Shown in pieces: positions 1 to 64,000 of a DNA stretch of 64,000 bases; the first letter of the stretch is position 1; each line of letters opens with the position of its first letter. A program made the position numbers and the translations under genes. Below the pieces are notes generated by a model. That model worked only from the letters and a program-made list of their open reading frames with translations. It made no database searches and was not told the DNA's origin. Source of the DNA: Chloroflexota bacterium (lineage in GTDB: Bacteria > Chloroflexota > Chloroflexia > Chloroflexales > Herpetosiphonaceae). Where the stretch lies: positions 62,001 through 126,000 of the forward strand of contig JAIUOC010000004.1 in assembly GCA_020161265.1 (NCBI GenBank). Direction: 5' to 3'.

Positions 1-1
1 T

Positions 2-1420
2 AATCAAGCTTCGGGCATTAACTACAATGTGACCGATCTCACTCAAGCTTGGAATGAATGGAAAAGCGCCCAAATTACCAGCAACAACGCTGGCGGTGGC
101 GGACGTTTGCGGGTACTCGGCGGAGTTAGCAATAGCACCACTGTTTCCGAGGGCCAAGGCTATGGCTTGCTCTTCGCCTCATTATTCGACGATCAAACCA
201 CCTTCGACGGCTTATGGCTGTTTACTCGTGATTATTTTACCAGCCGCGGCCTGATGCATTGGCACATTGGTAATCCAGGCCAAATTAATGGTAGCGGCGC
301 AGCGACCGATGGCGATGAAGATATTGCTATGGGCCTAGTCAATGCCTGTATCAAAGTGCAACAAGGAGTTTGGCCCGCTAGCAGCAATGGCCTGAATTAT
401 TGCACGCTTGCCAGCACCATGATCAACAATATTTATACCTATGAAGTTGATCATGCTGGCAGCAACCCACCCGCCGGCTTGCCCAATAACGAAGGCAACG
501 AACTACTGCCAGGTGATTCATGGTCAACCGCGACTGAATATACTCAAGGTATTGTTAATCTTTCTTATTTCTCGCCTGGCTATAGCACAGTCTTTGGCAA
601 ATTCACCAACAAAAATACTGAATGGGCCGCCGTCAACACCCGCAACTATGCCATCACCAACTTGGTACAAGCCAAAGCAGGTAATTGCTCGAAACTTGTG
701 CCCAATTGGAATCAATATGATGGCGATGTGCAATATGTGTCGTGGCAACCGGAAGAATCGGCTTGGTGGAGCTACGATGCGGCGCGGTTTGCATGGCGCA
801 TCGCGATCGACAAGGCCTGGTACAACACCAGCAACTCACGCGAAACCATGAACGAAATTGGTGGTTTTTTCAGCAGCGTGGGCATTGACAACCTGCAAGC
901 TCGCTATCGGCTTGATGGCACATCGGTTGATAATTATCGTGGCGTATTCTTCGTCGCCAACGCAGCGGCGGCAATTTGGGCAGCTCCGACTCCGCAAGCG
1001 GTCAATTGTGGTGCAGCAACTGCCAGCCTCAAAACCACGCCGCAACAAGCCTACAACGCTGTGCTCGCCACCAAAGATACACCCAACAGCTATTATCCCA
1101 ACGCATGGCGCTTGTTGAGTATGTTGCTACTCACGGGCAATTTTCCCAATTTATATGAAATGGCCCAAAGTGGCACTGGCGGCACGGCAACCCCGACCAT
1201 CACACCAACGATTACGCGCATCCCAACCGCGACTGTAACGCGGACTGCAACCGCAACGCCAAGCAACACGCCAACCCGCACCCCAACTGGCACACCAGCC
1301 ACCATCACGGTAACTCCCAGTCGCACCCCAACCGCGACAATAACCCCCAGCCGTACACCAACAGTTGTGCCAAACCTCAATTTCCGAATGTATCTACCAT
1401 TTGCCAAATCGAATAGTTAA
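2..1420 (+). CDS. Secreted glycoside hydrolase family 8 (cellulase-type), 5' truncated
   Basis: The reading frame is open to the left window edge, so the true start and signal peptide lie outside. The visible part carries the GH8 signature VSEGQGYG, which contains the glutamate expected to act as general acid, and a DGDEDIA stretch that matches the family's second acidic motif. GH8 enzymes are inverting endo-glycanases acting on cellulose, chitosan, xylan or lichenan; the substrate cannot be read here. After the (alpha/alpha)6 domain comes a linker of about 65 residues made of Thr-Pro repeats, and the protein ends MYLPFAKSNS. That Pro/Thr linker plus Y-L-P tail is also seen, in variant form, on two other exported proteins of this window and suggests extracellular or surface delivery. 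I am sure of the GH8 assignment but not of the substrate. Confidence 0.9.
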   Translation, partial: NQASGINYNVTDLTQAWNEWKSAQITSNNAGGGGRLRVLGGVSNSTTVSEGQGYGLLFASLFDDQTTFDGLWLFTRDYFTSRGLMHWHIGNPGQINGSGAATDGDEDIAMGLVNACIKVQQGVWPASSNGLNYCTLASTMINNIYTYEVDHAGSNPPAGLPNNEGNELLPGDSWSTATEYTQGIVNLSYFSPGYSTVFGKFTNKNTEWAAVNTRNYAITNLVQAKAGNCSKLVPNWNQYDGDVQYVSWQPEESAWWSYDAARFAWRIAIDKAWYNTSNSRETMNEIGGFFSSVGIDNLQARYRLDGTSVDNYRGVFFVANAAAAIWAAPTPQAVNCGAATASLKTTPQQAYNAVLATKDTPNSYYPNAWRLLSMLLLTGNFPNLYEMAQSGTGGTATPTITPTITRIPTATVTRTATATPSNTPTRTPTGTPATITVTPSRTPTATITPSRTPTVVPNLNFRMYLPFAKSNS

Positions 1421-1472
1421 ATACAAAACGGCGGCAGTTAGGTGGAACTGCCGCCGCTCTCCGAAATGCTAT

Positions 1473-1901
1473 TTAGGCAAGTTTGGGCTTGCGAGCTACA
1501 AATACGATACTCGTAACAAATAATACAATACTAGCTATCAAAATGAACCAAAAACCAATGCCAATACCAACTCCGTCTCTTTCCGATAATCCTGCGCTTA
1601 ATAACCCATGAAATCCAGCAACGACAAGACTAATGATAATTGCAAACACTCCAAATATTTTTTTACCAGTTAAGCTTGCTATTGACAATAAACTAACCAA
1701 ACCAACAGTAATTGCAGTAATAACGAAGATTGTTTTGCCATCTGCTTCGATTGTGCCGCGAACATCGCCACTAGCAATCTGTAGCAGACTATAGGTCAGG
1801 GTATCATCAGTAGTATTTTTAACATAGGGCAAAAATATACTAACTAACATCAACACACCCAAAACTGCCATTACAATCGTTGAAATCCGTCGATTAGCCA
1901 T
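1473..1901 (-). CDS. Small four-helix membrane protein, unknown function
   Basis: 142 residues with about four hydrophobic segments, so almost certainly an integral membrane protein. The start at 1901 (MANRRIST) is preferred over the longer frame to 1964 because a clear GGAGG lies 9 bases upstream of it. The first helix is followed by a short outward loop rich in Thr and Asp, and the C-terminus ends ARKPKLA. No catalytic motif is visible and I do not recognise the family. It stands alone between the GH8 gene and murJ. Confidence 0.7.
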   Translation of the reverse strand: MANRRISTIVMAVLGVLMLVSIFLPYVKNTTDDTLTYSLLQIASGDVRGTIEADGKTIFVITAITVGLVSLLSIASLTGKKIFGVFAIIISLVVAGFHGLLSAGLSERDGVGIGIGFWFILIASIVLFVTSIVFVARKPKLA

Positions 1902-2013
1902 GATTACGTTCCTCCATAGATATTTATCTGTTGATGTAGGCACTATAATTGGCGAATGTGTCAATTTCTGTCACCGATTGAGCAATTAGGGTGTGAATTA
2001 GGTCACAGCTGAT

Positions 2014-3855
2014 TTAGCGGCGTTTCAAACGACCCAAAATCCGTTGTTGCCAAACTGCGGCTTCGGGCGCACCCAAAACACTTGAGCAAGCAAAATAAAC
2101 TGCGATTGCCAGTAAGCCATTGAAAACCAACGAGCCAAGCAAACGCCATAAACTCTGAGCTTGCGGCGCAATTTGCAGCCAAGCATCTAGGTTAAATAAT
2201 TGCAACTGCCAGCCTAAGCCCAAGCCTGCCAACGTAGCCAGTGCTAAGCCCAACCAAATCGGCGCTTGACCAGCCTGCGGCCAGCGCTGCCGCCCCCAAC
2301 GCCGCCAAGCATAATCCAGCAGTAGCAGGCCAACAATCAGCAAGGTATAGACTGGCGCTTGCAACACCAACACCATCGCCAACGAACTCACCAAGGTAAT
2401 TAGCAAGGAGCGGCGTAGTTGACCAGTCGCATCGAGATTGCCATTACGTCGCCGCCACATCACCAGCAGTAGCAATAATTCGAGGTTGTTGGTGATACTA
2501 AATGCTCCAGCCAAGCCAATATGGCTGGTGCTAGATTGAGCGAGTAGCCAACATAGCCCAATATTCAGCACCACGGTCACGACTCCAATCACCACTGGAA
2601 TTGTAGTTTCTTGGCGGGCATAAAAGCCACGAATCAGAATTTCGGCAGCACCAAAGGCCGGCAAGGCCGTGGCATACATCATCAAGGCCTGCACCACCCA
2701 CAAGGTCGATTGGCTATCGAAGTTGCCGCGTTGAAACAGCACCTGCACAATCGGCGTGGCCAGCATGATCAAGCCAGCAGCAGCAGGAATAATTGCCCAT
2801 AAGACTGTGCCCAAAGTGTTGCGCGTCGTTTGATTAAAGCCCTCGTGATCGCCAGCAGCATCTAAACGACTGAGTTGTGGAAACATCACGGTGGCCAAAC
2901 TGAGGGCAAAAATTCCATGCGGCAGTAACATTAAGGTCAGGGCATTGCTCAACGCTGTGGCGCGGCCATCACCAAATAATTTAGCAAAACTAAAAATCGC
3001 AATTGTGTTGATTTGCATCGCTGCTTGGCCAAACACTCGTGGCCCCATCAGCAGGCCAATGCGACGCAAGGCGGCATCGCGCCAGTTGAACAGCACGCGA
3101 TAGCGAAAACCTGAGCGATAGAGCACTGGCAATTGACAAACTAAATAGAGCAATGCCCCCAACACCACGCCCCAGGCGGCTCCTTCGATTGAAACTGGTT
3201 GACCATTATGCTCAACCACGCTGATCGGGTGCTGCACCCAACCAAAGCGCACCAGCAACGGCCCGATCAACACAATTCCGGCAATAATCGCCACGTTATA
3301 AATCACCGGAACCAAGGCTGGCAGGGTGAAATGATCAAGCGCATTCAACGTCGCCATGGCCAAACCACCCAAACCGAGCAACAGCGGCGAAAGCATAAAC
3401 AAGCGCACCAAATAAATCGCCAAGCCCAGTTGTTCAGGCGTATAAGTTGGGTTGAGCCAACGCAGCAGCGGGTCGGCCAGCAACAAAATTGCCAACGATA
3501 CAATACTCAGCACCGTTAATGCGGCATTGATCACCAAATTTGCCACTTGCCAAGCGCGTTCATGGGTTTCCTTCGTATAGGCTTCGATAAAAATTGGAAT
3601 AAAGGCCGTGCCCAAAGCTCCACCAATAATCACCAAATACAACAAATCGGGAATTTGAAAGGCTGTGGTATAGATATCGCTAACGATATTTGTGCCAAAA
3701 TAGCTTGATAAGACCGTTTGACGCACAATGCCAATCACACGGCTTAATAAATAGCCCAACATCACAATTGCGCTATTTAGCACTGCGCTCATCGATCGTT
3801 TACGTAATGGGCTTGGGGTTGGCGCGGGAGTCGTCGATAAGGACTCGTTGCTCAT
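2014..3855 (-). CDS. murJ: Lipid II flippase MurJ (MviN family)
   Basis: About 613 residues and roughly 14 transmembrane segments, the length and pattern of MurJ/MviN of the MOP superfamily, which flips the peptidoglycan precursor lipid II across the cytoplasmic membrane. Family features visible are the early GYLLSRVIGIVRQ segment, the SDIYTTAFQIPDLLY stretch in helix 2 and the GALGTAFIPIF segment. The start at 3855 (MSNESLST) fits better than the longer frame to 3894, whose extra residues overlap the rpsT promoter. The first 30 residues are a Ser/Pro/Thr-rich cytoplasmic extension. It is divergent from rpsT. Confidence 0.9.
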   Translation of the reverse strand: MSNESLSTTPAPTPSPLRKRSMSAVLNSAIVMLGYLLSRVIGIVRQTVLSSYFGTNIVSDIYTTAFQIPDLLYLVIIGGALGTAFIPIFIEAYTKETHERAWQVANLVINAALTVLSIVSLAILLLADPLLRWLNPTYTPEQLGLAIYLVRLFMLSPLLLGLGGLAMATLNALDHFTLPALVPVIYNVAIIAGIVLIGPLLVRFGWVQHPISVVEHNGQPVSIEGAAWGVVLGALLYLVCQLPVLYRSGFRYRVLFNWRDAALRRIGLLMGPRVFGQAAMQINTIAIFSFAKLFGDGRATALSNALTLMLLPHGIFALSLATVMFPQLSRLDAAGDHEGFNQTTRNTLGTVLWAIIPAAAGLIMLATPIVQVLFQRGNFDSQSTLWVVQALMMYATALPAFGAAEILIRGFYARQETTIPVVIGVVTVVLNIGLCWLLAQSSTSHIGLAGAFSITNNLELLLLLVMWRRRNGNLDATGQLRRSLLITLVSSLAMVLVLQAPVYTLLIVGLLLLDYAWRRWGRQRWPQAGQAPIWLGLALATLAGLGLGWQLQLFNLDAWLQIAPQAQSLWRLLGSLVFNGLLAIAVYFACSSVLGAPEAAVWQQRILGRLKRR

Positions 3856-3876
3856 TTTGATTCTTTCTGGTATAAT
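3848..3876 (+). promoter_or_regulatory. Putative sigma-70 promoter of rpsT
   Basis: A perfect TATAAT lies at 3871-3876 with a weak TTGCTC 17 bases upstream at 3848-3853. It would give an untranslated leader of about 75 nt before the TTG start of rpsT. It overlaps the 5' end of murJ on the other strand, so the two genes share a compact divergent control region. Confidence 0.5.
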
Positions 3877-3957
3877 CCATCGTCGCGAAACCAAATTAGC
3901 CGCAGGCTGCGTGGCCTCGGCGTTTTCTTATGATACCAAACCTTCGAGGAGGTCACG

Positions 3958-4245
3958 TTGGCTAATACAGCTTCCGCCCGCAAACGTATTCGGACAAATG
4001 CTCGCCGCCATAACCGCAACGTCATGGTGCGCTCAGCACTCAAAACCTTGGTCAAAAAATCAGCCCAAAGCGTCAATGCTAAAAACGAAGCTAGCAAAGA
4101 ATCATTGGCAGCAGCGTTGAAGGCGCTTGATCAAGCAGCCGCTAAAGGCATCATTCACAAAAACCAAGCTGCCCGCCGTAAATCACGGTTGGTTCGCCGC
4201 TTTAACATTGCTAACGGCATCGGCACTCGCACCACTGTGCAATAA
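3958..4245 (+). CDS. rpsT: 30S ribosomal protein S20
   Basis: 95 residues, highly basic and helical, with the S20 N-terminus MANTASARKRIRTNARRHN and a conserved C-terminal part with NQAARRKSRLVRRF. S20 binds 16S rRNA early in small-subunit assembly. The start codon is TTG at 3958, supported by GAGGAGG about 6 bases upstream and by the family N-terminus MANT-SA-KR. TTG starts are also known for rpsT in other bacteria and are linked to its translational autoregulation. The gene is monocistronic, followed by a strong terminator. Confidence 0.96.
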   Translation: MANTASARKRIRTNARRHNRNVMVRSALKTLVKKSAQSVNAKNEASKESLAAALKALDQAAAKGIIHKNQAARRKSRLVRRFNIANGIGTRTTVQ

Positions 4246-4276
4246 GCTCCGCCATTTTTAGCAATTCTCTGCAACG

Positions 4277-4299
4277 AAAGCCCTATTTTGGGCTTTTTT
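4277..4299 (+). terminator. Rho-independent terminator of rpsT
   Basis: A 7-bp stem AAAGCCC / GGGCTTT with a TATTTT loop is followed by a run of T. It lies 31 bases after the rpsT stop. Confidence 0.85.
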
Positions 4300-4310
4300 G
4301 CGTTAATCTG

Positions 4311-4459
4311 GGGATCAGTTGTTGGGGGTTGGGGGCTAGTTTTAACCACGAAGGACACGAAGGACACGAAGGACACGAAGCAGTAGCCTGCCTTCGTGCT
4401 CTTCGTGTCCTTCGTGGATCAGTATTTCATCCCTCATCCTTCATCATTCATCCTTCGCG
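4311..4459. repeat. Composite intergenic word-repeat block
   Basis: Three repeat words seen elsewhere in the window are stacked here. First comes a copy of GGGATCAGTTGTTGGGGGT (from about 4311). Then tandem ACACGAAGG units at 4346-4380 begin CCACGAAGGACACGAAG, with an exact 17-nt inverted copy CTTCGTGTCCTTCGTGG ending at 4417. Finally CATCCCTCATCCTTCATC occurs at about 4428-4446. The inverted ACGAAG copies can form a hairpin between the convergent rpsT and EF-G-like genes. No ORF is supported. Confidence 0.85.
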
Positions 4460-4462
4460 ATC

Positions 4463-6574
4463 CTACTCATCATCGTCGTGTTGCTGTTTGGAGTTGGCGA
4501 TGATCGTTTGAGCAACGCTATGTGGCACATCATCATAATGATCAAGCCACATCACAAAATCGCCACGGCCTTGGGTAATTGAGCGCAAATCGGTGGCGTA
4601 GCGCTGGCATTCAGCTAATGGCACATGGGCTGTGATCAAGGTGCGACTATGGCCGATTTGCTCCATCCCTTGGACGCGCCCACGTTTGTTGCCATTCAAA
4701 TCGCTCAGAATATCGCCAACATATTCATCGGGCACATTGATTTTCAAGGCATAAATTGGCTCGATAATAACTGGGTTGGCTTTACGCGCGGCCTCGCGGA
4801 AGGCAAATTTACCTGCCGTTTTGAAGGCAATTTCTTTGCTATCGACCGGATGTTCCTTGCCATCGTAAATCGCTGCTTTCACGTCGATCACTGGATGCCC
4901 AGACAGCACGCCCAAGGCCATCGATTCACGGATACCCTTTTCAATTGCTGGCCAGAACGACCGTGAAACCACGCCACCCACAATTTCACTGACAAATTCC
5001 AATGGATCAGCGCGATTCGGGTCAGTTGGCAATGGTTCAAGCCGCAGCGAAATTTCGGCAAATTGGCCAGCGCCGCCAGTTTGTTTTTTGTGGCGATAGG
5101 TGGCCGTAGCTGTGCTGCTGATGCGTTCGCGATAGGGCACGCTGGGTATTGCCAAATCAAAATGCACATCGAATTTGCGTTTGACTCGTTCGGCCACAAA
5201 ATTTAGGTGGGTTTCGCTCAAACCAGCCAGCAAGGTTTCGCCAGTTTGGATGTCGCGTCCGAGGTGCAAGGTAGGGTCTTCTTCGACGATCCGATGCAAG
5301 GCATTGCCCAACTTGTCGAGATCGTTTTTGGAGTGGGGCGTAACTTTGGCAGTAAAAGCAGCTTCGGGGTAGCTGACGCTGCGCAAACGTAAGGGATTAT
5401 CGGGGCCGTAGAGGGTGTCGCCGCTGAGCGTATCAGCGAGTTTGGCCACAGCTCCCAAATCGCCAGCGCTAACCGAGGAGACAGGCATTTGCTCCTTGCC
5501 GCGCATCTGAAAGAGCTGACCAATCCGCTCTTCGCGGCCTGTACGAGCATTACGCACCACCGAGTTGGAATGAATTTCGCCGCTAAACACGCGAAAGAAA
5601 CTCAAGCGCCCAACATATTGGTCAACCAAGGTTTTGAACACTAGAGCGCTGAGTGGTTCATCAGCTTTGCCTTCAAGGAAATAATCGTCATCGTTGCGCA
5701 AATCATGGGCGGTCGTCAAGCGATTGGCCGCCGAAGGAATCGCATCGAGAATCCCATCGAGCAACTGGGGAATGCCTGAAAGCGTGGTGGCCGAGCCAAT
5801 AAACAGCGGCATAATCGTATGCGCATTGATCGCCGCCTGGAAGCCTTGGCGAATTTCCTCGGCACTCAGGGCATCGGCTCCGCCTTCCAAATACTCTTCG
5901 ATCAGGTGGTCGTTGGTCATGGCGATTTTTTCGATCAAGCCATCGGCCATTTGCAGCGCTTCTTGGCGAATTTCGGCGGGAATTTCGGCAATTTCGTAAG
6001 CGCCATCTTTGCCATTATGATGCAGCCATGCTTTGCGTTTGCGCAGCGACACGATACCCTTGAAATTGGCTCCGCTGCCGATTGGCATATGCACCGGCGT
6101 GATTGCCTCGCTCAACAGCCCCTTGGCTTGTTCGACAGTACGTTGAAAGTTGGCATTTTCGCGATCAAGCTTGTTAATAAAAACGACCCGTGGGATATTC
6201 GCCTCACGAGCCATTTGCCAAAGCAATTCTGCGCCAACTTCCACCCCGCCAGCCGCATCGAGCACCAGCACCATCCCATCGATCACACGGAGCGCGGCAG
6301 CGGCTTCACCCCGAAAATCGGCATAGCCAGGCACATCGATAAAATTGAACTTGTTACCATTCCATTCGATCGGAATCACCGAGAGGTTAATTGAGGCATG
6401 GCGCTTGACTTCATCGGGGTCGTAATCGCTAACCGTCGAGCCATCTTCGACGCGACCCATCCGTGGGAGAGCTTTGCTGGCGAAAAGTAGTGCTTCAGCG
6501 AGGGTAGTTTTGCCAGCACCGCCATGGCCAAAGAGGCCAATTGTGTGGATACGATCCGGACCGTACTCTTTCAT
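4463..6574 (-). CDS. Elongation factor G-like translational GTPase
   Basis: 703 residues with EF-G architecture. The P-loop GHGGAGKTT is at residues 16-24, G3 reads DVPGYADF instead of the classic DTPGHVDF, and G4 is NKLD near residue 135. The switch I region RHASINLS lacks the RGITI of housekeeping EF-G. These deviations are typical of the EF-G-like/EF-G2 paralogue group, whose members act in ribosome recycling or have unknown roles, so I do not call it fusA. The C-terminus ends in an acidic HDDDE tail. An AAAGGAGGAG Shine-Dalgarno fixes the start. It is monocistronic. Confidence 0.85.
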   Translation of the reverse strand: MKEYGPDRIHTIGLFGHGGAGKTTLAEALLFASKALPRMGRVEDGSTVSDYDPDEVKRHASINLSVIPIEWNGNKFNFIDVPGYADFRGEAAAALRVIDGMVLVLDAAGGVEVGAELLWQMAREANIPRVVFINKLDRENANFQRTVEQAKGLLSEAITPVHMPIGSGANFKGIVSLRKRKAWLHHNGKDGAYEIAEIPAEIRQEALQMADGLIEKIAMTNDHLIEEYLEGGADALSAEEIRQGFQAAINAHTIMPLFIGSATTLSGIPQLLDGILDAIPSAANRLTTAHDLRNDDDYFLEGKADEPLSALVFKTLVDQYVGRLSFFRVFSGEIHSNSVVRNARTGREERIGQLFQMRGKEQMPVSSVSAGDLGAVAKLADTLSGDTLYGPDNPLRLRSVSYPEAAFTAKVTPHSKNDLDKLGNALHRIVEEDPTLHLGRDIQTGETLLAGLSETHLNFVAERVKRKFDVHFDLAIPSVPYRERISSTATATYRHKKQTGGAGQFAEISLRLEPLPTDPNRADPLEFVSEIVGGVVSRSFWPAIEKGIRESMALGVLSGHPVIDVKAAIYDGKEHPVDSKEIAFKTAGKFAFREAARKANPVIIEPIYALKINVPDEYVGDILSDLNGNKRGRVQGMEQIGHSRTLITAHVPLAECQRYATDLRSITQGRGDFVMWLDHYDDVPHSVAQTIIANSKQQHDDDE

Positions 6575-7001
6575 AGAGACTCCTCCTTTGGAGTTACTTG
6601 AAACGACGACGGAATCAATGTGAGGTTGATTGTTTGTCGATTATAGCGCCGTCGTGACCGAACGGCAAGCCTAGCTAATCGCTGTGCTCAAATGAGCTAA
6701 ACAATCGAAACCCTCTTGATGTTGATTTAGGCTTTGAGCATACCACTTCCCAAAGTGGCAGAACGTTGCAGTTTCGCTACCGTTGGATACAAAGTAAAAA
6801 TTTTTTAGGGCAAAGTGAGAATGGGTTTGTTATTGAGGGAAAATAAAAAAGGTTCTAAAACCACAAACGGCTCGCATAATGGAGCCGCTTGTGGGAGAGA
6901 AGAGAGAGGAGAAGGTTTGAACATATAGTACCGCAGTAATCACTCTCTGTCAAGAGGGTTTTTCGTGTTTTAGTCAAGCAATGTTGCGAATTCGTCACAA
7001 C
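6575..7001. other. Intergenic region with EF-G-like promoter area and recG terminator
   Basis: About 430 bases without a supportable ORF. The right part holds the recG terminator; the left part is the upstream region of the EF-G-like gene. A run of A/T-rich sequence near 6795-6810 and purine-rich DNA near 6895-6915 have no assigned role. Confidence 0.6.
6851..6894 (-). terminator. Rho-independent terminator of recG
   Basis: A 13-bp stem (6861-6873 with 6882-6894, one mismatch) and 8-nt loop. Read on the minus strand it is followed by TTTTAGAACCTTTTTT. It lies about 110 bases beyond the recG stop. Confidence 0.75.
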
Positions 7002-9485
7002 CTAGTTGCTTTGGGTTTCCATACCCGCCCAAAAAGCTTGTAATTTTTCACGAATTTTGGCATGCTCAGGCAATTCCAATTCAGGATCAAGCTTCAATAT
7101 TCGTTCAGCCTCAATCCGTGCCGCATGCAGCAAGCGCGTATCGGTCAACTGGGCAACTTTAAGATCAGGCGTGCCGCTCTGGCGAATGCCAAAAAACTCA
7201 CCTGGCCCACGCAATTCAAGGTCAATTTCAGCTAAGCGAAAGCCATCTTCGCTCTCTTCCATCGACGAAAGCCGGGCCACCGTAACATCGTTATCTTCTT
7301 TGTCGCTAACCAACACACAAAACGATTGATGGCTGCCCCGCCCAACCCGCCCGCGAAATTGGTGTAATTGGGCTAAACCAAAGCGCTCAGCACCTTCGAT
7401 CATAATCGTCGTGGCATTAGGAATATCAATCCCCACTTCAACCACTGCCGTCGCCACCAAAATATCGAATTCGCGATCACGAAACTGGGCCATAATTGTG
7501 TCTTTTTCGCTCGAAGTCATGCGACCATGAATCAAGCCCACTTTGAGATCAGGGAAAATCTCGTGTTGTAAATGCTCTTGCTCAACAATCGCTGATTTTA
7601 CATCTTCGAGTTTTTCGCTTTCCTCAACCAACGGACAAATCACGAAGGCTTGGCGACCAGCCGCAATCTCCTTGCGCATATGTTTGTAGGCTTTGTTGCG
7701 TTCGCCCGATGTGATCCATTTGGTGCGAATTGGCTGGCGACCTGGCGGGCGTTCGTCGATCACCGAAACATCAAGATCGCCATAAATCGTCAAGGCCAAC
7801 GAGCGCGGAATTGGCGTGGCAGTCATCACCAACAGATGTGGATTGAAGCCCTTGCGTTTGAGTGCCTCGCGTTGCTCAACTCCAAAGCGATGTTGCTCAT
7901 CGACCACCGCCAAGCCCAGTGCCTGATAATCGACGTTAGCTTGAATCAATGCATGGGTTCCAATGATAATATCAACTTCGCCATCAGCGATCAGTTTGAG
8001 CGCTTCGCGACGTTGGCGAGCTTTGAGACTGCCCGTTAGCAGGGCAACCCGAATGCCACCTGGCTCTGGTTCTGGCTCGTCGGCCAGCATCAATAATTGC
8101 TTAATTTGGGCGAGGCGATTACGTTTTTCTTGATCAAGTTCATCGCGCCAATCACCGTTGCTGTTGGTTTCGCGGCCAGGAATTTTGACATTGGCGAGTA
8201 GTTTTTTCAGCCCGCGATAATGTTGCTCGGCCAAAATTTCGGTCGGAGCCATCATCGCCCCTTGAAAGCCCGCAGCAACTGCCTGCACCAATGCAGCCGC
8301 CGCCACCGCCGTTTTGCCCGAACCAACATCGCCCTGCACCAGCCGCGTCATGGGCACTGGTCGCTCCAGATCACGGCAAATTTCGTTAAACGTTCGGGTT
8401 TGGGCATTGGTCAAGGCAAAGGGTAAACTGCTCAGGTAGGCATCATGAATCGCTTGATTAAAAGCAATTGGCTGGCCTTGCACGCCTTGGTACAGCCGTT
8501 TGCGCTGTAATACGCCCAGCTGAATATACAAAAATTCATCAAAGCCCAAGCGTTGGCGGGCGCGTTGCACCATCGCCCAGCTATCAGGGAAATGAATTTG
8601 GCTGATGGCAACACCCAAGGGCAATAATCCAGCTCGTTCACGTAGTTCAATCGGCAATGGGTCGGTCAAGGTTGGGGTCACTGCATCAACAACCCGTTTA
8701 ATCACTTGACGGGCATTGCGATCTTGCAGGCCTTTAGTGAGGGGATGGACAGGCACAAGTCGGCCAGTATGCACCAAATCGTCCTCAACAAATGGCTCCC
8801 ACTGGGGATTGCTCATCGATTTCAGTTCGCGGAACATACTAACTTTGCCACTGAGCACAATCCGCATGCCCTCACGAAATTGCTTGGCCATCCACGTACC
8901 ACGAAACCACGAAGCCTTGAGCACGCCTGTATCGTCGCCGACGGTAATTTCCACACCTTGACGGCCTTTGGCATTGAAACTTTTGATCGCATCGACGGTT
9001 ACAATCACCGTATCGGTTTCGCCCACCACCAAATCACAAATCTGCTTGCGTTTGCTAAAATCGTCGTAGCGATGCGGCACGTGATAAAGCAAATCTTCGA
9101 GCGTATGCACATCAAGTTTGGCGAATGAACGGGCGGTGCTTGGCCCAATGCCTTGCAAAGTTTTCAGCAAGGTATCGATTGGCGGTACAGCACCCACGGG
9201 TTCAGCCGGAGCTTTGGGCTGTTTGCGAAATAAATTGCGTAGCCGATCAAGTGCAACGCTCAAGCGAGCCTCACGTTCGGCATGGCTCAAATCGGAGTAG
9301 CCATCGAGTGCATCAAGCACGCCCTGCACAACTGGTTCGTGCAAGGCTTGGGGATGTTGGGCCTGCCATTCACGCAGAAATAGGCTGATACCGTGGTCGG
9401 TTGCAGTATCGTCGCAGCCCGCCTTTTCTTCGGCGGCCAAGGTTTTGCCAAGTTCAATAATATGCTGATTTGCTTGCATAGCCAT
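7002..9485 (-). CDS. recG: ATP-dependent DNA helicase RecG
   Basis: About 827 residues. An N-terminal extension of roughly 105 residues precedes a helix-hairpin-helix (LQGIGPSTARSF) and the OB-fold wedge domain that splits the DNA fork. The superfamily 2 helicase motifs follow: Walker A GDVGSGKT near residue 386, DEQH box near 527, MTATPIPR, and the QFRGRVGRG motif VI. RecG reverses stalled forks and branch-migrates Holliday junctions. The N-terminal extension is longer than in E. coli RecG (693 residues). Three candidate starts (9488 TTG, 9485 ATG, 9479 ATG) lack a clear Shine-Dalgarno, so the start is uncertain by a few codons. Confidence 0.95.
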   Translation of the reverse strand: MAMQANQHIIELGKTLAAEEKAGCDDTATDHGISLFLREWQAQHPQALHEPVVQGVLDALDGYSDLSHAEREARLSVALDRLRNLFRKQPKAPAEPVGAVPPIDTLLKTLQGIGPSTARSFAKLDVHTLEDLLYHVPHRYDDFSKRKQICDLVVGETDTVIVTVDAIKSFNAKGRQGVEITVGDDTGVLKASWFRGTWMAKQFREGMRIVLSGKVSMFRELKSMSNPQWEPFVEDDLVHTGRLVPVHPLTKGLQDRNARQVIKRVVDAVTPTLTDPLPIELRERAGLLPLGVAISQIHFPDSWAMVQRARQRLGFDEFLYIQLGVLQRKRLYQGVQGQPIAFNQAIHDAYLSSLPFALTNAQTRTFNEICRDLERPVPMTRLVQGDVGSGKTAVAAAALVQAVAAGFQGAMMAPTEILAEQHYRGLKKLLANVKIPGRETNSNGDWRDELDQEKRNRLAQIKQLLMLADEPEPEPGGIRVALLTGSLKARQRREALKLIADGEVDIIIGTHALIQANVDYQALGLAVVDEQHRFGVEQREALKRKGFNPHLLVMTATPIPRSLALTIYGDLDVSVIDERPPGRQPIRTKWITSGERNKAYKHMRKEIAAGRQAFVICPLVEESEKLEDVKSAIVEQEHLQHEIFPDLKVGLIHGRMTSSEKDTIMAQFRDREFDILVATAVVEVGIDIPNATTIMIEGAERFGLAQLHQFRGRVGRGSHQSFCVLVSDKEDNDVTVARLSSMEESEDGFRLAEIDLELRGPGEFFGIRQSGTPDLKVAQLTDTRLLHAARIEAERILKLDPELELPEHAKIREKLQAFWAGMETQSN

Positions 9486-9529
9486 CAAAATCTAGATTCG
9501 CTCAATTGTGCGTTTATTGTAACAGAAAA

Positions 9530-9559
9530 GGGGATCGGGGATTGGTTGTTGGGGGTCGG
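9530..9559 (+). repeat. Intergenic word repeat (GGGGATCGGGG...TTGTTGGGGGTCGG type)
   Basis: A copy of the G-rich word also found at 4311, 16123 and 57871. It lies directly upstream of recG. No ORF is visible in the 300 bases between recG and the next plus-strand gene apart from the promoter listed separately. Confidence 0.75.
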
Positions 9560-9623
9560 ACAGTCCATAATTCAAACTCACTGAGCGTTATCAGCATTTT
9601 TGGCTGATTGAAGTGCAAATTAA

Positions 9624-9652
9624 TTGACATAGCACATCCGTTCGTGTATACT
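9624..9652 (+). promoter_or_regulatory. Near-consensus sigma-70 promoter
   Basis: TTGACA at 9624-9629, an exact 17-base spacer, then TATACT at 9647-9652. It faces the DUF6504-like gene and gives a leader of about 130 nt. It is among the best promoter matches in the window and points to strong basal expression of the small two-gene unit downstream. Confidence 0.75.
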
Positions 9653-9787
9653 CGAAGCACAAATTCTCCAAGTTGCTGCTTGTAATCCACGGTGCGCACC
9701 ATTGCTTGAAAGCTTGATTCTGGGCTTTTACCAGCCACGATGCTTGGAGCATTGCAACGATTGAGTACAACACGAAGGGTAACCGAG

Positions 9788-10015
9788 ATGCAGATTGAGC
9801 CAATTCAATTAACCCACAAACGCCATAATTATTTGCCGATGGCCTTTTTATGGCGTGGTATCAGCCATCAGGTCGCCAAGATCGAGCGAGTTTGGAGCAA
9901 AGAGGCGCGTTGGGCCCGACCACCACGCCACTATTTTCGGGTGCGTTGCACCAACAATCAAGTTTACAATATTTTCCAAGATGTGCGCTTAAATGCGTGG
10001 TGCGTTGAACGCTAG
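9788..10015 (+). CDS. DUF6504-like small protein
   Basis: 75 residues if the ATG at 9788 (MQIEPIQL) is used; an upstream ATG at 9740 is possible. The pattern FLWRG...V..I..VW....RW..P...YFRVR....VYNIFQD resembles, from memory, the DUF6504 family of small beta-rich proteins of unknown function. It has many aromatic and basic residues and no signal or membrane segment. It sits 12 bases ahead of another small gene and behind a near-consensus promoter, so the two are probably co-transcribed. Confidence 0.6.
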   Translation: MQIEPIQLTHKRHNYLPMAFLWRGISHQVAKIERVWSKEARWARPPRHYFRVRCTNNQVYNIFQDVRLNAWCVER

Positions 10016-10027
10016 AGGAGGCCGACC

Positions 10028-10255
10028 GTGTATTTAGCTTGGTTTGATGATCATCCGCGTAAAGAATTACGCTTCAAAATTGCCGAAGCGATTTTCGCTT
10101 ATGAAGATCGTTTCGGCGAACGCCCAAATGTCGTGCTGGTCAATGCTACCCAGATTTTCAACGAAGATGTTGAAGGTGTGCGGGTAGTTTCACGGCCTTA
10201 TGTTCGCAAAGATAACTTTTGGGTTGGCATCGAAGGCATCGTTGCTAGCTCATAA
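10028..10255 (+). CDS. Small conserved-looking protein, unknown function
   Basis: 75 residues starting at GTG 10028, preceded by GAGGAGG at good spacing. The sequence MYLAWFDDHPRKELRFKI shows a compact soluble alpha/beta composition without catalytic motifs. A run EDRFGERPNVVLVNA suggests a surface turn followed by a beta strand. I do not recognise the family. It is the second gene of a two-gene unit with the DUF6504-like protein. Confidence 0.65.
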   Translation: MYLAWFDDHPRKELRFKIAEAIFAYEDRFGERPNVVLVNATQIFNEDVEGVRVVSRPYVRKDNFWVGIEGIVASS

Positions 10256-10321
10256 TCGATCAGCTCTTCTGTAAGATTTGTGTTAATTCTCCTCTAGCCT
10301 GCCCGTTTTCAAAATCGACTT

Positions 10322-10375
10322 GTGGCACAATATATTGGGATACGCATATCTGCGTAATTCAATATATTGTGCCAC
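10322..10375 (+). promoter_or_regulatory. 54-bp nested palindrome ahead of the OYE gene
   Basis: Outer arms GTGGCACAATATATTG (10322-10337) and CAATATATTGTGCCAC (10360-10375) match perfectly. Inside them is a second perfect inverted repeat, TACGCA/TGCGTA, at 10341-10346 and 10351-10356. The Shine-Dalgarno GAGGA starts at the very next base and the ATG is at 10385. It could be an operator bound by a dimeric repressor, or an RNA hairpin controlling translation; the lack of a T tract argues against a terminator. Confidence 0.7.
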
Positions 10376-10384
10376 GAGGAATTT

Positions 10385-11491
10385 ATGTCATTGTTCGAGC
10401 CATATACGCTGCCGGTTAGCGGTGTTACCCTGCCCAATCGCCTCGTTCTCGCCCCCATGACCACCTATTCAGGCACGCCTGAAGGCCAAATTAGTCCAGG
10501 TGAAGTGGCGTTATTGCAACGCCGTGCCGCTGGCGGCTTTGGAACCGTTATCACTGCCGCTTGCTATGTTGATCGGGCTGGTCAAGCCTTTATCAATCAA
10601 TGGGGCTGCGATAATGATGATAAACTCGATTCATTACGTCAAGCAGCTAGCGCGATCAAGGCCGAAGGGGCAATTGCTATTCTGCAAATTCACGATGGCG
10701 GACGCATGGCTGATCCCAAGGTGTTAATCGAGCCAGCGCCACGCTCAGCCTCAGCCGTTGCCGCCGAACGCCAAGGCTACCTTGAACCCCGCGCAATGAG
10801 TGCTGCTGAAGTTGAAAAAAGCATCGCCGATTTTGCCGCTGCGGCCAAACGTGCAGCAGTCGCTGGCTTCGATGGTGTTGAAATCCATGGGGCAAACACC
10901 TATTTGATTCAGCAATTTTTCTCGCCACACTCCAACCGCCGTGACGACGAGTGGGGTGGCGATTTGGAACGGCGCTTGCGCTATCCAATTACTTTAGCCA
11001 AAGCTGTGCGCGAAGCCGTTGGCGATGCATTCATCGTGGGCTATCGCTTCTCGCCAGAAGAGATCGAAAATCCAGGCATTACGATTGAAGATACTTTGGT
11101 TTTGGTGGATCGTTTGGCCGATTGCCGTTTGGATTATTTGCATATTTCGTTGGGCAATTATGCCGCTGGCTCCATGCGCAACCCCGAATCAACTCAACGG
11201 CTCAGCCCTTTGGTAATTGAAAAATTAGCTGGGCGAGTGCCATTGATGGCAGTTGGTGGGATCGAAACGCCTGAACAAGCCGAATTGCCATTAAGCGATG
11301 GCGCTGAATTGGTTGCCCTTGGCCGAGTAGCATTGTGGGAGCCAGATTGGCCCAATAAAGTTAAAGCTGGTCGCAGCGATTTGCGCCAAGCCTTGCCTGC
11401 CAAAGATGGTGATGTGATTTGTAGTTTGCCCAAGCCGTTGTATGACGTTTTAGTCCAACGCGCTGGCTGGGTCAAAGTCGCCGCCGAGTAG
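10385..11491 (+). CDS. NADH:flavin oxidoreductase (Old Yellow Enzyme family)
   Basis: About 368 residues, the usual length of a single-domain FMN-dependent OYE TIM barrel. Visible features are the N-terminal LPNRLVLAPMTTY segment that cradles FMN, LQIHDGGR, the substrate-binding pair in IHGAN (His and Asn three apart), and QFFSPHSNRRDDEWGG. These enzymes reduce activated C=C bonds or nitro groups using NAD(P)H. The start MSLFEPYT at 10385 follows a GAGGA site; the longer frame to 10367 runs into the palindrome. It is a single gene, probably controlled by that palindrome, as for OYE genes induced by electrophiles. Confidence 0.9.
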   Translation: MSLFEPYTLPVSGVTLPNRLVLAPMTTYSGTPEGQISPGEVALLQRRAAGGFGTVITAACYVDRAGQAFINQWGCDNDDKLDSLRQAASAIKAEGAIAILQIHDGGRMADPKVLIEPAPRSASAVAAERQGYLEPRAMSAAEVEKSIADFAAAAKRAAVAGFDGVEIHGANTYLIQQFFSPHSNRRDDEWGGDLERRLRYPITLAKAVREAVGDAFIVGYRFSPEEIENPGITIEDTLVLVDRLADCRLDYLHISLGNYAAGSMRNPESTQRLSPLVIEKLAGRVPLMAVGGIETPEQAELPLSDGAELVALGRVALWEPDWPNKVKAGRSDLRQALPAKDGDVICSLPKPLYDVLVQRAGWVKVAAE

Positions 11492-11500
11492 CTGCTAAAA

Positions 11501-11675
11501 TTTAACGCAGAGGCGCAGAGACAGCCTTTAGAGAACTTTTTTGATCAGCCACAGTTTTGTTTTCATTGCAAATATTATTCAGATCAAATGAGTACTTTGC
11601 TTCTCTGTGCCTCTGCGTTAAAGCCTAATCCCCTTTTGTTCTGCTCCCTGACAACTAGCCCCTGATCCCTAAACT
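11501..11675. repeat. Inverted CGCAGAGG word repeats and CCCCTGATCCCT word
   Basis: A 21-nt copy beginning TTTAACGCAGAGGCGCAGAG (11501-11521) is matched by an inverted copy at 11602-11622 with a single mismatch, enclosing about 80 bases. At 11655-11670 comes a GCCCCTGATCCCT word, shared with 57.9-58.1 kb and 61.8 kb. The block fills the gap between the convergent OYE and kinase genes and could form a long hairpin. No ORF is supported. Confidence 0.8.
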
Positions 11676-11682
11676 CTTGCAA

Positions 11683-13122
11683 CTAATCGTCATCGTCATC
11701 GTTGCCTTTGCCTGGGCCAGGTGGCTTAGGCTTTTTGGCTTCTTTGACCGCAATCACCAAAGTAATTTGGCTATTTTCGGCGATTGGGCTACCAGCGGCT
11801 GGCTCTTGGCTCAAAATCCGATCTTTGGCTTGTTCGTTGGCTTCTTCGATAAAATTAATTTTTAGCCCCAATTGGCGTGCTTGCTGCTCGGCCTCGCCAC
11901 GTTTTAGCCCAACAAAATTGGGCATGCTTGGGAAAGGTTGGCTGGCGATGGTTGGTTCGGGAGCTGGGGCGCTGGTGGTCTCGGCCACAATCGTTGACGT
12001 TGCTTCAGCTATTGGCACAAGCGTAGCACTTGGTTGAGCAACAGTCGTTGCATTGCCGCTAGCGCTTGGTTGTTGGGGATCGCCACTGAGTTTGGCAAAG
12101 GCGATAGCAATCAGCACTACAAAGGCCAAGGCTGCCAACGTTAGGCCAATTTGTTTTTTGGCGGCAGGTTTGGGGTTGGCAAGCAAGGCTTTGGTTGGCA
12201 TTGGCTGAGGCTTGGCCTGCACCAAAGCCGCAGTTTTAGGAGGCACGCGCACCGCTGTGGTTTCCATATTGTGAATCGAAACAGTTGAGCGTTGGCGCAC
12301 TGGCATGGCGATCGTGGCCGAATTTGCTCCCTGTTGAATGCTCTCGATCTCGCCAGCCAAGGCTTGGGCTGAGGCAAAACGCTGGCTTGGCTCGCGCTCA
12401 GTCGCACGCTTGATCAAATTCTCAATTGCGGTGGCGGTGCCAGGCAAGGCTTGACGCAAGGCGGGCACACCTTCATTCAAATGGCGTTGCACAATTGCCC
12501 ACGCCGAATCGCCATCAAGCGGCACCCGCCCTGTCAATAGCTCATATAACATGATTCCCAAGGCATAAATATCGCTGGCCTCGGTGGTTGCACCACCCTC
12601 GGCCCGTTCAGGCGCGATATATTGAGGCGTGCCATAAACTTGATCAGCGTTGGTTGTACCGATAGCTTGCACAATCCCAAAATCGAGCAAAATGGCATGG
12701 CCATCGGCATTGATACGAATATTTTGCGGTTTTACATCGCAATGCACATAGCCTTGTTGATGAATCGCGGCCAAGGCTAGGGCAATTTCACGCGTCCATG
12801 TCAGGGATTGGGGCGCGGCAACGGGCAACAATTGATCAAGGCTTTGGCCCTCGATCAGCTCTTGCACAAAAAACGGCCCGCTGCTTGGATCGTAGCCAAC
12901 ATCGAAAATTCGTGCAATATGGGGATGGCTCAATTGGGCGGCGGTTTGAGCTTCGGTGCTAAATTGCTGGCTCAAGCTAGGATTATTGGCAAACTCAGGC
13001 CGTAAAAGCTTTAAGGCCACATCGCGCTTGAGCAACAAATCACGGGCACGATAAACCGTCGCCATGCCACCTTGGCCAAGCGTTGCTAAAATCTGATAGC
13101 GATTTACCAGCGTTTGATTCAT
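11683..13122 (-). CDS. Membrane Ser/Thr protein kinase with one PASTA domain (PknB-like)
   Basis: 479 residues. The N-terminal Hanks-type kinase (about 1-265) has the glycine loop GQGGMATVY, VALK lysine, catalytic loop HCDVKPQN (Cys replaces the Arg of HRD), DFG and the APE-like APERA. A single transmembrane helix lies near 324-345 and one extracellular PASTA domain near 396-462, which in PknB-type kinases senses muropeptides or lipid II. The tail is PKPPGPGKG followed by five Asp. The HCD variant makes it a non-RD kinase but all residues needed for catalysis are present. AGGATG upstream supports the start. It is alone in its transcription unit. Confidence 0.92.
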   Translation of the reverse strand: MNQTLVNRYQILATLGQGGMATVYRARDLLLKRDVALKLLRPEFANNPSLSQQFSTEAQTAAQLSHPHIARIFDVGYDPSSGPFFVQELIEGQSLDQLLPVAAPQSLTWTREIALALAAIHQQGYVHCDVKPQNIRINADGHAILLDFGIVQAIGTTNADQVYGTPQYIAPERAEGGATTEASDIYALGIMLYELLTGRVPLDGDSAWAIVQRHLNEGVPALRQALPGTATAIENLIKRATEREPSQRFASAQALAGEIESIQQGANSATIAMPVRQRSTVSIHNMETTAVRVPPKTAALVQAKPQPMPTKALLANPKPAAKKQIGLTLAALAFVVLIAIAFAKLSGDPQQPSASGNATTVAQPSATLVPIAEATSTIVAETTSAPAPEPTIASQPFPSMPNFVGLKRGEAEQQARQLGLKINFIEEANEQAKDRILSQEPAAGSPIAENSQITLVIAVKEAKKPKPPGPGKGNDDDDD

Positions 13123-13172
13123 TGCAGCATCCTTATGTTTGAGCCAATCTCGCGGGTATGATAGCAGAATTA

Positions 13173-13201
13173 AAAAAATTAAGAGGCGTAAGCTACGCCT
13201 C
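13173..13201 (-). terminator. Rho-independent terminator of the 40-residue gene
   Basis: Stem GAGGCGTA/TACGCCTC (13183-13190 with 13194-13201), 3-nt loop; on the minus strand it is followed by TTAATTTTTTTAATT. Confidence 0.8.
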
Positions 13202-13226
13202 TCAACATCATTCGCTTGATTTACTT

Positions 13227-13349
13227 TTAGACGGTTTCTGGTTCGCCCAAGATTTTGTTGGTCAGGTATAAGGCCAAGCGGGTGGCCAAGGTTCCTAAGG
13301 CCAAGCTCAACAAACCATAGACAATGCGGCGTTTCAAATCATCATCCAT
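13227..13349 (-). CDS. 40-residue small protein with amphipathic or membrane helix
   Basis: A short ORF, MDDDLKRRIVYGLLSLALG and on to NKILGEPETV, starting at 13349. AGGAGG lies 8 bases upstream of the ATG and a strong terminator follows the stop, so it has its own complete gene signals. The acidic/basic N-terminus followed by about 22 mostly hydrophobic residues suggests a single membrane-associated helix. I do not recognise the family. It lies between the PASTA kinase and the YugP-type peptidase on the same strand. Confidence 0.65.
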   Translation of the reverse strand: MDDDLKRRIVYGLLSLALGTLATRLALYLTNKILGEPETV

Positions 13350-13400
13350 TAATTATTCCTCCTAAATCAACAAGCGTTGCTACGCCCTAGTATAGCATTT

Positions 13401-14108
13401 TTAGTCGCGGCGACCGCCAAAAACCCGAAATGCAAAGTAGGCAAAGGTCAAAATTGATTGCGCCGCAGCCGCAACATAAGTCCAAGCAGCAGCATTCAAC
13501 ACTTTGGAAACCGCCGCTTGATCTTGCGGGCTAACCAAGCCATTGGCGATCAGCATTTTTTTGGCGCGGCTTGAAGCGTTGAATTCAACAGGCAGTGTTA
13601 CCAAGGTAAAGAGCACTGCGCCAGCAAACAGCACTAAGCCAATCAAGGCCATGGTAAAGCCAATGCCGCCACTACGTGAAGCAGCACCAAACATCAAGCC
13701 CAACATCACCAGCCACGTACCAATATTGCTACCAATGTTAGCAATGCCAACGATTGAGCTGCGCAAGCGCAACATGGCATAGCCTTCGCGGTCTTGCAGT
13801 GCGTGGCCCAATTCGTGGGCAACAACTGCCATCGCCGCGACCGAAGGGTTAACCGACGATTGCGAAATATTGATCGACTTATCGGCAGGATTGTAGAAAT
13901 CGGTTAGCTGGCCAGCAACTTGATTGACCCGCACATAGTTTAGGCCTTCAGCGTTCATCAAACGTTGAGCCACCGCAAAGCCATTCATGTTGTGCATATT
14001 GGCCACATTGGCATATTTGCTAAATGTCGATTTGACATACCACTGTGCCCAGAAAGCAAACAACATACCAGGGATGGCAAAAACGAAATACAAAGGGTCG
14101 AAGATCAT
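13401..14108 (-). CDS. YugP-type membrane zinc metallopeptidase
   Basis: About 235 residues with the zinc-binding HELGH at residues 98-102, inside VVAHELGHALQDREG. This motif, the N-terminal membrane segment, two or three C-terminal helices and the length fit the neutral zinc metallopeptidase family of B. subtilis YugP, whose substrates are unknown. The start at 14108 (MIFDPLYF) is supported by GGAGG 6 bases upstream; the longer frame to 14183 lacks one. The NPADKSINIS segment before the motif is typical of the family. Confidence 0.88.
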   Translation of the reverse strand: MIFDPLYFVFAIPGMLFAFWAQWYVKSTFSKYANVANMHNMNGFAVAQRLMNAEGLNYVRVNQVAGQLTDFYNPADKSINISQSSVNPSVAAMAVVAHELGHALQDREGYAMLRLRSSIVGIANIGSNIGTWLVMLGLMFGAASRSGGIGFTMALIGLVLFAGAVLFTLVTLPVEFNASSRAKKMLIANGLVSPQDQAAVSKVLNAAAWTYVAAAAQSILTFAYFAFRVFGGRRD

Positions 14109-14253
14109 CGGTATCCTCCAAGGGGATGCTTGTTCAATGTTCCTGTCCGCATGGACAGAAAATTCTAACCTTAAGTATAGCAAGCTCTGGGCCTAGGCGT
14201 GTTAGCATGACATTAATACGCACACCCAAAAATAGAACATCGAAGGAGTTTGC

Positions 14254-16161
14254 ATGAATGGTGGAGGCTGGCGAGGGTTTGTTCGCGCCAATGAGGACGA
14301 ACAACCCACCATCAGCCGCATGTTGTTGCAGCGCGTATGGGGTTATGCCAGACCCTATCGCGGCGGCATCATTGTGGTCTTAATTACAATTTTCATCGGA
14401 ACCTTGTTGGATCGGATTACGCCGTTGTTGGTACGCCATTTGATCGATGTGGCGATTCCAGAACGTAATTTGGGGCGCTTAAATCTAGTTGCTGTTGGCT
14501 TAGTCGCAATTCCCTTGATCGGCGGTTTGCTGGATATTTTGCAGCGTCGCCATTCATCGTTAGTTGGCGAAGGAATTATTTTTGATTTGCGGCGGGCATT
14601 GTATAGCCATATGCAGCGCATGAGCTTGCGTTTTTTCACCAGCACCAAATCAGGCGAGTTGGTTTCGCGGCTTAATAACGATGTGGTTGGTTCGCAACGG
14701 GCGGTTACTGGCACGCTGATCACGTTAATCACCAATGTCATTACCGTTAGCATCACGCTGTTTATTATGTTGACGATCGAATGGCGTTTAACCTTATTGG
14801 CCTTGTTGGTATTGCCATTGTTTATGCTGCCAGCCCGCCGTGTTGGGCGCATTGTGCGCAACTTGACCCGCTCGCAAATGCAGGCCAACGGCGAAATGAA
14901 TGCCTTGATGGGCGAGACCTTGAATGTTAGCGGTGCATTGTTGGTCAAGATTTTTGGGCGGCGCAACGATGAAGTCGCCAAATTTAGCCAACATGCTGGC
15001 GAAGTGCGCGACCTCGGCATTCGCACCGCCTTGGTCATGCGCTCGTTTTTTGTGATGGTTGGCTTGGTCAGCGCAGTTGGCGTGACCTCAGTTTATTGGT
15101 TTGGCGGCTATCTCGCAATCACCTCGGATAATTTTAGCACTGGCGATATTATTGCTTTGGCCTTGTATTTGCCTGGTTTGTATGGCGCAATTTCCACGTT
15201 GGTCAATACGCGGGTCGAATTAGCTTCATCATTGGTTTCATTCGAGCGCGTATTTGAAATTCTCGATTTGCCGTTAGAAATTGTTGATGCCAAACAACCC
15301 CAAATGCTGCAAACTATTCGCGGCGAAGTGCAATTTGAGCATGTTTGGTTTCGCTATCAGGCCGATGAGATCAATAGTCTCAGTTCGCGCGATGGTCAAG
15401 AAACCACTGTTATCAGCCCAATTACTACCCGTGAATGGGCGTTGAGCGATATTGATTTTATCGCTAAACCAGGCCAATTGGTGGCTTTGGTCGGGCCATC
15501 CGGTGCGGGCAAAACGAGCCTAACCTATTTGTTGCCACGTTTGTACGACCCTAGTCGGGGCCGCGTGTTGATTGATGGAATTGATGTTCGCGAGTTGGAG
15601 CTTGATAGTCTTGGCCAAGCGATTGGCATGGTCACCCAGGAAACATTTCTCTTTCACGAGAGCTTGCGGGCTAATTTGCGCTATGCTAAACCCGATGCCA
15701 CTGATGTGGAATTAGAGGCCGCTTGTCGCGCTGCCAATATCCACGATTTGATTGCCAGCCTGCCCAATGGCTATGATACTGTGGTTGGCGAACGTGGTTA
15801 TCGCTTCTCGGGTGGCGAAAAACAACGGATTGCAATCGCCCGTGTGATTCTCAAAAACCCACGAATTTTGGTGCTTGACGAGGCGACCTCGGCGCTCGAT
15901 TCACGCTCAGAAGCATTAATTCAGGCTGCGCTACAACCATTGCTCAAAGATCGCACCAGTATTGTGATTGCCCACCGGCTTTCAACAATTCTGGCGGCTG
16001 ACTTGATTTTGGTGGTCGATCAAGGGCGGGTGCTCGAACGTGGCACGCATAGCGAGTTGCTAGCCCAGGATGGTTTGTACGCCCAGCTCTATCAAACCCA
16101 ATTTAAGGAGCGGGAACAGCTTAGGGATCAGTTGTTGGGGGTCGGGGATCGGGAAATTTAA
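14254..16161 (+). CDS. ABC exporter, fused permease and ATPase (MsbA/LmrA-like half-transporter)
   Basis: 635 residues: a six-helix type IV exporter domain (about 25-330) followed by an ATPase domain with Walker A GPSGAGKT near 415, signature FSGGEKQR near 519, Walker B ILVLDEA and the H-loop in IVIAHRLST. It would work as a homodimer exporting a lipid, peptide or drug; the substrate is unknown. The C-terminal twelve residues, RDQLLGVGDREI, are encoded by a copy of the G-rich intergenic word found at 4.3, 9.5 and 57.9 kb, so the natural end of the protein was probably just after FKERE and the repeat extended it. It is monocistronic. Confidence 0.92.
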   Translation: MNGGGWRGFVRANEDEQPTISRMLLQRVWGYARPYRGGIIVVLITIFIGTLLDRITPLLVRHLIDVAIPERNLGRLNLVAVGLVAIPLIGGLLDILQRRHSSLVGEGIIFDLRRALYSHMQRMSLRFFTSTKSGELVSRLNNDVVGSQRAVTGTLITLITNVITVSITLFIMLTIEWRLTLLALLVLPLFMLPARRVGRIVRNLTRSQMQANGEMNALMGETLNVSGALLVKIFGRRNDEVAKFSQHAGEVRDLGIRTALVMRSFFVMVGLVSAVGVTSVYWFGGYLAITSDNFSTGDIIALALYLPGLYGAISTLVNTRVELASSLVSFERVFEILDLPLEIVDAKQPQMLQTIRGEVQFEHVWFRYQADEINSLSSRDGQETTVISPITTREWALSDIDFIAKPGQLVALVGPSGAGKTSLTYLLPRLYDPSRGRVLIDGIDVRELELDSLGQAIGMVTQETFLFHESLRANLRYAKPDATDVELEAACRAANIHDLIASLPNGYDTVVGERGYRFSGGEKQRIAIARVILKNPRILVLDEATSALDSRSEALIQAALQPLLKDRTSIVIAHRLSTILAADLILVVDQGRVLERGTHSELLAQDGLYAQLYQTQFKEREQLRDQLLGVGDREI

Positions 16162-16284
16162 ACTGTAGGAACTAGAAATCTGATGTTAGGAAGGGAAATA
16201 AGCATAATCATTCGTGGCTAAAATTCAGCCTTCGTGGGCTTCGTGTTCTTAGTGGATCAATACCTTAACGCAGAGGCGCAGAGA
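16123..16284. repeat. Composite word-repeat block, partly coding
   Basis: The G-rich word GGGATCAGTTGTTGGGGGT and following GATCGGG (16123-16153) lie inside the 3' end of the ABC exporter gene. Further on are a TTCGTGGGCTTCGTG word (about 16231-16245) and TTAACGCAGAGGCGCAGAG (16264-16282). The three different word families are thus packed into the gap between the convergent exporter and glycosyltransferase genes. Confidence 0.8.
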
Positions 16285-16294
16285 GCCTTTCTAC

Positions 16295-17503
16295 CTAGCT
16301 CCTGCCCTCTGATTCCTCGTTTCTCCGTTGCACAAAGCGAAACGCGCCGCCTTTTTCCACATCCATCACATGGCCGCGCCAAACAATGCGCTGCGGCGCA
16401 AGCAAGGCTTGAATCAATTGCAGCGGAATGAGCAATTCTAAAAATGGCACGAACAGCCAATAGCGCCGTGGCGTGGCCTGCTCTAGGTAGGCTTGATCAA
16501 TTTGAATAAAACTGATCAGGCCAAGCAGGGTGTAGCTTGCTGCAAACCAGCGTTGACGTTGGCTGGGGCGCAAGACGGTCACAATCGCCAAAACCAATGG
16601 AAACAGCGTGGGCACAATCGCCAAACAAAACAGCAAGCTGCGTTCGCGCAAATTCAAATGGCGCAACAGCGATTCACGCGGGAAGATAAACCAGCGTTGG
16701 ATTAGGCTGCGATAGCGTTGGGCATTGGTTACGGTGGTACGAATTGCATGGCGCATGCTGGTTTGCTGTAAGCGCAGGCCTGCCTGTTGCACCCGCTGCG
16801 CCACCGCAAAATCGTCGGCCAAAATATGTTCTAGGCCAGTAAAGCCATGCAATTGCTCCAAAACTTCGCGACGCATGGCATAAAACATCCCATTGATCGT
16901 AAATGGCTCGCTCACTTGGCTATAAGGCACGTAGGTCAGCAAACTATTGCTATTAACAAACAATGCCACCAAACTCGACCAAGTATTATCGAACGAGCGA
17001 TAGTAGGGCAAACCGAAGGCCAAGCCCACGCCCGCTTGATCAAGCCATGGCAAGCATTGTTCCAAGCCATAAGCTGGCAGGCTGGTATCGTCGTCGAGCA
17101 CACAAATAATTTGGCCTTGGGCTTGTTGCAATCCCGCAATCAGCTTGAAGGTTTTGGGATTAACCCGCTCGGCTGGGGCTGGCAAGCTGATAATCCGAAT
17201 CGTTTGCTCGGTATATTCAGCTTGCAATCCATAGCAAAGGTCTTGGGCAAACTGATCATCATCATCAATTAACCATAGCCATTCGCGCTTATAGCTGCTT
17301 GGAGCATTCAAATTGGCGCGTAAACATGTGGCCAAATGCGGGTCGCCACTCAAAATTGGCTGGAGCAAACTCACCAAAGTTGTTGCTGGCGCGTGTTGCA
17401 TAGCCGGGGTAGGCTTGCCAAAAAAGCGCCAAACCTGCCACCATTTCCAGCAGCGTTGGCCAAGCATCAAACCACACAACACCATCCACGCTCGTTTAAT
17501 CAT
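16295..17503 (-). CDS. Membrane GT2/GT21-type glycosyltransferase, copy 2 of a tandem pair
   Basis: About 402 residues in ceramide-glucosyltransferase style. An N-terminal membrane anchor precedes a GT-A domain with metal-binding VLDDDTSLP, the acidic ADDFAVAQRV motif and the IQRW (Q-x-x-R-W type) motif, followed by C-terminal helices. Such enzymes transfer sugar from a nucleotide donor to a lipid. The start at 17503 overlaps the stop of the preceding gene by 8 bases and has GGAG upstream. The pair shares layout and the C-terminal IVWRG segment, so it probably arose by tandem duplication. The last residues, RNEESEGRS, look derived from an intergenic GATCAGGGG-type word. Confidence 0.82.
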   Translation of the reverse strand: MIKRAWMVLCGLMLGQRCWKWWQVWRFFGKPTPAMQHAPATTLVSLLQPILSGDPHLATCLRANLNAPSSYKREWLWLIDDDDQFAQDLCYGLQAEYTEQTIRIISLPAPAERVNPKTFKLIAGLQQAQGQIICVLDDDTSLPAYGLEQCLPWLDQAGVGLAFGLPYYRSFDNTWSSLVALFVNSNSLLTYVPYSQVSEPFTINGMFYAMRREVLEQLHGFTGLEHILADDFAVAQRVQQAGLRLQQTSMRHAIRTTVTNAQRYRSLIQRWFIFPRESLLRHLNLRERSLLFCLAIVPTLFPLVLAIVTVLRPSQRQRWFAASYTLLGLISFIQIDQAYLEQATPRRYWLFVPFLELLIPLQLIQALLAPQRIVWRGHVMDVEKGGAFRFVQRRNEESEGRS

Positions 17504-18662
17504 GATCTTGCTCCTTGCCCAACCACTGAGCCGAGGCCGAACGCCGCAACCGAATCCGCTCACCACGCCAAACAATCGTATCATCGCCCAGCAACCCCCA
17601 CAGCATCAGCAAGGGATCAAGCAACGCACCAATGATACTCAGTGGCCAAGCCCACCATGGCGCTTTGGTTTGGCAATAGCGCCGAATTTGCCAACCCTGC
17701 AAGCTCAATTGCGCCAATAAACATGCCACCAGCCAAGGCCATAGTTTTGGCTGGCGCATGCGTGCCAAGGCTAAAATTGTGGGAATCGGCTGGGCAAGGC
17801 TGGTCAAACTGGTCACAAATTGGTCGTGCTGGCTTAGATGAGGCAACATCAGAACACGAGGAATCGTAAACCAACGCTGCATTTGCTGAAGATAGGCTGG
17901 TAAATTTACAAAATAATTATCGACCTGATAGATTAATGGCGTTTGCAGATTGCGCAGACCATGGGCCTGCACCCGCCGCGCTAACTCATGATCATCATCA
18001 ATTCGCCCTTGCATGCCACTAAACCCGCCAATTTGTTCAAAAATATGGCGTTGCAAAGCAAATTGATGCCCAGTAATTGTGTATGGCTCGGTCAAAGCTG
18101 CCAAGCCGATATAGCTGGGCAAGGCGTTAGCGTTAACAAAATTGCTCATCAACGCCGACGGTAAATTGCGCCAATTCACATAGCAAGCCAAACCAAACAT
18201 TGCCCCAACCTGCGGCTGGAACAAATAGGGTAGGCCTTGGCTCAAGCCATCAACGGGCAAGCTGACATCATCATCAATAAACCACAGCACCTCAGAGTTG
18301 GCTTGGGCTAGCGCAGCTTGCAATTTAACCAACTTCGAAGCGCGTTGGCCCCAATCTGGCGCAACTTGGATAATGGTAATGCGCTGCTCAGAATGTTTTT
18401 TCTGTAAAGCAGAACACACTGCTAATGTTTGACTATCAGCTTGATCGACAATCCAATAATGTTGAAGTTGGCCTGCATAGCGCAAATCGAGACGCTGTTG
18501 CAAGGTTTTGGCTAAATCAAACACCCCGTGGGTTAATGGCTGAATCAGATCAATACTTGGCCAATGCTTGGGTGCTGGCGGTTTGGGTTTAGCAAAAAAC
18601 CGTCGAATCACCAGCCAACGCCAACAGCGATCAAGCAGATAGCACCAAGCCAACCAACGCAT
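17496..18662 (-). CDS. Membrane GT2/GT21-type glycosyltransferase, copy 1 of a tandem pair
   Basis: 388 residues with the same architecture as its downstream neighbour: N-terminal anchor, WFIDDDVSLP, RIDDDHELARRV, QMQRW, then hydrophobic C-terminal segments and an IVWRG motif. All three acidic/aromatic motifs of the GT21-like group are intact, so both copies should be active, possibly adding successive sugars or using different lipids. The ATG overlaps the TGA of the hydrolase gene (TGATG), which indicates translational coupling within a four-gene operon led by the histidine kinase. Confidence 0.82.
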   Translation of the reverse strand: MRWLAWCYLLDRCWRWLVIRRFFAKPKPPAPKHWPSIDLIQPLTHGVFDLAKTLQQRLDLRYAGQLQHYWIVDQADSQTLAVCSALQKKHSEQRITIIQVAPDWGQRASKLVKLQAALAQANSEVLWFIDDDVSLPVDGLSQGLPYLFQPQVGAMFGLACYVNWRNLPSALMSNFVNANALPSYIGLAALTEPYTITGHQFALQRHIFEQIGGFSGMQGRIDDDHELARRVQAHGLRNLQTPLIYQVDNYFVNLPAYLQQMQRWFTIPRVLMLPHLSQHDQFVTSLTSLAQPIPTILALARMRQPKLWPWLVACLLAQLSLQGWQIRRYCQTKAPWWAWPLSIIGALLDPLLMLWGLLGDDTIVWRGERIRLRRSASAQWLGKEQDHD

Positions 18663-19498
18663 CAGGCAACCTCAATCCAAGCCAAAGCCCAATCAATATA
18701 CTGATCAATTTGCGCTAACGAGGCACAATGTTGGGCGTGAACCATGAGTTGGTAGCTGGCAGCTGGATAATATTGGCGCAACAACTGTTGATCGCGCTGC
18801 CCAAACAAACTATCGTTTTCAGCCACAATTATTGCCAACTTGCCATGCCAGCGGGCCGCACCCAAATGCCAATCAAGCTCACGCCACCAGCCCAACAAGC
18901 TCAGATAATCGTGGCGCTGCAAATGGTGAATATTGTGGTGCAAGCGCTCGGCCCAAAATGGCCGCAAGCTAGCAGCCATCGGCTGCAAAAATTGCTGTGT
19001 ACCATGCCAAAACAAGCGCCGCACTAAGCCCAACGGCAAGATCGCGACCAACGGTTGGAGCAGGGTCAGCCAAATCCAACGGGTTCGGCGCGGCACACCT
19101 GTATCGGAAAGCAGCAAACCCAAGGCCAACTGCGGGCGATAATGCAAAACCGCTTGGGCGATCAAGCCGCTATACGAGCCAGCTACAATCCAAGCCGCCT
19201 TAACTTGCAAATGCTCAAATAGGGCTTGTAGATTTTTGGCCAAATCAGCGAGCTTACGAATCGTGTTAGGATAGGTCAGGCTAATCACCCGAAAGCGTTG
19301 ATGGCAACGGGCCAGCCAACGAAAGGCCAAATCGGCGCGAGCCAAACCACCAGGCAAAATCAATAGGGCAGGCAAATCGCCGCCAGTATCACAAAACTCC
19401 CATTCGTGGCCGTTGATGGTTACGTGCTGAAGTGGATAACGCTCAAGCATAGCCTGATAGCAACCTTGGCAATCGTCAGCAGTTATGAGATGTTGCAT
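18662..19498 (-). CDS. Alpha/beta hydrolase
   Basis: About 278 residues of alpha/beta hydrolase fold. The nucleophile elbow is AGSYS (within VAGSYSGLIAQ), the acid is probably the Asp in AENDSLF and the base the His in HAQHCASL. The oxyanion loop region reads LPGGLARAD. The start at 19498 is favoured by a GGAG 8 bases upstream; a longer version from 19522 would overlap the kinase stop. The substrate is unknown, but its place between a sensor kinase and two lipid glycosyltransferases suggests an acyl or lipid ester. Confidence 0.8.
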   Translation of the reverse strand: MQHLITADDCQGCYQAMLERYPLQHVTINGHEWEFCDTGGDLPALLILPGGLARADLAFRWLARCHQRFRVISLTYPNTIRKLADLAKNLQALFEHLQVKAAWIVAGSYSGLIAQAVLHYRPQLALGLLLSDTGVPRRTRWIWLTLLQPLVAILPLGLVRRLFWHGTQQFLQPMAASLRPFWAERLHHNIHHLQRHDYLSLLGWWRELDWHLGAARWHGKLAIIVAENDSLFGQRDQQLLRQYYPAASYQLMVHAQHCASLAQIDQYIDWALAWIEVA

Positions 19499-19514
19499 CA
19501 AAACGGCTCCAGCA

Positions 19515-20915
19515 TTACCCATCAATTGGCAATCTTAATTGAATATGGGCACCTTGCTCACTGGGAATCAGCAGAGCTTCGCCACCATGAGCACGCAAAA
19601 TCGTGCGGACAATGGCTAAGCCTAAGCCTGAGCCACCTTCAGCGCCACGCACTCCCCGCTCCCAAATCGCCTCGCACAAAGCCGTCGGAATTCCTTCGCC
19701 AGTATCTTGCACATCAATCACCACCTGATCAGCGGTCAAACTGACGCGCATGCTAATTTGGCCGCCAGGTGGGGTGGCCCGCAAAGCATTATCAAACAAA
19801 TTTAATAAAGCCTGCTTCAAGCGATCACGATCGGCCTCGACTGCAATTGGGCGCGGCGGAACTTGGGCCAATAATTCAACCCCGCTCCGCTGCGCCCGCC
19901 CACTCAAATTCTGCACCAACTCGTGGATCATCGCACCAAGATCAAGGGTTTGTTTGGGGCCAAGGGTTAGGCTTGGTTGGGCATCGCTGCGCAAAAGCTC
20001 ATCGGCTAAACGGGCCAAACGGGCAATTTCGGCCTGCATTGCGCGAATCGATTGAGCTTGTTCATCGGCGTTCTCGGAATCCTCGATATTTTCCAAGTAG
20101 CCGCCCAAGGCCATCATTGGCGTGCGCAATTCATGCGAAACATCACGGTAAAAGCGCCGCTGAGCCTCAGATTGCTGCTCGATCCGCGATAAACGCTCGG
20201 CCAATTGGTCGGTCATGGTGTTGATTGAACGTGCTAATTGCACAAATTCAGCGGGGCCGCGTTCAAGTGCCCGCTCAGTCAAATCGCCATTGGCCACTTG
20301 CTCAGCCGTTTCACGCAATTGGCCAATCATCCGAGCCAACCAACGAGCCACCAACGAAGAGCCTAAAAAGGCCGCCGCAAAAGCCAAACCAATCGAAATA
20401 AACACAAAACGAATCAACACCCGCAACAAGCGATCTTCATCTTCGACGCTTTGCGAAACCTCGATTACCCCCACAACTTTTTGCTGCCAACGCACTTGGC
20501 CCGCCACATAGCGCCGACCACGAGTTTCGGCCACAAACACCGTTGGAATGCTGGTCACAAATTGACTGGCGGCAGCACGGCTGGGAAAAGCCGAGTTTGA
20601 GCCATTGGCTCCAAAAATCTGGCCAGCACTACCAAATACCCGAATCGCACCATCACCACTCCCAACTGGCCGACTCAACAAAATATTACTGGCTGATTGC
20701 AAATCGCCATCGCTGGCAATCAATTGCTCAGCAAAGGCCACATACAATTCAAGCTGATTATTTAATTCTAAGCTGCGGCGATCGGCTTCGCTGATACGGA
20801 CACCCAGCAGAATAATCAATGCAATTAATGCCAATGGCAAGACACTGACCGCCACCATCGTGATTGTGAGGCGGACGGCCAAGGCTACAATTTTTGGGCG
20901 TTTAAATTTCTTCAT
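19515..20915 (-). CDS. Membrane sensor histidine kinase without adjacent regulator
   Basis: 466 residues. Two transmembrane helices flank an extracellular sensor of about 130 residues, then HAMP, the HisKA dimerisation box DVSHELRTP with the phospho-accepting His near residue 261, and a HATPase domain with N-box NLFDNALRATP, DTGEGIP and GSGLGLAIV. It heads an operon with a hydrolase and two glycosyltransferases, but no response regulator is nearby, so its partner must lie elsewhere. It is divergent from the pseudokinase-vWA gene. Confidence 0.9.
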   Translation of the reverse strand: MKKFKRPKIVALAVRLTITMVAVSVLPLALIALIILLGVRISEADRRSLELNNQLELYVAFAEQLIASDGDLQSASNILLSRPVGSGDGAIRVFGSAGQIFGANGSNSAFPSRAAASQFVTSIPTVFVAETRGRRYVAGQVRWQQKVVGVIEVSQSVEDEDRLLRVLIRFVFISIGLAFAAAFLGSSLVARWLARMIGQLRETAEQVANGDLTERALERGPAEFVQLARSINTMTDQLAERLSRIEQQSEAQRRFYRDVSHELRTPMMALGGYLENIEDSENADEQAQSIRAMQAEIARLARLADELLRSDAQPSLTLGPKQTLDLGAMIHELVQNLSGRAQRSGVELLAQVPPRPIAVEADRDRLKQALLNLFDNALRATPPGGQISMRVSLTADQVVIDVQDTGEGIPTALCEAIWERGVRGAEGGSGLGLAIVRTILRAHGGEALLIPSEQGAHIQLRLPIDG

Positions 20916-20951
20916 AAGCGTATTATCGCATAGCTAGGGGCTTGCATAGCA

Positions 20952-20960
20952 TGATATAAT
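20952..20960 (+). promoter_or_regulatory. Extended -10 promoter of the pseudokinase-vWA gene
   Basis: TGATATAAT at 20952-20960 is a TG-n extended -10 with a perfect TATAAT. No good -35 lies 17 bases upstream, which fits an extended -10 promoter. It would give a leader of about 50 nt. Confidence 0.5.
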
Positions 20961-21016
20961 CGCCTTTGAGAAAAAATCTCCCCTGATACGAAATAAATGT
21001 AGAAAGTGTAGAGGCA

Positions 21017-22756
21017 ATGTCTACGTTAACCTACCCATCGCTGCCCTCGCCATTTGAAATGATTGGCCCTTGTGGCAAGCAATCAACCCATCGTCGTTTT
21101 TTTATGGCCAAAAAATCGGGTATTCCGCACCTTGTTTGGTGGGAAAGCCGCATTCCTGATGCCTTGCGCAAACAACAAATGGTTGTTCAAATTGCCGACC
21201 AAGCGGGCAGTGAAGTAGCGATTTTAGATGTGCAGTCGTTGACGCTCCAACAACTATTGGATACAGCCGGAAGTTTGCCAGCGCAGGTTGCGGCCCAATA
21301 TGCCTTGGGCTTAATTGAAACTGCTGAATTTAATCATCGCCAACGCACCGCGCTTACTGCCAGCAATCAGTATGGGCCAAGCCTGCTTGACCTTGGTTCG
21401 CAAGGCACAATCGTGCCAAAAATTGATCCCAGTGCTGGACAAAAAGCTGGGCCGATTCCAGCCCAACTCTTGCCAATCAACGAACAGCCCAGCCCTCAAT
21501 GCGATATCTACTACATCGGAGCATTGATCGCCTGGATGCTTAGTGGTCAATTTGCTCCAGCAGGTAACCCTTTGGCAATGCTACCAGCGATTGATGGCAC
21601 ATTACGCAGCATTTTGCAACGAGCTACAGCCGCTAATCCCAGCCAACGCCCAAGCGCCCAAGACCTTGGTCAGCAAATCCAAGATTGGTTGTCGGGCAAA
21701 GTTACCCCAGTTGCCAAAAAGAAACCTTCCCACTTGAAGTGGCTGGCGGGCGCAATCGCAACTGCAGCAATTATGTGGGGGGTAATCTATGTTTTGTCGC
21801 GCCGCGATACCGTACCAAATACCACGTTTGGAACAGCCGAAGCAAACGGCGAAACTACCGATTTTAACCAAGGCAATACGGGCGACGGTTTGGTACAGCT
21901 AGAAGATATCGATGGGGTGGAAATTAATCGGATTGATGATACTCGCTTCCCCGAAATCGATATGTACTTGAGCATCATGCGCCCAACTGGCGTGGTAACT
22001 GATGTGCCGCGCCAAAATGTGAATGTCTTTCAAAATAATAACCCGATCGAAGGTTTTTCGTGGGTCAATCTCTCGCGGGTCAAAGATCCGCTCAATATTA
22101 TGTTGGTGATGGATACTAGCGGGAGCATGGGGCCAAGCAAAGAGGGATTAACCGATGGCGGCCTCGATGCAGCTAAAATTGCAGCCCTCGATTTCCTCGA
22201 TCATCTGCCCTCAAATGCCAATGTTGGCTTGATTCACTTTGGCACATTGGTGACGGTTGACCATTCACTGACCGAGGATCTTGAAGCAGTGCGCCAAAGT
22301 ATCACCGAGCTTAAACCCGAAGGTCAAACCGCAATCTACGATGCACTGGCAATTAGCTATACCCAATTGCGCCGTGCCAAAGGCCAAACCTTCATCGTCT
22401 TGATTTCCGATGGCGCTGATACTGCCAGCAAGGGCGATAATTACGACAGCATCGTAACCAAAGCCAATAAAGCCAAAATTCCAACCTACATCATCGGCCT
22501 CACCAGCCCTGAATTTGATGGTAAATTGTTGGAAGATTTGCAGCGCGATACCAAAGCCATGATCTACCAAACCCCTTCAAAAGAGCAACTTAGCAGCTTT
22601 TATGGTGAAGTCGCCGAAGAGGTTTCTGGCCAATATCGTGCCAGCTTCAACATTCCTGATACCTATAAAACTGGCGATGAAATTATGCTCAAGGTCGAGG
22701 TCAATGCTGGTGATGGCCGCTTAGTCACCAAAGAACGCAAGTACATTCATCCTTAA
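21017..22756 (+). CDS. Pseudokinase - transmembrane - vWA domain protein
   Basis: 579 residues in three parts. Residues about 15-230 keep the outline of a Ser/Thr kinase C-lobe (SLLDLGSQG at the DFG position, CDIYYIGALIAWMLSG, ATAANPSQRPSAQDL) but lack a glycine loop, the VAIK lysine and any HRD loop, so it is a pseudokinase. A transmembrane helix follows at about 241-263. The outer part carries a von Willebrand A domain with an intact MIDAS, MDTSGSMG near residue 365. The design suggests a catalytically dead cytoplasmic module coupled to an extracellular metal-dependent adhesion or ligand-binding domain. The ATG at 21017 has AGAGG upstream. Confidence 0.85.
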   Translation: MSTLTYPSLPSPFEMIGPCGKQSTHRRFFMAKKSGIPHLVWWESRIPDALRKQQMVVQIADQAGSEVAILDVQSLTLQQLLDTAGSLPAQVAAQYALGLIETAEFNHRQRTALTASNQYGPSLLDLGSQGTIVPKIDPSAGQKAGPIPAQLLPINEQPSPQCDIYYIGALIAWMLSGQFAPAGNPLAMLPAIDGTLRSILQRATAANPSQRPSAQDLGQQIQDWLSGKVTPVAKKKPSHLKWLAGAIATAAIMWGVIYVLSRRDTVPNTTFGTAEANGETTDFNQGNTGDGLVQLEDIDGVEINRIDDTRFPEIDMYLSIMRPTGVVTDVPRQNVNVFQNNNPIEGFSWVNLSRVKDPLNIMLVMDTSGSMGPSKEGLTDGGLDAAKIAALDFLDHLPSNANVGLIHFGTLVTVDHSLTEDLEAVRQSITELKPEGQTAIYDALAISYTQLRRAKGQTFIVLISDGADTASKGDNYDSIVTKANKAKIPTYIIGLTSPEFDGKLLEDLQRDTKAMIYQTPSKEQLSSFYGEVAEEVSGQYRASFNIPDTYKTGDEIMLKVEVNAGDGRLVTKERKYIHP

Positions 22757-22780
22757 TCCTTAATCACCAACCAAGTATCT

Positions 22781-22811
22781 ATCGCAGCATCGCTAAGGTG
22801 CTGCGATTTTT
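22781..22811 (+). terminator. Rho-independent terminator of the pseudokinase-vWA gene
   Basis: Perfect 9-bp stem ATCGCAGCA/TGCTGCGAT with a 9-nt loop followed by TTTT, 25 bases after the stop. Confidence 0.85.
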
Positions 22812-22867
22812 GATCGGCTTAAACTTATGCTACAGTGCAGGCCACAATCAACACAGCGAGAACACGT

Positions 22868-23770
22868 ATGTTGGATTTACAAAAATTACGGATGTTTGTG
22901 GCAGCGGCTCAAAGTCGCAATTTTACCCGTGCTGCCGAGCAACTTGACCTAACTCAACCGACCGTGAGCCAGCAAATTCAAACCCTTGAGCGCGAATTAG
23001 GTGTTAGTTTATTCGAGCGGCTAAGCCGTGGAATTGAGCTAACAGCGGCTGGGCGGGCACTCTTGCCGCATGCCGAGCAAATGATCGCCCTCGAACGGAT
23101 TGCTGAGCAAGCGGTGCGGGCCGCCGCTGGTCAAAGCGAACGTACCTTGCTCTTAGGCGTTGGCAATACCTTGGCAACCTATGCCCTGCCCGATTTGCTG
23201 CAACGCTTCAACTGGGAACACCCTGCGTTTGTGGTGCATATTGGCACTGGCAACACTGAACAATTGCTGGCTCAAGTCATTTCGGGCGAGTTTGAATTGG
23301 CCATGGTTGGCTCGCCAATTGTGCATACTCAATTGATTATTATGCCGTTTTTGACGACTGAATTGGTCGTGATTGTCAGCCCTGATGACCCATGGGCACG
23401 CTTAAAACAAATTAACATCGAGGCCTTGCACGGGCGACGCATGCTCTTGCGCGAGGAAGGCTCAGCCTTGCAAGCCAGCGTCAGCGAATTGCTCAATGCC
23501 CAGCAAATTCGCCCCAAACAGCCAATTGTGCTAGGCAATTTAGAGGCGATCAAGCGGTCGGTTGAGGTTGGCTTGGGCATCGCCTTAGTGCCAGCCATGG
23601 CCGTGCGGCGCGAAGTGGCGGCTGGGCGTTTGCGCCAAATTCATTTAGCCAATGTACCAACCCGCCGCGTTTATAACGTCGTGCATCATCGTGACCGCCA
23701 TATTACCAATGCCGCTCAACTATTTCTTGACCTTTTGCGCAAACCCTTGGGTCCTGATACTAACGAATGA
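22868..23770 (+). CDS. LysR-family transcriptional regulator
   Basis: About 300 residues. The N-terminal winged helix-turn-helix is classic (FVAAAQSRNFTRAAEQLDLTQPTVSQQIQTLE), followed by the effector-binding type 2 periplasmic fold. LysR proteins are usually activators that respond to a small co-inducer and often regulate a divergent neighbour, but no divergent gene lies here. The start at 22868 (MLDLQKLRMF) fits the family N-terminus; the longer frame to 22835 adds an unlikely MQATINTARTR. The target is unknown. Confidence 0.9.
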   Translation: MLDLQKLRMFVAAAQSRNFTRAAEQLDLTQPTVSQQIQTLERELGVSLFERLSRGIELTAAGRALLPHAEQMIALERIAEQAVRAAAGQSERTLLLGVGNTLATYALPDLLQRFNWEHPAFVVHIGTGNTEQLLAQVISGEFELAMVGSPIVHTQLIIMPFLTTELVVIVSPDDPWARLKQINIEALHGRRMLLREEGSALQASVSELLNAQQIRPKQPIVLGNLEAIKRSVEVGLGIALVPAMAVRREVAAGRLRQIHLANVPTRRVYNVVHHRDRHITNAAQLFLDLLRKPLGPDTNE

Positions 23771-23854
23771 GCGGTTGATATGCTATGATATGGGCTATTG
23801 CTTCCGACCACCTTTTGGAGCAGAACCCGTTATGGGCGTGGGGGAATGGCCTGC

Positions 23855-24442
23855 ATGACCGATGCAGAACGACAATGGGTTAGCGCCGCCAAAGATGGCG
23901 ACGTTGAAGCCTTCAATCAATTAGTGCGGATGTACGAAGGGCGAGTCTATGGCTTGGCGTATCGTATGCTTGGCGATAGCGATAGCGCCGCCGATGTAGC
24001 CCAAGATACCTTTATCTCAGCATTTAAGGCGATCAAGCGTTTTCGCGAAGGCTCGTTTGCCGCTTGGCTGCTGCGCATCGCCACTAATGCTTGCTACGAT
24101 GTGTTGCGAGCACAAAAACGCCGCCGTACCACCTCGATGGATCAATTGCTCGCTGGCGATGATGATAGTCCAGGCGAGCAATTCGAGGACCAATCGTTGC
24201 CGCTCGATCAGCATATGATCAATCGCGAGTTGCAGGCAGCGATTCAAGCAGGCTTAGCAACCTTGCCTGAAGATCAACGCGCAGTCTTAATTATGTGTGA
24301 TATTCAAGGCTTTGCCTACGAAGAAATCGCGGCGGCTACTGATACCCAACTGGGGACGGTCAAATCGCGGCTCAGTCGCGCACGGGCAAAGTTACGCGAT
24401 TATCTTAAAAGTCGGGAACTTTTGCCAACTGCCGAACGTTAA
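23855..24442 (+). CDS. ECF RNA polymerase sigma factor (SigE/SigW-like)
   Basis: About 195 residues with sigma region 2 (FNQLVRMYEGRVYGLAYRML, DAADVAQDTFISAFKAI-like) and region 4 (LPEDQRAVLIMCDIQGFAYEEIA, GTVKSRLSRARAKLRDYL) and no region 1 or 3. This is the ECF group that directs core polymerase to stress or envelope promoters. The start at 23855 is preferred for Shine-Dalgarno spacing; 23846 is possible. The following gene, 30 bases on, encodes a membrane protein with anti-sigma features, so the two probably form a sigma/anti-sigma pair. Confidence 0.93.
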   Translation: MTDAERQWVSAAKDGDVEAFNQLVRMYEGRVYGLAYRMLGDSDSAADVAQDTFISAFKAIKRFREGSFAAWLLRIATNACYDVLRAQKRRRTTSMDQLLAGDDDSPGEQFEDQSLPLDQHMINRELQAAIQAGLATLPEDQRAVLIMCDIQGFAYEEIAAATDTQLGTVKSRLSRARAKLRDYLKSRELLPTAER

Positions 24443-24472
24443 GCTTGATATGACTACACAAGTGGGTATGCA

Positions 24473-25345
24473 ATGACACCAATATCTGAACAACAACAAG
24501 AACTTCTTTCGGCAGCCCTTGATGGTCAGCTTAGCGCCGCCGAGCAAGCTCAACTGGATCAACAGCTTGAGCACGACCATGGTTTAGCTGCGGAATTTGC
24601 CGAGTTGCGCTCGATGCAGGCGTTGTTGCAAGAACTCCCGCCTGTTCGTCCACCCCGCAGTTTCACCCTCGATCCAGCAATCCATGCACCCAAACGCAGC
24701 TTCTGGCTCGGCGGTTGGATGCGTTGGGTCGGTGTGGTTGGGGCATTCGCCTTAATGCTCACGGTTGGCTTGCAACTGACGAATCAATCTGAACAATCAA
24801 TGACCATGGCTCCAGTTGCTGAGATGGCTAACCCTGAAACTGCCAATGGGGTTTCAGATCGCATGGCAACTCAAAATAGTAACACGAGTGCTGACGCCCC
24901 ACCGATGGGTAGTGGCCCAGCCGATCCAGGCCAACCAACTACGGCTACCACCGAAGATACAGCACTGATGCAGCAACCAACTGAGCCGATGGTTGGTGGT
25001 GCAGCTCCAGCGATGATTGAGGGTTATCCAACACCCATGGCCTATAGCTCGCTCCCAATCAGCGATACTGCTGATATGGCCCGCATGAGCGCCGAGCAAG
25101 CCACCGCTTTGGCTGGTAGTCCCTTGAATAGCCCGCTGATTGATCAAAATGGTACGTCATCGCCCGATACGCTCGATTTGGAGCAACCAGTGCTCAAGGA
25201 GCAAACACCAACCGCTCAGCCTGTGCCAATCGCGATTGCTGAGCCTGAACCATCATTATTGCTCTGGTTTAGCATCGCCTTAGTGCTGGGCATTGGCTTG
25301 GCCGCAGGCTTGGTCTATTGGATCAAATACTTCAAACAGCCCTAA
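24473..25345 (+). CDS. Probable membrane anti-sigma factor
   Basis: 290 residues. The N-terminal 60 residues form a small helical domain (LLSAALDGQLSAAEQAQLDQQ) resembling anti-sigma domains that clamp ECF sigma factors, but without the HxxxCxxC zinc site. There are two hydrophobic helices, near 80-97 and 262-282, separated by about 165 residues of Pro/Thr/Met-rich low-complexity sequence that would be extracytoplasmic. Membrane release by regulated proteolysis is the usual mode for the family; here it is inference from position and shape. It is translated right after the sigma gene. Confidence 0.75.
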   Translation: MTPISEQQQELLSAALDGQLSAAEQAQLDQQLEHDHGLAAEFAELRSMQALLQELPPVRPPRSFTLDPAIHAPKRSFWLGGWMRWVGVVGAFALMLTVGLQLTNQSEQSMTMAPVAEMANPETANGVSDRMATQNSNTSADAPPMGSGPADPGQPTTATTEDTALMQQPTEPMVGGAAPAMIEGYPTPMAYSSLPISDTADMARMSAEQATALAGSPLNSPLIDQNGTSSPDTLDLEQPVLKEQTPTAQPVPIAIAEPEPSLLLWFSIALVLGIGLAAGLVYWIKYFKQP

Positions 25346-25346
25346 A

Positions 25347-25949
25347 TCACCACGGCTGCCCTTGCGCTTCGGCTTGGGCAGCCGTAATAAATTGGCGCAA
25401 CACTGCAATTCTCGCTTGCGCCAGTTGTTGCGAATTGGACAAACGCAGCTGGCTCGGCAAATGCTCCAGATTATGTTCTAAGGTCGCCAAAGCTTGCTCA
25501 AAGGTTTGATATCGAGTATCGCGCCCAACTTTGCTGACAATTCGTAAGATTGCTACCGCCCCTAGTTGCTCCAATATATCAGCATCGCGCAATAAAGTTG
25601 CTTCAATACTTGTTGGCGTTTGCTGTGGGCTATGTTGGGCAATCGCTGTCAACACTGCCTCAATTTTTTCTGGCGGAAACTGCCATTGCTGCAATAAGGC
25701 GGGCACTTTTTCCAAGGCATAAGCCACATTATCCCAAACCGCCAATGCCTCAGGCTCAGCCGGACGATGGCCGATAAATACACCCAAATCGTGCAACCAA
25801 GCCGCAGCATACACCACATCATCATCATAGCTCAGGCCTTGGCCGATGGTCGAAATTAATTGATACAAACGCGGCTGATGGCTATACTTATCGATTGGCA
25901 AAGCCTGTTCACGAATATAGTGCCGAATCTGAGCACGAAAATCTGACAT
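25347..25949 (-). CDS. HD-domain phosphohydrolase
   Basis: About 200 residues with the HD signature: His in YSHQPRLYQLI, AAAWLHDLGVFIGH (HD pair) and a later Asp in LLRDADILEQLG. These ligate one or two metals in phosphohydrolases acting on nucleotides. The start at 25949 (MSDFRAQIRH) has a GGTGAG site; the longer frame to 26057 is not supported. It converges with the anti-sigma gene with only one base between the stop codons. Confidence 0.85.
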   Translation of the reverse strand: MSDFRAQIRHYIREQALPIDKYSHQPRLYQLISTIGQGLSYDDDVVYAAAWLHDLGVFIGHRPAEPEALAVWDNVAYALEKVPALLQQWQFPPEKIEAVLTAIAQHSPQQTPTSIEATLLRDADILEQLGAVAILRIVSKVGRDTRYQTFEQALATLEHNLEHLPSQLRLSNSQQLAQARIAVLRQFITAAQAEAQGQPW

Positions 25950-26126
25950 ACAACTCACCTTTGGAGCAACACCACAGGCTGCCATTTTACCCGACAAACC
26001 CAACCTACAATTGACCCAGAAGTCCCCCTTGTAGATCCTACTTTTGAGAATTGACATAAACGTGCTATCACGGGTACACTACAGCGACCACTCAACCATG
26101 AACCAATTGTTGCTGGCAATACCGCG

Positions 26127-26155
26127 TTGCCGAGCTTTAGGCGGTATGGTATAGT
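26127..26155 (+). promoter_or_regulatory. Putative sigma-70 promoter of the alpha/beta hydrolase operon
   Basis: TTGCCG at 26127-26132, a 17-base spacer and TATAGT at 26150-26155, about 37 bases before the start codon. Confidence 0.5.
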
Positions 26156-26191
26156 TTGGTTGACAGCAGTCTGCAACGTGAGAGCATCACC

Positions 26192-27013
26192 ATGAGCGTA
26201 ATCGTCATTGATGACCAAGTTGTGCATTACGAGACCTTTGGGCGTGGTCGTCCAGTCCTATTTCTCCACGGCTGGCTCGGTTCGTGGCGATACTGGATGC
26301 CGACGATGGAATTCGTCTCCAAAGATTTCCGCACATATTCGTTCGATTTTTGGGGTTTTGGTGATTCAGATAAAACGAGTACTGCCAAGAGCATTAGCAT
26401 TACCAATTTCTCTGATCAAGTGATTCGATTTCTCGATGCAATGGGCATCGATAAAGTTCCACTGGTTGGCCACTCTATGGGCGGCATGGTCGCGCTCAAA
26501 ACTGCAATCCGCCACCCCAATCGGATTAGCCGAGTTGCGGCGATTGGTGCTCCGATCGTTGGTACATCGCTTTCAGGCTTGCTCAAACTCACCGATAATC
26601 AGTATGTTTCGCGAGCAATGGCGCGAGTGCCAGTTGTCACCAAGTTTTTGTTTCGCTGGTTCTTAGGCAATGTCAACGATACGGCCTATGGCGAAATTCT
26701 CGACGATAGCGTTAAGCCCACCGAAGAGAGTTTGCGCCGCGCAGTTGGCTCGATGATGCGCACCGATTTGCGGCCTGAACTTGAGCAATTGACGATTCCA
26801 ACCCTGATTATTCATGGTGCTCGCGACGATATTGTTAATCCCAATCAGGCCGATATTTTCTTGCAGCGCGATATGGCCAATACCCAGGTGTTTGTAATGC
26901 CTGAAAGTCGCCACTTTCCGTTCCTCGACGAGCCAGCCCAGTTTAACAAGGTGCTTCACGCCTTCTTAAAACGGCCAGTCAACGAGGCCCGCGCTGCGGC
27001 AGAAGCGGCATAG
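26192..27013 (+). CDS. Alpha/beta hydrolase
   Basis: About 273 residues. The catalytic serine is in LVGHSMGGMVAL (canonical GHSMGG), the acid in IHGARDDIVNP and the base in PESRHFPFLDEP, so the triad is complete. The oxyanion loop is FLHGWLGS. The fold matches haloalkane dehalogenase/esterase-type hydrolases but the substrate is not evident. The start at 26192 (MSVIVIDD) lies near GAGAG. It is followed after 12 bases by the CsoR-type gene, so the two are probably co-transcribed. Confidence 0.88.
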   Translation: MSVIVIDDQVVHYETFGRGRPVLFLHGWLGSWRYWMPTMEFVSKDFRTYSFDFWGFGDSDKTSTAKSISITNFSDQVIRFLDAMGIDKVPLVGHSMGGMVALKTAIRHPNRISRVAAIGAPIVGTSLSGLLKLTDNQYVSRAMARVPVVTKFLFRWFLGNVNDTAYGEILDDSVKPTEESLRRAVGSMMRTDLRPELEQLTIPTLIIHGARDDIVNPNQADIFLQRDMANTQVFVMPESRHFPFLDEPAQFNKVLHAFLKRPVNEARAAAEAA

Positions 27014-27025
27014 TAGGTCAAGTTC

Positions 27026-27313
27026 ATGATCGATGAACAAACTGAAGCCTTAGTTCGGCGACTCAAAAGCATCGAAGGTCACGTCCGTGGCGTTCAACGC
27101 ATGCTCGAAGAGGATGCCTATTGTATCGATGTGCTGCGCCAAACCTTGGCCATTCGACGTGCCCTCGAAAAAGTCGATGCCCTGGTGCTCGAACGCCATC
27201 TCTCAACCTGCGTGACCAATGCCATTCGCTCACCCAACGAGGGCGAACGCGAACAGGCCATCACCGAAATTCTCGAAATTTTTGCGGCTACCCGCAGCGT
27301 TAGCGAGAAATAA
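27026..27313 (+). CDS. CsoR/FrmR-family metal- or formaldehyde-sensing repressor
   Basis: 95 residues, all-helical DUF156 family. The sensing triad is visible as Cys33, His58 and Cys62, the C-H-C arrangement of copper-binding CsoR; RcnR and FrmR differ at the N-terminal and fourth positions. The LKSIEGHVRGVQRMLE segment is the family's DNA-contact helix. It binds DNA as a tetramer and releases it on ligand binding. No copper ATPase lies nearby, so the target is uncertain; the hydrolase upstream and ChlI-like gene downstream (8 bases away) may be in its operon. Confidence 0.88.
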   Translation: MIDEQTEALVRRLKSIEGHVRGVQRMLEEDAYCIDVLRQTLAIRRALEKVDALVLERHLSTCVTNAIRSPNEGEREQAITEILEIFAATRSVSEK

Positions 27314-27321
27314 AGCGCCTC

Positions 27322-28353
27322 ATGAATGAGCTTTTGCCCTATCCACTGCTCGGAATTGTCGGCCAGCGTGAGCTTAAAACAGCGCTCACCTTAGCCTTGG
27401 TCAATCCAGCGGTGGGTGGGGTTTTGTTAAGTGGCCCCTATGGCGTTGGCAAAACCACCGCCGTGCGTGGCTTGCTCGATATTATGCCCTTGGTCAAACG
27501 GTCGCGCTGCGAGAATAATTGCCCCCCCGATGACGAGAGCGATCTTTGCCCAACCTGTCTTGATTTTTTGGCACGCGGTGAGTCACGGCTCAAAGATGAT
27601 CTGATGCGCTTAATCGAGCTACCCCTCAACGCTCGGTTAGAAGACGTGGTTGGTGGTTTAAACGAGCGGGTCGCAATCGAACAACAGCGGGTGGTGCTTG
27701 AAGAAGGAGTTTTGGCGCGGGCAAATCATAATTTGCTGTATGTTGATGAGATTAATTTGCTTGATCACGCTGTCGTCGATGCGATTCTCGATGCTGCGGC
27801 GCAAGGCCAAACCTTCGTGCGCCGTGGGGCAATGGTCAAGCTTTATCAGAGTCGCTTGATTTTAATTGGCTCGATGAATCCTGAAGAGGGTCGGCTGCGC
27901 CCGCAAATTTTGGATCGGTTGGGCTTGCGGGTTTGGGTTGGGCCGCTGCCAAACGCCCGCGAACGCTTAGAAATTTATCGCCGTGCAATCGCCTTTCGCC
28001 AAGATCGCACAGCTTTTCGCATGGCCTACGCCCAAGCAACCACCCAATTACGCCTCGATGTGCTCAAAGCTCGCGAATTATTACCTAAAGTTCACTTAAC
28101 CAAAACTGCTGAACGCTATGCCATGCAGGTCATTACCCAATTGGCAATCCCATCACATCGCGCCGAAATCGTATTGCTTGAGGCGGCGCGGGCGCGGGCG
28201 GCGGCTGATGATCGGGTTCGCGCTACCCCCAACGATATCAAAGCAGTCGCGCCGATGGCCTTGCGCTGGCGACAAAGCCCACATTTGAGCGATTTTTTGC
28301 AGCAGCATGAAACTGATGAGCACTTGATCGCGCAAGCCTTGCAACCTCAATAA
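27322..28353 (+). CDS. Magnesium chelatase subunit I-like AAA+ ATPase
   Basis: 343 residues. Walker A GPYGVGKTT is at 38-46, Walker B LLYVDEINLLD and sensor 1 GSMNPEEG are present, with the ChlI/BchI helix inserts. Four cysteines (63, 67, 76, 79) in RCENNC...CPTC form a likely small zinc or redox site. BchI/ChlI drives Mg insertion together with ChlD and ChlH, neither of which is in this window, and Herpetosiphonales are non-phototrophic. Orphan relatives also remodel other complexes. It is placed right behind the CsoR-type gene. Its 3' end overlaps the convergent membrane gene by 7 bases. Confidence 0.82.
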   Translation: MNELLPYPLLGIVGQRELKTALTLALVNPAVGGVLLSGPYGVGKTTAVRGLLDIMPLVKRSRCENNCPPDDESDLCPTCLDFLARGESRLKDDLMRLIELPLNARLEDVVGGLNERVAIEQQRVVLEEGVLARANHNLLYVDEINLLDHAVVDAILDAAAQGQTFVRRGAMVKLYQSRLILIGSMNPEEGRLRPQILDRLGLRVWVGPLPNARERLEIYRRAIAFRQDRTAFRMAYAQATTQLRLDVLKARELLPKVHLTKTAERYAMQVITQLAIPSHRAEIVLLEAARARAAADDRVRATPNDIKAVAPMALRWRQSPHLSDFLQQHETDEHLIAQALQPQ

Positions 28354-28742
28354 TAAACTTCACGGCCAAAAAAGGCCTGCACATCGCGCGAATTCATATA
28401 GGCCAGCACAACCACATTCCACAACATGCCGCCCCAAGCCCAACGTTCACCCAATATCCCATCCAAAATATAGCTGCCAATTGAAAGATAGGCGCTGCCA
28501 ATCACCACCCACCACATGACCCGCCAGCCTTGGAAGAGTGCCAAACCCATCATTACTTGAAAACATGCGGTCACAATCAGTAAAAACGGATCGTCAGACA
28601 AAATAAATTGTTCAAGGAATGCTGGCACTCGTCCATACAAGGCGACTGCAACTTCCAACATTGCAGTCAAAACATAGCCAATTGCAATCACCGTAATCAA
28701 AAATGGGCGACCAAAGGCTAAAGATTCGTTGCGTTTGAGCAT
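28347..28742 (-). CDS. Small integral membrane protein, unknown function
   Basis: 131 residues with about four hydrophobic helices (for example FLITVIAIGYVLTAMLEVAV and MMGLALFQGW). No catalytic motif or signal is visible. It is the last gene of the moeA-PLD operon, 13 bases after the phospholipase D-like gene, and may be associated with that membrane enzyme. I do not recognise the family. Confidence 0.7.
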   Translation of the reverse strand: MLKRNESLAFGRPFLITVIAIGYVLTAMLEVAVALYGRVPAFLEQFILSDDPFLLIVTACFQVMMGLALFQGWRVMWWVVIGSAYLSIGSYILDGILGERWAWGGMLWNVVVLAYMNSRDVQAFFGREVYY

Positions 28743-28755
28743 GCTTGCTCCATTT

Positions 28756-29976
28756 CTACAAAATTGGCCATAACGGCGAGAGCACCAACTCGGCGGCTTT
28801 GGTATACCATGGGCGCTTAATCCATTCGGCCAAGGTTAATTCACGGGCATTAGCCATATCGCAGGCAAAAATTTCTTGCATGCGTTCAGCAAAGGCGGCA
28901 TTATAAATTTCTAGATTGATTTCATGGTTGCCCGCTAAACTCAGCCGATCAAGATTGGCCGTGCCAACCGTTGACCAAATTCCATCGATTGTAGCGGTTT
29001 TGGCATGAATCATGGCATTTTCGTAAAGAAAAATTTTAATCCCATGGCGCAGACAAAATTCAAAATAATGCCGTGCCAGCCAATCGGCCAGCACATGGTT
29101 CGATTCTGCTGGAACCAAAATGCGCACATCAACTCCGCGCCGCGCGGTCATTACTAAGGCCTCTAAAATCGCCCGATCAGGAATAAAATAGGCATTGCTA
29201 ATGTAAACAAAGCGTTCAGCTCGTTCAATTGCATCAAGATACATCGAACGAATTGGAAAAACCAAGCGGCCAGCGTCGTTGCGCTGTACCCGCACTGTGG
29301 ATTGCCATTCCAACTCGAGGTCGATGTGCAAGCGCGTTAGGCGGCGACGATAGCGGTTCCACTGCGAAGCAAACATTTCGGCCAAATTGCGCACAATCGG
29401 GCCACGCACCTGCACATGGGTATCGCGCCACTCAGTGCGATACAATTCACCCAAATTGTAGCCCCCAATAAAGGCTACTTCGTTATCAACAACCAACAGT
29501 TTGCGATGGTCACGCGCATACGAACCAATATCGAAAATCTGCGATAAACGCGGAAAAGCCGGATAGCTCAACAGTTGAATTTCGGGCGGAAATTTTTTGA
29601 ATTTGCGCGGAACCACCAAATTAGCAAATCCATCGATAATTACATACACGGCCACGCCGCTACGAGCTTTGCGCAATAAGGCTTCACGAAATTTGTGGCC
29701 TAAATCATCGCCTTTGAAAATAAAAGTTTCGAGCAAAATCAGGCGCTGCGCCGATTCAATCGCTTGCAGCATGGCCGGAAACAGCTCTTCGCCCGACATA
29801 TACAACTGAAATTGATGGCGTTCGTCGCTGGTTGGTGGCAGGCTAATGCGCGGATAGCGTTGATAGCGTGTTGGTCGCCATTTGCGCACACCAATTAACA
29901 ACAATGCCAAGCTCACTTGGAGCACGAGAATAACCACCAGCATTGTTATCAGATCTTGAAACGACTCAAACGGCAT
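28756..29976 (-). CDS. Phospholipase D superfamily protein, cardiolipin synthase-like
   Basis: 406 residues. An N-terminal transmembrane helix is followed by two HKD catalytic motifs: DHRKLLVVDNEVAFIGG and, later, HAKTATIDGIWSTVGTANLD. Both are complete, as in cardiolipin synthases (ClsA/B type), which condense two phosphatidylglycerols in the membrane. A related hydrolase role cannot be excluded. GGGAG lies 7 bases before the start. It follows moeA by 17 bases. Confidence 0.88.
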   Translation of the reverse strand: MPFESFQDLITMLVVILVLQVSLALLLIGVRKWRPTRYQRYPRISLPPTSDERHQFQLYMSGEELFPAMLQAIESAQRLILLETFIFKGDDLGHKFREALLRKARSGVAVYVIIDGFANLVVPRKFKKFPPEIQLLSYPAFPRLSQIFDIGSYARDHRKLLVVDNEVAFIGGYNLGELYRTEWRDTHVQVRGPIVRNLAEMFASQWNRYRRRLTRLHIDLELEWQSTVRVQRNDAGRLVFPIRSMYLDAIERAERFVYISNAYFIPDRAILEALVMTARRGVDVRILVPAESNHVLADWLARHYFEFCLRHGIKIFLYENAMIHAKTATIDGIWSTVGTANLDRLSLAGNHEINLEIYNAAFAERMQEIFACDMANARELTLAEWIKRPWYTKAAELVLSPLWPIL

Positions 29977-29993
29977 GCGCTACGCTCCCTCAA

Positions 29994-31229
29994 CTAGTGC
30001 AGTTCCCCAAATAACACAACTTCGGCCATTTCACCACGATTAATGCCCTGCCCTGCTTCGGGCACAATCAGTAAACCATTGGCTCGCGCCATCGAGCTAA
30101 CCAAACCCGAACCTTGTGCCCCAGTTAATTCAGCGGTTAAGCCAGTGGCGCTGCTTTTAACGATCACCCGCAGATATTGACGACGCTCGTTACTTTCCAA
30201 ATCGGCATCAAGTAACTTCGCCCAAACGCTTGGGCGGAGCAATTGTTGATATCCGCCGATCTTCCGCAACGCTGGCCGTACAAATAACTCAAAACAAACC
30301 ATGGCCGAAACTGGATTGCCAGGCAAGCCAAAAATTGGTTTGCCATCGATCGAGCCAAAGGCCAAGGGCTTGCCTGGACGCATACGCACTCGCCAAAATT
30401 CCAATTTGCCCACTTCGTTCAAAATTTGCTTGACCAAATCGTAATCACCAACCGACACACCGCCAGAAGTCAATAATACATCGGCTTGGGCTACAGCTTG
30501 CGCTAAAGTTGCTCGCAAGGCAGCAGCATTATCGGGCACAATCGGCAACATAATTGGAATTGCCCCAGCTTCACGCACTTGGGCGGCGTTAGCATAGCCA
30601 TTCGAGTTGCGAATTTGGCCAGCCTTTGGCTCAACGCCAACATCAACCAATTCATCGCCAGTGGCAATAATCGCTACCCGTGGTTGGCGAAAGACTGGCA
30701 CTTGGGACGCGCCAATGGTTGCCAAAACCCCCATACTGCCAGGATTAATAACTTGACCAGCCGCTAAAACCAAGCTACCAGCCTGCATATCCTCGCCAGC
30801 AGGCCGAATATTATTGCCATGCTGGGTTGGCTGGAACATGCGCACAACCTCAGTTTGGGCATTAGCTTGGCCTTCATCGGTTTCTTCAAATGGCACAACT
30901 GCCTCAGCATTGGCAGGCACTTGCGCCCCAGTCATAATCCGAATCGCGCTACCAGCTCGCAATTGTTGTTGCGGCACAGCGCCCGCCGCCACCCGCTCGA
31001 TAATCTGCAACGCCACTGGATTGTCAGCGCTGGCAGTGTTCAAATCAGCGACCAACACCGCATAGCCATCCATGGCCGAATTGGCAAAGGGTGGGGCATC
31101 GCGGTCGGCATAGATTGGCGCGGCCAGCACGCGACCTAAGGCAGTAGTTAATTCGATCGATTCGCTGGCAAGGGTGGTCATGCGCTCAAGAATCGCCGCT
31201 TGAGCATCAGCAACAGCAAGTAGAGTCAT
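29994..31229 (-). CDS. moeA: Molybdopterin molybdenumtransferase MoeA
   Basis: About 411 residues with the MoeA domains: N-terminal PPFANSAMDGYAV, the central molybdopterin-binding TSGGVSVGDYDLVK and GKPIFGLPGNPVSA, and the C-terminal beta-barrel domain. MoeA inserts molybdate into adenylylated molybdopterin to complete the cofactor. The preferred ATG (31229) sits immediately behind the T run of the panD terminator and has no Shine-Dalgarno; upstream in-frame ATGs at 31241 and further lie inside the terminator stem. Either translation is leaderless or transcription reads through; the start is therefore uncertain. Confidence 0.9.
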   Translation of the reverse strand: MTLLAVADAQAAILERMTTLASESIELTTALGRVLAAPIYADRDAPPFANSAMDGYAVLVADLNTASADNPVALQIIERVAAGAVPQQQLRAGSAIRIMTGAQVPANAEAVVPFEETDEGQANAQTEVVRMFQPTQHGNNIRPAGEDMQAGSLVLAAGQVINPGSMGVLATIGASQVPVFRQPRVAIIATGDELVDVGVEPKAGQIRNSNGYANAAQVREAGAIPIMLPIVPDNAAALRATLAQAVAQADVLLTSGGVSVGDYDLVKQILNEVGKLEFWRVRMRPGKPLAFGSIDGKPIFGLPGNPVSAMVCFELFVRPALRKIGGYQQLLRPSVWAKLLDADLESNERRQYLRVIVKSSATGLTAELTGAQGSGLVSSMARANGLLIVPEAGQGINRGEMAEVVLFGELH

Positions 31230-31269
31230 AAAAAAGGCCATGGATGGGTCGCAAAACCCAATCCATGGC
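31230..31269 (-). terminator. Terminator after panD overlapping the moeA start
   Basis: A 13-bp stem with one bulged base (31237-31249 with 31256-31269), loop of 6, followed on the minus strand by CTTTTTT and then the moeA ATG. It separates panD from moeA. Confidence 0.8.
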
Positions 31270-31285
31270 ACACTCCTCGCAACAA

Positions 31286-31663
31286 CTAGCGACCACCAAC
31301 CGGCAACAAAGCCTTAACCTCGGTAATCGCGTTTTGTTCATCCACAAACACCACGGTTGGCTCCCACTCTTCGGGCTTAGCATCAACTTGGGCATAGGCC
31401 ATGATGATCACCAAATCGCCAACATTGACCAAGTGCGCCGCAGCACCGTTGAGTTGAATCGTGCCTGAGCCACGTTCGCCCACGATTGCATAGGTTTCGA
31501 GGCGTGCTCCATTATTGACATCGACTACCTGAACCCGTTCAAACGGCCAAATTCCGGCTGCTTCCAACAGATCCTCATCAATGGTTATCGAACCAACATA
31601 ATTGAGGTCTGCACCAGTTACGGTTGCCCGGTGAATTTTGGCATGCACGAGGGTACGAATCAT
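31286..31663 (-). CDS. panD: Aspartate 1-decarboxylase
   Basis: 125 residues, the standard PanD length. The self-processing site is Gly24-Ser25 in NYVGSITID; cleavage converts Ser25 to the pyruvoyl group that decarboxylates aspartate to beta-alanine for pantothenate and CoA. Start [16 protein letters not shown] is canonical, with AAGGAG upstream. It is followed by its own terminator, which overlaps moeA. Confidence 0.96.
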
Positions 31664-31791
31664 CGTTGATTACTCCTTAGTTTGGTCGCCGCTGTTCATC
31701 CCATCGATCAACAGTCGCCGCCATAAACCATGATACGGCTGTGATTGGCCGAACGCAAGTGGCTTTAGCAAATACACTATCAGAAATCAAC

Positions 31792-32013
31792 CTACTTTTG
31801 TGGGTTGGGATAGCGCTCAAGCTTGCCATCAAGGTCGGCAATTCGTTCGCGCAATTGCTCAACCGTCAAGGTAGCACCATCATCGTCAGTTGGTAAGACA
31901 ATTCCTTCGGCCTCAAGATCCCAATTTTGTTCGAGGCCTTCTAAAGCTCGCGCCAATTTACGGCGTTCCGAGAGCCATTCCTTGCGATACATACGATTTT
32001 TATATTGTGGCAT
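31792..32013 (-). CDS. 73-residue charged protein, unknown function
   Basis: MPQYKNRMYRKEWLSERRKL and onward: a highly charged, mostly helical soluble protein with a central acidic loop LPTDDDG and a Tyr/Pro/Asn tail. The start at 32013 is fixed by GGAGG 5 bases upstream. No known domain is recognised. It lies 38 bases after the HAD phosphatase gene and is probably co-transcribed with it. Confidence 0.7.
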   Translation of the reverse strand: MPQYKNRMYRKEWLSERRKLARALEGLEQNWDLEAEGIVLPTDDDGATLTVEQLRERIADLDGKLERYPNPQK

Positions 32014-32051
32014 ACAATCCTCCAGAAGTTGAGATGTTGTTATTGTACCAT

Positions 32052-32720
32052 TCAGGCTGGTTGCGCCAACCACGCAGGCAGTTCACTCAGCTGATTCAAA
32101 ATGGCCAGTGGTTGGGCGGCAGTTAATGTTGCCAGATCATGGGTGCCAGTCGTAACTGCCAAACTAGCAACGTGGGCGTTGTGACCAAGCGTAATATCAT
32201 GGGTGGTATCGCCAATCATCAAGGCTTGGGTTGGATTCAGCCCAAAATAGGCCAACGTTTTAGCCAGCATTTCGGCATGGGGCTTGGGTTGGCTGACCGA
32301 ATCGTTGCCCATCAGCAAATCAAAATAGTCAAACAAGCCAACTTGTTGCAGCACTGCGCTACTCACAGGCGTGATTTTCGAGCTAGCAATCGTCAAACGA
32401 TAGCCTGCTGCTTTAAGTTGATCGATCGTTTCGGCCACGCCTGCAAACAAGCGACTGCTTGGAATCGCAATTTCACGGTAAATCGTGCGATAACGCTCGG
32501 TCAAAATTCCATAGTTTTCAGGCTGAAAATCAGTCAAGCGCTCCCAAAATACCTGCAAAGGCAAGCCAATCCATGGAGCCATCTGGCTATAGGCCGCAGT
32601 CGCAAAACCATGCTCAGCCAGCACTTGATTCACGGTATCCACAATCCCTTGAGCCGAATCGACCAAGGTTCCATCTAAATCAAAGGCCAACAATTGAAAT
32701 CGCTGGGTAGTTGTAACCAT
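32052..32720 (-). CDS. HAD-family phosphatase (phosphoglycolate phosphatase-like)
   Basis: About 222 residues. Motif I is FDLDGTLVDSA, motif II IASSK, motif III includes KPHAEM, and motif IV is MIGDTTHDI, all intact. An alpha-helical cap follows motif I. The class typically dephosphorylates phosphoglycolate, pyrophosphate or sugar phosphates; the exact substrate is not readable. GGAG before the ATG at 32720 supports the start. Confidence 0.88.
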   Translation of the reverse strand: MVTTTQRFQLLAFDLDGTLVDSAQGIVDTVNQVLAEHGFATAAYSQMAPWIGLPLQVFWERLTDFQPENYGILTERYRTIYREIAIPSSRLFAGVAETIDQLKAAGYRLTIASSKITPVSSAVLQQVGLFDYFDLLMGNDSVSQPKPHAEMLAKTLAYFGLNPTQALMIGDTTHDITLGHNAHVASLAVTTGTHDLATLTAAQPLAILNQLSELPAWLAQPA

Positions 32721-32876
32721 CACCTGCTCCTAGTTAGGCGCATCATCCAAAAAATAATTATGCAACTTTCGGCCAATTTCGCAAATTGCCTATGCTTGCA
32801 TGCGAAAAATCGCCATGGTTTGTATCTAATACAGTGAGTGAATAGATTTACCAGCTATGTTCTGCATAGCATCCAT

Positions 32877-32920
32877 TCCACAAAGGCTGGAAGTCTTCAC
32901 CCAAACTAGCCTTTGTGGAG
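32877..32920 (+). promoter_or_regulatory. Hairpin covering the ribosome-binding site of the UvsE-like gene
   Basis: Perfect 12-nt arms TCCACAAAGGCT (32877-32888) and AGCCTTTGTGGA (32908-32919) with a 19-nt loop. The Shine-Dalgarno GGAG (32917-32920) is within the 3' arm and the ATG is at 32927. The fold would hide the ribosome site and could make expression conditional. Confidence 0.6.
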
Positions 32921-32926
32921 TTACCA

Positions 32927-33808
32927 ATGCGTTATCTGGGCTTGAGTGGCCGGATTCTCAAACGCCCTGATTTGCAAGCACCCAACCAGCAGCAGTTAAG
33001 CCAATGGGTCTTGTATCTTTATGATGTGCTACGCTATCTTGAACAACAACAGATTCATTGTTATCGCTTGCCTGCTTGGCCATACGAATTGCTCAATACC
33101 TGGCCCGAAGCCGCCGAACAATTCCAATTAATCGGCAATTATGCCCAACAAGCCAACATTCGCCTAACCTATCATGTGCCCAGCAATGTGCTGCTCAACA
33201 GTCATGATCCCCAAATTCGCCAATATGCGCTGAATTATCTCACTAGCGCCGCAGCCTATTTAACCAATTTGGGTAGTGATGATCCAGTGATCGTGGTGCA
33301 TATTGGGGCGCAATATGGTGATCGAGCGAGTGCCTTAGCCCAAAGCGTCGCCAGCTTGCAACAACTTGAGCCAGCAGTAATCAATGTTTTAGCCCTTGAG
33401 GCCGATGGTCGGGTCTGGAGTTTGCTCGATGCTTTGCATATTCATGCGCAAACCAGCATTCCCGTAATTTTCGATTGGCTGCATCATCAACTTTACAATC
33501 CAGCACAATTGAATGATGCTGAAGCCTTAAATTATGCTTTAGCAACTTGGCCAGTTCAGCGCAAGCCCAAAGCGCATTTTAGCTCACCGCGAACCGAAAT
33601 TCGGCTTGGGCAGCGCCAACAACTGCTATTGCCAACCTGGCATGAACACAGCGATTTGGCCAATCCATTTGAATTGATTAGCCTGCTGCGCCTGCCATAT
33701 CAGCGCGAATATGATCTGATGCTTGAGGTTAAAGCTGGAGATTTGGCAATTGAACGGGCACGCAACGATTTGCAACGCTTTGCAGCTGAGATTTCTGATG
33801 TGGAGTAA
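32927..33808 (+). CDS. uvsE: UV DNA damage endonuclease (UvsE/UVDE family)
   Basis: About 293 residues of TIM-barrel type. Family signatures in order are RLTYHVPSNVLLNS, VIVVHIGAQYGDR, NVLALEAD, IPVIFDWLHHQL, KAHFSS, HSDLANPFE and LMLEVKAGDLA. These contribute the His, Glu and Asp ligands of the metal cluster. UvsE nicks DNA 5' of cyclobutane dimers and 6-4 photoproducts, an alternative to UvrABC. The canonical HPGQ after the first strand here reads HVPSN, a deviation worth noting. The gene overlaps the Shine-Dalgarno of the next gene and is probably co-transcribed with it. Confidence 0.85.
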   Translation: MRYLGLSGRILKRPDLQAPNQQQLSQWVLYLYDVLRYLEQQQIHCYRLPAWPYELLNTWPEAAEQFQLIGNYAQQANIRLTYHVPSNVLLNSHDPQIRQYALNYLTSAAAYLTNLGSDDPVIVVHIGAQYGDRASALAQSVASLQQLEPAVINVLALEADGRVWSLLDALHIHAQTSIPVIFDWLHHQLYNPAQLNDAEALNYALATWPVQRKPKAHFSSPRTEIRLGQRQQLLLPTWHEHSDLANPFELISLLRLPYQREYDLMLEVKAGDLAIERARNDLQRFAAEISDVE

Positions 33809-33811
33809 CGT

Positions 33812-34450
33812 ATGCCTGAGGCCAACACACCTGTTTTAGTCGCCGTTTTGAATAACCACGCCGATTGGCAGCGAATTCAACAAGAGCACTGGTATCGTGT
33901 TCCGCTGGCCCATGCTCCGCGCCGGATGGCGGCTGGCATGTTGGCATGGTATCAAACCAAAGCCTTTGGTGCTGAGGGTGGTCAAATTCGCTGGTATGCG
34001 CCAATTGCGCAGGTGAGCCAAGCCACGCGCAGCCAACTCATCCCTGAGCAACCTGAGCATCCGCGTGCCCACGAACGTTATTGGCGGCTTGAAGTTGGAG
34101 CCTTGCAAGCATTGCCTCAGCCAATTATGGCCCAGCGCTTTCGGCGCATTACCTTCATCAGCACCAACTGGCAACAGCTAATTCATGCCAAACAGATCAG
34201 CGATCTCTGGCTAGGCGATAGCTTGCTTGAACAACTGAGTCAACAATTAATCAGCGAGGGCATGAACGTCGTGCGGCGGCGCTTACACGATGGTAACACG
34301 CCGCCACAGGGCACATTTGTACTTACCCCACTGCTCAATCAGATAGAGGTAAGCATTGGCGAACAGCGCTTACGCCTCGATCACGACGATTTAATTTGGG
34401 ATTTTGCAGGTTGTCTGACAAATATTCGAGCGTTGCAACAGCGCAATTGA
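33812..34450 (+). CDS. Unknown protein paired with UvsE
   Basis: 212 residues, soluble. It begins LVAVLNNHADWQRIQQEHWYRVPLAH and contains a middle segment MLAWYQTKAFGAEGGQIRWYAP and a basic RFRRITFISTNWQQL stretch, suggesting an alpha/beta fold that could bind nucleic acid. No catalytic signature is recognised with confidence. Its ATG is four bases after the uvsE stop with GGAG inside the stop region, so translation is coupled and a role in DNA repair is plausible but unproven. Confidence 0.7.
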   Translation: MPEANTPVLVAVLNNHADWQRIQQEHWYRVPLAHAPRRMAAGMLAWYQTKAFGAEGGQIRWYAPIAQVSQATRSQLIPEQPEHPRAHERYWRLEVGALQALPQPIMAQRFRRITFISTNWQQLIHAKQISDLWLGDSLLEQLSQQLISEGMNVVRRRLHDGNTPPQGTFVLTPLLNQIEVSIGEQRLRLDHDDLIWDFAGCLTNIRALQQRN

Positions 34451-34467
34451 GGAAAGCCCAACCAAAT

Positions 34468-35013
34468 TTATTGACCAGCCAGCAGCAAACGGGCTAAGCG
34501 CTCACCACCAACCAAATCGGCCAAGTGCGACAATTGATTATCTTCGTAGGCTTGATTAAAGAGGGCAACATCGAGGGCTAACACCTTGCGAAATGCCGTC
34601 ATAGCCTTGGCGGGGTCGCTACTGGTGGCAGCAACTTGCTCACCAAACGGCATAATCACATCGAGCATGGCCAAAGGATAACGCACAGGCAAGCCAATCC
34701 GCACATGAATTTCGCCAATTTTCAAACGTTGTTGCGCATAGGCTTCATCATAATTGCCGCGAAACAGATCGCTAAACCACATACCAAGCATCCCGGTTAA
34801 GCGTTCGACCGACACCCCATCGAGATATTCGGCAGTGGCGGCGTGCCCCAACAAGCGTTTGTAAAAAGCATCGGTGAAGGCGGTGGTTTGTGCTTTAGCG
34901 CCATCGTGCAAACTGCCAAGTAATTGCGCTTCAGCAGCCGAAACATCCATCATTTTTACCAACTCGGTCAGAATGGCGGTTCCCTTCACGCTCCAACTTT
35001 GACGATCTGCCAT
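34468..35013 (-). CDS. Protoglobin (single-domain heme sensor globin)
   Basis: 181 residues of protoglobin type. The predicted proximal heme ligand is His103 in KIGEIHVRIGLPVRYPLAML, the family's hallmark. Protoglobins bind O2, CO and NO; single-domain forms act as gas sensors or scavengers. No output domain is fused. AAGGAGG fixes the start. It is the last gene of an operon with DUF4388, a small GTPase and a roadblock protein, so it may supply a redox or O2 signal to that switch. Confidence 0.88.
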   Translation of the reverse strand: MADRQSWSVKGTAILTELVKMMDVSAAEAQLLGSLHDGAKAQTTAFTDAFYKRLLGHAATAEYLDGVSVERLTGMLGMWFSDLFRGNYDEAYAQQRLKIGEIHVRIGLPVRYPLAMLDVIMPFGEQVAATSSDPAKAMTAFRKVLALDVALFNQAYEDNQLSHLADLVGGERLARLLLAGQ

Positions 35014-35029
35014 GAGCTACCTCCTTGAA

Positions 35030-35407
35030 TTAAGCGGTCATCAGTTCGGCGATGGCCCGACCTGTTTCACGAGCTTCAATCCGAATCATGCCCAAATTGG
35101 CGTGTTGGCGCAGAATAATTGCTAGAATCATCTGAGCAGCCACCGGCATAACCAAGAGATAGCCACTTTCGGCATTGACAATTGCCTCATTGGCTTTACC
35201 AATTTTCAAATCGTTGACCACGCGGGTGGTAACCCCCATCATGGTTGCGGCAATTGCGCCCATGCGGTCGGCATTCACATCCGCCGACATCCGTGAGCCA
35301 ATTAAAATCCCATCGGAGCTAATCAATGCAGCCCCGTTAATATCATTACCGTTATTTGTGACAAGTTGGCCTAAAATAGTATTAATTTGTTCCGAACGAC
35401 TAGCCAT
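35030..35407 (-). CDS. Roadblock/LC7 domain protein (MglB-like)
   Basis: 125 residues of roadblock/LC7 fold: GAALISSDGILIGSRM, followed by ATMMGVTTRVVNDL and LLVMPVAAQMILAIILR. In Myxococcus MglB, this fold is the GTPase-activating protein of MglA. The ATG overlaps the GTPase stop by 8 bases and AAGGAG lies upstream, so the two are translated together, as expected for a GTPase and its roadblock partner. Confidence 0.88.
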   Translation of the reverse strand: MASRSEQINTILGQLVTNNGNDINGAALISSDGILIGSRMSADVNADRMGAIAATMMGVTTRVVNDLKIGKANEAIVNAESGYLLVMPVAAQMILAIILRQHANLGMIRIEARETGRAIAELMTA

Positions 35408-35975
35408 GAGAATGCTCCTTGTTATTTTCAGAGGAGGAGGATGAATCTTGGGCTAAAACGTCGATTCGATCAAGCAAGGTACTGATCACATCGCTCACTG
35501 AGGGGTAATCGGTGGCAACGCAAGCGAGGATCGGAATATCGGTTGGTAGTCCCAAGCGGCGGCGAATATACATTGGCGGCAAGGCCCCGGGTAAATCTTG
35601 TTTTGTGGCGGCAACCACAAATGGCACAGGGGTCATCTCCGCAAAACGTTCCAACACCACAATCGTCTCGTTAAAATGGGCAGGTCGGCAACTATCAACT
35701 AAAACAATATAGCCCAAACAACCTTCGGCTAAAATTTCCCACATAAAATCAAAACGTTCTTGACCTGGCGTGCCAAATAAGAGCAAGCGTTGTTCGGCAT
35801 CAATGCTCAAGGTGCCGAAATCCAAACCAACGGTTGTATGATGTTTGAGTTCTTTCTCCTCGGCGTGGGTCACGGGAACATCAGTATCGACCACATCGAT
35901 TTCACTGACGGTACGAATAAATTGCGATTTACCCGCCGCGTATGCTCCCGTGATCACAATTTTATAATTGACCAT
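35400..35975 (-). CDS. MglA/Ras-like small GTPase
   Basis: 191 residues. G1 GAYAAGKS is at 10-17, the switch I region reads TTVGLDFG (47-54), G3 is FGTPGQE (67-73) with Gly in place of the usual Asp of DxxG but retaining the catalytic-type Gln, and G4 is TKQD (124-127). The missing G3 Asp and the T-x-PGQ-like G3 are shared with MglA-group GTPases. It should cycle between GTP and GDP states with its roadblock partner. The C-terminus is a flexible Ser-rich tail. AGGAG supports 35975 as start. Confidence 0.88.
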   Translation of the reverse strand: MVNYKIVITGAYAAGKSQFIRTVSEIDVVDTDVPVTHAEEKELKHHTTVGLDFGTLSIDAEQRLLLFGTPGQERFDFMWEILAEGCLGYIVLVDSCRPAHFNETIVVLERFAEMTPVPFVVAATKQDLPGALPPMYIRRRLGLPTDIPILACVATDYPSVSDVISTLLDRIDVLAQDSSSSSENNKEHSHG

Positions 35976-35983
35976 TGTCACTC

Positions 35984-36682
35984 CTACGCACTGGCGCTGG
36001 TGCGACGCAGCCGCGCTTTGATTGCTTGAACCAACCCACGCACCCGATTCTCAACCATATGCTCAGGGTTAGGAGCCATCAAAACTGGGCTAAGCGAACG
36101 CTGAGAAACAACAATCTCGCTACACACCTCCACCAAATTCAAGGCGATCAAACGATGCAGCACTTTGAGGGTTTGATCGTAATTCCAGCCTGTGGCTTCG
36201 ACGAGTTCGGCCACACTTAATTCTTGCACCAACTGGCTCAAAATGCGCCAATCTTCGATGGTTAGGGTAATATCGCTGGCTTGCCGCAACATTGGCACTA
36301 AGCGTAGGCGTGAAATTGGTTGCAGTTTGGTCGTGCCTGCCAAACGTTGCGGTTGATCACGGCGGCGCAAGCCTTCGATAATCAGCCAATCGATCGAACG
36401 TTGAATTTGCACCGACACCGACTCTTGCGGGTTGGGTGGCAAAAAGACAAATTGGGCATCATCCCAGGCCAACATATCAAACACGGCTTGTTCGCCACAC
36501 GCAACTCGTTCGTGGGCATTCTGGGTCACCACCCCTGCATTGATGATCGCACCATCGAAAAACCACAACATCGCCTTGAATGGAGCATTCGCAATCAAAA
36601 GACGACCGGTTTTGCGCCCGTGATGAAATACATGCATCAAGTCAATTAATGGCATATCAGCAAAATTACCTTCAAGCGCCAT
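35984..36682 (-). CDS. DUF4388 domain protein heading the GTPase operon
   Basis: 232 residues. The N-terminal about 105 residues, MALEGNFADMPLIDLMHVF and onward through GAIINAGVV and LAWDDAQFVFLPP, match the DUF4388 (PATAN-type) signalling domain common in response-regulator and gliding systems. The C-terminal part contains a winged-helix-like segment (VAELVEATGWNYDQTLKVLHRLIALNL). AAAGGAG fixes the start. It leads the operon DUF4388-GTPase-roadblock-protoglobin and is likely the scaffold or input/output adaptor. Confidence 0.82.
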   Translation of the reverse strand: MALEGNFADMPLIDLMHVFHHGRKTGRLLIANAPFKAMLWFFDGAIINAGVVTQNAHERVACGEQAVFDMLAWDDAQFVFLPPNPQESVSVQIQRSIDWLIIEGLRRRDQPQRLAGTTKLQPISRLRLVPMLRQASDITLTIEDWRILSQLVQELSVAELVEATGWNYDQTLKVLHRLIALNLVEVCSEIVVSQRSLSPVLMAPNPEHMVENRVRGLVQAIKARLRRTSASA

Positions 36683-37041
36683 AGCCGTCTCCTTTGTGTG
36701 CGGTACAAATGGTCGATGTTGTCAAGGATTTGTCCAAATAATGTCAATATGATATGTAGATGGAACAAAATATTTTCTATTAGGCGTTATTGCAAGCATC
36801 GACGTTAGAAAAATGACAACACTATTATGGTCGCAACTGGATGCATCCGTCTATGATATGCCAATACTCTTTAGTGCTATGCAGGGGTAAGGCTAGGGTT
36901 GGGATGGAAGTACTAGAAGACGTTTCCACAGAGAGGAGTGAAAGTGCAATGTGACGGGTTGATTTAACCACGCCTAAGAGGGGTTTGTCAAGATGGGATA
37001 CAATAACCACGATCTGCTGTTTTTTAGTATGAGGTTGTGTT
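36683..37041. other. Intergenic region between the divergent GTPase operon and upp
   Basis: About 360 bases. It must contain the promoters of both units; a TTGTCA and a TACAAT occur but not at a proper spacing, so none is called. A 25-codon ORF at 36813-36890 lacks a Shine-Dalgarno. No repeats of the window's word families are present. Confidence 0.5.
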
Positions 37042-37662
37042 ATGGGCTTGCATGTATCGTCACATCCATTGGTGTTACATAAATTGGCTTTACTACGCCG
37101 TGTAGAAAGCGAACCGAAGAAATTTCGCGAATTGGTGCGGGAAATTTCGCAATTTTTGGTCTATGAGGCGACGGCAGATATGCCACTCGCACCCTATACT
37201 ATTCAAACACCGCTCTCAACTATGCAAGGTCATGCCATCGGTGCCCGCATTGGTTTGATTCCGATTTTACGCGCTGGACTGGGCATGGTCGAGCCAGTTA
37301 TCGACCTTTTGCCAACCGCCCATGTATGGCATTTGGGTCTCTATCGCGACCACAACACGCTTGAGCCAGTCACCTATTACAATAAATTGCCAGCTCAGCC
37401 AGATATTGATGTCTGTTTGATTCTCGACCCAATGTTGGCAACTGGCGGCTCGGCAGTTGCTGCAGTCGATATTTTGAAGGCTTGGGGCGCAGCCAAAATT
37501 AAATTCTTGGGGTTAATCGCCGCACCTGAAGGGGTAGAACGCTTGCAAACTGCTCACCCCGACGTGGAGATTCATTTGGCAGCGCTTGATGAGCGATTGA
37601 ACGAGCAAGGCTATATTGTGCCAGGCTTGGGCGATGCTGGCGACCGCCAATTTGGGACGTAG
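37042..37662 (+). CDS. upp: Uracil phosphoribosyltransferase
   Basis: 206 residues. The PRPP-binding loop is [13 protein letters not shown], and the uracil-contacting C-terminal part [13 protein letters not shown] is intact. The enzyme salvages uracil to UMP using PRPP. GAGG lies 7 bases before the ATG. It is followed after 6 bases by the first SDR gene of the biosynthetic cluster, which may simply share its promoter. Confidence 0.96.
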
Positions 37663-37668
37663 CTTACA

Positions 37669-38649
37669 ATGCGAATCTTAGTCACAGGAGCTACTGGTTT
37701 TTTAGGTGCGCACACCGCGTTGGCTTTGCAAAAAGCTGGGCATACGGTATTGGGCTTGGGTCGCCGCTGGGAGCAGGTTCCACACCTGCTGAGCGCTGGC
37801 ATTCAGCCAATCAAGGCCGATCTGCGCGATCGCGCTACGCTGATTGCGGCCTGTGCTGGTTGCGATGTGGTGGTGCATAGCGCGGCACTTTCGGCTCCTT
37901 GGGGCAGTCGCAGCGATTTTCAAACCATTAACGTTGATGGTACAGCCAATGTACTAGCTGGTTGTGCTGCGCAGAAGGTCGGACGCTTGGTGTTTATTTC
38001 ATCACCAAGCGTTCTTTCCAATGGCCGCGATCAGTTTGATTTGCTGGATACGCTGCCTTACCCAGCACGGCCAATTTCGCTGTATTCGGCCAGCAAACAG
38101 CAAGCAGAACAATTGGTGCTCAAGCATTCTACGCCCAGCGTGATTTTGCGGCCTAAGGCAATTTTTGGCGAGGGCGACCAAGCCTTATTGCCACGGATTA
38201 TTGCCGCCGCCCGCGCTGGCCGCTTACGTCAATTTGGCAATGGTCAAAATTTAGTTGATTTGACCTACGTTGCGAATGTGGTGCATGCAATTGAGTTGGC
38301 ATTAACCGCTCCGGCAGCGCTTGGCAAGTGTTATACAATCACCAATGGCGAACATCCCCAGCTCTGGGCGGTGATTCGGCGGGTGTTGGCTGAATTGGGT
38401 TTGCCTAGCCAGTTGCAGCCAATGCCCTTGTCGCTAGCCTTAGCCGTGGCACGAATTATGGAAAGCATCAGCGTGCTAACCCGACGTGAGCCATTATTGA
38501 CGCGCTACAGTGTGTTGGCGCTGGCCCGCAGCCAAACTCACTCACTGGTTGCCGCCCAACATGATTTGGGTTATCAGCCGTTGGTCAGCCTTGAAACGGG
38601 GATTCAACGCACCATCGCCGCGCTTAAACAACCAACCAAGGGAGTTTAA
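37669..38649 (+). CDS. Extended SDR oxidoreductase, OleD/3-beta-HSD-like
   Basis: 326 residues with the Rossmann signature GATGFLGAH and active-site SLYSASKQQ (Tyr-x-x-x-Lys). It has the block WGSRSDFQTINVDGTANV, FISSPSVLS, VDLTYVANVVHAIE and TITNGEHP that I recognise from OleD and sterol-4-carboxylate 3-dehydrogenase type enzymes, which reduce or oxidise a beta-keto/hydroxy group on long acyl chains. It is the first of six cluster genes with 3- to 19-base gaps or overlaps, so a shared lipid pathway is likely. Confidence 0.85.
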   Translation: MRILVTGATGFLGAHTALALQKAGHTVLGLGRRWEQVPHLLSAGIQPIKADLRDRATLIAACAGCDVVVHSAALSAPWGSRSDFQTINVDGTANVLAGCAAQKVGRLVFISSPSVLSNGRDQFDLLDTLPYPARPISLYSASKQQAEQLVLKHSTPSVILRPKAIFGEGDQALLPRIIAAARAGRLRQFGNGQNLVDLTYVANVVHAIELALTAPAALGKCYTITNGEHPQLWAVIRRVLAELGLPSQLQPMPLSLALAVARIMESISVLTRREPLLTRYSVLALARSQTHSLVAAQHDLGYQPLVSLETGIQRTIAALKQPTKGV

Positions 38650-38652
38650 CCA

Positions 38653-39468
38653 ATGCAAGTGATATTACTGGATACTGGAATTTGTCGCGTCCCCGAATTT
38701 CATGTGCTGCGTGATGGCAGTCGCCGCATGCTCGATTGCCATGCAGTTGTGGCCTTGATTGAGCATCCTCAACGTGGCTGGGGCTTGTTTGATGTTGGGT
38801 ATAGCCAAGCGATGATCAGCGCAACCCAGCATTTGCCGTGGTCGCTCTATCGCCAGGCAACGCCCTTGCAATTAGCGCCTGAATTAGAAGTAGTCAATCA
38901 ATTGCCACGCTATGGCTTGAGCGCCGCCGATATTGGTTGGATTGTGCTTTCGCATGCTCACGCCGACCATGTAGCCGCTTTGGCCGATTTTCCGCAAGCC
39001 CAAATTTACATGTCAGCCACGGCTTTTGAATTGCTCAGCCAGGTTCAAGGGATTGATGCCTTGCGACGGGGGATTATTCCCCATTTGTTTCCCCAAGGTT
39101 GGCATCAACGACTACATTTAATTCATGAATTTCGCGACCAACCCCTGTTTGCCTTGGGCAATACCCACGATTTGTTTGGCGATAGCTTGTTACGTTTGGT
39201 CGAATTGCCTGGCCATGCACAGGGCCAAATCGGCATGTATATCGCCAATTCGCGCCCAATCTTGTTGGCAGCCGATGGCGCTTGGCATTCGCGGGCAATT
39301 CGCGAACAAGTGTTGCCCCACCCAATCACCTATTTTATGATCGACGATGCCAAGGCCATGGCCACAACGTTGGCCCGTTTGAGCGCCTTTGCCCAAGCCT
39401 ACCCTGAAGTGCTGATTGTGCCCTGTCATTGCCCAGAAATTTATGCCAGCGAGGTTGCGACGGCGTGA
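38653..39468 (+). CDS. MBL-fold metallohydrolase
   Basis: 271 residues. The metallo-beta-lactamase core motif HAHADH is at 101-106, with a later Gly-His in ELPGHAQGQIGMY, AADGAWH and a terminal His in VPCHCPE, so a dinuclear zinc site is plausible. Such hydrolases in biosynthetic clusters often release thioester or lactone products. GGGAG precedes the start at 38653. The role here is inferred from its place between an SDR and an adenylate-forming enzyme. Confidence 0.88.
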   Translation: MQVILLDTGICRVPEFHVLRDGSRRMLDCHAVVALIEHPQRGWGLFDVGYSQAMISATQHLPWSLYRQATPLQLAPELEVVNQLPRYGLSAADIGWIVLSHAHADHVAALADFPQAQIYMSATAFELLSQVQGIDALRRGIIPHLFPQGWHQRLHLIHEFRDQPLFALGNTHDLFGDSLLRLVELPGHAQGQIGMYIANSRPILLAADGAWHSRAIREQVLPHPITYFMIDDAKAMATTLARLSAFAQAYPEVLIVPCHCPEIYASEVATA

Positions 39469-40766
39469 GTATCAGCGATGTGTTGACTATGGGCTACCAT
39501 TTTGGGCAGGCACGTTGGCGTTGGCAACGGCTCAATGCCGAACGCTTGCCAGCCTTTCAAGCTACCAAAGCACGGCAATTGATTGCTTGGGTTGCCCAAC
39601 ACTCAGCCTTCTATCGCCAGCATTGGCAGGGCCACGACCTTAACGATTGGCGCAATTTGCCAGCCGTCGATAAAGGCTTGATGATGGCCAATTTTCGTGA
39701 ATTCAACACGTTGCAAGTGCCAGCAGCGGCGGCCTTCGATTTGGCGCAACAAGCCGAGCAACAGCGTGATTTTGTGCCACGCTTGGGCGATCTGACGGTC
39801 GGGCTTTCGTCGGGCACATCGGGTCATCGCGGCTTATTTTTGGTGAGCGCCGCCGAGCAATTGCTGTGGGCTGGCACGATTTTAGGTCGCACATTGCACC
39901 AAATCAAGCCCACCAAAATCGCCTTTTTTCTGCGAGCCAACAGCAATCTCTATCAGCAGTTAGGCGGGCGTTTAATTCAATTTCGCTATTTTGACTTGAC
40001 TCAAGCCTTAGCCCCACAGATTCAAACGCTCAACGACTATCGACCAACAATTATTGTAGCCCCACCAGCCTTGTTGCTGCAATTGCTAGCAGCGGCCCAA
40101 AACGGCCAATTGACCCATCGGCCTGAACGAATTATTAGTGTCGCCGATGCGTTGGCTAGCGATGAACAGCAACAACTCAGCAACTACTTTGGCATTCCAA
40201 TTGAGCAAATCTACCAAGCAACCGAAGGTTTGCTGGGTATTTCGTGTGCTCACGGCAATTTGCACCTTCAAGAAGATATTGTAGCTATCGATTTTGAGCA
40301 GTTGGGTCAAGGCCGCGTTACACCGTATATCACCGATTTATGGCGACGGACTCAGCCGATTATTCGCTATCGTTTAAATGACGTATTGCGGTTGAGTTCG
40401 CAGCCATGTAGCTGTGGTAGCGCCTTTGCAGTGGTTGAGCAAATCGAGGGGCGGCGCGATGATCTCTGTTATTTCACCTGCCACGGCCAGCGTCAAGCGA
40501 TCTTTCCTGATAGTTTGCGCCGTGCCATGCTCTTGGCGCATTCAGCCATCCAAGAATATCAAATCATCCAAACCCACGACGATCAACTTACGATCACATT
40601 GATGCTTGCGGCGGCGGCTGACGAGGCGGTGGTTGGCGCAGCAGTTGAGCAGCAGATTAAGCTGCATCTGGCGGATTATGGTTGTACAAATTGCCAAATG
40701 AGCATTAATTTTGCGCCAATCGAGTATGGCTTGGTCAATAAACGTCGGCGAGTGATTCGCCAATGA
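39465..40766 (+). CDS. PaaK/F390-synthetase-like adenylate-forming enzyme
   Basis: About 433 residues. The core motif SSGTSGHRG corresponds to the P-loop-like A3 motif of adenylate-forming enzymes, YQATEGLLG to A5, and ITDLWRRTQPIIRYRLNDVL to A7/A8. CSCGSA followed by EGRRDD is the family C-terminal hinge. This set is closest to the PaaK/coenzyme-F390-synthetase-like group rather than acyl-CoA synthetases. It would activate a carboxylic acid as adenylate. The start is probably GTG 39465, overlapping the previous stop by 4 bases (GTGA), with GAGG upstream. Confidence 0.83.
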   Translation: MSISDVLTMGYHFGQARWRWQRLNAERLPAFQATKARQLIAWVAQHSAFYRQHWQGHDLNDWRNLPAVDKGLMMANFREFNTLQVPAAAAFDLAQQAEQQRDFVPRLGDLTVGLSSGTSGHRGLFLVSAAEQLLWAGTILGRTLHQIKPTKIAFFLRANSNLYQQLGGRLIQFRYFDLTQALAPQIQTLNDYRPTIIVAPPALLLQLLAAAQNGQLTHRPERIISVADALASDEQQQLSNYFGIPIEQIYQATEGLLGISCAHGNLHLQEDIVAIDFEQLGQGRVTPYITDLWRRTQPIIRYRLNDVLRLSSQPCSCGSAFAVVEQIEGRRDDLCYFTCHGQRQAIFPDSLRRAMLLAHSAIQEYQIIQTHDDQLTITLMLAAAADEAVVGAAVEQQIKLHLADYGCTNCQMSINFAPIEYGLVNKRRRVIRQ

Positions 40767-42016
40767 ATTATTGTATCTTGGCGCTTGGTTCGCGCGGCGA
40801 TGTCCAACCATTTATCGCCTTGGCGCTTGGTTTGCAAGCTGAGGGTCATCAGGTCGTGATCGCCGCTGCCCATGATTATCGCAGTTTGGTTGAAAGCTAT
40901 GGCTGCCGTTTTGCCCCGTTGGTTGGCTCAATTCCGGCCTTGCTCGACCCTGAGCACATGGCGGTGGACTTGGCAGCAGGTCGCGGCGCAATCATCAAAC
41001 AATTTCTTCAACAAACGCCACCGATTATTCGTCAATTAATCGCTGATGCCCTAGCAGCCTGCCAAACTGCCGATTGTTTGATCGTTTCCAGTTTGGGGAT
41101 GTGGCCAGCGCTGCATCTAGCTGAGCATTTGCACATTCCCGTGGTTTTGGTACATCTGCACCCTTATGCTGCTAGCAGCCAAACCGCCCATCATTTTGCG
41201 CCGCAACTGGCATGGCCGAGCTATCGCCGAATGAGCTATCGCGTGGCCGAGCAATTGCAATGGCAAGTCTTGCGCATGGCCTTTAATCAAGCACGTCAGC
41301 AAATATTGCAACGCCCAAGCCTAAGTATCGGCCAACTATGGCAACGAAGTCACAATTTTCAGCCACCAACCTTGTATGCCTATAGCGCGTTGGTCGCTCC
41401 GCCGCCAGCAAATTGGCTTGACGATGGCACGATCACAGGCTATTGGTCGCTGGCTGCGGCGACAGATTGGCAAGCACCAACGCTAGTACAGCAATTTCTG
41501 GCAGCAGGCTCAGCGCCAATCACCATTAGTTTTGGCAGCATGCTGCATGGTCAAAAGCGTGGTGCCGAATTGAGCCAATTGCTGACTGCTGCCAGCCAAA
41601 AAGCCAAAGTACGCTTAATTATCAACCAAGGCTGGGGCGATTTAGCTCAGGGCAGGTTGCCCAGCAACTGTTTGGCAATCAATGGCCTAGCGTATACTTG
41701 GTTATTTGAGCAGGTAGCGGCGGTTGTGCATCATGGCGGGGCGGGCGTAACCGCTACAGCCTTCGGTGCAGGCAAGCCCGCCTTGGTCACGCCATTTTTG
41801 GGCGACCAATACTTTTGGGGTCAGCGGGTGTATGATCTTAAAGCGGGGCCAGCGCCTGTGCCAGCCAACCAATTGCAAATTACGCAGCTCGCTAATTTGC
41901 TGCGCAGCTTGATTGAGCGCGATGATTATCATGCAGCAGCGCAGCAGCTTGCGACCCAATTAGCCCAAGAGCAAGGCGTAACCAAGGCCATAGCTTGGTT
42001 AAAACAACGATTTTGA
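40763..42016 (+). CDS. GT1-type UDP-sugar glycosyltransferase
   Basis: 417 residues of GT-B fold. The N-terminal ALGSRGDVQPFIALALGLQ is typical of sterol/macrolide glycosyltransferases and the C-terminal donor site is VVHHGGAGVTATAFGAGKPALVTPFLGDQ, with the HGGAG of the UGT signature. It probably glycosylates the cluster product. Its ATG overlaps the previous TGA (ATGA). Confidence 0.88.
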   Translation: MNYCILALGSRGDVQPFIALALGLQAEGHQVVIAAAHDYRSLVESYGCRFAPLVGSIPALLDPEHMAVDLAAGRGAIIKQFLQQTPPIIRQLIADALAACQTADCLIVSSLGMWPALHLAEHLHIPVVLVHLHPYAASSQTAHHFAPQLAWPSYRRMSYRVAEQLQWQVLRMAFNQARQQILQRPSLSIGQLWQRSHNFQPPTLYAYSALVAPPPANWLDDGTITGYWSLAAATDWQAPTLVQQFLAAGSAPITISFGSMLHGQKRGAELSQLLTAASQKAKVRLIINQGWGDLAQGRLPSNCLAINGLAYTWLFEQVAAVVHHGGAGVTATAFGAGKPALVTPFLGDQYFWGQRVYDLKAGPAPVPANQLQITQLANLLRSLIERDDYHAAAQQLATQLAQEQGVTKAIAWLKQRF

Positions 42017-42035
42017 AATTACACGAGGTAGTGTT

Positions 42036-43022
42036 ATGCAGTTTCCTCTGCGCATCGCCGGAATCGGCGCGTACTTACCAGCCACCATTGTTACCACCAG
42101 CGAGCTAGCCGAGCGCTTTGGCGTTGATCCAGGCTTAATTGAGCGAATCACGGGCATTCGTGAGCGCCGTTACGCTGGAGCTGAAACTGCCTTGACCATG
42201 GCCACCCAAGCCGCCCAGCAAGCGCTAGCCAACGCCAATTATGCGCTTGATAGCATCGATTTAATTGTGGTGGCTTCGGCTGGCATGCACCAAGCCATCC
42301 CATGCACAGCGGCCTTATTGCAAAACGCCTTGCAAGCACCAGTTGGCCGTAGTGCCTGCTTCGATTTGAATGCAACCTGTATGAGTTTTATGCTGGCATT
42401 GCAATTGTTAGCACCATTAATTAATAGTGGGGTCTATCAACGCGTGCTGTTAGTCAGCAGCGAACGCGCTTCCGTTTCGCTCAATCCGCATGAATGGGAA
42501 TCGACAGCGCTGTTTGGCGATGCAGCGGCGGCAGTGGTGTTGGAACGCGGCGATGGCAGCAGCAGCCTGCAACATAGCCAATTTGCCACCTGGAGCAATG
42601 GCAGCGATTTGATTCAGGTGCGCGGCGGCGGCACGGCTCAGCATCCCAACGCTGCCGATACCACGCCCGACATGAATTGGTTTATGATGCAAGGGCCGTT
42701 GGCGTTTCGCTTTGTTTTGCGCGAAATGCAGCAGTTTGTTGAGCATTTTTTGGCCGAGCTGGGTTGGCAAAATAGTGAAATTGATGCAGTTATTCCCCAT
42801 CAAGCCAACCGCCATGCGATCGAGCAAGTGCAAGCACGTTTGGGTTTTCGGTCTGATCAAGTGATTAGCAATCTCGCTACCCGGGGCAATTGCGTTTCGG
42901 TATCCGTGCCCTTAGCCTTGGCCGAAGCAGTTGCGGCTGGCCGAATTCAGCGCGGCAACCGCTTGGTGCTGCTTGGCTCTGGCGCTGGAATTACCTTGGG
43001 TGCTGTGGCTTTGATTTACTAG
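42036..43022 (+). CDS. Beta-ketoacyl-ACP synthase III-like (FabH family)
   Basis: 328 residues. The catalytic triad reads Cys115 (NATCMSF), His255 (PHQAN) and Asn285 (RGNCVSVS), the FabH geometry, so it should condense an acyl-thioester with malonyl-ACP or a second acyl chain. The usual GNTS after Asn is replaced by GNCVSV, and the primer-pocket segment ASAGMHQAIPCTAA differs from housekeeping FabH, suggesting a specialised substrate. There are 19 bases between it and the glycosyltransferase gene and 9 to the SDR downstream. Confidence 0.9.
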   Translation: MQFPLRIAGIGAYLPATIVTTSELAERFGVDPGLIERITGIRERRYAGAETALTMATQAAQQALANANYALDSIDLIVVASAGMHQAIPCTAALLQNALQAPVGRSACFDLNATCMSFMLALQLLAPLINSGVYQRVLLVSSERASVSLNPHEWESTALFGDAAAAVVLERGDGSSSLQHSQFATWSNGSDLIQVRGGGTAQHPNAADTTPDMNWFMMQGPLAFRFVLREMQQFVEHFLAELGWQNSEIDAVIPHQANRHAIEQVQARLGFRSDQVISNLATRGNCVSVSVPLALAEAVAAGRIQRGNRLVLLGSGAGITLGAVALIY

Positions 43023-43031
43023 GAAATCGCG

Positions 43032-43802
43032 ATGGTTGGGTTGATTACTGGGGCTGGCACGGGGATTGGTCAAGCCATGGCTTTGGCTTTGGCCAAACGT
43101 GGCGCAACAATTATTTTGGTTGGACGCCGCCGCGAACCGCTGCTGCAAACGGCCAGCTTGATCACCCAAGCAGGTGGGCAAGCGTGGCCGATCGTCTGTG
43201 ATTTGAGCGATCGTCAAGCGGTTGCCGCCCTCGCCACTCAAATCACCCAACGTTATGTTCAGCTCGATCTCTTGATTCACAATGCGGCACTACTGGCGGG
43301 CGGTGCGTTTGATCAACTGCCAGAATCAGCAATCCTTGCAACCCTCAATGCCAATTTGCTGCACCCAATTTGGCTAACCCGCCAACTACTGCCAAAAACG
43401 GTACTGATTATCGGCAGCACGGTTAGCCGCGTGGCCATGCCTGGGGCCAGCTTGTATAGCCTGAGCAAAGCTGCGCTTGAGGCTTGGGGTTTGGCACTGG
43501 CAGCCGAAGCCACGATCAAGATTGTGCGGGCCTACCCCCCAGCCACCAAAACCGCCATGACCGCGGCTATGGCGCAACAAACTGTCCAACGCTTCCCACT
43601 CGCTGAAGCCAATAAAGTTGGCGAGCAAATTATCCAGCGCTATTTGGCAGGTGAAACCGAAATTGTACTGAGTGCTAGTGATCGCTGGCTATTTCGCTGG
43701 CAACGGGTTGCACCTAAATTCTTGCAAACCTTGCTCAAACGCTATCGTCAACAGCTAATCAAGCTTTGGAGTGCTCAAGACACGAAACGCACGAAGAATT
43801 GA
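43032..43802 (+). CDS. Classical short-chain dehydrogenase/reductase
   Basis: 256 residues. NAD(P)-binding GAGTGIGQA, NNAG equivalent HNAAL, and the catalytic set Ser in IGSTVSR with Tyr-x-x-x-Lys in SLYSLSKAAL are intact. It would reduce or oxidise the product of the KAS III enzyme. The last residues QDTKRTKN are encoded by a copy of the ACGAAG intergenic word, so this gene has read into the repeat, as the ABC exporter did at 16.1 kb. It is the last gene of the cluster. Confidence 0.87.
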   Translation: MVGLITGAGTGIGQAMALALAKRGATIILVGRRREPLLQTASLITQAGGQAWPIVCDLSDRQAVAALATQITQRYVQLDLLIHNAALLAGGAFDQLPESAILATLNANLLHPIWLTRQLLPKTVLIIGSTVSRVAMPGASLYSLSKAALEAWGLALAAEATIKIVRAYPPATKTAMTAAMAQQTVQRFPLAEANKVGEQIIQRYLAGETEIVLSASDRWLFRWQRVAPKFLQTLLKRYRQQLIKLWSAQDTKRTKN

Positions 43803-43995
43803 AACCACGAAGGGCACGAAGATCACAAAGTTAAGGTTTTAGCCACGAATTCCACGAATTGCACGAATTAGATTCATCCCGCATCCTTCATCCCTCATCC
43901 TTTTTCTACATCGCTGCGTTAACATCTAGCCCCTTTTGATTTTTGCCTTCTGCCTTTTGATTTAGCCTTCATCCCTCATGTTCATCCTTCATGCT
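43778..43995. repeat. Composite word-repeat block after the biosynthetic cluster
   Basis: Starts inside the SDR 3' end with ACGAAACGCACGAAG, continues with CCACGAAGGGCACGAAG (43805-43821) and a CCACGAATTCCACGAATTG run (43843-43862), then CATCCCTCATCCTTTTT (43889-43905), TTTTGCCTTCTGCCTTTTG words (43940-43958) and CATCCCTCATGTTCATCC (about 43970-43987). It fills the 200-base gap before the convergent secreted protein gene. No ORF is supported. Confidence 0.85.
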
Positions 43996-44009
43996 TTGCT
44001 TTGGCTTGC

Positions 44010-44504
44010 CTAATGCGTCGTGTATGGTAAATAAACGAAATTGGCAGGCACGACTTTGAATGTGCGCGTAGCACTTTGGCCTTGGAACGAACCACAATCA
44101 TATTCAACATGCCAATTCCATGCTTCTAATGCATCGGCTGGTAGAGCTTGAGTTTGGGTGTAGCTATAGGTAAATGATGATGGTGGTGGGCCTGAACCCA
44201 TAGTGCCATTGAAGATATAGTCGCGATCGCCTGGGCCATTGAGGTAGATTTTGTGACCACAACGTGGGCCTTGCCAATTAAACACCCATTTATTCGGGGC
44301 AATGGGTTGAGCCAAGACGGCGCTATCTGCTGGTGATTGCAAAACTGGTTCTGGCGGTGGAGTTGCGGTTGGCTCGCCACGGGCTTGTACAAGTTTGGTT
44401 GATGTGGCTGAATTCGCACTACCCGGATCAACAACCATACCGACGACGAACAGTCCGATCAGCCCTATCAAAAGGATAGCGCCTGAGCGTTCGATCCAAT
44501 TCAT
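44010..44504 (-). CDS. Small exported protein with Y-L-P C-terminal tail
   Basis: 164 residues. An N-terminal hydrophobic segment (ILLIGLIGLFVVGMVV, residues 10-25) acts as signal anchor. A low-complexity ATPPPEP linker precedes an extracellular domain of about 100 residues with strands like WVFNWQGPRCG and WNWHVEYDCG, probably one disulfide, of Ig or fibronectin-like form. It ends ANFVYLPYTTH, matching the terminal pattern of the GH8 and protease proteins. AGGAGG before the ATG fixes the start. Function unknown. Confidence 0.78.
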   Translation of the reverse strand: MNWIERSGAILLIGLIGLFVVGMVVDPGSANSATSTKLVQARGEPTATPPPEPVLQSPADSAVLAQPIAPNKWVFNWQGPRCGHKIYLNGPGDRDYIFNGTMGSGPPPSSFTYSYTQTQALPADALEAWNWHVEYDCGSFQGQSATRTFKVVPANFVYLPYTTH

Positions 44505-44815
44505 ACCATCCTCCTAAACAATAGCCTCGGCTGAATCAGTAACAGCCAATATGCTATAGATCGATGGTAGTTTTTTCGAGCGCAATCTGCAATAGCCGAT
44601 CATGGCTAGATTATCAATTTTAATTCACGAAACACACGAAGCGTTGAAACCACGAAGGGCGCGAAGACTATCAAGATGAGGCTATGGGCTTTTGGCTATC
44701 GAGATTCATAATCCATACCAATCTTCTGATAGCCTATCGGCCAAAGCCTAGAGCAATCCTCTCCTCTGCGCCTCTGCGTTAAATCTTCCCTTGATCGCTA
44801 TTTTGCCTTCTGCCT
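44505..44815. repeat. Intergenic block with word repeats
   Basis: About 310 bases. It contains ACGAAACACACGAAG (44628-44642) and CCACGAAGGGCGCGAAG (44650-44666), CCTCTGCGCCTCTGCGTTAAATC (about 44764-44786, reverse of the TTAACGCAGAGG word) and TTTTGCCTTCTGCCTTT (44802-44818). No ORF is supported. The promoter of the exported-protein gene would lie near 44520-44600. Confidence 0.75.
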
Positions 44816-45721
44816 TTATAGTCCAATAATGCCGCGCCGACGCAAGAAGGGCAAGATACTTTGTTCGAGTGGGCGATCAGTGCGGATGCCAGCATAGGTT
44901 GCGCCATAGCGCTGACATACTTGTTCGTGCATGCGTACCCAACGAACTAATTTTTCGCGATAGGCTTTGTGGGTTTGTTGATCAAGTTCAAGCGCCAGCA
45001 CTTGGCCAGTTTCGCTATCCTCGAATTCGACTGGGCCAGTTAAGGTTGGCTTGATTTCTTCGGGGTGAAGCAGATGCAAGACGACAACTTGCCAAACTGG
45101 TGGGGCCGCAACCCGCAATAATGGCTCTAAATCACTCGTCCATAAATCGGAAATAATTAAAAGCATGCCGCCAGCACTGCGTCGAACTGCTTGCGTAATT
45201 GGCGTGAATGAGGTTTGTTCAGCCCAATTCAAATTGCTCAAATAACGCAGCATATCGGGGCCACGCGCCCGACTAACCATCGGCCCAAATGGCTTGATTA
45301 ACTTGCTGGTGAAGGGCCAGATTGTGGTTTGATCGTTTGATGTTAGGCCGAGGTAGCCCAGCATCGCCGCTAAGCGCAAGGCATAACGGCCTTTATGCAA
45401 CTCACCATGGCCCCAATCCAATGAGGCCGAGCAATCCAAGGCAATCGTTACATTGATATCTTGCTCAGTTTCGCCCAGTTTGAGATGCAAATCTTCGTGA
45501 CGGGCATAGGCAAACCAATCGACGTGGCGCAGATCGTCGCCTGGGCTGTAGGCGCGATGATCACTAAATGTTGGCGCTGGCAAGCGGCGGCGTGAGGCAT
45601 GTTCGCCGCTCAGCCCACCGCGCAAGTTACGGCGCGAACGCAAGGCCAAACGCTCGATCCGCGCTAAAAATTCTGGGTTGAACAGATCGCCGCTAGCGCC
45701 CGAAGTAGTCTTGAATCGCAT
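44816..45721 (-). CDS. DUF58 domain protein
   Basis: About 301 residues with the DUF58 signature FSDHRAYSPGDDLRHVDWFAYARHEDLHLK and a vWA-like core (INVTIALDCSASLDWG) that has a MIDAS-like DxSxS. DUF58 proteins normally work with a MoxR AAA+ ATPase and vWA proteins in assembly of other complexes; no MoxR is present here. The start at 45721 (MRFKTTSG) has GGAG 8 bases upstream and overlaps the preceding gene by 29 bases; the longer frame to 46093 is shadow of that gene. Confidence 0.85.
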   Translation of the reverse strand: MRFKTTSGASGDLFNPEFLARIERLALRSRRNLRGGLSGEHASRRRLPAPTFSDHRAYSPGDDLRHVDWFAYARHEDLHLKLGETEQDINVTIALDCSASLDWGHGELHKGRYALRLAAMLGYLGLTSNDQTTIWPFTSKLIKPFGPMVSRARGPDMLRYLSNLNWAEQTSFTPITQAVRRSAGGMLLIISDLWTSDLEPLLRVAAPPVWQVVVLHLLHPEEIKPTLTGPVEFEDSETGQVLALELDQQTHKAYREKLVRWVRMHEQVCQRYGATYAGIRTDRPLEQSILPFLRRRGIIGL

Positions 45722-47030
45722 CGCGTAGCTCCGCTGGAATATTGGATGGATCGCTGATATCGATGGGAACGCTGCCACCACTACTGCCAGTGTTGCCGCC
45801 GCCAGTGCCTTCACCACCTGGTAGAGTGATTGAGGTATCGCCGCCAGTACCAGCGGTGGTTTCGCCAACTGCTGGGGCTTCAGGCAAATCGAGATCAGGG
45901 CCAAGCGCATCGGAGGGGGCGGGCGATGAACGGCTGCCAGTGCCCGGATTATTGCCAGCACCATTATTATTGGGCTGGCCATTTTCAGTTTGGCCAGTCT
46001 GGCCTTGTTGCTGATCACTGCCTGCTTGAGGATCGTTGCTGGTTTGGCCTTGTTGCTGGTCGCCATTACCAAAATCGGCTTGAGCATTGTCAAGTTGATC
46101 GGTTAGTTGGGCCAAATCTTCGAGTGCATCGGCAGCATTTTGGGGATTACCGCGCAATTGGTCGGCATTGTTGCGCAAACGCTCGGCTACCTCAGGCTGA
46201 TCTTGCAACTGCTCGGCGGCTTGTTCAAGCCCATCGGCAATTTCGTTGCGGGTTTGCGGCGATAGCTGATCGGCTTGATCGGCCAGTTTGGCCAGTTCCT
46301 CGCTGGCTTGTTGCACATCGCCACGGCGTAGCGCATCGGCGGCAGCGCGGGTTGCACCATTATCGCTCAAACCATCGGCTAAAGCATCGGCTATTTCTTG
46401 GCCTTCGGGGCTAAGCTCGGGCTGTTGATCAGGTTGGCTGCCGACTGGCTGATTGGGATCGGCGGCTGGATCTTGTTCGGTGGCAGGTTGCTGGGGTGGC
46501 TCGGTGGTCGCTAAACTTGCCAATTCGCTCAATGGCTCGGCGGTGGCATCAGGCAAGCCTGCGTTGATTTGACCAAGCACAAACAGGCCAGTTGCCAACA
46601 GTGCGGCTAAGCCCAAACTTTGCCATTCAAGCGCAATTGGGGCAAGCACGCGGCTGGTTGCATCACGGGCGACACTGGGCAACCGACGATTAGCCCGTTC
46701 AAGATTGACCAGATGAAAGCCATCGCGTTGGCGTTGAAACTCGCTGGCAGTGCTTAGTTGGGCATTTAATTGATATTGTTGATCAAGTAATTGCGCCAAT
46801 TGAGTGGGTGAGAGAATCGACTTCCAAGCATAAACTACGCCTAAGGCTGCAACGAGAATCACGATTAAACTTAGAATTGGCCATGAAAGCGGCCAAGCTA
46901 GCCAGTTTCGGCCAATTAAGCCAAGGCACAGCACACCAAGCGCCATCCATGCGGCGCGAATCAGCAGGCGCTGGCGGTGATAGCGTTGGAGTTCTGTCTG
47001 TAATTCAGTCAGTTGTTGATTAAGATTCAT
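45693..47030 (-). CDS. Membrane protein with long Gln/Asn/Gly-rich low-complexity region
   Basis: 445 residues. Two or three N-terminal transmembrane helices (about 22-40, 48-68 and 140-156) precede a helical region (150-330) rich in Ala, Gln, Asp and Leu with coiled-coil character (QQASEELAKLADQADQL) and then a disordered Gln/Asn/Gly tail. The layout resembles DUF4175-type proteins found beside DUF58/MoxR genes, but that is only a weak comparison. It overlaps the DUF58 start and follows the OLD gene by two bases. Confidence 0.75.
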   Translation of the reverse strand: MNLNQQLTELQTELQRYHRQRLLIRAAWMALGVLCLGLIGRNWLAWPLSWPILSLIVILVAALGVVYAWKSILSPTQLAQLLDQQYQLNAQLSTASEFQRQRDGFHLVNLERANRRLPSVARDATSRVLAPIALEWQSLGLAALLATGLFVLGQINAGLPDATAEPLSELASLATTEPPQQPATEQDPAADPNQPVGSQPDQQPELSPEGQEIADALADGLSDNGATRAAADALRRGDVQQASEELAKLADQADQLSPQTRNEIADGLEQAAEQLQDQPEVAERLRNNADQLRGNPQNAADALEDLAQLTDQLDNAQADFGNGDQQQGQTSNDPQAGSDQQQGQTGQTENGQPNNNGAGNNPGTGSRSSPAPSDALGPDLDLPEAPAVGETTAGTGGDTSITLPGGEGTGGGNTGSSGGSVPIDISDPSNIPAELRDAIQDYFGR

Positions 47031-47032
47031 GG

Positions 47033-48760
47033 CTATTCCGTTTCATCAATCACTGCTCGTTGGGCCACCTCAACGAGCAAGTTGAGTTTTTGAGTTATTT
47101 CAGGGTCAATTTTATCGAATGGAACAAATGGTACAAGCCGATGAAAATCTGTTTTGCGTAACAGATTACTTATGTTAATTGAACTAAAAAAGTGTTCAAA
47201 AACCCGATTAAGAAATTGATCAGAGACTTTTACACTATCATCCCATGGGGATATACCATTAAGGAGTTTAAAAGCTTTTTCTAATTCTTGAATAATACTG
47301 TCAAGCTTTTCTATGATATTCTCAAGCTGTCCAGGCGATTCCTCTTTGAAAAAATCACGAATATATCCCTGGATTGATTCAGGGTAGCAAATATAATTTT
47401 CAATTTCACGCTTTGACCATGTGGTAAAATGCAGCGCTTCACGACTATTGAAAACCTTATCAACTCGATCAAGAATACAAATACCGACTAAATTGGCTTT
47501 AGCCTCGCGCAAACCATAGAAATGATCACGCGCTTTTTGAGGCTGATTGGCATTAATAAAATGGACAAATGGCTGTTCCAAATAATGCTTCGCTGGATGG
47601 TTTAATCGCTGAGCCAAAGAACGTAGAATTTCTAAATCAGTTGAGCCTTCAATATATAAAACCCAACCTTTTTGTTCAGCCTGATAATATTGGTCAAAAC
47701 CAAGCTCCTTCAACGATTTTGCAACCTGCTGTAATGTTGAACTGCGGTCATCAATCCGATGAGGTTTACCAACAAATGCCACGACAACATCACGATCTGC
47801 TGCTTCATTCAAGATAATCTCTGAATGACTAGCCGCCACAATCTGACATTGATTGATTCTAGCCAGATCATTTAAAACATTATACAGCTGGCGTTGGCGT
47901 AAGATTTCTAAATGAGCATCTGGTTCATCTAAAAGCAATACGGTTTTAGGATTTGTCATTAAATAGGTCAATAAAAGCAACATCTGTTGCAGGCCGCGAC
48001 CACTCGTCGATAGATCTAAATTACGCCCGGAATTTGTTTTATAATCCATCACAATCTCACCACGTTCACTGATATAGACTGGTGGATTAAGGGTTACTCC
48101 AAATAATATATGGATATGCTGAATTAAGCTCTGCCATTGTTCAGGATGTTGTTGATAAACGCTATAACAAAGATTTCGTAATACTTCAGCAGTGCGTCCT
48201 TCGCCAATACGCACATTAATTGCACCAACATCTAAACGTAATTCATTGGCAGCTAAACCAGACATTGGCGGCAGAAAGGCAACCTTGGTTGTATATGCAG
48301 CTTCTGGCACAGGCATCCGCTGATTCAGATCATTTGTAATTCGTAGCGGTCGGCAATAAAATGATTCTTCATTTGCATAATCAAATTCAAAGCCACATTG
48401 CCAAGCCTCACCATTGGTTATGCCTTCAACGATAATATCGATTCGAATATTCTCAGTACCATTCTGTGAATTTGCTTTTTGTTTGCGCACCCGTAAATCA
48501 CGCCATAATAAATTTGCATCAGGGACTGGCAGTGACACAAAATCCCGCCGATTGATGGTGACACCAGACCGTTGTTCAGGTGCGGTTTTACCCAGTCGTT
48601 TTTCGCGCCAACGACGTAGCCCCATATCCCATAACGCCAATGCTTGTAAGGCAGTTGTTTTACCAGAATTGTTCGGGCCAATAAAAATAACTGGATTTCC
48701 TAAATCTATTTCAACATGATCAAACCGTTTGAAGTTATGAATGATAAGTTTTGTCAGCAT
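47033..48760 (-). CDS. OLD-family ATPase/TOPRIM nuclease
   Basis: 575 residues. The N-terminal ABC-type ATPase has Walker A GPNNSGKT (28-35), an STSGRGLQQ signature and Walker B VLLLDEPDAHLE. A C-terminal TOPRIM domain follows, with LYIEGSTDLEILRSLA and the acidic LDRVDK. This is the single-chain overcoming-lysogenization-defect nuclease pattern, seen in phage defence and nucleic acid metabolism. The DNA is visibly AT-richer than neighbours and uses many TTT/AAA/ATA codons, hinting at horizontal acquisition. No UvrD-type partner is adjacent, so it is not a complete Gabija pair. Confidence 0.87.
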   Translation of the reverse strand: MLTKLIIHNFKRFDHVEIDLGNPVIFIGPNNSGKTTALQALALWDMGLRRWREKRLGKTAPEQRSGVTINRRDFVSLPVPDANLLWRDLRVRKQKANSQNGTENIRIDIIVEGITNGEAWQCGFEFDYANEESFYCRPLRITNDLNQRMPVPEAAYTTKVAFLPPMSGLAANELRLDVGAINVRIGEGRTAEVLRNLCYSVYQQHPEQWQSLIQHIHILFGVTLNPPVYISERGEIVMDYKTNSGRNLDLSTSGRGLQQMLLLLTYLMTNPKTVLLLDEPDAHLEILRQRQLYNVLNDLARINQCQIVAASHSEIILNEAADRDVVVAFVGKPHRIDDRSSTLQQVAKSLKELGFDQYYQAEQKGWVLYIEGSTDLEILRSLAQRLNHPAKHYLEQPFVHFINANQPQKARDHFYGLREAKANLVGICILDRVDKVFNSREALHFTTWSKREIENYICYPESIQGYIRDFFKEESPGQLENIIEKLDSIIQELEKAFKLLNGISPWDDSVKVSDQFLNRVFEHFFSSINISNLLRKTDFHRLVPFVPFDKIDPEITQKLNLLVEVAQRAVIDETE

Positions 48761-48833
48761 ACTGGTGTGATCCTGATATTTTAACCATGCTAAATCTTTA
48801 CGGACGATCCCTTAATGTGGAGTGTACCATAGA

Positions 48834-48861
48834 ATGACAATGGATCGGCCTCTGCTATAAT
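48834..48861 (+). promoter_or_regulatory. Sigma-70 promoter of the transketolase gene
   Basis: ATGACA at 48834-48839, 16-base spacer and perfect TATAAT at 48856-48861. The leader is about 30 nt before the GTG start. Confidence 0.65.
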
Positions 48862-48898
48862 TGACAGTTGGAACTGATACACCACCGCAGGAGGATTT

Positions 48899-50902
48899 GT
48901 GACTCAAGCACATACACTCGATGAACGGGCCATCAATACAATCCGCATGTTGTCGGTTGATGGTGTGCAAGCGGCTAATTCGGGCCACCCAGGTTTACCA
49001 ATGGGGGCAGCGGCCATGGCTTATGTGCTCTGGACGCGTCACCTTAAACATAATCCGGCTAATCCAGATTGGGCTGATCGCGACCGCTTTGTGCTGTCGG
49101 CAGGTCATGGCTCAATGCTGTTGTATAGTTTGTTGCATCTCACGGGCTATGATCTTTCACTCGATGATTTGAAGAATTTTCGCCAATGGCATAGCAAAAC
49201 GGCTGGCCACCCAGAATATGGCTATGCCGCAGGCATCGAAACCACAACTGGGCCACTTGGTCAAGGGTTTGCCACGGGCGTGGGTATGGCGATTGCCGCC
49301 CGCCATTTAGCAGGCACGTTCAATCAGCCTGAACTCGAAATCGTCAAGCATCATATTTATGCGATTGTCTCCGATGGCGATTTGGAAGAGGGGATTAGCG
49401 CCGAAGCTGCTTCGTTGGCAGGTCACCTCAAATTAGGCGAACTTATCTATCTGTATGATGATAACGAAATTTCGATTGAAGGCGATACCTCAATTGCCTT
49501 CACCGAAGATGTGCCAGCGCGTTTCCGTGCTTATGGCTGGCATGTCCAAGAGATCGACGGGCTTGATCCTGAGCAAGTTGATGCGGCCTTGCATGCTGCC
49601 AAAGCGGTAACCGATCAGCCATCGTTGATTGTGGCTCACACCGTGATTGGCTTTGGCTCGCCCAATCGGGCTGGCACGGCCAAGGCCCACGGCTCGCCAC
49701 TCGGCCCCGATGAAGTTAAATTGACCAAGGAAGCGCTTGGTTGGCCACTCGAACCAACCTTCTACATTCCTGAAGAAGTCTTGGCCCACTTCCGCCAAGC
49801 CTTGGATCACGGTGCGGCTGCTGAGCAAGCCTGGAACGAATTGCTCGAACGCTACACGGCGGCCCATCCTGAAAAAGCTGCTGATTTCAAGCAACGCATG
49901 TCGGGCGAATTGCCAGCAGGTTGGGATAGCACCTTACCGGTTTGGCCAGCTGATGCCAAAGGCGTGGCAACCCGCAAATCATCTGAAACCGCCTTGAACG
50001 CCTTGGCCGAGCAAATTCCAGCCTTGATTGGCGGCTCAGCCGATTTGGCCGAATCGACCTTTACCTTGATCGAGCATGCTCAATCGTTCCAAGCCGATAC
50101 GCCGCAAGGCCGCAATATGCACTGGGGGATTCGTGAGCATGCCATGGTTGCCGCCGTCAACGGTATGGCCTTACATGGCGGCACAATTCCTTACGGCGCA
50201 ACCTTCTTGGTTTTCAGCGATTATTGCCGCGCCTCGATTCGCTTGGCAGCCTTGATGGGCATTCGGACGATTCAAGTTTTTACTCACGATAGCATTGGGG
50301 TTGGCGAAGACGGCCCAACCCACCAGCCAATCGAACACATTCCATCGTTGCGAATTATCCCCAATTTGAATGTGATGCGGCCTGGTGATGCCAACGAAAC
50401 CAGCCAAGCTTGGCGCGTGGCAGTAAGTCACAAAGGCCCAACGTTGCTGGCCTTGACCCGCCAAAACTTGCCAACCCTTGATCGCACCCGCTATGCCTCG
50501 GCAGAGGGTGTGGCTCAAGGTGGCTATGTCTTGGCTGATAGCGCTGGTCAACCAGAGTTGATCATCATTGCAACTGGCTCGGAATTGCAACATGCCGTCG
50601 CAGCCTACGAGCAATTGAGTGGCGAAGGAGTCAAGGTACGGGTGGTCAGTATGCCATCAACCTTGCTGTTTGATGCTCAGTCTGCGGAATATCGCGAGAG
50701 CGTGCTGCCCAAGGCTGTGACCAAACGGATTGCGATCGAAGCTGCGCATCCCGTGACCTGGTATAAATATGTTGGGACAGAGGGCGATATTATTGGGATT
50801 GATCACTTCGGTGCTTCAGCGCCAATTAATATCTTGATGAAAGAATTTGGCTTTACCGCCGAAAACCTGATTGCCCGTGCCAAGGCCTTGTTGGCCAAAT
50901 AA
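48899..50902 (+). CDS. tkt: Transketolase
   Basis: 667 residues, full-length two-domain transketolase. The N-terminal thiamine diphosphate site includes [16 protein letters not shown] and the motif GDGD-type region ([20 protein letters not shown]...DDN), with the C-terminal transketolase-like pyrimidine-binding and TK_C domains. It transfers two-carbon units in the pentose phosphate pathway and links to the downstream rpiB. The GTG start is supported by AGGAGG. Confidence 0.96.
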
Positions 50903-50922
50903 TTAATTGATCGATCAACCAT

Positions 50923-50959
50923 ATAACGCGAAGGACGAGTTGCTCGTGCTTCGCGTTAT
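50923..50959. promoter_or_regulatory. Hairpin between tkt and rpiB
   Basis: Arms ATAACGCGAAG (50923-50933) and CTTCGCGTTAT (50949-50959) are exact, with an inner ACGAG/CTCGT pair and one G-G mismatch. The T-poor flank makes it an unusual terminator; it could instead be an attenuator or RNA processing site between two pentose phosphate genes. The rpiB ATG follows at 50981. Confidence 0.6.
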
Positions 50960-50980
50960 GCTGTGGAAAGGCAAATGATT

Positions 50981-51424
50981 ATGAAAATTGCGGTCGGAAC
51001 CGATCATGGTGGCTTGATTTTGAAGCAAGCAGTGATTGAAGAAGTGCAACGGCTAGGCCACGAGGTGCTCGATTTTGGCACCGACTCACCTGCCTCGGTC
51101 GATTATCCCGATTTTGCTGCGGCTGTGGGTAATGCTGTGGTGAGTGGCCAAGCCGAACGTGGCATCGCAATTTGCGGCAGTGGCGTTGGCGTGACTGTTG
51201 CCGCCAATAAAATTAAAGGCGTGCGGGCTTGTTTATGCCACGACACCTACTCGGCGCATCAAGGCGTTGAGCACGACGATCTGAATGTGTTATGTTTGGG
51301 CGGACGGGTGATTGGCCCAGCCTTGGCTGGCGAAATTGTCCAAGCATTTTTGAGCGCCACCTTTCACAATGAAGCTCGCTTTACTCGACGCTTGGATAAA
51401 GTGATTGCCTTAGAAAACCAATAG
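50981..51424 (+). CDS. rpiB: Ribose-5-phosphate isomerase B
   Basis: 147 residues, RpiB family. Contains TDHGG (Asp8-His9), the catalytic Cys65 in ICGSGVG and the [18 protein letters not shown] region. It interconverts ribose-5-P and ribulose-5-P. The start at 50981 ([11 protein letters not shown]) has AAAGG upstream; ATG 50975 or GTG 50963 are less likely. It follows tkt through a hairpin and probably forms one functional unit with it. Confidence 0.95.
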
Positions 51425-51438
51425 ATTAGGCCTAAAAC

Positions 51439-51473
51439 AAAGCCCCGTGCTTATTACAAGCACGGGGCTTTTT
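51439..51473. terminator. Bidirectional terminator between rpiB and the protease gene
   Basis: 14-bp stem AAAGCCCCGTGCTT/AAGCACGGGGCTTT with a 5-nt loop, followed by TT. Convergent genes on both sides could use it. Confidence 0.9.
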
Positions 51474-51490
51474 GAATTTAGTTGATCAGT

Positions 51491-54097
51491 TTAGTTCTTG
51501 GTAATTGCTGGCAAGAAGACCAACGATGGGCCTTCTGGCTCGGCTTCGGCAACACAAGCCTTGACACTGACGTTATCGATCTTCCAACCATCAGGGCGGC
51601 CAACTGAATCGTCGGACGCAAGGCGGAAGCGGAACATCACGCTTTGGCCGTTGTAGGCATTCAAATCAACCACGCTCTTCAACCAATCTTGGGGGTCTCC
51701 ACACCAAGCTTGGCTACCGTTGAGTGGGTTGGTTGAAGCGGTAATTGCACCGTTATATGGGTCAGTCAACAAGGCTGAGTTTGGAATTTGGTTCCAAGCT
51801 GAGCCACCATCAGTTGAAACTTCTACCAATGCACCGTCATAACAGCCACCAGCAGTGCGATCTTCGATGGTTTGCGAGTTCCAGAATTGCAACGTTGGGG
51901 TCAAACCTTCGGTCAAACTAATTGCTGGAGTCGTAATCCATTGATCGGATACCGATGCAGGATCAACAGCCTTGATGCCATTGCCACCGTTATAGCCAAA
52001 CGCACCATAGGCCCAGGTATCACCAGTGCCGCCATGAGTCCAGCTTGGGTCGCTATCAAAGGTTTCGTTGAAGGCAACCACGGTTTCGGTGCCAATTGGA
52101 CAATCGCCTGGTGCAGCTTCGGTGGTGAAACTGAAGATGCTGCTATAGGCGCTGACCCCACAAGCATTGGCAGCGCGAACGCGCCAGTAGTGCTTGGTAT
52201 TGGTGCTCAATGGAGCGCTGGTCAAGCTGGTCAATTCGGTGGTTGCGGTATAAACCAAGTTGCTGAAGCCGGCATCGCTAGCAATTTCCAGCAAGTAGTT
52301 GGTTGCGCCAGCAGCACTTGACCAACTGAATGCAGGGGTTTCGCTAACATTGGTTGCATTGTTAGCAGGAGCCGTCAAGCTTGGGGCAGCACTTGGCACG
52401 CCGCCTGAGATGCTGAGATCCAAGTCGGCGGTGCGGCTGATCGTCGTGCTATCGCCACGGATAACCACGCTATAATCGCCTGCCATTGCTGTGCTGAGGT
52501 TGCCAAGCGTGAGTTGGCTGCTTAAGGTTGGCGAAATAACTGGATTTGGCGTAAAGCTTGCAGTTGCACCAGCAGGCAAGTTGCTTGCTGAGAGGGTTAC
52601 TGGTTCGCTAAAGCCTTGAATCCAACCGAGGTTAACGGTCGTTTGGGCTGAAACAGGCGCACAAACTGCCACGCTCGATGGGTTGACGTTCATGGTAAAG
52701 GCTGGGGTTCCACCAGTGCCATCAAGCACTAATGAACCTGAGTTGGTTGGATCAAGCCAATCTTTCAAGCGATTTGTGCTTGCGCCGCCGCCGTTCCACG
52801 AAACCGATACCCGACCATACCAGTCGGAATCATTGTTACCACAGGCAGCATAACCACCATGGAGCTGACCAACCACCCGATGGCTGGGATCGTACAATGG
52901 TGAGCCTGACGAACCACCTTCAGTTGTCCCTAGATCCCAATCGACAACGCGAATGTGCGTGCCGCCGCCGGGAGGGGTTGTGCCAAGGTAGTCGGTGGTT
53001 TGGGTCGCTTGGTTCTCGAAGCTAATGCGTTTTTCTTCAACGCCAGGGTGGTGAATCGCCACCACACTGGGGAAGTCGCCACTTTGGGCGTTCCAACCAG
53101 CCCAGAATGGTGCATATTCGGTTGGAATTGCATCATCAAGCTCAACCAAGGCAAAGTCTGATGCGGCATAGTTGGCCCGTAAAACCGCCCCCGTCATGGT
53201 GGTGTTAGGCTTGGGCAATGGCGTGCCGTTTTCAGCTGAACCAACCGTGCGACAGAGGGTTGATTCGTAGTTCCAGTAGGTTACCATCGAGGCATCATTG
53301 TCGGTATCAATGCCACAGTGGTTGGCCGTAAGGAAGTAGGGCTTTTGATCTTGGGCAGTGTTGTTGACCAACGAACCAGTACAAGTATCAATCCCTTCGA
53401 GCGTATAGGCGGCAACCGAATTGATTTCTGAGCGCCAGTCATCGCCCTCAGGACAAATCACGTCCACATTACACGAGCCAGATTTATCGACCAACAGATC
53501 GCGGGGAACCCCGAAGCCACTGAAGCCACGGTTGATTGCGCTCAAAGTCAGATCGGCTAAGCCAAACTCGCCACTATCAGCGCTGTATTCGATAATAATT
53601 TGATCGCCAGCGACGATTGGTGTCCACAATTGGCCGTGATCTTCGTTATCAGCAGCGCTGTATGGCCCAAGAATTGAGCGATAATCAGGGCTGTAGATAA
53701 ACAATTGACCACTCTTGGGCAAATTGTAGCTGGTAAAGCCTAAGTTGATCGACAAGGCCTTAGGTGCATCGATGCGTAAGCGAGCGACGGTACGATTGCC
53801 AACAATTTCGATTGAAGCCACTTGCTTGATGTCAAGCGTGGTTTGGTAATCTTTGGCAAAACGCATTGGCGAATCGCTGGGGCGCTTGGCGGCATCAGCG
53901 CGTTCTTTGGCAAGGTCAAGCTCTGGCACAGCAATCTGGGCTACTGTGTTCAAATCCTTCAAGCCTTGCGCCAATGCTAACGGACGGTCGGATGTGCTGG
54001 CTTGATTTTGCGCAGCGGTGAACGGCACCTTAGCCCCAATGACCGATAATAAAACGGTAATCGCAAGTAAGGCAAATACCCAACGGGATCGAACCAT
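51491..54097 (-). CDS. Secreted trypsin-like (S1) endopeptidase with FnIII-type and jelly-roll-like domains
   Basis: About 868 residues. A signal peptide (MVRSRWVFALLAITVLLSV) precedes a chymotrypsin-fold domain with catalytic His in TANHCG (near 260), Asp in ASDFALVELDD (near 315) and Ser in GGSSGSPL (near 398), as in lysyl endopeptidases. Then follow a beta-sandwich and FnIII-like region (APSLTAPANNATNVSET), and a MAM- or CUB-like module (FNETFDSDPSWTHGG...). The protein ends SLVFLPAITKN, resembling the terminal motif of the GH8 and the 164-residue protein. AGGAGG supports 54097 as start. Likely part of the secreted lytic enzyme set. Confidence 0.9.
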   Translation of the reverse strand: MVRSRWVFALLAITVLLSVIGAKVPFTAAQNQASTSDRPLALAQGLKDLNTVAQIAVPELDLAKERADAAKRPSDSPMRFAKDYQTTLDIKQVASIEIVGNRTVARLRIDAPKALSINLGFTSYNLPKSGQLFIYSPDYRSILGPYSAADNEDHGQLWTPIVAGDQIIIEYSADSGEFGLADLTLSAINRGFSGFGVPRDLLVDKSGSCNVDVICPEGDDWRSEINSVAAYTLEGIDTCTGSLVNNTAQDQKPYFLTANHCGIDTDNDASMVTYWNYESTLCRTVGSAENGTPLPKPNTTMTGAVLRANYAASDFALVELDDAIPTEYAPFWAGWNAQSGDFPSVVAIHHPGVEEKRISFENQATQTTDYLGTTPPGGGTHIRVVDWDLGTTEGGSSGSPLYDPSHRVVGQLHGGYAACGNNDSDWYGRVSVSWNGGGASTNRLKDWLDPTNSGSLVLDGTGGTPAFTMNVNPSSVAVCAPVSAQTTVNLGWIQGFSEPVTLSASNLPAGATASFTPNPVISPTLSSQLTLGNLSTAMAGDYSVVIRGDSTTISRTADLDLSISGGVPSAAPSLTAPANNATNVSETPAFSWSSAAGATNYLLEIASDAGFSNLVYTATTELTSLTSAPLSTNTKHYWRVRAANACGVSAYSSIFSFTTEAAPGDCPIGTETVVAFNETFDSDPSWTHGGTGDTWAYGAFGYNGGNGIKAVDPASVSDQWITTPAISLTEGLTPTLQFWNSQTIEDRTAGGCYDGALVEVSTDGGSAWNQIPNSALLTDPYNGAITASTNPLNGSQAWCGDPQDWLKSVVDLNAYNGQSVMFRFRLASDDSVGRPDGWKIDNVSVKACVAEAEPEGPSLVFLPAITKN

Positions 54098-54166
54098 GCC
54101 GTAACCTCCTGAGGCGTGTTCCACACAACATTGAGGGGAATTGGAGAGGATTTTGTGAATGAGTCT

Positions 54167-54195
54167 ACTATAAAAATAATTAGGTGATTTGTCAA
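54167..54195 (-). promoter_or_regulatory. Near-consensus promoter of the secreted protease
   Basis: On the minus strand TTGACA (54195-54190), 17-base spacer, TATAGT (54172-54167). A 14-bp perfect palindrome CTTATCGCGATAAG sits at 54212-54225, ending 17 bases upstream of the -35, a likely regulator site. Confidence 0.75.
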
Positions 54196-54211
54196 ATTTA
54201 TTAACTATTGT

Positions 54212-54225
54212 CTTATCGCGATAAG
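54212..54225. promoter_or_regulatory. 14-bp palindrome upstream of the protease promoter
   Basis: CTTATCGCGATAAG is perfectly self-complementary. Its place just upstream of the -35 suggests an activator or repressor operator. Confidence 0.45.
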
Positions 54226-54332
54226 CCGATATATTTTCGCATGGCATGAAGTAGGCGCAATGTCTGATATTAGCTAGCTAGATGGGGATTTATTATGGCG
54301 ATAGAATGATTAACTATCTGATTTAGGCGATA

Positions 54333-54380
54333 AAAAACAGCATTCTGGAAATAATGTAGTTTTGTCAGAATGCTGTTTTT
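54333..54380 (-). terminator. Rho-independent terminator of the FAH-family gene
   Basis: Perfect 15-bp arms AAAAACAGCATTCTG and CAGAATGCTGTTTTT with an 18-nt loop; on the minus strand it runs into TTTTTTATCG. It lies 8 bases after the stop. Confidence 0.85.
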
Positions 54381-54387
54381 ACAAACA

Positions 54388-55257
54388 TTAGCCTGCTACG
54401 ACAGGGTTACGAAGAATACCAATGCCCTCAACTTCGGTTTCGAGCAAATCGCCTGGGCGCAAAAATTCTTGAGGAGTACGAGCAAAACCCACGCCAGCCG
54501 GTGTGCCAGTCGCAATAATATCGCCTGGCTCAAGGGTCATGCCCTGTGAAAGCACATGAATTAATGTAGGAATATTAAAAATAAGATCGTTGGTATTGGA
54601 TTCTTGTTTGATCTCGCCGTTGACGCGCAACCGAACCACCAAATTATGCGGGTCGGTCAACTCATCGCTGGTGATGATCCACGGCCCCATTGGGCACGAG
54701 CCATCGAGCGCTTTGCCTTTGAAAAATTGCTGGTGGCGCATTTGTAAATCACGCGCCGAAACATCATTAATCACGGTATAACCCCAAACATGCTCCATGG
54801 CTTGTTCCGGGCTGATGTTTTTGCCTGCTTTGCCGATCACCACGCCCAATTCAACTTCCCAATCGATCCGTTCGGAAACTGCTGGATCAATCACTATTTC
54901 ACCAGTTGGGCTGTTGATGGCGGTTGGTGGTTTGGTGAAAAATACCGGATGCTCGGGCATTTTGACTTCTAGCCCTTTGGCTTGCAACGATTCACGGGCA
55001 TGGGCTGCATAATTGAGGCCCACACAAAACACATTTTTCAATGGGCGGGGCAAGGGAGCCAACAGTTGATCCATATTTAATTGGATGCCTGCGCGGCTTT
55101 GATAGTCGGGCAAGGCCGCCTTGATTGTGTCCAAGCCAGCATCGCCTGCTTCGATTAAGGCTTGGAGCGATTGATAGCCATCGAGCAACATCACCCGATC
55201 ACCAAGCACAATGCCTGGACGTGGCCCAACCGCAGTTTTAAGGGTTACAAATCGCAT
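54388..55257 (-). CDS. Fumarylacetoacetate hydrolase-family protein
   Basis: About 289 residues with the FAH core: VGLNYAAHARE, the metal-binding Glu pair in WEVELGVVIGKAG, NDVSARDLQ, and GTPAGVGFAR. The family covers fumarylacetoacetate hydrolase, acylpyruvases and 2-hydroxyhepta-diene-dioate isomerase/decarboxylases in aromatic catabolism. The start at 55257 (MRFVTLKT) has GGAG 6 bases upstream. Substrate unclear; it is alone in its unit. Confidence 0.88.
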   Translation of the reverse strand: MRFVTLKTAVGPRPGIVLGDRVMLLDGYQSLQALIEAGDAGLDTIKAALPDYQSRAGIQLNMDQLLAPLPRPLKNVFCVGLNYAAHARESLQAKGLEVKMPEHPVFFTKPPTAINSPTGEIVIDPAVSERIDWEVELGVVIGKAGKNISPEQAMEHVWGYTVINDVSARDLQMRHQQFFKGKALDGSCPMGPWIITSDELTDPHNLVVRLRVNGEIKQESNTNDLIFNIPTLIHVLSQGMTLEPGDIIATGTPAGVGFARTPQEFLRPGDLLETEVEGIGILRNPVVAG

Positions 55258-55351
55258 GGTATCTCCGCAACATCGCCATGATAACGTTTTCACATTATCG
55301 CTTGGCAAAAAAACTATAGTTGCATTATAACGATATTCGTTTCTGGTGATG

Positions 55352-56593
55352 CTACGGTTCAGGATTGAACTTAACGACCAGCAAGGTTAAATCGTCGATT
55401 GGTGGCGTGCCACTTTGAAAGGCGCGAACATCACCAAGGATGGCATCGGCCAACCCATGGGCAGGCAAACGGCCATAGGCTTGCACCGCTGAAATCAAAC
55501 GTTCACGGCCATAGGTATCGCCAGCAAAGTTGCGGGCATCGCACAAACCATCAGTATAGAACACCAAGGCATCACCTGGCTCCAAATCGGTGTGCATCTC
55601 CTCGAAAAAGGCTTCTTCAGTGATGCCAACTGGCATGCCGCCGCCCTCAAGCATGGTCACGCGGCCTTGTTTGGAGCGATAATGCAATGGCCAATCGTGG
55701 CCAGCCCGTACATAGGTAAAGCGCCGTCGTGCAATATCCAAATGCGAATAGACCATGGTGATTACCGCAGCATCAAGGTTCGTTGCCCGAATCAGCTGGT
55801 TGAAACGTTCGACCAAGGCCAACGGATGGCGCTGATCCATCCCCAGCAATAAACCTTTGGCCATCGCCATAACCAAAGCAGCTCCAGCACCTTTATCGCA
55901 AACATCAGCCATCACAATCGAGAGCATATGCTCGCTCAGTTGGCGCACCTCGTAGAAATCGCCGCTCATCTCATAGGCGGGAAACGTAGCAGCAGCGATC
56001 ACCACGCCATGCAGATTAGGAAAGATGGTTGGCACAAGTCGGCGCTGTAATTCGCGGCCTAACTCCAATTCACGGGCAGCGCGAGCACGGCGCAGGGCTT
56101 CGGCTTGAGCTTGCTCCAACGCGGTGTAGGCATCAGTCAGCAGCCGATTTTTATGGCGTAAATCTTCCAAGCGCCGTTCATCAGAACGCCGGACATGGGC
56201 TGCTACCCGCCGCAACATATTGTAAGCAATAGCGGGGTAGGTGTGTAATAAGGTTTCAAAGGCGGCAATCGGTATCTCTAAAACCTCACTTTGCACCACC
56301 GCAATTGCCCCAGCGGCGCGGGTTCCATCAGGCTCTAATAAACTTAGCTCGCCAAAAAATGCCCCAACCCCCAATAACCCAAGGGTCGTTTCCTCAGAAC
56401 TACCTTGCTCAAGCACCAGCCGCAAGGTTCCACTGACCACCACATAACAAGCATCGCCACGATCACGCTGGTGAAACAACCAGGCATCGGCTGGCAACGC
56501 ACGAATTCGGGCCTGACTATCGAGCATTTGCAAGCCTTCAAGCGAAAGATCAGCAAATAGTGGGACTCGACGTAGGAACTCCATTTGGGACAT
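55352..56593 (-). CDS. Cyclic nucleotide-binding domain - SpoIIE-type PP2C phosphatase
   Basis: 413 residues: an N-terminal cNMP-binding domain (about 1-130, with GELSLLEPDGTRAA of the phosphate-binding cassette), a coiled-coil linker (about 140-190), and a SpoIIE/RsbU-like PP2C domain (YEMSGDFYEV, IVMADVCDKGAGAALVMAM, PIDDLTLLVV). Such proteins dephosphorylate anti-sigma antagonists in partner-switching stress networks. The combination suggests phosphatase output controlled by cAMP-type ligand, though the ligand cannot be confirmed. AGGAGG before ATG 56593. No anti-sigma partner is nearby. Confidence 0.88.
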   Translation of the reverse strand: MSQMEFLRRVPLFADLSLEGLQMLDSQARIRALPADAWLFHQRDRGDACYVVVSGTLRLVLEQGSSEETTLGLLGVGAFFGELSLLEPDGTRAAGAIAVVQSEVLEIPIAAFETLLHTYPAIAYNMLRRVAAHVRRSDERRLEDLRHKNRLLTDAYTALEQAQAEALRRARAARELELGRELQRRLVPTIFPNLHGVVIAAATFPAYEMSGDFYEVRQLSEHMLSIVMADVCDKGAGAALVMAMAKGLLLGMDQRHPLALVERFNQLIRATNLDAAVITMVYSHLDIARRRFTYVRAGHDWPLHYRSKQGRVTMLEGGGMPVGITEEAFFEEMHTDLEPGDALVFYTDGLCDARNFAGDTYGRERLISAVQAYGRLPAHGLADAILGDVRAFQSGTPPIDDLTLLVVKFNPEP

Positions 56594-56675
56594 ACCCACC
56601 TCCTAGCAACGACCAAAATGCAGCATAGCACGCTCGCTACGCTGATGCAAGATAGGCCTAATTGCGACGATTAAG

Positions 56676-56703
56676 TTGGTATAGGCGCTGGCTGCGGTAC
56701 AAT
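56676..56703 (+). promoter_or_regulatory. Putative promoter of the M20 peptidase gene
   Basis: TTGGTA (56676-56681), 16-base spacer, TACAAT (56698-56703); the start codon is 34 bases on. Confidence 0.5.
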
Positions 56704-56736
56704 ACAGCTACGACTGCTTAGTGATGGAGGAAGCCC

Positions 56737-57867
56737 ATGCCTCGTCAGCTTTTAACCTATGTTGATGCTTGCCTACCAGATCTGCTGGATGAAATGCGTC
56801 AATGGATCGAAATTGAATCGTTTACCCGCGATATTACGGCGGTTTCTTGGATGGTCAACGTGGTTGGCGAGCGTTTGAGCAAGCTTGGTGCAAGTGTCCG
56901 CAAATATAATGGCAAGCCCCAAGCAGACCATTTATTGGCAAGTTGGCCAGGCGAGGGCGAATCATTGCTCATTGTGGGCCATGTTGATACCGTCTATCCG
57001 CCAGGCACGCTTGATCAATTTCCGTTCCGCATCGATGGCGATGTGGTGCGTGGGCCTGGAGTCAGCGATATGAAGGGCTGTATTTTGCTGACGTGCGCAG
57101 CCTTGCAAGCCTTACGCCACTTTGGCCGCTGGACGAGCCGCCCCTTGAAATTTTTAATTACCACTGATGAAGAGATTGGTAGCCCAACCTCGCGGCGCTA
57201 TATTGAAGAACAGGCTCGCGGTTGCCGCGCAGCCTTGATTATCGAATCAGCAGAAGAGGGTGGTTGGCTCAAAACCTGGCGCAAAAGCGTCAGCATGTAT
57301 GATTTAACGATTACTGGTAAGCCCTCGCATGCGGGGGTAGCCCCCGAACTTGGCATTAGCGCGATTCACGAATTAAGCTACCAAATTGGCCAGATTTTGC
57401 CTTTGGCACGGCCTGAAATTGGCACAACGATCAATATTGGTAAAATTAATGGTGGCACTGCCACCAATGTTGTAGCCGCCGAGGCACACTGCACGATTGA
57501 CGTGCGGGCATTAAAAGTTGGCGAAGCTGAGCGCGTTGATCAAGCGCTGCATCAATTAGTGCCCCATTTGGCTGGGGCAAAATTAACTTTAGAAGGTGGC
57601 GTGAATCGCCCAGCTATGGAACAAACGCCTGCCACAATGGCATTATATGCTGCTGCCGAGCAAATTGCCAATCAATTGGATTTACCGATTAAAGCTAGTG
57701 GCACTGGCGGTGGCTCGGATGGTAATTTTACTTCGGCGATCGGCGTGCCCACCCTCGATGGGCTTGGTGGCTGGGGCAGCGATTCGCATAGCTTCGATGA
57801 ATGGCTCTCGATCAGCCAATTTGCCCCACGGGCTGCCTTATTAGCACGCTTGATTGAGACATTGTAG
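56737..57867 (+). CDS. M20-family metallopeptidase (glutamate carboxypeptidase-like)
   Basis: 376 residues. The metal site is visible in GHVDTVYPPG (His and Asp), GPGVSDMKGC (Asp), TTDEEIGS (Glu pair) and IESAEEGG; a His near the end, DSHSFDEW, completes it. The dimerisation lid domain lies in the middle (GKPSHAGVAPELG). Such di-zinc enzymes remove C-terminal glutamate or hydrolyse dipeptides; substrate not evident. Monocistronic; GGAGGAAG precedes the start. Confidence 0.9.
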   Translation: MPRQLLTYVDACLPDLLDEMRQWIEIESFTRDITAVSWMVNVVGERLSKLGASVRKYNGKPQADHLLASWPGEGESLLIVGHVDTVYPPGTLDQFPFRIDGDVVRGPGVSDMKGCILLTCAALQALRHFGRWTSRPLKFLITTDEEIGSPTSRRYIEEQARGCRAALIIESAEEGGWLKTWRKSVSMYDLTITGKPSHAGVAPELGISAIHELSYQIGQILPLARPEIGTTINIGKINGGTATNVVAAEAHCTIDVRALKVGEAERVDQALHQLVPHLAGAKLTLEGGVNRPAMEQTPATMALYAAAEQIANQLDLPIKASGTGGGSDGNFTSAIGVPTLDGLGGWGSDSHSFDEWLSISQFAPRAALLARLIETL

Positions 57868-57870
57868 GCA

Positions 57871-58115
57871 TTGGGGATCGGTTGTTGGGGGCTGGGGATC
57901 GGAATGAAGGATCAGGGATCAGGGGTGAAGGGTAAGGATTAAGCTTTAGCCCAGAGGAGCAGAGAATATTTAGGATTCAGGGGTCAGCGATCAGAGGTCA
58001 GGATTGATGCTTGGGCTAGCTAATTCAACTCTGACCCCTAATCCCTGAATCCTGACCCCTCACCCATTCGCGATCTTCGCGGTTTCATCCCTCATAATTC
58101 ATCCTTACATCCTTA
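57871..58115. repeat. Dense word-repeat block
   Basis: Contains the G-rich word GGGGATCGGTTGTTGGGGG (from 57874), repeated AGGATCAGGGATCAGGGG units (57907-57930), AGCCCAGAGGAGCAGAG (57947-57965), a stretch with TCAGGGGTCAG words (57975-58005) and its inverted copies CTGACCCCTAATCCCTGA and CCTGACCCCTCACCC (58030-58065), and CATCCCTCATAATTCATCC (58086-58104). It is the densest block in the window. No ORF is supported. Confidence 0.85.
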
Positions 58116-58129
58116 ACTAGGAGTAGAGC

Positions 58130-58591
58130 ATGGCTAGCTATAGTGTGACAATTGAGTGGGAGCGCCAGGCGGCATCATTTAGCGATGGCAAGTATAGCCG
58201 CGCTCATCGTTGGATTTTTGATGGTGGCCAAATTGTACCAGGCTCGTCGTCGCCGCATGTCGTGCCATTGCCCTACTCCGACGAGCACGCGGTTGATCCT
58301 GAGGAAGCCTTCGTAGCAGCGCTATCAAGCTGTCATATGCTGTGGTTTTTATCAATTGTGGCCGAGGCTGGCTTTGTCGTCGAGCACTATCATGATCAAG
58401 CCAGCGGCAAAATGGGCAAAAATAGCACTGGCAAAATTGCCATGACCAAAGTTACGCTCCGCCCAAACATCACTTGGCTCGAGCCAGCTCCTAGCAACGA
58501 ACAAATTGAGCAATTTCATCATCAAGCCCATGAGCAATGCTTTATCGCCAACTCGGTGCTAACTCAGATCAGCATCGAGCCACAACCCTAG
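58130..58591 (+). CDS. OsmC-family peroxiredoxin-like protein
   Basis: 153 residues. The two OsmC cysteines are Cys68 (LSSCHMLWF, peroxidatic) and Cys137 (HEQCFIANSV, resolving). OsmC/Ohr proteins are homodimeric thiol peroxidases that detoxify organic hydroperoxides. Start supported by TAGGAG. Its stop overlaps the convergent gene in a palindromic CTAG. Confidence 0.9.
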   Translation: MASYSVTIEWERQAASFSDGKYSRAHRWIFDGGQIVPGSSSPHVVPLPYSDEHAVDPEEAFVAALSSCHMLWFLSIVAEAGFVVEHYHDQASGKMGKNSTGKIAMTKVTLRPNITWLEPAPSNEQIEQFHHQAHEQCFIANSVLTQISIEPQP

Positions 58592-59991
58592 CGCAACAGT
58601 TGATCAAACTCCTGAGCGGCTTCATGCAACTTGCCCTGAGGTTCGCTCAGGCTCCATTCATACCATTGTTGCCCAAACGGCTGATCAACAAACCAACATA
58701 AGGCTTGCACCTGTGGATTGCTGCTGACTTCAGCCAAGGCATTGCTAAGCCAACCTTTGGGGTAATTTTCCAGCGGCGTGCGTGCTTGCTCTGGGTGAAA
58801 TGTATTGGTGGCGGTGATATAAACCGGACGATTGGCGGTGCTGGGGTAGCGATTGATAATCGTCAGCCAATCGCGATAGACTCGAAAACCACGTTGAGCC
58901 TTGCCCGATTGCGCCAAATAGAGATCATTCAATGGCTCTTTGGCTGGGTCGGCGCTCCGCTCAGGCCAACCAGCTGTACTCAATGCAAAGCCATCGGGGG
59001 CAACATTAATTTGCTGTTGATGCTTGCTCCGAATCGTTTGATCAAGCAAGACCAACAAACTATTAAAATAATTAAGCCATGGCTGATTCAGCGGATCGGC
59101 CCAAGCACCATCAGCCTCGTTGCTCCAAGGGCGCACTGGCCCAACCAACAGCTGCAATTGAGGATTCAAGCCACGCATGGTCTCAATCACATTATCGTGG
59201 CGTTCGATTGCAACGCCATACCCAACTAAGATTCGGGCAACCCAAGCAGGAGTTAGCGGTTCTTGGCTGAGGCTATTTTCACTAAGGCTATTGTAGCCAT
59301 TACCAATGCTATAGCCGTAGACTGCCTGCAAGCGTTGATCGTGGGCCAAGCGCTGGCAAAACCGTAAAAAGATCGCCAAGGCCGTTTCATCATTATTTGG
59401 CGGCAAACTTTGGCCTTGATCATAGGCAACGCGGATAATCACTCGCAAGCCAGCCTTATGCGCCGCCGCCACCCGCGAAGCCAAAGCATCAACACTCCAT
59501 TGGCTCTCATCGGCTCGCAGCGCATACGCCAACTCCACCGACCACGCCGCCCGCCCATGCCAATCGCGCTCAGGGTTGGCAAACATTGCCCCAAGCAGGC
59601 TACTTTGGCGCGGAGTAGCGGTTGGCTCAGGCTGACCGATCATCAGACTGCCACGTTCTTGGCAACCCCGATCGCAATCGTGATAAAAGCGAATATCGGC
59701 TTGGGTTAAAGTATCGCTGGTGCTGCTCCAGCGCCATGTCCATGGCTCACTACCAGCCGCAAATTGCTGATCACGCTGTAAGCTCGTGCCATCAAGCGTC
59801 AAAGCGACATAAACCCATGGCTGATTATCGCGCACATAAATCCATTGTTGATCTTGGGCATCGCGTTCAAACCAAATTTGGGGCCAACCAGCTTGTTGGT
59901 TGGTCTGAAGTACTAAATTGCCGTCGATTGGCAAAAGCCAGTAGATGATCGAACCAAGAACGAGCAGGCTAAGCCAACGCAATTTAGTCAT
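58588..59991 (-). CDS. Secreted or membrane-anchored glycosidase-like protein
   Basis: About 467 residues with an N-terminal hydrophobic signal segment (WLSLLVLGSIIYWLLPI). The main domain shows TIM-barrel traits: HKAGLRVIIRVAYDQG, VYGYSIGNGYNSLSENSL, NPQLQLLVGPVRPW, PVYITATNTFHPEQA, QALCWFVDQPFGQQ. This pattern is typical of GH5/GH39-like glycosidases, but no certain catalytic acid pair can be assigned. Its ATG at 59991 overlaps the histidine kinase stop by 8 bases, so it belongs to the two-component operon and may be its main target or co-sensor. Confidence 0.7.
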   Translation of the reverse strand: MTKLRWLSLLVLGSIIYWLLPIDGNLVLQTNQQAGWPQIWFERDAQDQQWIYVRDNQPWVYVALTLDGTSLQRDQQFAAGSEPWTWRWSSTSDTLTQADIRFYHDCDRGCQERGSLMIGQPEPTATPRQSSLLGAMFANPERDWHGRAAWSVELAYALRADESQWSVDALASRVAAAHKAGLRVIIRVAYDQGQSLPPNNDETALAIFLRFCQRLAHDQRLQAVYGYSIGNGYNSLSENSLSQEPLTPAWVARILVGYGVAIERHDNVIETMRGLNPQLQLLVGPVRPWSNEADGAWADPLNQPWLNYFNSLLVLLDQTIRSKHQQQINVAPDGFALSTAGWPERSADPAKEPLNDLYLAQSGKAQRGFRVYRDWLTIINRYPSTANRPVYITATNTFHPEQARTPLENYPKGWLSNALAEVSSNPQVQALCWFVDQPFGQQWYEWSLSEPQGKLHEAAQEFDQLLR

Positions 59992-60796
59992 AGGGCAAGA
60001 TCCACCATATATGTGTGCCAGTTGGCGGGCTAGTGCTGCTTTCAATCTGGAGGGTACTATGATGCCGCGCCAAAATCTGTTTGACTAGGCTCAAGCCCAA
60101 GCCGCTGCCTTCGTTATCCAAGACCCCGCGATAGAGCGGCTCGGTCACATGCGGCAAATCAGCGGCAGCAATCCCAGGCCCGCTATCTTCAATGCTACAG
60201 CGTAAACCTTGCTCACTCGCCAGTACTCGCACAATCACCAGATCGCCAGCACGACAATAGCGCAAACAATTCATCAACAGATTGAGCCAGACTTGTTTTA
60301 AACGATCAGGATGCGCCAAAACTCGCTGATGGGTTGGGTCAGCCTCGAATTGCAGTTCAATTTGGGCTTCATCGGCCATCACCCACACACTGGCAATCGC
60401 TTCTTCGGCCAATAACGCCACATTCACCGGAACCAAGGGCAATTCATCGCTTAATTCCAAACGGTGCAATTCCAACAAATCGCGCACCAAACGAGCCATG
60501 CGTTGAGCTTCGCGCTCCAAGGTGATCAACGAATGTTCGCGCACGGCTGGCTCGCTTTGTTGGTTGTGCACAATTGCGGTATGCGCTAAAAGTGCAGTTA
60601 ACGGTGTGCGCAATTCATGCGAAAGTGTGCCAATAAAGGCGCGATGCTGTGCAATTTGTTGGCGTAATAATGGATCGGCGCTATGTTGGATAATTGGGCG
60701 TTTGCCACGCTGACCAAGCCACCAAGCAAAGCTGGCAACCAGCCACAGCAGCAATAAGCTTCCAAAAAGCAACGATTTGAGCGGTAGAACAATCAT
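59984..60796 (-). CDS. Sensor histidine kinase
   Basis: 270 residues. One N-terminal transmembrane helix (9-27), HisKA box with His in GTLSHELRTP (near 60), and HATPase with LMNCLRYC, IEDSGPGI and GSGLGLSLV. There is no extracellular sensor loop, so it may sense through its membrane helix or a partner protein. It overlaps the response regulator stop by 4 bases (ATGA). Confidence 0.92.
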   Translation of the reverse strand: MIVLPLKSLLFGSLLLLWLVASFAWWLGQRGKRPIIQHSADPLLRQQIAQHRAFIGTLSHELRTPLTALLAHTAIVHNQQSEPAVREHSLITLEREAQRMARLVRDLLELHRLELSDELPLVPVNVALLAEEAIASVWVMADEAQIELQFEADPTHQRVLAHPDRLKQVWLNLLMNCLRYCRAGDLVIVRVLASEQGLRCSIEDSGPGIAAADLPHVTEPLYRGVLDNEGSGLGLSLVKQILARHHSTLQIESSTSPPTGTHIWWILPYD

Positions 60797-61482
60797 GGCT
60801 CACACTTTAACCGATAGCCAAAACCACGCACGGTCTGAATCGGGTCGGCATTCGCATCAAGTTGGTTGATTTTAGCACGTAAGCGTTGCACACACACATC
60901 AACAATCCGCGAATCGCCCAAGAAATTTGTGCCCCAAACGGTTTGGAGCAAGGCCAAACGCCCCCAAACATGGCTGGGCTGACGCATCAACTGTAACAAA
61001 ACTCCGCTTTCTTTAGGGGTTAATTCGAGTAATTGCTCATCCCACCAAGCGCGTTGCAATTCGCAATCGAAGCGCAATTTGCCGCATTCGAATGAGCCAA
61101 TCGTCTCACGTTGATGTTGAGCCAAGCGCAAAATCGCCCGCACCCGAGCCACTAATTCGGCAGGTGCAAACGGCTTGGTCAGATAATCATCAGCGCCAAC
61201 CGTCAAGCCTTCAACCCGATCGTGTAATTCATCGCGGGCTGAAAGCATCAGAATTGGCAGATATTGGCCGCCTTGGCGAATTTGGCGACACAACTCAAAG
61301 CCATCACCATCAGGCAACATCAAATCGAGAATCACCAAGCTTGGGGGATTAAATGCCTGCAAATGCGAGCGAGCTTGAGCCAAACTAGCCGCCTGAGCAA
61401 TCTCATAGCCTGCTTGCTCCAACAAGGTGCTGACCCCACTCAAAATCGCTGGATCATCATCGACAATCAGGATGCGACTCAT
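60793..61482 (-). CDS. OmpR/PhoB-family response regulator
   Basis: About 229 residues. Receiver with acidic IVDDDP, phosphorylatable Asp in VILDLMLPDGDG, Thr/Ser and Lys of TKPFA, and an OmpR winged helix DNA-binding domain (ELTPKESGVLLQLM...SRIVDVCVQRLRAK). GGAGG precedes the ATG at 61482. It leads the operon response regulator - histidine kinase - glycosidase-like protein. Confidence 0.94.
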   Translation of the reverse strand: MSRILIVDDDPAILSGVSTLLEQAGYEIAQAASLAQARSHLQAFNPPSLVILDLMLPDGDGFELCRQIRQGGQYLPILMLSARDELHDRVEGLTVGADDYLTKPFAPAELVARVRAILRLAQHQRETIGSFECGKLRFDCELQRAWWDEQLLELTPKESGVLLQLMRQPSHVWGRLALLQTVWGTNFLGDSRIVDVCVQRLRAKINQLDANADPIQTVRGFGYRLKCEP

Positions 61483-61593
61483 AGCCCAAACCTCCAAACT
61501 GTTGCATAGCGCTATTTTAGCCAAAAAAACAAGTCTCAGAGCAACATCAGGCGTTTATCAGCCAATTGTTACCTGATTGTTACACTTGGGTGC

Positions 61594-61622
61594 TAGGCAG
61601 TTGCGTAGGAAGTTGCTACAAT
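61594..61622 (+). promoter_or_regulatory. Putative plus-strand promoter for a short transcript
   Basis: TAGGCA at 61594-61599, 17-base spacer, TACAAT at 61617-61622, pointing away from the response regulator toward the terminator at 61685. Confidence 0.35.
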
Positions 61623-61628
61623 ACTCAG

Positions 61629-61712
61629 CGAGGGGTGCGACGTGTGAATTTTAGTGTGTGGAAGTGATATGTGGTGGTTGATTGGGGTAGCCTCGCTACC
61701 CTTTTTGTTTTT
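61629..61712 (+). ncRNA. Candidate small RNA or tiny peptide transcript
   Basis: Bounded by a promoter-like pair ending at 61622 and a strong terminator (stem GGGTAGC/GCTACCC at 61685-61701, tail TTTTTGTTTTT). The about 85-nt interval contains an ATG at 61670 with GGAAG upstream opening a 25-codon hydrophobic frame (MWWLIGVASLPFLFL) that reads through the terminator into a repeat. Either a small RNA or a leader for such a peptide; both are inference. Confidence 0.35.
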
Positions 61713-61873
61713 AACGAGGGATCAGGGGTCAGCTATCAGGGTCTAGGTTTGATCCACAAAGAGCACAAAGGCGATTTTTTAGCCACAGATTGACATGATT
61801 ATTCTGCTCTATGCTCTATGTTGTTAGTTCTATAACGTCCCTGACCCCTGAAGTCTGACCCCTGATCGCTACT
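61713..61873. repeat. Word-repeat block
   Basis: AGGGATCAGGGGTCAG (61718-61733) on the left and its inverted form CCCTGACCCCTGAAGTCTGACCCCTGATC (about 61839-61868) on the right, with ACAAAGAGCACAAAG in between (about 61756-61770). The opposite orientation of the copies allows a large hairpin. It separates the response regulator and aldo/keto reductase genes. Confidence 0.8.
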
Positions 61874-62725
61874 TTAGGCTTGCAACTCGCGCAGGGTTTG
61901 GAAATCCTCGTCGCTCAGGGCGATTTTTTCAGCACCCATATTTTCTTCGAGATGCTTAACTTTGGATGTTCCAGGGATTGGCAAAATCACTGGCGAGCGT
62001 TTGAGCAACCATGCCAAGGCAATTTGGCCAACGCTAGCTTCGTATTTTTTGGCAATTTGATCAAGCGTGCCACCAGGCGCAGTTAATCGGCCAGCCGCCA
62101 ACGGGAACCACGGAATAAAAGCGATATTTTGGGCTTCGCAGGCATCGACCATGCTTTCCCATTCGTGGTCGCCAATGCTATAGCGATTTTGCACCGAAAC
62201 GATTGGCACGACTTTTTGTGCTTGAGCCAATTGTTCGTTATTAACTTCGCTCAGGCCAATATGGCGAATTTTGCCTTCGTTGCGTAAATCGCTCAGCGTC
62301 CCCAACGATTCTTCCAAAGGCACTTGGGCATCAATGCGATGCAATTGATAAAGGTCAATTCGTTCGAGTTTTAATTGGCGCAAGCTTTTTTCCAGCGAAA
62401 TGCGTAGATGCTCAGGTCGCCCGTTGGAATACCAAATGTTTGGACCGCCGCGCAGCAAGCCACCTTTGGTTGCAATCACCATATCAGCTGAATAGGGGTG
62501 CAAGGCTTCGCCGATCAAACATTCGCTGACATCGGGGCCATATGAATCAGCAGTATCAATAAAATTAACGCCGAGTTCGGCAGCGCGGCGTAATACCGCC
62601 TTAGATTGTTCGCGATCGCTTGGCTCGCCCCAAATTCCATCGCCTGTGATGCGCATCGCACCAAAGCCCAACCGCCGAATTTCGAGATCACCACCAAGCC
62701 GAAATGTTAGAGAACCGAGGCTCAT
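61874..62725 (-). CDS. Aldo/keto reductase
   Basis: About 283 residues of AKR TIM-barrel fold. The catalytic Asp/Tyr are in FIDTADSYG, Lys in VIATKGG and His in YQLHRID; the NADPH-binding C-terminal segment IPGTSKVKHLEENM is intact. AKRs reduce aldehydes and ketones with NADPH. GGAGG precedes the ATG at 62725. A 14-bp palindrome near its predicted transcription start suggests repression by a dimeric regulator. Confidence 0.92.
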   Translation of the reverse strand: MSLGSLTFRLGGDLEIRRLGFGAMRITGDGIWGEPSDREQSKAVLRRAAELGVNFIDTADSYGPDVSECLIGEALHPYSADMVIATKGGLLRGGPNIWYSNGRPEHLRISLEKSLRQLKLERIDLYQLHRIDAQVPLEESLGTLSDLRNEGKIRHIGLSEVNNEQLAQAQKVVPIVSVQNRYSIGDHEWESMVDACEAQNIAFIPWFPLAAGRLTAPGGTLDQIAKKYEASVGQIALAWLLKRSPVILPIPGTSKVKHLEENMGAEKIALSDEDFQTLRELQA

Positions 62726-62756
62726 TGAGCTTCCTCCAAAACACACAATCAATACC

Positions 62757-62783
62757 GTTCAGTACTGAACCACATGTATTGTA
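62757..62783 (-). promoter_or_regulatory. AKR promoter -10 with 14-bp palindromic operator
   Basis: On the minus strand TACAAT (62783-62778); the perfect palindrome GTTCAGTACTGAAC (62757-62770) lies right at the expected start of transcription, the classic place for a repressor operator. Confidence 0.5.
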
Positions 62784-62823
62784 CCCCCAAAAAACCGAAA
62801 AATCTGGTTGCTCGATCAGCAAT

Positions 62824-63456
62824 TCAATCGATCAGGCGGGTGGCAATATCGGAAACCTGAAAAAACACTTCGCGCGGCGCATAGGGGGCAAAATCTTGAA
62901 TGCGGCTCATGCCCCAGCCCACCGCACCAAAGGCCAATTGAGCTTGCTTGGCCGCCTCAGCATCGCGAATCTCATCGCCAACACAGAGAATTTTTTCGCG
63001 CTCGAGGTTGGCTTTGCGCACAATTCGCTCGAAGCGGGCACGTTTGCGCAAAATCGGCACGCTACATTCATAAAACTCAACCACATTGGCCAAGGCATCG
63101 CCCAACACATGACGTACATTCTCTTCGCTATTGCTACTGACCACGCCCAAACGCACATCGGCAGCATCCAACTGAGCTAAAATCAATTCCATGCCATCGA
63201 AAAGCTGAATATTACGAATATTTTGGGCGGCCAGTTGGCGCATATGGCGGGCAATTAATGGCACTTTCCACCAAGCCACCTGCATATATTTCATCACCTC
63301 GCGGGGGTTTTGGCCGCGCAACTCGGTAAATTCCTTGGGCGTGAGTTGGCGAAACTTATATTTCTCGGCCACGCCATTGATCGCCTTGACCAACCAAGGA
63401 ATTGAATCGGCCAAGGTTCCATCAAAATCAAACAATACTAGTTCGTATTTTTTCAT
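62824..63456 (-). CDS. HAD-superfamily hydrolase (phosphoglycolate phosphatase-like)
   Basis: 210 residues. FDFDGTLADS (motif I), VVSSN (II), RKRARFERIVRK (III region, Lys/Arg) and CVGDEIRDAEAAK (IV) are intact. The cap type fits phosphoglycolate phosphatase or beta-phosphoglucomutase subgroups; substrate not deducible. It lies about 100 bases ahead of the AKR gene. Confidence 0.88.
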   Translation of the reverse strand: MKKYELVLFDFDGTLADSIPWLVKAINGVAEKYKFRQLTPKEFTELRGQNPREVMKYMQVAWWKVPLIARHMRQLAAQNIRNIQLFDGMELILAQLDAADVRLGVVSSNSEENVRHVLGDALANVVEFYECSVPILRKRARFERIVRKANLEREKILCVGDEIRDAEAAKQAQLAFGAVGWGMSRIQDFAPYAPREVFFQVSDIATRLID

Positions 63457-63754
63457 TGGTCAGCTACCTCTAAAATTGCTTCGAGCTAAGCATACCGTGG
63501 GCTGGGTTAATTGCCAATTCTGCTTTTGTTTCCTGTAGTCTTTATGGGTTTTGTGCGTAGATTGAGGATCACTCTCCTTCCGTTCTAGCTTACAGTAGTA
63601 GTTTTTAATATTCATTCGTGATCACCACCCCTCCGCCCCGCCTCAAGGCGGGAAACGCAGGGTGTTTTCATCCCCCTGCACCCCCTAAATTTCAATTTTT
63701 GGAATTAAATTTGGTATAATTGCAACTATCAAATTCTAGGAGAGGTATTCGCTT
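63457..63754. other. Intergenic region before the right-edge gene
   Basis: About 300 bases. It holds a GC-rich, C-rich patch with the small palindrome CGCCTCAAGGCG near 63640-63655 and a following AT-rich stretch leading to AGGAGAGG, the likely ribosome site of the next gene. No ORF or repeat family of the window is seen. Confidence 0.5.
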
Positions 63755-64000
63755 ATGCTGTATATTCCATCTAAGCGCATTATAGAATATCGGCTTGATT
63801 CGGCATTATTACATCTAATTGATACCGATCGTTATTTACTTGATGAAAATCTGCACGAACGAACAATCGTGCATAAATTTGCTAGTTATCTACAATTTAT
63901 GTTTCGGAGTTGGCATGTTGACGTTGAATATAATAATAATATGGGAGATACTAAAAGATTAAACAACTATTTAGGAAAAAGAAGGCCTGTATTTCCAGAT
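63755..64000 (+). CDS. AT-rich gene, nuclease-like, 3' truncated
   Basis: 82 codons to the window edge with no stop. Reads MLYIPSKRIIEYRLDSALL and onward through ERTIVHKFASYLQFMF, HVDVEYNNNMGDTKRL and KRRPVFPD. From memory this resembles a family of about 200-residue proteins with a HKLAxYL...WxVDxEYNR...KRL...YPD pattern that I associate with PD-(D/E)XK-like folds near defence islands; the diagnostic D...ExK lies beyond the edge. AGGAGAGG supports the start. Codon use is distinctly A/T-rich against the window. Confidence 0.6.
   Translation, partial: MLYIPSKRIIEYRLDSALLHLIDTDRYLLDENLHERTIVHKFASYLQFMFRSWHVDVEYNNNMGDTKRLNNYLGKRRPVFPD

Follow-up and report, generated by a model that had tools for sequence, protein, structure and literature searches.

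Our analysis suggests that a four-gene operon of a gliding Herpetosiphon probably encodes a conservon-like small-G-protein module, in which a stand-alone heme sensor would tune a switch composed of a PATAN (DUF4388) protein, a GTPase, and a roadblock protein. The presence of a globin beside a Ras-like switch and its regulator suggests that O2 or a similar gas may set a small-G-protein switch. With other genomes taken into account, the case for such a link between heme protein and small GTPase is much stronger than it was from the sequence of the window alone, the window being the whole stretch of 64,000 nucleotides that was analysed. The operon comprises four head-to-tail open reading frames on the minus strand, running from 36682 to 34468:

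35984..36682, minus strand: DUF4388 (PATAN-like) protein, 232 aa (Pfam DUF4388, E 3.1e-18; MarR_2, E 0.006), with a DUF4388 domain at residues 4-110, a MarR-like winged-helix region, and a basic amphipathic C-terminal helix
35400..35981, minus strand: small Ras-like GTPase of the MglA family, GTPGQ (Groups 2-5) class, assigned from its motifs, Arf/Ras Pfam matches and a GTPase tree; likely start at the ATG at 35975, giving a product of 191 aa
35030..35407, minus strand: roadblock/LC7 (MglB-like) protein, 125 aa, presumed GAP/regulator (Robl_LC7, E 1.7e-11)
34468..35013, minus strand: single-domain protoglobin/sensor globin, 181 aa (Protoglobin, E 2.1e-29)

An earlier note on this DNA had described a tight minus-strand operon of four genes, and both its position and its spacings were reproduced here. 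The gap between the DUF4388 and GTPase genes is 8 nt with the GTPase start at ATG 35975, which lies behind AGGAG, and 2 nt with the listed GTG start at 35981; the GTPase and roadblock genes overlap by 8 nt; and 16 nt separate the roadblock and globin genes, with AAGGAGGT preceding the globin ATG. Pairwise dN/dS values between the window and H. geysericola are 0.02-0.10 for all four genes, indicating purifying selection; therefore, all four make useful proteins. The DUF4388 domain (PF14332) scores 66.4 bits against a cut-off of 25, and the roadblock/LC7 identity is backed by the Pfam match, a fold match, and the overlap with the GTPase gene. The genome as a whole contains one protoglobin, seven roadblock domains, and five DUF4388 matches. 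No motility gene, nor any neighbour hinting at a target, flanks the operon in the window.

The window globin, which is 99% identical to that of H. aurantiacus DSM 785, combines the PF11563 fold with a proximal histidine, as expected of a protoglobin or single-domain sensor globin. Among solved structures, its closest relatives are the GsGCS (2w31), AfGcHK, and HemAT sensor domains, and a Foldseek search with the model of a relative's globin returned the same three. Alignment with AfGcHK places His103 and Tyr51 at residues 99 and 45, which we take to be the proximal and distal heme residues of that protein. His103 is invariant (49 of 49 subfamily rows), and Tyr51 is a tyrosine in 47 of the 49 rows and a histidine in two; the earlier placement of His103 in the family motif is confirmed. 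We infer that the globin is a stand-alone heme sensor whose ligand is probably O2. A search of plasmids with the globin returned only remote globins (<31% identity), and a literature follow-up on the Tlr1989 globin (PDB 8h17) was without result.

The C-terminal helix of the globin (residues 160-178) is conserved as well, with a tail consensus, NQxYExxQLxHLxxLVGxERLARRLL, that lies beyond the globin core. Across phyla, conservation reaches 0.82 for the tail (160-179), 0.83 for the heme-binding F helix, and 0.62 for the core. The AF2 model of a relative shows the last globin helix extending into the tail as one long helix, with confidence falling along it. As the alignments to solved sensor domains end at about residue 161, the tail is a mark of this subfamily and a natural candidate for a docking element.

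Globins of this subfamily are closely linked to roadblock genes. With the globin alignment we scanned the contigs of 84,980 species, the sole source for the distribution outside Chloroflexota, and found 46 subfamily loci; a same-strand roadblock gene lies within 1.9 kb at 37 of them (within 1.5 kb at 35), mostly at <250 nt, and most of these 37 also have a GTPase and a DUF4388 gene. Three of the nine loci with no roadblock in range are cut by contig ends, and six have at least 3 kb of flank. As a control, we examined 26 other protoglobins from 301 sampled Chloroflexota genomes, and the 1.5 kb around each held no roadblock, GTPase, or DUF4388 gene. For a random gene, the chance of lying within 2 kb of a roadblock gene is estimated at ~0.5%, given seven such genes in 6 Mb. 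The linkage is thus a specific trait of this globin subfamily and far exceeds chance. The earlier note had named a globin not conserved beside the GTPase in relatives as one finding that would make the coupling wrong; these counts do not refute the coupling, and conservation bears out its pairing of a heme protein with a GTPase/roadblock module. As a separate observation, two loci (L106 and L108) carry a tandem pair of subfamily globins with no nearby roadblock, beside a histidine-kinase-like gene and a CBS-domain-like gene, as judged by eye.

Outside Chloroflexota, isolates with a roadblock gene beside the globin include Pseudomonas citronellolis, Pseudoxanthomonas beigongshangi, Limnobaculum allomyrinae, and Cerasicoccus maritimus. 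Further cases come from metagenome bins, whose labels can be wrong: Deinococcales, Halothece, Verrucomicrobia, Nevskiaceae, Chloroherpetonaceae, and Anaerolineae; the phyla represented include Verrucomicrobiota and, as bins, Deinococcota, Cyanobacteriota, and Chlorobiota. One contig labelled "Gracilibacteria" (L099) appears to be a Chloroflexales contig in the wrong bin. P. citronellolis has the same four-gene order as Herpetosiphon, with an ATGA overlap between the DUF4388 and GTPase genes and unrelated flanks. Within Chloroflexales the gene set recurs in three families and in several orders: DUF4388-GTPase-roadblock-globin in Herpetosiphon and at L060, roadblock-globin-DUF4388-GTPase at most loci, and globin-roadblock-DUF4388-GTPase at L063, with tandem duplications at L077/L078.

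The closest Chloroflexales GTPase clade, read by eye, has the globin at 22 of ~30 loci and lacks it at 8; a paralogous GTPase clade of ~50% identity has it at none of the five loci read. At L054:8254-8373 (minus strand, genome G246), a decayed globin C terminus, SLDVAIFKQSYDDNQLTHLAELGGGERMARRQLAGI, without a start codon, lies between roadblock and DUF4388 genes, and this remnant is a trace of globin gene loss. Together with the six unlinked copies, the eight GTPase loci without a globin, one of them with this remnant, indicate that the globin is dispensable in places.

Wuichet and Sogaard-Andersen recognized five groups of MglA GTPases: Group 1 (MglA and SofG, with roles in motility) has a TVPGQ G3 motif and an arginine finger next to the G2 threonine, whereas in Groups 2-5 the G3 motif is GTPGQ and a threonine replaces that arginine; G4 is deviant in Groups 2 and 3; and Group 5, of bacterial distribution with Chloroflexi included, has a canonical [NT]KxD G4 (PMC4316618). 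The window GTPase matches PDB MglA with an E of 8.6e-7 and has the P-loop GAYAAGKS, a TTV switch I (HTTVGLDFG), the G3 motif FGTPGQE, and the G4 motif TKQD. It carries the motifs of Groups 2-5, lacks the Group 1 arginine, and by motif fits Group 5 best. The earlier note had read FGTPGQE correctly and likened it to the MglA group; the motif is that of Groups 2-5, and the MglA of motility has TVPGQ. A CvnD-like Group 2 identity for the globin-linked GTPase was dropped, its G4 being TKQD and not NxFD. Elsewhere the same genome encodes a genuine Group 1 MglA (C3:562619-563182; motifs RTLFFD and YTVPGQ). Its locus (G000:C3:562241-564245) also holds two roadblock genes and one for a DUF4388 protein but lacks a protoglobin. 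If Herpetosiphon glides by an MglA, this one is the first candidate, and its locus is the likelier candidate for the control of gliding. On another contig, a 306-aa frame (G000:C7:313976-314296; L085:6815-7732) combines a match to a degenerate GTPase with a roadblock domain after it; the GTPase match is weak (24% identity), and the frame is a possible GTPase-roadblock fusion.

Members of this globin subfamily lie beside a Group 1 MglA (TVPGQ, Arg finger; PDB MglA, E 1e-59) in Anaerolineae and Chloroherpetonaceae. The globin has thus been paired with MglA GTPases of two kinds; its commonest partner is the roadblock protein. These loci (L122, L128, L130, and L132) hold extra roadblocks and DUF4388-roadblock fusion proteins, and those of Anaerolineae also hold response regulators, one with a roadblock domain. 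In Limnobaculum allomyrinae (L135, 24-8769), a Tad pilus cluster (T2SSF, prepilin peptidase, TadE, and TadF) encloses the globin and GTPase genes along with several roadblock genes, which points to pili as the output there.

Natural fusions tie the DUF4388 protein to both the GTPase and the roadblock protein. A DUF4388-GTPase fusion of 426 aa with an adjoining roadblock gene occurs at L065:13807-15084 and L094:902-2179, each ~4-5 kb from an unfused four-gene set, and DUF4388-roadblock fusions occur at L122 and L130. When the DUF4388 and GTPase frames were read through the natural stop as one chain, AF2 gave a pTM of 0.79, including ~40 disordered residues and a C-terminal helix without confident placement; this value, an indirect indicator of contact, exceeds what we would expect of two independent domains. 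The fusions and the model support the place that the earlier note had given DUF4388 in the module. In a Foldseek search with this model, small GTPases swamped the matches and nothing was returned for DUF4388. The corresponding roadblock-globin chain (pTM 0.65) says nothing either way, as it contains one copy each of two probably dimeric proteins. The model of a relative's roadblock protein matches MglB and archaeal roadblock structures with target-based TM-scores of up to 0.95. The basic amphipathic C-terminal helix of the DUF4388 protein is kept across phyla in the alignment. A similar C-terminal helix (GILSALFRRLY) is seen in an 82-aa frame just ahead of the Limnobaculum GTPase (L135:4301-4546).

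We propose that the His103/Tyr51 heme site of the protoglobin takes up a diatomic ligand, most likely O2; that the ligand state would alter the extended C-terminal helix of the globin; that this helix would act in trans, either on the roadblock protein alone or on a complex of roadblock, GTPase, and DUF4388 proteins; and that the globin would thereby set the GTP/GDP balance of the GTPase, with a presumed direction of effect. The DUF4388-winged-helix protein may dock on the GTPase as an adaptor or effector and relay a putative output to a target. Transcription, via the winged helix, and surface appendages are candidate outputs, and both are live.

O2-responsive control of transcription, in which the MarR-like winged helix of the DUF4388 protein would bind DNA when released from or bound to the GTPase, is a tentative reading that we rate as possible but rather unlikely. 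ZitR/MarR winged helices in the PDB match the DUF4388 alignment profile (best E 3.4e-5, profile positions 133-225), but the putative recognition helix is by eye not basic (e.g. PPDQAIRTVAELMSIGLVEI), and winged helices often bind proteins. Precedents lend such control some plausibility: in Group 3 MglA operons, a conserved protein predicted to combine a receiver-like N-terminus with a winged helix has been proposed as a transcription regulator (PMC4316618), and Cvn8 governs gene expression (PMC13343842). A heme-gated switch for the polarity of gliding or pilus-based movement, with an MglA-like GTPase and a globin whose state sets polarity, seems improbable to us. The GTPase and the roadblock protein do belong to the MglA/MglB superfamily, the same globin accompanies a true Group 1 MglA in Anaerolineae and Chloroherpetonaceae, and the Limnobaculum module sits in a Tad pilus locus; however, the window GTPase is of the GTPGQ type without the Group 1 arginine, the genome has its separate, globin-free Group 1 MglA locus, and the surroundings of the operon are free of motility genes in the window and unrelated in P. 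citronellolis. The role in gliding polarity suggested by the earlier note is therefore not borne out for this GTPase. Some of the organisms that bear the module are, to our knowledge, not known as gliders.

Slightly less probable still is that the globin is an O2- or NO-handling enzyme that shares the operon and sends no signal to the GTPase. Single-domain protoglobins can stand alone, and six copies of this subfamily lie away from any roadblock; yet the linkage survives changes of gene order and spans several phyla while other protoglobins lack it (0/26), the tail outside the globin core is highly conserved, and a globin-roadblock fusion is known elsewhere (HGbRL, PMC4476040). We therefore prefer a heme sensor that tunes the GTPase-roadblock switch. 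The wider proposition, that heme-gated small GTPases are widespread and have partly spread horizontally, with a trans-acting protoglobin and its dedicated docking helix in direct control of roadblock-regulated GTPases from at least two MglA groups, is in our view evenly balanced.

Few inputs are known for bacterial Ras-like GTPases: two-component and chemosensory proteins and, for conservons, a sensor kinase accompanied by accessory GAF or P450 proteins. If the heme-gated reading is true, bacteria possess a gas-sensing small-G-protein pathway: a gas-sensing globin would be a defined and easily measured input to a GTPase/roadblock pair in several phyla, MglA-family GTPases outside Group 1 would gain a testable stimulus, and small GTPases would join the outputs of globin sensors, with the HGbRL fusion as the only precedent found. 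The main text of the 2014 MglA survey makes no mention of a globin (PMC4316618). In the open-access literature searched, no paper pairs "protoglobin" with "roadblock", and the pairs "globin-coupled sensor" with "roadblock" and "globin" with "MglB" led only to the HGbRL paper (PMC4476040).

Compared with known systems, the window globin shares the protoglobin-family fold and proximal histidine of the globin-coupled sensors HemAT, AfGcHK, and GsGCS, and the distal tyrosine of AfGcHK, but those globins are fused to an MCP, kinase, or cyclase, whereas this one is stand-alone with a short conserved tail. The MglA/MglB polarity system likewise consists of a small GTPase and a roadblock GAP; its GTPase is of Group 1 (TVPGQ, Arg finger), it has no globin, and its control of motility has been demonstrated. 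Neighbourhoods of PATAN, MglA, and MglB genes, which the operon resembles in having a DUF4388/PATAN gene near MglA- and MglB-like genes, were reportedly described by Makarova in 2006, and PATAN/DUF4388 genes occur near MglA Groups 1 and 5 and MglB (PMC4316618). Some actinobacterial conservons (AGPS; CvnA-D with CvnE/F) have accessory proteins, CvnF (GAF) and CvnE (P450), suggested as sensors (PMC13343842). Conservons have a histidine kinase sensor, a Group 2 GTPase with a deviant G4, and no globin, and are confined to Actinomycetota; here, neither the four genes nor the immediate neighbours that were tested include a CvnA-like histidine kinase or any other kinase. HGbRL of Methylacidiphilum, proposed to relay its ligand state, also couples a heme globin to a roadblock/LC7 domain (PMC4476040); its globin is flavohemoglobin-like (VsHb/HMP), fused in cis, and reported only from Methylacidiphilum, whereas the window module has a protoglobin in trans, together with a GTPase and a DUF4388 protein, and occurs across phyla. 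HGbRL is the closest precedent, though unrelated, and the window module may be regarded as a globin counterpart of the actinobacterial conservons, its nearest functional analogue.
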